A DNA stretch of 20,662 nt, taken from contig VFLB01000291.1 of the NCBI GenBank assembly GCA_009914645.1, positions 1 to 20,662 on the forward strand, given 5' to 3'. The notes under the pieces are model-generated. The model had not been told where the DNA came from. It searched no databases and saw only the letters and a list, made by a program, of their open reading frames with translations. Of the stretch, positions 1-20,662 are shown in pieces (within the stretch, counting starts at the first letter, position 1; the number at the start of each line of letters is the position of its first letter). A program made the position numbers and the translations under genes. This DNA is from Synechococcaceae bacterium Bin_79_3 (GTDB lineage Bacteria; Cyanobacteriota; Cyanobacteriia; PCC-6307; Cyanobiaceae).

Positions 1-1
1 A

Positions 2-241
2 GTTGTTATTGAAACCGGCAGCGCTCAAGTTTTAGATGCTCAGATCAGTAAAGAAATAACTAAACCCGCTATCTCAATAGAAACTCCCAAACCGATAAGT
101 ACTCCTGCAGCTCCCATTACAATTCAGGAAACTAAAGCTATTAGCGAAACCACTAAAAGCAATGGAATTGAAGTAGAGGCAAAACGTTTAGCTGAATTCT
201 TCAATGGGGAAGTTGTATTAGCCGCAGATGACTTAGAATAA
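2..241 (+). CDS. dnaX: C-terminal fragment of probable DNA polymerase III gamma/tau subunit
   Basis: The reading frame is open from the left window edge to a TAA stop and gives 79 residues. Most of it is a low-complexity linker rich in Pro, Thr, Ser, Lys and Ile. It ends in a compact motif, RLAEFFNGEVV, followed by an acidic tail. A short FFNGE-type segment after a Pro/Thr-rich linker is what I recall at the end of cyanobacterial gamma/tau clamp-loader subunits. I also recall dnaX lying near the SpoIID, rpmI-rplT and thiG genes in picocyanobacteria. The ATPase domain lies outside the window, so the name rests on the tail and the context. The last 9 bases overlap the end of the convergent membrane-protein gene. 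It could be another protein with a similar tail. Confidence 0.55.
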   Translation, partial: VVIETGSAQVLDAQISKEITKPAISIETPKPISTPAAPITIQETKAISETTKSNGIEVEAKRLAEFFNGEVVLAADDLE

Positions 242-1213
242 ATTTAAATGACTTAAAAAATTAGCTGATGCCGGAGCTCCAAAGAACTGCCAAGGTACAA
301 ATAACATAGACAAAACCAAAACAGAAACAAGAGTAATTACAGGAAACATATTTTGCCTGAGTCGGCCAATTATAGCAAATGGGACAACAATAAATAATAT
401 CAGAAGTATATATGTTATGATCGATGCCCCATCAACTGGAGCTTGAGTAGCAGTAGTGTAAGAACCTCGATCAAGCCAAATAAATAGACATGCAAATCTA
501 TACAATGCCGCAGAGCAAAGCACTATAAAAGCTGAATAGGCATAATCGATATGCTGCGTGAATTTGCCATTAATCGCACTTATTATAGATGCAATCAAGC
601 AACCTGCAATAATAAGAGGAAGGGCAGCATAAGTTACCTGATTAAAAGGGGTCCTTAATACATATATTGAGCTTAGAATGCCTGATGCAACCATAATCGG
701 GAGCACAATAAAAGCAGTAAATGCACCAACTCGCCGATGGAATTGAATAGTGGCAACAGATCTACGTTTTTGCAACATCACAATCCACTGGAAAGTTATT
801 AAACCTGCCAGCAAAAGTGCGCTGGAAGCATGAACGGTTACCACCTGTTCAGAATTAACACCAATACCCAGCGGATAAACCATTCGCGACGGAACATAAT
901 AGTTTCCAACGCCCCAAGTACTGGTGAAATACCATTCCTTTATAGATGGTACAAAAATTGTATTTGCGTAGCCCGCAAATCCCATAAACGCAAGTAGGGC
1001 AGGATGAATATTGGTGCCTTCATGGTTGCCTGTCTGCCTCATTGCAACTAAAGCCAAAGGCATTATCACAAAACCAGCAAAACCAAACCAATGCCAAGGG
1101 CTTAGTGTTGGCGTTACCAAAAGCATCCAAACGTCTAAAATAACTAATCCCACATACAGATAAAGCGCTGATCGCCAGCTAATAAATTTACTCAGCGCGG
1201 AGGTGCTAGGCAT
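233..1213 (-). CDS. Multi-pass membrane protein, DUF2306-like, function unknown
   Basis: A 326-residue protein made mostly of hydrophobic segments (about eight): near residues 16-33, 41-58, 70-88, 127-147, 166-187, 195-215, 223-246 and 264-285, with another near the C-terminus. The middle carries a His in a helix start (VTVHASSALLLAG), a basic cytoplasmic-type loop (QKRRS) and then a QFHRRVG motif leading into the next helix. Paired His residues with an HR-x-G motif resemble DUF2306/DUF2231-type predicted membrane proteins, which may bind heme, but that is inference. It is the last gene of a minus-strand cassette, 73 bases after the preceding gene. Its 3' end overlaps the convergent dnaX-like gene by 9 bases. 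No terminator is evident there. Confidence 0.75.
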   Translation of the reverse strand: MPSTSALSKFISWRSALYLYVGLVILDVWMLLVTPTLSPWHWFGFAGFVIMPLALVAMRQTGNHEGTNIHPALLAFMGFAGYANTIFVPSIKEWYFTSTWGVGNYYVPSRMVYPLGIGVNSEQVVTVHASSALLLAGLITFQWIVMLQKRRSVATIQFHRRVGAFTAFIVLPIMVASGILSSIYVLRTPFNQVTYAALPLIIAGCLIASIISAINGKFTQHIDYAYSAFIVLCSAALYRFACLFIWLDRGSYTTATQAPVDGASIITYILLILFIVVPFAIIGRLRQNMFPVITLVSVLVLSMLFVPWQFFGAPASANFLSHLNLF

Positions 1214-1286
1214 TTGAAATCAAAATTCATTATTAATATGGAAACGATAAGCAAGGCGGGCATAAATTGAAACTAATTTTAATAAT

Positions 1287-1820
1287 TTATTTTGGTTCCA
1301 ACCTAAAGCGCGCATTCTGCCGTTTCAATTCAAAAAATACGATTTGATAGGGACGGCCAGGAATTATATTTATACTCAGCTTACCAAGGAAAAGATCTGG
1401 CTTAACCAAAACCACTTCATCCAAAAACAAACGAATCCACCATGTATTTGCTGAATTATTATAATTAATTTTAAATACTTGCAACTGGCGATCAGCTGAC
1501 GAAACTCCAACTGATGTATGGAACGGATACTTTGCTGATGCTTTACCATCTGACACAAAAATATTTACTCCGCTTTGATTTGCAGCATCAAAGCGCTTGC
1601 CCTGCCAGGGAGACCCAGAAAGCCCAGGAACATAACCGGAGTAGAATCCTTCTGGAGGAGAAATTGGAATTTTACCAGCTGCAAATAGTTTTTGCTGAGG
1701 AGAATTTTGTACCTGCCAAGAACGTAATTCAGCAATTACAAGCAATACAATTACAACTGCACCCAAGGCAGACGAAGCAATTAAAGCCAACCGTTTAAAA
1801 AGCATTGAATTAAGCCTCAT
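1287..1820 (-). CDS. Membrane-anchored protein of unknown function
   Basis: A 177-residue protein with one N-terminal hydrophobic segment (about residues 10-29) that is either an uncleaved signal anchor or a signal peptide. The rest is a soluble domain, presumably outside the cytoplasmic membrane. It contains an aromatic and Gly-rich stretch (GFYSGYVPGLSGSPWQGK at about residues 58-75) and then FDAANQSGVNIF. Near the C-terminus there is WWIRLFLDEVV followed by LGKLSINIIPGRPYQIVFFEL. I recall this pattern in an unnamed bacterial family, but I cannot name a function. The start overlaps the end of the upstream DUF998-like gene by 11 bases, which suggests translational coupling. All three genes of the cassette seem to act at the membrane. 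Confidence 0.7.
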   Translation of the reverse strand: MRLNSMLFKRLALIASSALGAVVIVLLVIAELRSWQVQNSPQQKLFAAGKIPISPPEGFYSGYVPGLSGSPWQGKRFDAANQSGVNIFVSDGKASAKYPFHTSVGVSSADRQLQVFKINYNNSANTWWIRLFLDEVVLVKPDLFLGKLSINIIPGRPYQIVFFELKRQNARFRLEPK

Positions 1821-2532
1821 TTGTTAAAAAATTTACTGGAGATGTTTTTACCAAAAAATATAATCCTATTAATGTAAACCACAGAAAAATTGAATAATTA
1901 CATAGCTTTTCCATTCCTCCAACGCCAAGCCCAAGAAAAAGACTTGGGATACTATTATAAAAACCTATCGTATACAATATATTTAAGATTAATAATACAG
2001 TGCCTATCCAAAAACTTAAAAGGCCAACTTTCCGATGCGCTATATTCCTTGTCAAGCAAATTCCAGTTAAAATAATTGCGAAAGATGCCCCATATGCATT
2101 TAAATAAGCGCCAGCTATATGTTTAATGATTCGCAAATTTTCTGGGTTAAGCCCCACCATGGCAATGCCAATGCCCGAGGCGATAAATAAGGCTGTTGGT
2201 ATTAAGCCCAGGGGTCCTGGCAGCAGGCTTGCGCGCAATAAGAGAGCACCTATTAATGTAGTAATGCCGAGCAACAAAAAGCTTGCATTCATCCAATGAT
2301 GCTCCGGAGAGCATACGTATCGAGACGCATTGTGAATATTAGCTGGCATGATTCCACATGCCGTGTTGCCAAGGTCGCTAATAAAATTAAGAAAAGGGTT
2401 ATAGGGCTTAGGCCAATTGCTCGCCACCCACCATTGCACAAAAAAGCATTGAAGCGAACTAATCCAAGCGATTGAGCCAAACCTTATGGCAATCCTGGAA
2501 CCGCTAAGCCCACATGTGTAGTTTTTGACCAT
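1810..2532 (-). CDS. DUF998 family integral membrane protein
   Basis: A 240-residue protein with six to seven predicted membrane segments. The first extracytoplasmic loop carries the signature YNPFLNFISDLGNTACG, followed by RYVCSPEHHWMN and a Gly-rich helix. The N-x-ISDLG-x-T-x-C and YVCSP-x-H-x-x-MN motifs are typical of DUF998 (PF06197), a family without an established function. The start codon lies 49 bases inside the 3' end of the glycosyltransferase gene in another frame, and no later ATG would keep the first membrane segment. The 3' end overlaps the next gene by 11 bases. The gene is therefore probably cotranscribed with the glycosyltransferase. It is AT-richer than the SpoIID gene upstream. 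Confidence 0.8.
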   Translation of the reverse strand: MVKNYTCGLSGSRIAIRFGSIAWISSLQCFFVQWWVASNWPKPYNPFLNFISDLGNTACGIMPANIHNASRYVCSPEHHWMNASFLLLGITTLIGALLLRASLLPGPLGLIPTALFIASGIGIAMVGLNPENLRIIKHIAGAYLNAYGASFAIILTGICLTRNIAHRKVGLLSFWIGTVLLILNILYTIGFYNSIPSLFLGLGVGGMEKLCNYSIFLWFTLIGLYFLVKTSPVNFLTNEA

Positions 2533-3854
2533 ATCAAACGTTTTGGTTTTAAGGCCATTCGCAAACTAACCCAAGGTATTACTAAAAACCAATGCATTAA
2601 ATATGTATTTGCCATTAATAAAGTTAAACCTGTGCTACTTGGCAATGCCGGCCCATCACTAAAGTGCTTACCAGCTTGCCGTAAAGCAAAAGCGCTGAGG
2701 CTTAACGTTGAAATCGAGAGAGGCCAAAGCAAAGGCAATTGGCGCCAAACTACTGCTGCAAATAAATCACCATAAATTGCAACTGGCAACATATATTGCA
2801 AAACAAAAAATACAAACAAGTCAATTTTTTGGCCAAGGCTCAACTTGGCCGATATCAAAGCAGGCCAGTAATCGAGATAACGCTGCAGCCCCCCCTCTGC
2901 CCAGCGCTGCCGTTGACGCAACAATGCACCCCAGCGGGTAACGGGCTCTTCTTGCACGGGTGGATTCCAAACCACACCGATCGCTTCGCCTGCAAGTAAT
3001 AAACGAAAACTCAAATCAAGATCGTCGGTAACTGTGTCTTCATTAAATCCACCGCAAGCCAGCAGCACTTCACGCCGCAACAACTCACCATTGCCACGCA
3101 GTTCACCAATGCCACCAGATGCAATCCGCCCTTCCTGGATCACCGCATCAAAAGCCATTTCCAATGCTTGAGAACGGGTAAGCCAACTTGAATCAGCTTG
3201 CTCCACTGCTTTGCGCAGCTGCAAGGCTCCCCATTGGCGCAGCTTTAAATGCGGCGCTAGCCGCAAGAGCAGGTTGGGATCAAAACTGGCGTCAGCGTCT
3301 AACACCATTAACCACTCCCCTTGCAACTGGGGTAGAAGAGCATTTAAGGCCGCACTTTTACCGCCACCAGCATCACGAGGCCTACGCCTTACCTCTAAAA
3401 AGGTGAATTGTTCCGCAAGTTTCTCAAGAATTTGAGGCGTACGATCCAGGCTGCCATCATCCATCACCCAAAGGCTTAGTAATTCTTTGGGGTAATCAAG
3501 ATCTGCCACAGCCTGCACTAATCGAGTAATAACAGCTTCTTCATCCCTAGCGGCCACCAATACATCCACTCTTGGCAATGGATCGTTAGCTACGGCTTTA
3601 CTGGTTAGAGCTTCATCAACTAACGCGTTAAAAGGTGTCTCGATTTGATGGCGGGGGCTGAGCATGCTGCGCAGGCTGTAGCCACCAAATAGCAGTGCCG
3701 CACCCAACGCAGGAAATAAACCTCTGATGGGCCCCAGCAAATGGGGCATAGCACCCGCCCCTAAGCAGGCAACTAAAAAAATAAATGCTTTACGCCGGCG
3801 CCCCTCTGGCCAATAGGGAAAAGCGGAATCGCCTTCAACCATGGCGTTCCCCAA
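2484..3854 (-). CDS. mgdA: Family 2 glycosyltransferase, probable monoglucosyldiacylglycerol synthase (Sll1377 type)
   Basis: A 456-residue membrane glycosyltransferase. Two hydrophobic segments (about 23-40 and 45-61) precede a GT2 domain with VMDDGS (Asp132, Asp133), DADA (Asp186, Asp188), GGIGELRGNGE (248-257), TDDLDLSFR (276-284) and QRQRW (314-318). At least three membrane segments follow. The combination AGGGKSAALN, GGIGELRGNG and the late VQEE...QRQRWAEGG matches Synechocystis Sll1377 as I remember it. Sll1377 transfers glucose from UDP-glucose to diacylglycerol; the product is then epimerised to MGDG, the main thylakoid lipid. Two Met codons lie close together at the start (residues 1 and 5). 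The gene starts 23 bases after the SpoIID gene, so the two are likely in one transcript. The alternative is another processive-type GT2. Confidence 0.82.
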   Translation of the reverse strand: MGNAMVEGDSAFPYWPEGRRRKAFIFLVACLGAGAMPHLLGPIRGLFPALGAALLFGGYSLRSMLSPRHQIETPFNALVDEALTSKAVANDPLPRVDVLVAARDEEAVITRLVQAVADLDYPKELLSLWVMDDGSLDRTPQILEKLAEQFTFLEVRRRPRDAGGGKSAALNALLPQLQGEWLMVLDADASFDPNLLLRLAPHLKLRQWGALQLRKAVEQADSSWLTRSQALEMAFDAVIQEGRIASGGIGELRGNGELLRREVLLACGGFNEDTVTDDLDLSFRLLLAGEAIGVVWNPPVQEEPVTRWGALLRQRQRWAEGGLQRYLDYWPALISAKLSLGQKIDLFVFFVLQYMLPVAIYGDLFAAVVWRQLPLLWPLSISTLSLSAFALRQAGKHFSDGPALPSSTGLTLLMANTYLMHWFLVIPWVSLRMALKPKRLIWSKTTHVGLAVPGLP

Positions 3855-3877
3855 GTGCTCAAACTTTAAGGGAATAA

Positions 3878-5377
3878 CTACTTCGAGAGGGTTTTTAATT
3901 TTTCCAGTTTTGTTCCAGGGAAGTAGTACTTCAAAATTTGGCTGCTGCTCCAGCCCTTTTGAGCTAATTCAATGGCACCCGCTTGGGAAAGCCCCACACC
4001 ATGGCCAAATCCAGCGCCATCAAATCGCCAAACCCCAGGCTGCTCTTTCACCACTACAAACAAAGTGCTGGGCAATTGGCGCAGACGCCTGCGGATTTGA
4101 TCCCTGCGCAAATTCAAAGAAGCCGCACTGCCTTGCAGTTGCAAATTCAACACCCTTCCACTGGGGCCTCGCTGTTCAACTACAAAATCTTGAACGCTGC
4201 CCAATCCTTCTGCCGCAGCTATTGCAGCCAAATCCTGGCTGGTGATCCGCCGCTGCCAGCGATGGCGAGGATGGGCTTGGCCATGGAGATTGCCGCCATC
4301 TTCCAGCAATTTATTGAGCCCAACCCCTGCCACGATTGGCAAGGGAAAACGGTTTTTTTCGGTGGCGGGGCCATCCACCTGTGGGCGCAGATAAGGCAAG
4401 GGGCCCCCGCCCCAACCCTCATCAAAACCAGCAGAAACACCACCATTGGAGGCGCTATAGACGCCGTGAACCGGCTTGCCTTGCCAAGTAAGCAATAAAC
4501 CCTTGCTGGCTGCTAATGCCGCCCGCAAGGAACTACCGGTTTGGCTGGGATCGCCATAAACCTGGCACTGGCTATCAGCGCACAGGTGATAACCATCCAC
4601 CTGAAAGCGTTGTTGATTAGCAAGGGCCCAGGTGCGAGCAAGCACTGCTTGCGCTGCTTGCGCTGCAGCGGGAGCCGAAGCGCCAATTTCATGGGGCACC
4701 ACCCCCTGTAGATAAATTTCTAAAGGCACCTGCTCCACCAAAGTCCAGGTGCCATAGGCGTCTGCCTGCAAACGGAACGGACCGCCATAAGTTCCCCCTT
4801 TCCAAAACAAGCCATTGCTTGCTTTTATTGTTATCGGCCCATCAAGATTTATTACCTTGCCCGCTTGCTTTAGCTGAGCTCGCCAGCGCTGCTGATGGTT
4901 AAAACGCTCCAACCGTGACGCCCGCTCCGGCAAAGGGTTCGCCAGTGGCGCCCACACCTCCCAATCCAGGGGCCTAGCTAGCACTGGCTTGGCCCCTCTA
5001 AGTCGCCAAAGGCGGGCCTCCTCGGCCGCTGATTCGTAGCTGGGGAATGGTCCCAACACGCGGCGCTCCAGCAGCAAAGGTTCGGGCAACGGCTCGCGTA
5101 GCCACTGGATTTCAAAGCTCTGGCCCCTGCGCTCCACCCCGCGGCCATCCCTCAACGTGAGTAATCCAGCTGCTGCCTTCAGCTCTAAGGAATTAGGGGC
5201 TGCTGTTCCTGCTGGTAAACGATCCGCAAGGGCCACCCACACCAGCGGATTGTTGCCCGCAATCGCAGGGGGGCTCTTAGTGGGCCAATGCATTGGCAGA
5301 TCCGCCGCCTGTAGGCCTGTGCGGCAGCCAGCCAGCAAAGCAAAGGGAATAAGCAACCCAATCAAAAGTTGGCGCAC
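3878..5377 (-). CDS. SpoIID/LytB domain lipoprotein, putative peptidoglycan-processing protein
   Basis: A 499-residue protein with a lipoprotein signal (hydrophobic stretch and lipobox LLAGC, Cys18). After an N-terminal region of about 170 residues come the SpoIID motifs in order: [12 protein letters not shown] (221-232; Glu230 aligns with the catalytic Glu of SpoIID lytic transglycosylases), [25 protein letters not shown] (263-276), SASNGG (308-313), [13 protein letters not shown] (456-468) and YYFPGT near the end. In sporulating bacteria SpoIID cuts denuded glycan strands. In cyanobacteria the role is unproven and is probably in septal or cell-wall turnover. The gene is divergent from rpmI, with about 60 bases between the starts, and heads the minus-strand block containing mgdA. 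Confidence 0.88.
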
Positions 5378-5426
5378 GCAGCTTGGCGAAATGGAGGTTG
5401 AGAGGTTAGCTTGGTTGTTTGCGCGC

Positions 5427-5433
5427 TATACAT
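5427..5433 (+). promoter_or_regulatory. Possible -10 element of the rpmI promoter
   Basis: TATACAT lies in the short divergent gap between the SpoIID gene and rpmI and resembles a -10 hexamer. A weak -35-like TTAGCT sits 15 bases upstream (5406-5411). If this is the true -10, transcription would start at about the ATG itself and give a leaderless message, consistent with the missing Shine-Dalgarno sequence. The evidence is only the motif and its placement. Confidence 0.3.
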
Positions 5434-5438
5434 TAGAA

Positions 5439-5639
5439 ATGCCTAAGCTAAAAACCCGCCGGGCCGCCGCCAAGCGTTTCCGTAAAACGGGCAGCGGCAA
5501 ATTCATGCGTCGTCATGCGTTTCACAACCACCTGTTAGACCATAAAAGCCCTAAACGCAAACGCTTTTTGGGCACCATGGCAGTGGTGGATGAAACCGAT
5601 CACGATCGCGTAAGCCGCATGCTTCCTTACGCCAGCTAA
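5439..5639 (+). CDS. rpmI: 50S ribosomal protein L35
   Basis: A 66-residue, very basic protein starting [14 protein letters not shown] and containing [12 protein letters not shown] and an acidic-to-basic end, as in bacterial L35. The frame is open further upstream to 5157, but that extension runs antisense through the SpoIID gene and does not look like protein; the standard MPKLK start at 5439 is clear. No Shine-Dalgarno sequence is visible before this ATG. rplT follows 47 bases later, the usual rpmI-rplT pairing. infC, which precedes this pair in many bacteria, is absent here. Confidence 0.96.
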
Positions 5640-5686
5640 TTGCCGGCTGCTTCAATTTTCTACTCATTTGCACTAATTTTTGAGCC

Positions 5687-6034
5687 ATGACCCGCGTTAA
5701 GAGGGGCAATGTTGCCCGTAAACGTCGTAACAAGATCCTTCGCCTAGCTCGCGGTTTCCGCGGCGGTAATGGCACGTTGTTCCGCACCGCTAACCAGCGG
5801 GTGATGAAGGCCCTTTGCAATGCATATCGCGACCGTCGCCGCCGTAAGCGCGATTTCAGGCGTCTTTGGATTGCTCGCATCAATGCTGCTGCCCGGATGA
5901 ATGGCTTGAGCTACAGCCGCTTTATGGGTGGCCTTAAAAAGGCGGATGTGCGCATCAATCGCAAGATGCTTTCCCAAATTGCAATCCTCGATCCATCCAG
6001 TTTTGAATCGGTGGTGGGTGCCGTTAAAGCCTGA
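5687..6034 (+). CDS. rplT: 50S ribosomal protein L20
   Basis: A 115-residue basic protein with the L20 landmarks [25 protein letters not shown], the Arg/Lys-rich [15 protein letters not shown] segment, [13 protein letters not shown] and a C-terminal globular part ([11 protein letters not shown]). Length is typical. L20 binds 23S rRNA early in large-subunit assembly. In other bacteria L20 also represses its own operon through the rpmI leader; no leader structure is visible here. It follows rpmI by 47 bases and precedes the ycf37-like gene by 30 bases, so the three may share a transcript. Confidence 0.97.
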
Positions 6035-6064
6035 ACCTTTTAAGCCCCAATCGCTGGTAGCCGC

Positions 6065-6598
6065 ATGGATATAACCCTGCCCCAGGCATATCTGCTGGGG
6101 CTGATAGCACTGCTTGGCGTTGTTGCAGTTGTAGTAGGTAGGCAGGTATTCAGGGTGCGCCGCGATGAAGCAAGGCTGGCAAAACTCGAACTTCAGTGCA
6201 ACGGCACAAAAGTAGAAGCGGCAAGCCTTTACGAATTGGGATCCGTGCAGCTAGATAAACGTCTATTCGCTCAAGCTGTTACCACATTAAAAAAAGCTGT
6301 TAAACAACTTGATAACGAACCGGCCGAAGCACAAGCTTTAGTGCAAAATGCGCTTGGTTTTTCTTTAGCAGCACAGCAAAATCACAACGATGCTATTCGC
6401 CATTATCGGCTTGCCTTAAGAGCGAAAGCTGATTACCCCGTAGCTCTTAATAACATGGCCTTTTCGCTTGAAAAATTGCAAAAAACGGAAGATGCTGTCA
6501 ATGCATATGTACAAGTATTAAATTTAGAGCCCACCAATAATACTGCGCTTAAACGTTTGAAATTATTAAAACCAGAAGCTATACCAATTATTACTTAA
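6065..6598 (+). CDS. ycf37: TPR protein, Ycf37-like photosystem I assembly factor
   Basis: A 177-residue protein with an N-terminal membrane anchor (about residues 8-26: LLGLIALLGVVAVVVG), a basic QVFRVRRDEARL stretch and then about three tetratricopeptide repeats from residue 50 on. One repeat reads ALVQNALGFSLAAQQNHNDA and another YPVALNNMAFSLEKLQKTED. Length, the single anchor followed by three TPRs, and the QIFR-x-RR-like junction match Synechocystis Slr0171/Ycf37, which helps assemble or stabilise photosystem I at thylakoids. It lies downstream of rplT in the same direction. After about residue 60 the codons become clearly AT-richer than in rplT. A generic TPR protein is the alternative. 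The stop lies 4 bases from the end of the convergent gene. Confidence 0.72.
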   Translation: MDITLPQAYLLGLIALLGVVAVVVGRQVFRVRRDEARLAKLELQCNGTKVEAASLYELGSVQLDKRLFAQAVTTLKKAVKQLDNEPAEAQALVQNALGFSLAAQQNHNDAIRHYRLALRAKADYPVALNNMAFSLEKLQKTEDAVNAYVQVLNLEPTNNTALKRLKLLKPEAIPIIT

Positions 6599-6602
6599 AT
6601 TA

Positions 6603-7166
6603 CTACCAAAGGCCTCGAACTGCAGGAGCTTGGGTACTAGTTAAAACTGGTGCCAACTCAAGAATCGCCCCAGCACTTGTTAATCTTGATCCTTCCCAGC
6701 TGCTTAATTTCAACATTTCCAAACCTTGAAATTCTCCGCCAGCTTCCAAGCCCACCGGAAGCTTATCTCCAAGTAACAACATTGCCATTTGATCGCTTTT
6801 TGTATTGATATTCGCCTGAATCGGTACTGCTTGCCCCGCCAATGTAAGCATTCCAAATATATCTAAATTCTGGCCAATAGCCACCATACGATTAATATTT
6901 AGTTCGGCAGAAACAGAACGGGGAGCATTTTTTGTGCTCAGCGCACCGCGCCATAACCTCGGCATCGTGCCCGCTAAATATTGGGCGCGCGCTTCTGGAT
7001 CAAAACTTTCCACTTGAATGCGCTCTGCATTAAGTGGATCCAGCGGCTCAACCATTAACGGGCCAATTGCGCCCTGGGATGGTGGAGTGAAAGGCACAAA
7101 AGCCGGTGGTGTTACCGCCACAAGAGGCAAGCTAAGTAATAAAGAAATCACAGGGCAGCTCTGCAA
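6603..7166 (-). CDS. Probable exported protein of unknown function
   Basis: The frame is open up to an ATG at 7253, but the first 29 codons look non-coding and would fill nearly all of the promoter space of the divergent thiG. I favour an internal start: TTG at 7166, with GTG at 7151 or TTG at 7205 also possible. From there the protein begins with a hydrophobic signal-like stretch (VISLLLSLPLVAVTPP), then a Pro-rich segment and a domain of about 150 residues. The domain has Leu/Ile-Asn-rich strands (NINRMVAIGQNLDIFGML) and a repeated Gly-Leu-Glu pattern, probably a beta-rich periplasmic fold. I do not recognise the family. The gene converges on ycf37 with a 4-base gap. Confidence 0.65.
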   Translation of the reverse strand: MQSCPVISLLLSLPLVAVTPPAFVPFTPPSQGAIGPLMVEPLDPLNAERIQVESFDPEARAQYLAGTMPRLWRGALSTKNAPRSVSAELNINRMVAIGQNLDIFGMLTLAGQAVPIQANINTKSDQMAMLLLGDKLPVGLEAGGEFQGLEMLKLSSWEGSRLTSAGAILELAPVLTSTQAPAVRGLW

Positions 7167-7262
7167 ATGGTGCTCTTTTGTAACCGTAGGAGTTTGGCAG
7201 CGCAAAATGGGCAATGGCCCGCCAGCTCTTGATCCGTTCTGCCCGCAGCCCATGATTAAGCG

Positions 7263-8081
7263 ATGAACAACTTAATAAACCAAGCCGATCCCAAACCCCT
7301 AGTGATTGCCGGCCGCCATTTCAAGAGTCGCTTAATTACTGGCACTGGCAAATACCCAAACATCGAAGCCTTGCAACAAAGCATCGCGATGAGTGGTTGC
7401 GAAATCGTTACCGTTGCCGTGAGGCGGGTACAAAGCAATGCCCAAGGCCATGGCGGCCTGATGGAAGCCATTGATTGGTCGAAAATTTGGATGTTGCCCA
7501 ACACCGCTGGTTGTGCCACCGCCGCAGAAGCAATTCGGGTTGCTCATCTAGGCCGTGAACTAGCAGCACTAGCAGGCCAAACAGATAACAATTTTGTAAA
7601 ACTTGAAGTGATCCCCCCAGGGCCCCATCTACTGCCAGATCCAATCGGCACTTTGGAAGCGGCTGAAACCCTTGTAAATGAGGGTTTCGCGGTTTTGCCT
7701 TATATCCACGCTGATCCTGTGCTGGCGCAACGGCTTGAACAGGTGGGTTGCGTAACAGTGATGCCCCTTGCCTCCCCAATCGGCAGCGGCCAAGGCCTCA
7801 CAAACCTTGAAAACATCCGATTAATCATCGAAGCAGCCCAGGTGCCGGTGGTGGTAGATGCCGGCATCCGCATGCCCAGCGAGGCCGCCCAGGCGATGGA
7901 GATAGGGGCTGATGCCCTTTTGATCAATAGCGCTATTGCCCTCAGCATTAACCCCGCTCGCATGGCTCAAGCCATGGCTTTAGCCACCAAAGCAGGCCGA
8001 GAAGCACTGCTAGCTGGTGCGATGCCAAGGCGCATCCAAGCCAGCGCCAGCTCTCCAAAAACAGGCTTAGTGGGCAGTTGA
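7263..8081 (+). CDS. thiG: Thiazole synthase
   Basis: A 272-residue TIM-barrel enzyme. With ThiS-thiocarboxylate, dehydroglycine and 1-deoxy-D-xylulose 5-phosphate it forms the thiazole phosphate of thiamine. Motifs are [31 protein letters not shown] (77-84), FVKLEVI (Lys113 is the expected Schiff-base residue), [14 protein letters not shown] and the phosphate-binding [23 protein letters not shown] region. One oddity is residue 202: most ThiG proteins I know have Gly after DAGI, whereas this one has Arg (codon CGC, clear in the sequence). It is the first gene of a plus-strand run continuing with sqdB and sqdX. No Shine-Dalgarno sequence is obvious. Confidence 0.95.
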
Positions 8082-8142
8082 TCAGCCCAAATTTTGGGGT
8101 GTTGCAGGTGCCACCCGGATCCCTGTAGTAGCTTGCGTTGAT

Positions 8143-8155
8143 GGAGCCGGGCTCC
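8143..8155. repeat. Perfect 13-base palindrome in the sqdB leader
   Basis: GGAGCC-G-GGCTCC is a perfect inverted repeat lying 18 bases before the sqdB start codon. As RNA it can form a 4-bp GGAG/CTCC stem with a 5-base loop; as DNA it could be an operator. The stem includes a GGAG, but the working ribosome site is the separate AGGAG nearer the start. The function is inference only. Confidence 0.35.
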
Positions 8156-8162
8156 AATCGAC

Positions 8163-8168
8163 AGGAGA
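8163..8168 (+). promoter_or_regulatory. Ribosome binding site that fixes the sqdB GTG start
   Basis: AGGAGA lies 5 bases before the GTG at 8174. It is one of the few good Shine-Dalgarno sequences in the window, and it supports GTG 8174 over the ATG at 8138 as the true start. Confidence 0.75.
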
Positions 8169-8173
8169 CATTC

Positions 8174-9367
8174 GTGAAGGTCTTGGTGCTCGGTGGTGAC
8201 GGCTTCTGCGGCTGGCCCTGTGCTGTGAACCTTGCAGATGGTGGCCACGATGTGGTGGTGGTTGATAATCTCAGCCGCCGCAAGATCGACATCGACTTGG
8301 AGGTGGAATCTCTCACCCCCATCACCACCATCGGTGAAAGGTTGGAGGTTTGGGCAGAGCTTGGCGGTAAACCAATGCGGTTTATCAACCTTGATATCGC
8401 CCAGGATTACGACCGCTTGGTGGAATTACTGCGGCAGGAACAACCAGAAGCAGTGGTGCATTTCGCAGAACAAAGGGCTGCTCCCTATTCGATGAAAAGC
8501 AGTGCCACCAAGCGTTACACAGTTGATAACAACGTAAACGGCACCCACAATCTGCTCTGCGCCATTGTTGAAAGTGGCCTTGATGTTCACATCGTGCACC
8601 TGGGCACTATGGGGGTATATGGCTATGGCTCCCACCGTGGTGCCACGATCCCGGAGGGCTATCTCACCGTTGAGGTGCCCCAGCCCGATGGCAGCCGTTT
8701 CGTAGAAAAAATCCTGCATCCCTCAGATCCAGGCAGCGTTTATCACATGACCAAAACATTGGATCAGCTGCTTTTTCATTACTACAACAAAAACGACGGC
8801 ATTCGAATCACAGACCTGCATCAAGGCATCGTGTGGGGCACAAATACCGAACAAACCAGCCGCGACCCCAGGCTCACCAATCGCTTTGATTACGACGGCG
8901 ACTACGGCACCGTGCTGAATCGCTTCTTAATGCAAGCCGCCATTGGATACCCCCTCACCGTGCATGGCACCGGCGGCCAAACCCGCGCCTTTATTCACAT
9001 CCGTGATTCAGTGCGCTGCGTGCAACTGGCCCTAGAGCATCCCCCCAGCGCTGCAGAGAAGGTAAAGATCTTCAACCAAATGACCGAAAGCCATCAAGTT
9101 GGTGCTCTTGCAGAAAAGGTGGCTGCCTTAACTGGTGCGAGCATCAACTACTTACCCAATCCTCGTAAAGAAGCAATTGAGAACGATTTAATCGTTGATA
9201 ACCGCTGTTTTATTGAACTTGGCCTTGAACCCACCACTTTGGATAACGGCTTAATGAATGAAGTGGTGGATGTGGCAAAGCGGTTTGCGCAACGTTGTGA
9301 TCGCAGCCGAATTCCTTGTGTTTCCGCCTGGACCCAAACCCAGGCCAAGGCCCTAACGCAGGGCTAA
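8174..9367 (+). CDS. sqdB: UDP-sulfoquinovose synthase
   Basis: A 397-residue short-chain dehydrogenase/reductase-type enzyme that converts UDP-glucose and sulfite to UDP-sulfoquinovose, the head-group donor for the thylakoid sulfolipid SQDG. It starts with a Rossmann motif, VLGGDGFCGWP (5-15), followed by VVVDNLSRRKID, HLGTMGVYGYG (Thr145, Met146) and YHMTK (Tyr190, Lys194), the catalytic Thr/Tyr/Lys set of SQD1/SqdB. Later landmarks are LHQGIVWGTNT and RAFIHIRDSVRC. The frame extends 12 codons upstream to 8138, but GTG 8174 has a strong ribosome site and begins directly with the Rossmann strand. sqdX follows after 4 bases. The 92-base gap after thiG may hold a separate promoter. Confidence 0.96.
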   Translation: MKVLVLGGDGFCGWPCAVNLADGGHDVVVVDNLSRRKIDIDLEVESLTPITTIGERLEVWAELGGKPMRFINLDIAQDYDRLVELLRQEQPEAVVHFAEQRAAPYSMKSSATKRYTVDNNVNGTHNLLCAIVESGLDVHIVHLGTMGVYGYGSHRGATIPEGYLTVEVPQPDGSRFVEKILHPSDPGSVYHMTKTLDQLLFHYYNKNDGIRITDLHQGIVWGTNTEQTSRDPRLTNRFDYDGDYGTVLNRFLMQAAIGYPLTVHGTGGQTRAFIHIRDSVRCVQLALEHPPSAAEKVKIFNQMTESHQVGALAEKVAALTGASINYLPNPRKEAIENDLIVDNRCFIELGLEPTTLDNGLMNEVVDVAKRFAQRCDRSRIPCVSAWTQTQAKALTQG

Positions 9368-9371
9368 GGCT

Positions 9372-10523
9372 TTGAAAATTGCCTTTTTTACAGAAACCTT
9401 TCTACCAAAAGTGGATGGGATTGTTACCCGCCTCACCCGCACGGTGGAACAACTGGTAATTGCCGGCGATGAAGTGCTGGTTTTTTGCCCTGAGGGAGCC
9501 CCCAGCAGTTTTGCTGGTGCCCGCATCGTGGGGGTGCCCGCAATGCCGCTGCCGTTATACCCAGAACTAAAACTTGCCCTGCCGCGTCCAGCGGTATCCG
9601 ATGCACTGGATCAATTCCAACCCGATTTGGTGCACGTAGTAAACCCAGCTGTATTGGGGTTAGGGGGCATCTGGCTCGCAAAAACCAGAGAATTACCACT
9701 GGTGGCTAGTTATCACACCCATCTACCCAAATATCTTGAGCACTACGGCATGGGCATGCTGGAGCCTCTGCTTTGGGAATTACTAAAAGCCGCCCATAAC
9801 CAAGCTCAACTCAATCTCTGCACTTCCACTGCAATGGTGGAAGAGCTGCGCAGCCACGGCATCCAACACACTGCTCTTTGGCAAAGGGGCGTGGATACGA
9901 ACTTGTTCTGCCCTGAACGGGCCCGGCCTGAAATTCGCAAGCGCCTATTAGGACCCCACAGCGATAGTGATGCTTTGTTGCTCTATGTGGGCCGCTTATC
10001 AGCAGAAAAACAGATCGAACGGATTCGGCCTGTGCTCGATGCTGTGCCCAATGCAAGGTTGGCCTTAGTGGGTGATGGCCCTCACAGGCAGCAATTAGAG
10101 AAGGTATTTGCTGGCACCGCCACCACTTTTGTTGGTTATTTAGGCGGTGAAGAACTAGCAGGGGCCTATGCCAGCGCAGATGCTTTCTTATTTCCCTCCA
10201 GCACCGAAACCCTAGGCCTGGTGTTACTAGAAGCAATGGCCGCAGGTAGCCCAGTGGTGGCAGCACGCCGGGGCGGGATTCCAGACATTGTTACCGACGG
10301 CGTAAATGGTTGCCTTTATGAACCAGATGGCGCAGATGATGGTGCCGCGAGTTTGATCGCGGCCGCTAAGCGGGTGTTGGGTGATAACGCGGAGCGTCAG
10401 TTGCTACGGAAAAAGGCCAGGGCGGAAGCTGAACGTTGGGACTGGGCTGGGGCCACCAAGCAATTACGCAATTACTACTGCCGCGTAGCGGGCCTACCGG
10501 CGGAATTAGTTAAAGCCGCTTGA
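9372..10523 (+). CDS. sqdX: UDP-sulfoquinovose:diacylglycerol sulfoquinovosyltransferase
   Basis: A 383-residue GT-B fold, family 4 glycosyltransferase that moves sulfoquinovose from UDP-sulfoquinovose to diacylglycerol, the last step of SQDG synthesis at the membrane. The N-terminus (FFTETFLPKVDGIVTRLTRT) is characteristic of SqdX/SQD2. Other landmarks are ASYHTHLPKYLEHYG, LLYVGRLSAEKQIE, GDGPHR and the acceptor-domain FPSSTETLGLVLLEAMAAG with its E-x7-E spacing (Glu at TETLG and at LLEAM). The start is TTG, 4 bases after the sqdB stop, so translation is probably coupled. The last 49 bases overlap the convergent mrdA gene. Pairing with sqdB makes the assignment firm. Confidence 0.95.
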   Translation: MKIAFFTETFLPKVDGIVTRLTRTVEQLVIAGDEVLVFCPEGAPSSFAGARIVGVPAMPLPLYPELKLALPRPAVSDALDQFQPDLVHVVNPAVLGLGGIWLAKTRELPLVASYHTHLPKYLEHYGMGMLEPLLWELLKAAHNQAQLNLCTSTAMVEELRSHGIQHTALWQRGVDTNLFCPERARPEIRKRLLGPHSDSDALLLYVGRLSAEKQIERIRPVLDAVPNARLALVGDGPHRQQLEKVFAGTATTFVGYLGGEELAGAYASADAFLFPSSTETLGLVLLEAMAAGSPVVAARRGGIPDIVTDGVNGCLYEPDGADDGAASLIAAAKRVLGDNAERQLLRKKARAEAERWDWAGATKQLRNYYCRVAGLPAELVKAA

Positions 10524-12268
10524 GGCATTTTTTTAAAAAATACCTCCATTAGTTTTTTTACCATTGGCGCCGAAACAGTACCGCCGTAGCCACCACTGTT
10601 TTCCGCAAATGCAACAATCACAAGCTGCGGTTTTTCAGCTGGCGCATAACCACCAAACCAGGCGTGATCTGGCCGGGGTGGATCTTCACCAGTGCCGGTT
10701 TTACCGGCAACAGAAGGCAGATTTGGATCATTGAGCACCTTTGCTGTTCCCTCTGTTACCGCCCTGCGCAAACCCTGCTGCAACATCTTGAGCGTGTCTG
10801 CTTTAAGACCCATCGGCTTTGGTTTTGGCACATGCTTGCCTTCTACCAAATGGGGAGTTATCAAATTGCCACCATTTGCTACCGCCGCATATAAACGCGC
10901 CATTTGTAGTGGCGTTACCTGCAAAGCGCCCTGGCCGATAGCTGAAGTGATTGTGTCTACAGCGGTCCATGGTTCATTCAGTACCTGCCGCTTCCAGGCC
11001 GCATCCCCCAACAGCCCAGGAGACTCTTCCGTTTTCAATTCAATGCCACTAAAACTACCGTAACCGAAACGTCTTGCCGCTTTAAATAACTCGGCTTCCC
11101 CCACCTTTAAACCCACTTGATAATAAAAACTATTACTACTTACCGCCAAGGCAAAAGGAAAGCCAATCGCCCCAAAGCTGCCATGGTCTCCATAACACAT
11201 ACCGGCATAACAAAATGAATTAAACGTTGGCAACGTGGATTTTGCATTCATTAAGCCGGATTCGATGCCGGCAGCAGTGGTAACAATTTTAAAAGTGCTG
11301 GCAGGCGGAAAACCCTGCAGGGCACGATTTAAGAGTGGTGCCTCCGGACGATTTAGCGCCTTCCATTCCGCAGTATTTATATTTCTTGAAAATATATTCG
11401 GATCATAATTTGGGCGGCTAGCCATCGCCCGCACCGCGCCAGTGCGAGGATCCAAGGCAACAATTGCACCCTTAGCAACGGTTCCTAAGGCCTCATCTGC
11501 AGCCCGTTGTAAATCCAAATCCAAGGTAAGAATTAGATCTTTTCCTGCTTTTGCTTTTTTATCACCCAATACTCGTTGCACCTCACCTGTTGCATTTACC
11601 TCCAATTGTTGGCCGCCCCATTCCCCGCGTAGATGAGGTTCGTATACCGCTTCAATACCGATACGACCGATGCGATCTTGAATTCGATAACCCTTATCTT
11701 TTAAATATTTATATTCAGTATCGGTAATTGGGCTGGTGTAGCCCAAAACATGGGCGCCAAGCACGCCAAAAGTATAGGAGCGGCGATAATCCTGATCCAC
11801 TTGTAATCCCTGTAAATTAACTTCTTGTTCTTTTAATCGCAATACCTGTTCAGGTTTTAAATCAGCCACCAATTCAATGCGATAGCCATCGGGGTTAATA
11901 CCATTTAAACGCTGTTGATTTAAATGATTTAACGGTAAGCGCAATAACCCAGATAAACGCTGTTGCAATTGCTGCCAGCGGCTATCATCCACCTGCTTTG
12001 GAAGTAAATAAAGGTTATAGGTAAGGCGATTACCTGCCATCAACCTGCCGCGGCGATCAAGCAAACGCCCACGCATTGGTGAACGAGGCACAAGCCGCAC
12101 CCGATTTTCATCCGCCAAGATTCGATTTTCTGTGCCATGGGCCAGCTGCAGCCAAGCCAACCGTGCCCCCATTGCAGCGAGAAATCCTGCTATTAACAGC
12201 AGCAACAGCACCGGCTGCTGCCCCATGCCGGTGGCCCGCGCAGTGCGGCGACCGCTGGCAAAGGTCAT
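10475..12268 (-). CDS. mrdA: Penicillin-binding protein 2, peptidoglycan DD-transpeptidase
   Basis: A 597-residue class B PBP that cross-links side-wall peptidoglycan in the periplasm. It has one N-terminal membrane anchor (about 18-35), a pedestal domain with RGRLLDRRGRLMAGN (67-81), a dimerisation segment with YVEP-like EAVYEPHLRG, and a transpeptidase domain. The domain carries STFK (324-327), SSN (377-379) and KTGTG (523-527). Length is normal for PBP2. It is last in a minus-strand run, and its start overlaps the 76-residue gene by 4 bases (ATGA). The 3' end runs 49 bases into convergent sqdX. The codons for the final FFKKMP residues form a T/A palindrome just beyond the sqdX stop. Confidence 0.93.
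   Translation of the reverse strand: MTFASGRRTARATGMGQQPVLLLLLIAGFLAAMGARLAWLQLAHGTENRILADENRVRLVPRSPMRGRLLDRRGRLMAGNRLTYNLYLLPKQVDDSRWQQLQQRLSGLLRLPLNHLNQQRLNGINPDGYRIELVADLKPEQVLRLKEQEVNLQGLQVDQDYRRSYTFGVLGAHVLGYTSPITDTEYKYLKDKGYRIQDRIGRIGIEAVYEPHLRGEWGGQQLEVNATGEVQRVLGDKKAKAGKDLILTLDLDLQRAADEALGTVAKGAIVALDPRTGAVRAMASRPNYDPNIFSRNINTAEWKALNRPEAPLLNRALQGFPPASTFKIVTTAAGIESGLMNAKSTLPTFNSFCYAGMCYGDHGSFGAIGFPFALAVSSNSFYYQVGLKVGEAELFKAARRFGYGSFSGIELKTEESPGLLGDAAWKRQVLNEPWTAVDTITSAIGQGALQVTPLQMARLYAAVANGGNLITPHLVEGKHVPKPKPMGLKADTLKMLQQGLRRAVTEGTAKVLNDPNLPSVAGKTGTGEDPPRPDHAWFGGYAPAEKPQLVIVAFAENSGGYGGTVSAPMVKKLMEVFFKKMPQAALTNSAGRPATRQ
10522..10559 (+). terminator. Possible sqdX terminator lying inside the mrdA coding sequence
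   Basis: Directly after the sqdX stop, GAGG and CCTC flank an ATTTTTT/AAAAAAT inverted repeat (10522-10546). A run of seven T follows at 10553-10559. The stem is AT-rich apart from its base and one mismatch interrupts it, so it may be weak. It also encodes mrdA residues on the other strand, which could explain the pattern without any terminator role. Confidence 0.3.
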
Positions 12269-12495
12269 TGCACCAATAGTTTTTGCAATTGAGCCAATCG
12301 CGTAGAAATTGCAACCAAACGTGCAGCTAAATCATCCGCATCTGTAGAGGGTTGTTCAACGGTTACTTGAACCGCCACAAGATCATCTGCATCTACTGAG
12401 GAGTTTTGAAATTTTCCTAATGCTTCCTGCGCTAGGCGTTGAGCTGCTTGCATCCCCAAATTTAAAAGCGGATTAGAGAAAGGGGATTGAGACAT
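12265..12495 (-). CDS. Small protein of unknown function preceding mrdA
   Basis: A 76-residue soluble protein with no membrane segment. The first half (NPLLNLGMQAAQRLAQEALGKF) and the C-terminal DDLAARLVAISTRLAQLQKLL both look like amphipathic helices, the second with coiled-coil spacing. Between them lies an acidic linker with a DADDL sequence occurring twice (followed by VAV and by AAR). Its stop overlaps the mrdA start by 4 bases and it begins 7 bases after the preceding gene, so it is clearly in the operon. I do not recognise the family. A small partner of the neighbouring cell-wall or membrane proteins is possible but untested. Confidence 0.65.
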   Translation of the reverse strand: MSQSPFSNPLLNLGMQAAQRLAQEALGKFQNSSVDADDLVAVQVTVEQPSTDADDLAARLVAISTRLAQLQKLLVQ

Positions 12496-12502
12496 AGATG
12501 AA

Positions 12503-13150
12503 CTATCTAAGTTGTTGCACTCCTGGTTGCAAGATTAACGGACGGCAAAACTGTTGGGTGCCCATAAACCATCCGGTTAGACCGCCAAGAAGCAGCAAAC
12601 CACTGATAGGCAGCAGGGCCTTGCGGGTAACTGGATCCAAACTCCACTCCTGCCATTCCCGCAGCCAGCGATCACGGCTAAAACGACGCTTTTCCGCAAG
12701 TTGCGCCTGGCTGCGTCGCTTAAGCGATTTCGCCACCCAACGTTCAAAAGCTCTTTTTTTAGTTACCGCCATTTTGCGTTCCAGTTCCAGCAACTGGCCA
12801 GCGGTGAGCTCTGGATTAAAGGTGCTGATCAATTCCAAACTTTTAAGGAACATTTCCACCGCAGCCGCTTTAACTGCCTTGTCTTCCTCACTAAGCCCTT
12901 CCCAAACAACTTCTGGGTAGAAACGCAATCGATTTTTTTCGATCTGCTCCTCATCCATCTGGCCCGGTTCCCTTAGCCAGCGATCTGTATTGGCATCAAA
13001 GCGACGCCAATATAAAAAAGGATTTAGGTAAACAATTTTACCCGCAAGCTCAATGCTGTCTTGCTGCAAACGGCGCTGCAACTGGGAATCCTGCTGAAGC
13101 GAAGCGGTAGCGCCCACAGACTTAGGTAAAGAACCCAACTTTATCGGCAT
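12503..13150 (-). CDS. Conserved-looking protein with C-terminal membrane anchor, function unknown
   Basis: About 215 residues from ATG 13150. A GTG at 13180 would add 10 residues and overlap the guaA stop; I prefer the ATG because the added [10 protein letters not shown] stretch is unremarkable. The N-terminal two thirds are soluble, charged and helical, with IVYLNPFLYWRRFDANTDRW, then an acidic helix region and a very basic stretch (KSLKRRSQAQLAEKRRFSRDRW). A single hydrophobic helix near the C-terminus (LLPISGLLLLGGLTGWFMG) would leave the body in the cytoplasm. I do not recognise a characterised family. Its place between guaA and mrdA gives a weak hint of an envelope role. Confidence 0.7.
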   Translation of the reverse strand: MPIKLGSLPKSVGATASLQQDSQLQRRLQQDSIELAGKIVYLNPFLYWRRFDANTDRWLREPGQMDEEQIEKNRLRFYPEVVWEGLSEEDKAVKAAAVEMFLKSLELISTFNPELTAGQLLELERKMAVTKKRAFERWVAKSLKRRSQAQLAEKRRFSRDRWLREWQEWSLDPVTRKALLPISGLLLLGGLTGWFMGTQQFCRPLILQPGVQQLR

Positions 13151-13170
13151 TGGCAAGGGCGCACCAGCCC

Positions 13171-14754
13171 CTATTCCCACTCAATAGTGCCGGGTGGCTT
13201 ACTGGTGATGTCGTACACAACCCGATTCACACCCACCACTTCATTAACAATGCGATTTGAGATGCGTTCCATCACTTCGTAGGGCAAACGCGACCAATCA
13301 GCGGTCATACCGTCTTCACTGCCAACGCAACGCAACACGATTGGATATGCATAGGTGCGTTTATCACCCATTACTCCAACGCTGCGCACAGGTAATAGAA
13401 CAGCAAATGCCTGCCAGATCTCGTGATACAAACCGGCATCGCGTATCTCCTCCCGCACAATCAAATCTGCATCCCTAAGTATTTGTAATTTTTCCTCACT
13501 CACCTCTCCAAGAATTCGTATTGCTAAACCGGGGCCCGGGAAGGGATGACGCCTAACTATCTCTTCTGGCAAGCCCAAATTACGGCCAACTTTGCGCACT
13601 TCATCTTTAAACAAACGCCGCAAAGGTTCCACAAGTTTGAATTGTAAATCCTTTGGCAACCCACCAACATTATGATGGCTTTTAATTTTAACAGCTACTC
13701 TTTCGCCAGTTTTTGGATCAACATCAGTGCCAGCACTTTCGATCACATCAGGGTAAAGAGTGCCCTGGGCTAAATAATCAAAAGGCCCTAATTTTTTACT
13801 TTCTTCTTCAAAAACACGAATAAATTCAGTACCGATTATCTTACGTTTTTCCTCTGGATCCGTTATGTGAGCAAGTTTGGAAATAAATCTTTCGCGGGCA
13901 TTTATATATTCAACATTTATATGAAACCGTTTATCAAAAAATTCCACCAAAAATTCCGGCTCCCCCTTGCGCATAAAGCCTTGATCTATAAACATGCAAG
14001 TGAGCTTGTCTCCGATAGCACGATGCAAAAGAAAGGCCAATGTTGATGAATCAACACCGCCTGAAAGTGCAAGTAATACGCGCTTATCTCCCACCTGAGC
14101 CCGCACTGAAGCGATTGCCTCATCTATAAAAACATCGGTTGTCCAATCGGGTGAACAACCACAAATGTGATAAACAAAATTCCTCAATAATGCCATTCCA
14201 CCATTGGAATGCACCACTTCAGGGTGGAATTGAACGCCATATAGCCTGCGCTGATGATTAGCGATAACAGCTTCTGAAGTGTTATCAGTGTGAGCCAAAC
14301 GGTTAAAGCCTGGTGGCAGTGCCATCACAGAATCACCATGGCTCATCCACATCGTGGAGCCATCTTCCACATTGGTAAGCAGATCGGTGGGGTCGTCTAC
14401 CCACAAAGGGGCTTTGCCATATTCACCACGATCTGAGGCTTCAACCCGGCCCCCTAATTGCTGCACCATCAGTTGCATGCCGTAGCAAACCCCAAGCACC
14501 GGGATACCTAATTCCCAAAGGCCCGGATCACATACAGGAGCAGCTGCTTCATAAACAGAGTTTGGTCCGCCGCTAAGGATGATTCCCTTCGGGGAAAGCT
14601 CCCGCAGTTGAGCCAATGTGATGGTGTGACTCATCACAAACGAATAAACCTCGGTTTCCCGCACCCGACGGGCGATCAATTCCGAATATTGGGAACCGAA
14701 ATCAAGGATAACGATGGCTGGGCGGCGTCCCTCCGCCCACTCCGCAGCGGACAT
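13171..14754 (-). CDS. guaA: GMP synthase (glutamine-hydrolysing)
   Basis: 527 residues from ATG 14754; a TTG two codons upstream is also open. The enzyme aminates XMP to GMP using glutamine and ATP. The class I glutaminase domain comes first: [23 protein letters not shown] (Cys90) and [10 protein letters not shown] (His177, Glu179). The ATP pyrophosphatase domain follows with the PP-loop LSGGVDSS (about 230-237), and then the dimerisation domain with [20 protein letters not shown] and the final [10 protein letters not shown]. Length and motifs are normal. It starts 24 bases after cbiD and ends beside the 225-residue-class unknown gene, all on the minus strand. The central part is AT-richer than the flanks. 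Confidence 0.97.
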
Positions 14755-14778
14755 CAGCAAAAAGGCATTCGCACCACC

Positions 14779-15894
14779 CTAGGAGCTGAAGTGCGGGAAC
14801 CATGTTTCCGCTTGGGGTCCTACTGCCCAGAGCTGCCTTGATCGGTTGAACAGGGCTGCACCAGGTTTCAGGTTGCAGCCCACGGTTTCTTTTAAATAAG
14901 CAGCGCAGCGGGTTTCAATGCGATTAACGATGCTTTGCCGCAAGCGCTGAGCGATTTCAGGATCCCGTAATTCCAATTGCGCCATACCTTGTTCCACCGT
15001 TGGGGCTTGCCAAAGTTGCTTTAGTGCCTCCCCTGCCAAACCTTCAATGGCCGCAAGGGCAGTGAGCACTTCAGCGCGACCATCAGCCAGATGATGGTGG
15101 GTATGAAAAATTCCCCCCGCCAATTTCAATAATTTGCCGTGGTAGCCAAACAACAACAAACGCTGCACTCCCGCCTCTGCTGCTGCTGCCAGGAGTGGGC
15201 CAATCCAGTTGCCCACTTTAAGTAATTTTTCTGCAGGTATTCCCAACTGCTGAGCCAGATCTAAACCGTTTTCCCCAAGCACCAGCACCAATTCAGAGCA
15301 GCCGCCATCCAGCGCCCCGCGACGGCTCAATTCAGCTAACGCCAATTGCAACGCGTCGGGACCTGCACTTTGTTGCACCTCCGCCTGACTACCAATCAAT
15401 GCCAAACCTTGCACCACACCAAAAGCAGCGTTGCTGGTGCGTTCCGCCAGGGCGCGACCACGGGGAATAGTGAGCCGCAACACCAAGCTGCAGCCCGCTG
15501 GCATCAGGGGTTGCAGGTTGGTTTCAAGTAATTGGCGCGCATAACTAGACAGGCATAAATCACCAGATTCCGCATACACCCCAAGGCCCTCACCCGGCTC
15601 CAGCTGCAACCAATTGCCCGCTGCTTGCGGCAACCCCCAACGGGCTTCCACCCAGATCATCAAGCCTCTGGTGAGATCAAGGGCCGCACCCCCTTCGCAG
15701 CAAACCATCGCCAAACAACGGCCCTGCCCTAACGGGGCCACCGCCTGCACAGGCACCAATTCAAGCTGAGGCCGATCCAGCTGCAGGGGCTGTTCACTAC
15801 AAAATTCTTCTCCCTGCAGTTGCAGCAGAGCAGCCCTAGCTGCAGCCGCCACCCACACCGGCAGGGTGTAACCAGAGAGAGCAGTTTCAGGCAT
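14779..15894 (-). CDS. cbiD: Cobalt-precorrin-5B C1-methyltransferase
   Basis: A 371-residue protein of the CbiD family, which methylates C1 of cobalt-precorrin-5B in the oxygen-independent cobalamin (pseudocobalamin in picocyanobacteria) pathway. The N-terminus SGYTLPVWVAAAARAAL corresponds to the family's G-[FY]-TLP-x-(C)AAAKAA opening. IPRGRALAERTSNAAFGVVQGLALIGS and the late FGYHGKLLKLAGGIFHTHHHLADGRAE are further family landmarks. Length is typical. It heads the minus-strand run to guaA and mrdA and is divergent from the aminotransferase gene, so its promoter should lie in 15895-15977. No riboswitch-like structure was recognised in that short gap. Confidence 0.92.
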   Translation of the reverse strand: MPETALSGYTLPVWVAAAARAALLQLQGEEFCSEQPLQLDRPQLELVPVQAVAPLGQGRCLAMVCCEGGAALDLTRGLMIWVEARWGLPQAAGNWLQLEPGEGLGVYAESGDLCLSSYARQLLETNLQPLMPAGCSLVLRLTIPRGRALAERTSNAAFGVVQGLALIGSQAEVQQSAGPDALQLALAELSRRGALDGGCSELVLVLGENGLDLAQQLGIPAEKLLKVGNWIGPLLAAAAEAGVQRLLLFGYHGKLLKLAGGIFHTHHHLADGRAEVLTALAAIEGLAGEALKQLWQAPTVEQGMAQLELRDPEIAQRLRQSIVNRIETRCAAYLKETVGCNLKPGAALFNRSRQLWAVGPQAETWFPHFSS

Positions 15895-15977
15895 GCAGAA
15901 ACGAAAAGTTCAGGGGGGTAAATCAATTAATGGAAGATCATTTTTTATCCTGATTGATTAACTTCACCTCCGCTGCC
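15895..15977. promoter_or_regulatory. Divergent promoter region between cbiD and the aminotransferase gene
   Basis: The gap is 83 bases and AT-rich in its second half. AATCAAT (15921-15927) and ATTGATT (15953-15959) form a 7-base inverted repeat with a 25-base spacer. TATCCT (15946-15951) is a weak -10 candidate for the plus-strand gene. No good -35 was found. The region must carry both start signals, but the elements are not firmly identified. Confidence 0.3.
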
Positions 15978-17132
15978 ATGCAAGACAAGCTCAGCCTGAT
16001 GATCCCTGGCCCTACGCCAGTGCCTGAGCGGGTATTACTAGCCATGGCTCGCCACCCTATCGGCCACCGCAGTGCTGAATTTCAAGCGATTGTGGGCCGC
16101 ACCACCGAACAATTGCAGTGGTTGCATCAAACCAGCAACAACGTGTTGGTGCTCGCTGGCAGTGGCACCGCAGCTATGGAAGCAGGAATCATCAATGTGT
16201 TGAGCAAAGGCGATCGGGTGCTTTGCGGCGACAACGGCAAATTTGGTGAGCGCTGGGTGAAGGTGGCCAAGGCCTACGGCCTTGATGTGGAAGTAATTAA
16301 GGCGGAATGGGGTGCGCCCTTAAATCCAGAGGATTTCCGGATCGCCTTAGAAGCAGACAGCAACAAGAACATCAAGGCGGTGATCATCACCCATTCAGAA
16401 ACCTCAACTGGGGTATTGAACGATCTGGAGAGCATCAACAAGCACGTGAAAGCCCACGGAGAAGCTTTGATCGTGGTAGATGCCGTTACAAGTCTTGGGG
16501 CTTGCAATGTGCCCATTGATCAATGGGCTCTAGATGTGGTGTGTTCAGGTTCACAAAAGGGTTACATGATCCCTCCGGGCCTCAGTTTTGTGGCTATGGG
16601 AGAGCGGGCTTGGAACGCTCATAAGCGTTCTGATCTGCCGAAGTTTTATTTAGATCTAGGCAAATATCGCAAATCAGCAGCTGAAAACAGCAACCCTTTC
16701 ACTCCAGCGATCAATCTTTATTTCGCCCTTGAAGCATCTTTAGAAATGATGCAAAAAGAAGGGCTTGAAGCGATCTTTGCTCGCCATGAACGGCACCGGC
16801 TTGCCACCTGCGCTGCAATGGAAGCAATTGGTTTATCACTTTATGCAGCTTCTGGTAGCGGCAGCCCCGCAATTACCGCTGTAGCACCAAAAGGAATTGA
16901 TGCTGAATTAATCCGCAAGGTGGTGAAGAATCGCTTCCAAATCCTCCTAGCAGGCGGCCAAGATCACCTCAAAGGCGAAGTATTTCGCATCGGCCATCTC
17001 GGTTTTGTTTGCGATCGCGACATCCTTTGCGCCGTTGCTGCAATAGAAGCGGCCTTAATGGAGCTTGGTGCCGCCCCCAATCAAATGGGCGCTGGTGTTG
17101 CTGCCGCTGCTGCCGCGCTGCGCTCTGTCTAA
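15978..17132 (+). CDS. Class V aminotransferase, alanine/serine-glyoxylate type
   Basis: 384 residues from ATG 15978. The frame opens 8 codons earlier at a TTG, but the MQDKLSLMIPGPTPVPE start is the one I know from picocyanobacterial relatives. PLP fold-type I motifs are SGTAAMEAG, THSETSTGV, VVDAVTSLG (Asp168) and SGSQKGYMIPPGL (Lys194, the PLP lysine). The family includes alanine-glyoxylate and serine-glyoxylate aminotransferases, and cyanobacterial members are sometimes labelled 'soluble hydrogenase 42 kDa subunit', a misleading name. A role in photorespiratory glyoxylate-to-glycine conversion fits a cyanobacterium, but the substrate cannot be read from sequence. The Ala-rich C-terminus is short. 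It is divergent from cbiD. Confidence 0.88.
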   Translation: MQDKLSLMIPGPTPVPERVLLAMARHPIGHRSAEFQAIVGRTTEQLQWLHQTSNNVLVLAGSGTAAMEAGIINVLSKGDRVLCGDNGKFGERWVKVAKAYGLDVEVIKAEWGAPLNPEDFRIALEADSNKNIKAVIITHSETSTGVLNDLESINKHVKAHGEALIVVDAVTSLGACNVPIDQWALDVVCSGSQKGYMIPPGLSFVAMGERAWNAHKRSDLPKFYLDLGKYRKSAAENSNPFTPAINLYFALEASLEMMQKEGLEAIFARHERHRLATCAAMEAIGLSLYAASGSGSPAITAVAPKGIDAELIRKVVKNRFQILLAGGQDHLKGEVFRIGHLGFVCDRDILCAVAAIEAALMELGAAPNQMGAGVAAAAAALRSV

Positions 17133-17157
17133 TCTGCAATCGCCAGACCTTGCCCCG

Positions 17158-17598
17158 ATGCGTTTTGCACTGATTTTTGGCAGCAGCCTCCTGGCTTTCA
17201 GCCTGGTGGCCTGCCAACAAAACCCTGAAAAAGCAGAAAAGAAAGCGGAGGTTGCCATTTGCGAAAACCTTGCCGCTGTGGGTGATGCCATCGAAAATGT
17301 ACAAGCCCTAAGCCCCACCTCCACGGTGGGAGATGCGGTGAAGGTTCAGAAAAGCCTCACAACTGCCATTACAAATCTAGAAAAGTCGGAAGCAAATCTC
17401 GAAAAAATTCGGGTTCGTGATCTCCGTGATCAATTGAAAGCTTTCAACAAAGATGTGGAAAAGGTTTCTTCCCAGAAGAAACTCACCCTTGAGCAAGCCG
17501 CCCAAGAGCTGCGCGTGAAAGCCCAACCGGTGATTGCCGCACGTCAACGGGCGCTCGCTGAGGTTGATTGCATCGAGAAGCCAGCTTCCAAACAGTAG
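17158..17598 (+). CDS. Small lipoprotein of unknown function
   Basis: 146 residues from ATG 17158. The frame is open from 17065, but that part overlaps the aminotransferase gene and lacks a signal sequence. The protein has a lipoprotein signal peptide: MRFALIFGSSLLAFSLVAC, with Cys19 in the lipobox LVAC. After this come a Lys/Glu-rich stretch and long helical segments with coiled-coil character (LTTAITNLEKSEANLEKI; DQLKAFNKDVEKVSSQKKL). Two more Cys residues, one at AICENL and one near the C-terminus (EVDCIEK), could form a disulfide in the periplasm. I do not recognise a named family. It starts 25 bases after the aminotransferase and may be cotranscribed. Confidence 0.8.
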   Translation: MRFALIFGSSLLAFSLVACQQNPEKAEKKAEVAICENLAAVGDAIENVQALSPTSTVGDAVKVQKSLTTAITNLEKSEANLEKIRVRDLRDQLKAFNKDVEKVSSQKKLTLEQAAQELRVKAQPVIAARQRALAEVDCIEKPASKQ

Positions 17599-17618
17599 GT
17601 TTGCTAACTTTGAGCAAT

Positions 17619-17690
17619 GCGGGTGTAATTCAGTGGTAGAATGTCAGCTTCCCAAGCTGAACGTCGCCGGTTCGAATCCGGTCACCCGCT
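17619..17690 (+). tRNA. tRNA-Gly (anticodon CCC)
   Basis: The 72 bases fold as a complete cloverleaf. The acceptor stem GCGGGTG pairs with CACCCGC, and the discriminator base is T. The D-arm is ATTC/GAAT with loop AGTGGTA, and the anticodon stem TCAGC/GCTGA encloses the loop TTCCCAA. The T-arm GCCGG/CCGGT encloses TTCGAAT. The anticodon CCC reads GGG glycine codons. The CCA end is not encoded. It lies 20 bases after the lipoprotein gene on the same strand. Confidence 0.97.
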
Positions 17691-17713
17691 TGCTCTCTAA
17701 GTTTTATTAACTT

Positions 17714-17971
17714 TTATTCCCGCTTTTTGATTAGACCCAAAACTTGCGGGCCTTTTGCTTTGGCTCTTCTTTCGCAACTAAGCCCTTTTAATATCAACAA
17801 ACCCGCCTCCTGCAGTTCGCCTTTTGCTGCCAACAGTTTTGCTTGCGCAAACAGATTTTCGGCTTCTTTCAAGAGATTTTGACGTTCTAAACCTCCATTC
17901 GCTGCGGTTGTAGAAGAAACTAAAATTGGTTTTATTTTTGTTGCCACAAGTGTGTTTGTTGCCGTGAGCAT
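17714..17971 (-). CDS. Small hypothetical protein, helical
   Basis: An 85-residue protein with an ATG start. After a Thr/Ile-rich N-terminus the centre reads LLKEAENLFAQAKLLAAKGELQEAGLLILKGL, a helix-turn-helix arrangement like one TPR unit. The tail is Lys-rich. There is no signal peptide or membrane segment. I do not recognise a family. It lies 71 bases downstream of the 59-residue gene and converges on the tRNA-Gly gene. The helical periodicity and ordinary codon use support it as a real gene, but evidence is modest. Confidence 0.5.
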   Translation of the reverse strand: MLTATNTLVATKIKPILVSSTTAANGGLERQNLLKEAENLFAQAKLLAAKGELQEAGLLILKGLSCERRAKAKGPQVLGLIKKRE

Positions 17972-18042
17972 GGCAGAGATTCGGCCCTTTTTTTAATTTA
18001 ACCTACATTGACAAACTTCTGCCAAAAAAGCAAATTAAATAT

Positions 18043-18222
18043 TTAAGTGCCAGGCTCTTCTCGGTTATCACCTAAAGCTTTGATTTTTATTCTTAACTCT
18101 TCAATTCGCTTTTGATCATCACTTCCCACTGCCACAGCTAATGCAAATTCAAGTTTTTCAAGCTGGTGGTCGCATTCCACATAACCCCGTTGCTGAGATT
18201 GAGCCTTTGTATAGGTGCCCAT
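18043..18222 (-). CDS. 59-residue hypothetical protein downstream of umuC
   Basis: A short open frame from ATG 18222 to TAA. The product starts MGTYTKAQSQQRGYVECDHQ, continues with LEKLEFALAVAVGSDDQKRI and ends with a charged helix, EELRIKIKALGD, before a short tail. Hydrophobic and charged residues alternate as in two amphipathic helices. There is no signal peptide. A purine-rich AAGAAAG lies about 8 bases before the start and may serve as a ribosome site. It starts 47 bases after the umuC stop on the same strand, so it could be the tail of the umuDC transcript. I do not recognise it. Confidence 0.5.
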   Translation of the reverse strand: MGTYTKAQSQQRGYVECDHQLEKLEFALAVAVGSDDQKRIEELRIKIKALGDNREEPGT

Positions 18223-18269
18223 GGTTTACTTTCTTTTTATTTTGACATGTTGCGCAAGGCTTGTGTGGC

Positions 18270-19547
18270 TTAACAGGCCTTCACAAGAGGTAATTCCTTA
18301 AACCTGGTGGTGTAACCCGGCGATAGATGCCCGCGGCGCATCAACCAGGGGGGCTGCAGCCCCGTTGCAGCCCACTGCAACGTACCCGCGCCAAAACGCG
18401 CATTTAGCTGATCCACCAATTGCATCAAGCATTCCCGCCTCTGCTGTTGCTGCGGGGATAAAGACACAAATAAATGCTGCTGCAACTGCTCTAGAGGCTG
18501 CAGTTCTTGCAACAACACCCCCGCTTTATGGAAGCGATACCCACTGCGAAATAACTGGGCCACCAAGGGCAATGCCGCCTGTAGCAACACTGCAGTGTCG
18601 TTGCTGGCTAGAGCCAATTTAATGGTGGCACTATTGCTGTAGAAACCTGATTGGAAGGGGCTGGTACGTATAAATACCGTGAGGCAGGCGGTGCGTTGCT
18701 GCTGCTGCCGCAGCTTCTCCGCTGCCCGCACCACATAGCTGGCTACCGCTTGGCGCAACAGTTGTAAATCCTGAATTGGCTGGCTGAAACTACGACTCAC
18801 GCAAGTTTCCCGTCTAGGGGAAGGCCCCTGCACTAAAGGCAAACAACTAATACCCCGCAGCTCCTGCTGCAGCCGCAAACCCACCACCCCCCACTGACGC
18901 CGCACCAGCGCAGGGTCTGCTTGGCTCAAAGCCCAGGCGGTGCTTAATCCCCGCAAGCGACACCAACGGGCCAAACGCTGCCCCACCCCCCAAATATCTT
19001 CTACCGGCACCAGCTCGAGCCAGGGTTGCAGCGCTGCAGCCGCAGGGAAACGAAATACCCCTGCCCGAGCTGGATCCACCTTGGCCAAACGATTAGCCAG
19101 CTTTGCAAGCACCTTTGATGAAGCCATGCCAACTGCAATGGATAAACCCAACTGCTGCCTCACCACCACCCGCAGTTCTGCTCCCCAAGCCAGCAAAGCC
19201 CCCGGCTCTAAAGCTGGTGTGCGGGCAAACGCTTCATCAACGGAATACACCTCCAACTCCGGCACTCGCGCCTCTATGCAAGCCATCACCCGCGAGCTCA
19301 TATCGCCATAAAGGGCATAGTTAGAACTACGCACCGCTACACCAAGGCTCTGCAACTGATTTGCCACCTTGAAATAGGGAGTGCCCATAGCAATCCCCAA
19401 CTGACGAGCCTCACGGCTACGGGCCACGATGCAGCCATCATTGTTAGACAACACCACCACAGGTCGCCCCTGCAATAACGGGTCAAATGCCTGTTCACAG
19501 GAGGCATAAAAGTTGTTGCAATCAATCAAGGCAAGGGCGCTAACCAC
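18270..19547 (-). CDS. umuC: DNA polymerase V catalytic subunit UmuC (Y-family)
   Basis: A 425-residue Y-family translesion polymerase, close to the 422 of E. coli UmuC. Motifs: ALIDCNNFYASCE (Asp9 binds metal), VVLSNNDGCIVARS, YALYGDMSSRV and YSVDEAF (Asp104, Glu105). A helix-hairpin-helix region follows at EDIWGVGQRLARWCRLRGL. In the C-terminal region QQHLF fits the beta-clamp binding pattern (E. coli UmuC has QLNLF), and the end (HLSPGYTTRFKELP) is typical. All catalytic residues are present. The start is GTG, 4 bases after the umuD stop, so the two are coupled. Codons are notably GC-rich and Leu/Gln-rich compared with the left end of the window. Control is probably through the LexA box before umuD. 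Confidence 0.95.
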   Translation of the reverse strand: MVSALALIDCNNFYASCEQAFDPLLQGRPVVVLSNNDGCIVARSREARQLGIAMGTPYFKVANQLQSLGVAVRSSNYALYGDMSSRVMACIEARVPELEVYSVDEAFARTPALEPGALLAWGAELRVVVRQQLGLSIAVGMASSKVLAKLANRLAKVDPARAGVFRFPAAAALQPWLELVPVEDIWGVGQRLARWCRLRGLSTAWALSQADPALVRRQWGVVGLRLQQELRGISCLPLVQGPSPRRETCVSRSFSQPIQDLQLLRQAVASYVVRAAEKLRQQQQRTACLTVFIRTSPFQSGFYSNSATIKLALASNDTAVLLQAALPLVAQLFRSGYRFHKAGVLLQELQPLEQLQQHLFVSLSPQQQQRRECLMQLVDQLNARFGAGTLQWAATGLQPPWLMRRGHLSPGYTTRFKELPLVKAC

Positions 19548-19551
19548 AGGC

Positions 19552-19911
19552 TTAAAGGGGGTGGATCACATGGGTTGCAACTCCCCAGATCTGCAATTCC
19601 GCAGCATCACCTAGATCGATGGGGGGATAAGCGGGATGGGCCGCTTGCAAACGCAAGCCACCACGAAAACGCTCTAAGCGTTTCAAAGTGAAAGCCCCTT
19701 CCCATATAGCCACCACCACTCTTCCGGGCCGAGGCTGCAAGCTGCGATCCACCAGCAGCAGGTCGCCATCGTGAATGCCAGCTCCTTGCATCGCTTCACC
19801 ACTTACCCGCCACAGGAAGGTGCTGATTGGATGGGGGATCAACAGCAGATTGAGATCCACCCCCGCTTCGATGTAGTCGTCGGCAGGACTGGGGAAGCCG
19901 GCCACCACCAT
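19552..19911 (-). CDS. umuD: UmuD' -like polymerase V accessory subunit, no N-terminal arm, protease serine replaced
   Basis: A 119-residue protein in the LexA/UmuD S24 family. It starts MVVAGFPSPADDY; from Gly5 it matches E. coli UmuD from Gly25 without gaps, so the self-cleaved arm (E. coli residues 1-24) is not encoded. The catalytic Ser60 position is Ala40 (SGEAM, codon GCG at 19792-19794), while the Lys97 position is Lys77 (FTLKRL). Both the arm and the nucleophile needed for RecA-stimulated cleavage are therefore missing, and the product corresponds to UmuD', the form active with UmuC. An upstream in-frame TAA at 19936-19938 limits any extension to 8 residues, too few to restore the arm. 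umuC follows after 4 bases. Confidence 0.92.
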   Translation of the reverse strand: MVVAGFPSPADDYIEAGVDLNLLLIPHPISTFLWRVSGEAMQGAGIHDGDLLLVDRSLQPRPGRVVVAIWEGAFTLKRLERFRGGLRLQAAHPAYPPIDLGDAAELQIWGVATHVIHPL

Positions 19912-19917
19912 AAAATC

Positions 19918-19931
19918 AATACATCTGTACT
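19918..19931 (-). promoter_or_regulatory. LexA (SOS) box upstream of umuD
   Basis: Read on the minus strand, AGTACAGATGTATT fits the cyanobacterial LexA box RGTAC-N3-DGTWCB at 13 of 14 positions; the C of GTWC is T here. It lies 6 bases before the umuD ATG. A -10-like TAAGAT (19933-19938) lies just upstream, so bound LexA would cover the likely start of transcription. The consensus is from memory. Confidence 0.65.
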
Positions 19932-19935
19932 GATC

Positions 19936-20247
19936 TTAACTGGGTTCCGGTGCTGCAGCCTGAGCCCAATCTTCCCAAACCACATCTTCGGCCGGTAGCG
20001 CAGCTGGTTGAGCTAATAGGGAGCGGCAATCATCTAGAAGTGCTTCCACCGTTTGCAAAGAGGCCAATTCCTGCGGATGGGGTGAAATCTGGTGCTGCAA
20101 CTGCAACTCCATAGCCGCCAGCCGTTGCTCCAACTTCACGAGCCGGTGGGAGAGGGTGGCAAGGGTTTCCGCCAATCCTTCGGTGCTGCGACTAATACGA
20201 AACGAAATGGGTTCCGACACAGAATCGGGAACAATTACTGAAATCAC
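19936..20247 (-). CDS. Small coiled-coil protein of unknown function upstream of umuDC
   Basis: A 103-residue protein from a GTG start; no strong ribosome site is seen. The N-terminus is beta-like (VIVPDSVSEPISFRIS). A heptad-patterned helix follows, TLATLSHRLVKLEQRLAAMELQL (about residues 31-53), consistent with a two-stranded coiled coil. A second helix (LQTVEALLDDCRSLL) leads to an acidic, Pro- and Trp-containing tail (EDVVWEDWAQ). There is no signal peptide or membrane segment. It ends 24 bases before umuD on the same strand, and its stop codon overlaps a possible umuD -10. Whether it belongs to the SOS transcript or is a separate upstream gene cannot be decided from sequence. I do not recognise the family. 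Confidence 0.65.
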   Translation of the reverse strand: MISVIVPDSVSEPISFRISRSTEGLAETLATLSHRLVKLEQRLAAMELQLQHQISPHPQELASLQTVEALLDDCRSLLAQPAALPAEDVVWEDWAQAAAPEPS

Positions 20248-20282
20248 AACACAAAGCGGGGCTCAACTCAAGGGAGGTGGCA

Positions 20283-20308
20283 ACATCACGGTGATGTAAC
20301 GGTATAAA
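20283..20308 (+). promoter_or_regulatory. Palindromic operator candidate next to a -10 element
   Basis: ACATCAC-G-GTGATGT (20283-20297) is a perfect 15-base palindrome. It ends 5 bases before TATAAA (20303-20308), a good -10 hexamer for the plus-strand secreted-protein gene. The palindrome therefore fills the -35/spacer region, where a repressor or a class II activator would bind. It does not match the NtcA pattern GTA-N8-TAC or the LexA box. No clear -35 hexamer is present, which would suit an activator. Confidence 0.45.
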
Positions 20309-20375
20309 AAGCAACAAAAAACCCTAGACAGACGCGCTGCAATCGATAACTTGGGCCGAGTTGATAAAGGAAACA

Positions 20376-20662
20376 ATGGTGCATTCTCGCGTTTTATTTC
20401 GGGTTGCAAAAGCAAAATTGGCGGCAGCTTTTTTGCTTGCTGTGGCAGGTTTTGGTGGCATCCAACCCGTGGCAGCAGAGGAAGCGGGCAGTAAGGGAGC
20501 AGAAATTTATTGCTTCATGCGTCAGGCGGGAAATCCCCACGGGGTGAGCTGGGATGCGGCCTATGCCCGAATTAAACGCCAAAGCAGCGGTTTATTTAAA
20601 ACATCCCCAGAACATGCAGCTGTGATGATTACAGAAACGGTGGTTACAAATAAAGATAAATA
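20376..20662 (+). CDS. Small secreted protein, 3' end cut by the window edge
   Basis: 95 residues are visible from ATG 20376, and the last two bases (TA) may begin the stop codon. A good ribosome site (AAAGGA) lies 4 bases before the start. A signal peptide is clear: basic start (HSRVLFRVAKAK), hydrophobic core (LAAAFLLAVAGFGG) and probable cleavage after PVAA. The mature part is compact, with IYCFMRQAGNPHGVSWDAAY, then RIKRQSSGLFKTSPEHAAVM. I recall small cyanobacterial exported proteins of this form with no known function, possibly the family listed as DUF6554, but I am unsure of that number. It has one Cys and several aromatic residues. It is divergent from the coiled-coil gene and sits behind a palindromic promoter. 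Confidence 0.78.
   Translation, partial: MVHSRVLFRVAKAKLAAAFLLAVAGFGGIQPVAAEEAGSKGAEIYCFMRQAGNPHGVSWDAAYARIKRQSSGLFKTSPEHAAVMITETVVTNKDK

Follow-up and report, generated by a model that had tools for sequence, protein, structure and literature searches.

In the textbook account, mutagenic repair lags behind DNA damage because UmuD must first cleave itself. The initial annotation of the window (the whole stretch of DNA analysed, 20,662 nucleotides from Synechococcaceae bacterium Bin_79_3) had proposed that its umuD encodes neither the N-terminal arm nor the catalytic serine, and that the polymerase V formed with it would be active as soon as made, with no timer set by the RecA filament. The locus thus raises the question of what exactly is encoded, in which order arm and serine were lost, and whether the dependence on RecA was lost along with them.

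The umuD gene of the window and its surroundings

The open reading frame, strand and coordinates of umuD were as annotated (Table 1). In a phmmer alignment, its product matched Escherichia coli UmuD' (1umu) with an E value of 2.4e-25. In the SGDSM motif, the Ser was aligned with Ala40, and in FTVKKL, the first Lys was aligned with Lys77; these are the catalytic positions that we take to be Ser60 and Lys97 in the E. coli numbering, and the loss of the serine and the retention of the lysine were thus confirmed. The alignment had been described as gapless from Gly25 to the end. The Gly25 start region was found as described, but the window protein has one additional residue just past the Lys97 region, giving a single one-residue gap.

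The ATG codon lies four residues ahead of the glycine equivalent to Gly25 (Gly5). An in-frame stop is present 9 codons 5' of umuD, so that at most 12 residues can precede Gly5 whichever start codon is used, which rules out an arm made from an alternative start. The arm is therefore not encoded, in agreement with the initial annotation, and the space before umuD does belong to another gene, as the same stop ends a 103-aa ORF conserved in relatives.

The product belongs to Peptidase_S24 (PF00717; E value of 1e-24, 86.9 bits against a curated cut-off of 23.3). A predicted model, with a pLDDT of 87.3 overall and below 50 for residues 1 to 8, gave 1umu_A as the best Foldseek match (TMt, 0.84; rmsd, 1.8), which points to the UmuD' fold. 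The N-terminal segment of UmuD', GFPSPADDYIEA, is intact. An autoproteolytic UmuD requires a Ser/Lys dyad and an arm with a cleavage site; in the window, the dyad positions hold Ala40 and Lys77, and there is no such arm. We regard a UmuD' encoded as such as the best reading of the window protein, with its anatomy well supported and its function predicted.

Table 1. Positions of the features described in the text
Feature	Sequence	Coordinates	Strand	Description
umuD	window	19552-19911	minus	119 aa, ATG start, UmuD'-like form, MVVA ahead of GFPSP
codon 40 of umuD	window	19792..19794	minus	GCG (Ala), place of the catalytic Ser60 codon
codon 77 of umuD	window	19681..19683	minus	AAA (Lys), Lys97 equivalent
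umuC	window	18270..19547	minus	425 aa, GTG start, 4 nt past umuD stop; IMS, IMS_C, DUF4113
LexA-box match, AGTACAGATGTATT	window	19918..19931	minus	12/13 specified positions of AGTACWNWTGTACT; 6 nt between its end and ATG
conserved 103-aa ORF	window	19936..20247	minus	same frame as umuD; ends just upstream of LexA box
stand-alone arm-bearing Ala60/Arg97 paralogue	L040	2914-3432
same, two copies	L045	3001-3357 and 4241-4576
same	L269-L284

On the minus strand, the genes follow one another in the order 103-aa ORF, 24-nt gap, umuD, 4-nt gap and umuC, so that umuD is coupled to its own umuC, as had been stated. The UmuC of the window carries DUF4113 (E value of 3.4e-21), a region related to RecA binding according to an excerpt of PMC6511836. 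The LexA-box consensus was taken from the available text of PMC3091678. The match upstream of umuD was the sole place in the window, both strands included, scoring at least 12, and when the 200 nt upstream of umuD were shuffled 5000 times, its score was never equalled. By its sequence, this candidate box would place the genes in the SOS (LexA) regulon, and control by LexA is predicted from it. The 103-aa ORF had no Pfam match. Its tblastn matches (E value of 0.01) were restricted, among all the loci compared, to those of g1, g25 and g33, and it lay upstream of umuD at every locus examined of the unarmed clade described below. Its product is coiled-coil-like, and it is mostly in the frame of umuD (window, L002, L003, L005 and L151-L157).

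The window UmuD shares with E. coli UmuD' the S24 fold, the GFPSPA start region, about 40% identity in the Foldseek alignment and the coupling to umuC. However, the E. coli form is produced by RecA-stimulated self-cleavage via Ser60/Lys97, whereas that of the window is encoded directly and has Ala in place of Ser60. HumD of phage P1 is a stand-alone UmuD' form that starts with MGFPSP and has an annotated LexA site just upstream. The window protein is similar to HumD in being encoded from about Gly25 but not in lacking a umuC of its own: no umuC was found beside the phage gene in the 1.5 kb read, whereas the window umuD adjoins umuC. HumD, inspected by eye, still has a Ser and a Lys in the catalytic positions, and the window UmuD is therefore one step beyond it. 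UmuDAb of Acinetobacter, in the partial text available on it, is another UmuD homologue with an altered N terminus and role; its N terminus is extended rather than shortened, and it acts as a repressor.

Order of arm loss and serine loss among relatives

The window is a contig of a fragmented genome (G000; 1.47 Mb, 77% complete, 347 contigs), a state in which an error of sequencing or assembly, or a misplaced start codon, might be suspected. The closest public relatives were Synechococcus sp. Cruz CV12-2-Slac-r (L002), with a UmuD 99% identical to that of the window, and S. lacustris Tous (L003), with one 92% identical. Codon 40 is GCG in all three, against TCG in L004, L005 and L012, and the upstream in-frame stop is common to the three genes as well. 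Ala likewise occupied the Ser60 column in two independent clusters of homologues, P0006 and P0001, the latter with 56 member sequences. A sequencing error at codon 40, the first objection foreseen by the initial annotation, is therefore unlikely, and the artefact explanation as a whole, refuted for practical purposes, retains almost no probability.

Ala at this position is rare. Among the best 120 of 1076 homologues, 118 had Ser/Lys and 2 had Ala/Lys at columns 60/97. At 68 public genome loci (74 found, minus six short Treponema matches), the counts were 60 Ser/Lys, 2 Ala/Lys (L002 and L003) and 6 Ala/Arg.

The umuD gene of the S. lacustris group is under purifying selection. Its dN/dS was 0.035 between the window and L002, 0.074 between the window and L003, and 0.099 between L002 and L003; that of umuC within the Ala group was 0.059 to 0.071 (window-L003, 0.071). 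A pseudogene was rejected on these low values together with an open frame in three genomes. The mean distance to 17 arm-bearing genes was 0.296 to 0.311 for S. lacustris-group UmuD, against 0.241 to 0.280 for its sisters. Thirteen positions were specific to the group, and five of them (34, 40, 42, 43 and 48) surround the former nucleophile. Either a changed role or relaxed constraint would account for this faster change.

The initial annotation had expected arm loss and the Ser-to-Ala change to occur together in one clade, the nucleophile being no longer needed once the arm was gone. We read the umuC-linked UmuD at 81 loci of the family group f1 (Cyanobiaceae-like), namely, 80 fetched regions, minus 6 with no UmuD within 1.3 kb and 2 with UmuD at the cut edge, plus 9 others. 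The GFPSP motif was present in 63 of the 81 proteins, of which 60 had Ser60 and 3 (window, L002 and L003) had Ala60; position 97 was Lys in 62 of these 63 and Arg in one (L226, G016). In a UmuD tree of 112 rows, with few columns and bootstrap values not fully settled, g1, g25 and g33 formed a single unarmed clade (support, 96/92), and the three Ala60 rows were nested within it (100/100). Eight rows of this clade have Ser60, their leaders being 6 residues long in five rows (g25), 11 in two (g33) and 18 in one (L005/G044); we called them unarmed because the LPLA motif before VAAGFPSP, common in arm-bearing relatives, was missing by eye. Like the window gene, they have the same upstream ORF and the coupling to umuC. 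One of them, L005/G044, is labelled S. lacustris and belongs to the same genus, and Ala60 is thus found in three of the four genomes of the genus, not in all. The arm was therefore lost before the serine, which was lost only once in the unarmed clade.

A second and independent unarmed group, Cyanobium-like, kept Ser and Lys in all rows read. Since this group and HumD both retain the dyad, arm loss alone does not drive the loss of the nucleophile. The Ser-to-Ala change was also found in arm-bearing proteins, the Cyanobium paralogues with Ala60 and Arg97 described below. A single event for arm and serine is ruled out by the eight unarmed Ser60 rows and the second unarmed group, and the expectation that both losses go together was not borne out.

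Between the end of the LexA-box match and the Gly25 codon, the S. lacustris group has 6 codons, g25 has 8, g33 has 14 to 15 and G044 has 20; most of the arm-bearing relatives have 20 to 60. The match likewise ends 6 nt before the ATG in g25. One rearrangement is the simplest reading of a 103-aa ORF and an operator adjoining the Gly25 codon.

Possibly complementary UmuD copies in Cyanobium-like genera

At the remaining 18 of the 81 loci, the umuC-linked UmuD had neither the arm nor GFPSP, and Ser60 and Lys97 were kept in all 18. The same dyad was found in all 27 unarmed GFPSP-less homologues of the protein collection (P0242-P0268). In the 112-row tree, rows of this form made up one clade of 19 (95/96). 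The genomes carrying it also encoded a stand-alone S24 paralogue that has the arm, GFPSP, Ala60 and Arg97 (Table 1), L282 being an Ala/Arg paralogue. Among the best 120 of 3667 homologues of one such paralogue, 116 were Ala/Arg, 3 Ser/Lys and 1 Ser/Arg. The arm-bearing paralogues formed a clade of 23 rows (100/99), one of them a divergent Gly/Arg copy, and its sister was the UmuD of G030 (97/80); G030 and G139, both of genus g31, lack the paralogue and carry a UmuD of the ordinary kind. The LexA-box score upstream of 22 paralogues was at least 11 in 12 of them and 9 to 10 in 10, with a shuffle P value below 0.05 in 18 of the 22. A umuD duplication in Cyanobium gracile is mentioned in the part of PMC5101192 that was available.

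Out of 151 family genomes searched, 129 had a match and 128 were read (G098 is a fragment). Only arm- or GFPS-bearing Ser/Lys copies were found in 100 genomes, G027 (GFPSA) included; 20 had the pair, and 3 had the Ala/Arg paralogue alone (G022, G059 and G111; 62%, 89% and 77% complete). The others were the 3 Ala/Lys genomes of the S. lacustris group, one Ser/Arg genome (G016) and one with Arg at position 60 and Lys at 97 (G073). The unarmed Ser/Lys form was accompanied by the arm-bearing dead form in 20 of 20 genomes, a co-occurrence that reflects shared ancestry and not twenty tests, because each form has one origin. In G059 (L287) and G111 (L204), no UmuD was found upstream of umuC and the arm-bearing dead paralogue lies elsewhere. 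These two genomes count against an obligate pair unless the partner copy lies in the missing sequence.

Several other observations were made. Some Cyanobium-like genomes carry a third S24 protein (L285, L147, L148 and L363), which is short and has Gly at Ser60 and Arg at Lys97. P0203 and P0239 combine Ser60 with an LLRRL-type Arg97 region and are possibly recombinants or assembly chimeras of the two paralogues. The single arm-bearing copies with Arg at Ser60 (L356, G073) or at Lys97 (L226, G016) may reflect assembly errors. Outside the cyanobacteria, an arm-bearing Ala60/Arg97 UmuD was found in Marinospirillum perlucidum (L067, 2911-3357; L321) away from umuC, which is elsewhere (L320), as an independent case. 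In genus g30 (L288/G138, L186/G071 and L189/G029), umuD and umuC are spaced by about 1.1 to 1.3 kb, and in G071 and G029 an oppositely oriented ORF of 215 aa lies between them; L358 and L359 are the full umuD copies for L186 and L189.

The Cyanobium pair resembles an engineered one. According to an excerpt of PMC5342242, E. coli UmuD18, an arm-truncated active protease, and UmuD S60A, an arm-bearing dead protein, form heterodimers, and the arm of S60A is cut efficiently in trans on the RecA filament. The engineered pair is a laboratory construct, whereas the Cyanobium pair is natural. The likeness suggests that the latter may be a natural split UmuD. In the pol V model, as given in the available part of PMC12926913, the two UmuD' subunits have different jobs, one sitting on the UmuC tail and the other inserting its N terminus into UmuC, which makes a division of these jobs between two genes plausible. 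We therefore propose, tentatively and as a possibility that we hold to be less than even, that picocyanobacteria dismantled the self-cleavage of UmuD on two or more occasions, by different routes. In S. lacustris, UmuD would have lost arm and nucleophile and be born active. In Cyanobium, it would have been duplicated and split into an obligate heterodimer, in which the umuC-linked protease, devoid of arm and cleavage motif, may cut the arm of the separate Ala60/Arg97 protein in trans on the RecA filament, the two UmuD' jobs being assigned to two genes.

Proposed control and role of the S. lacustris gene

A second intact umuD could supply a cleavable form, as the initial annotation had pointed out. 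PF00717 gave one match in G000 (77% complete), one in G105 (86%) and two in G080 (98%), the second match of G080 being LexA; no second umuD was thus found by PF00717 in these three genomes. RecA was present in all four genomes of the genus. LexA was found in G080 and in G044 (95% complete), and not in G000 or G105. By eye, the Ser, the Lys and the Ala-Gly site are present in G080 LexA.

The explanation that we consider best, and rather probable, is that UmuD of the S. lacustris group is encoded in a pre-processed state. A rearrangement or deletion in the common ancestor of g1, g25 and g33 most likely placed an SOS operator and a small neighbouring ORF only a few codons away from Gly25, and this would have removed the arm. 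At a later time, and in S. lacustris alone, one transversion from TCG to GCG would have altered a nucleophile that had become idle or was seldom used. The UmuD' fold would have been kept, with UmuD and UmuC translated from one transcript. After damage, inactivation of LexA by the RecA filament would allow umuDC to be transcribed, and UmuD'2C could form without the cleavage step, which takes 20 to 40 min in E. coli (PMC3901139, excerpt). The active mutasome would still require a RecA subunit and ATP, as does UmuD'2C in the available portions of PMC6511836 and PMC12926913. In marine Synechococcus, mitomycin C induces recA, lexA and umuC (PMC3744912, excerpt).

The LexA-box match, LexA, RecA and DUF4113, together with the biochemistry of E. 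coli UmuD'2C, therefore make it likely that a ready UmuD' is induced by SOS with no cleavage delay and with RecA still needed. Of the timer-free polymerase proposed by the initial annotation, the loss of the cleavage delay is retained, but not independence from RecA, which is likely still required at both LexA and the mutasome. Regulation is probably exerted when the genes are switched on, not by cutting of the protein. Binding to UmuC, activity and freedom from arm-based turnover signals are predicted for the protein. According to PMC5342242, in the part available, E. coli UmuD18, which retains 7 arm residues, closely resembles UmuD' when binding is assayed and is less proficient than UmuD in UV mutagenesis; a short-armed protein therefore need not equal UmuD'. 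Also counted against the pre-processed UmuD were the failure to find LexA in G000 and G105 and the faster change of S. lacustris UmuD.

This accelerated change, which includes several substitutions near what was the active site, could instead indicate that UmuD has taken on a new role and no longer activates a polymerase; it might, for instance, constitutively manage or restrain RecA or other polymerases, and the forms of E. coli UmuD bind many partners (PMC5342242, excerpt). Such a role is unlikely, as umuD still lies directly upstream of umuC under the same selection and the N-terminal segment of UmuD' is intact. The losses of arm and serine might also be early steps in the loss of pol V from a streamlining lineage. 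At an E value of 1e-60, a umuC match was present in 128 and absent from 23 of the 151 family genomes, many of them incomplete, and pol V therefore appears to be losable. However, the open frames, the low dN/dS of both genes and the retained LexA-box match speak against decay, which is very improbable.

An arm supplied in trans by another S24 protein, as may happen in the Cyanobium group, has a precedent in the pairs of related genera. For S. lacustris, we regard it as having only a slim chance, since the 98%-complete G080 has UmuD and LexA as its only PF00717 matches, and an Ala40 UmuD could not cut a partner. With LexA as the sole companion of UmuD in G080, a split UmuD within S. lacustris was rejected.

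The arm-less state was already known from HumD and the unarmed relatives, which keep Ser60; what is new is the loss of the serine in a copy coupled to umuC. In the literature searched, with subscription literature mostly outside its scope, we found no report of a natural UmuD devoid of its serine or of a split UmuD. If the Cyanobium pair works as proposed, the asymmetric UmuD' homodimer of pol V would become a genetically separable heterodimer in which the jobs of the two subunits could be tested apart. A pre-cut chromosomal umuDC without the serine, in an abundant sunlit freshwater phototroph, would be a natural test of how much weight the cleavage delay carries.
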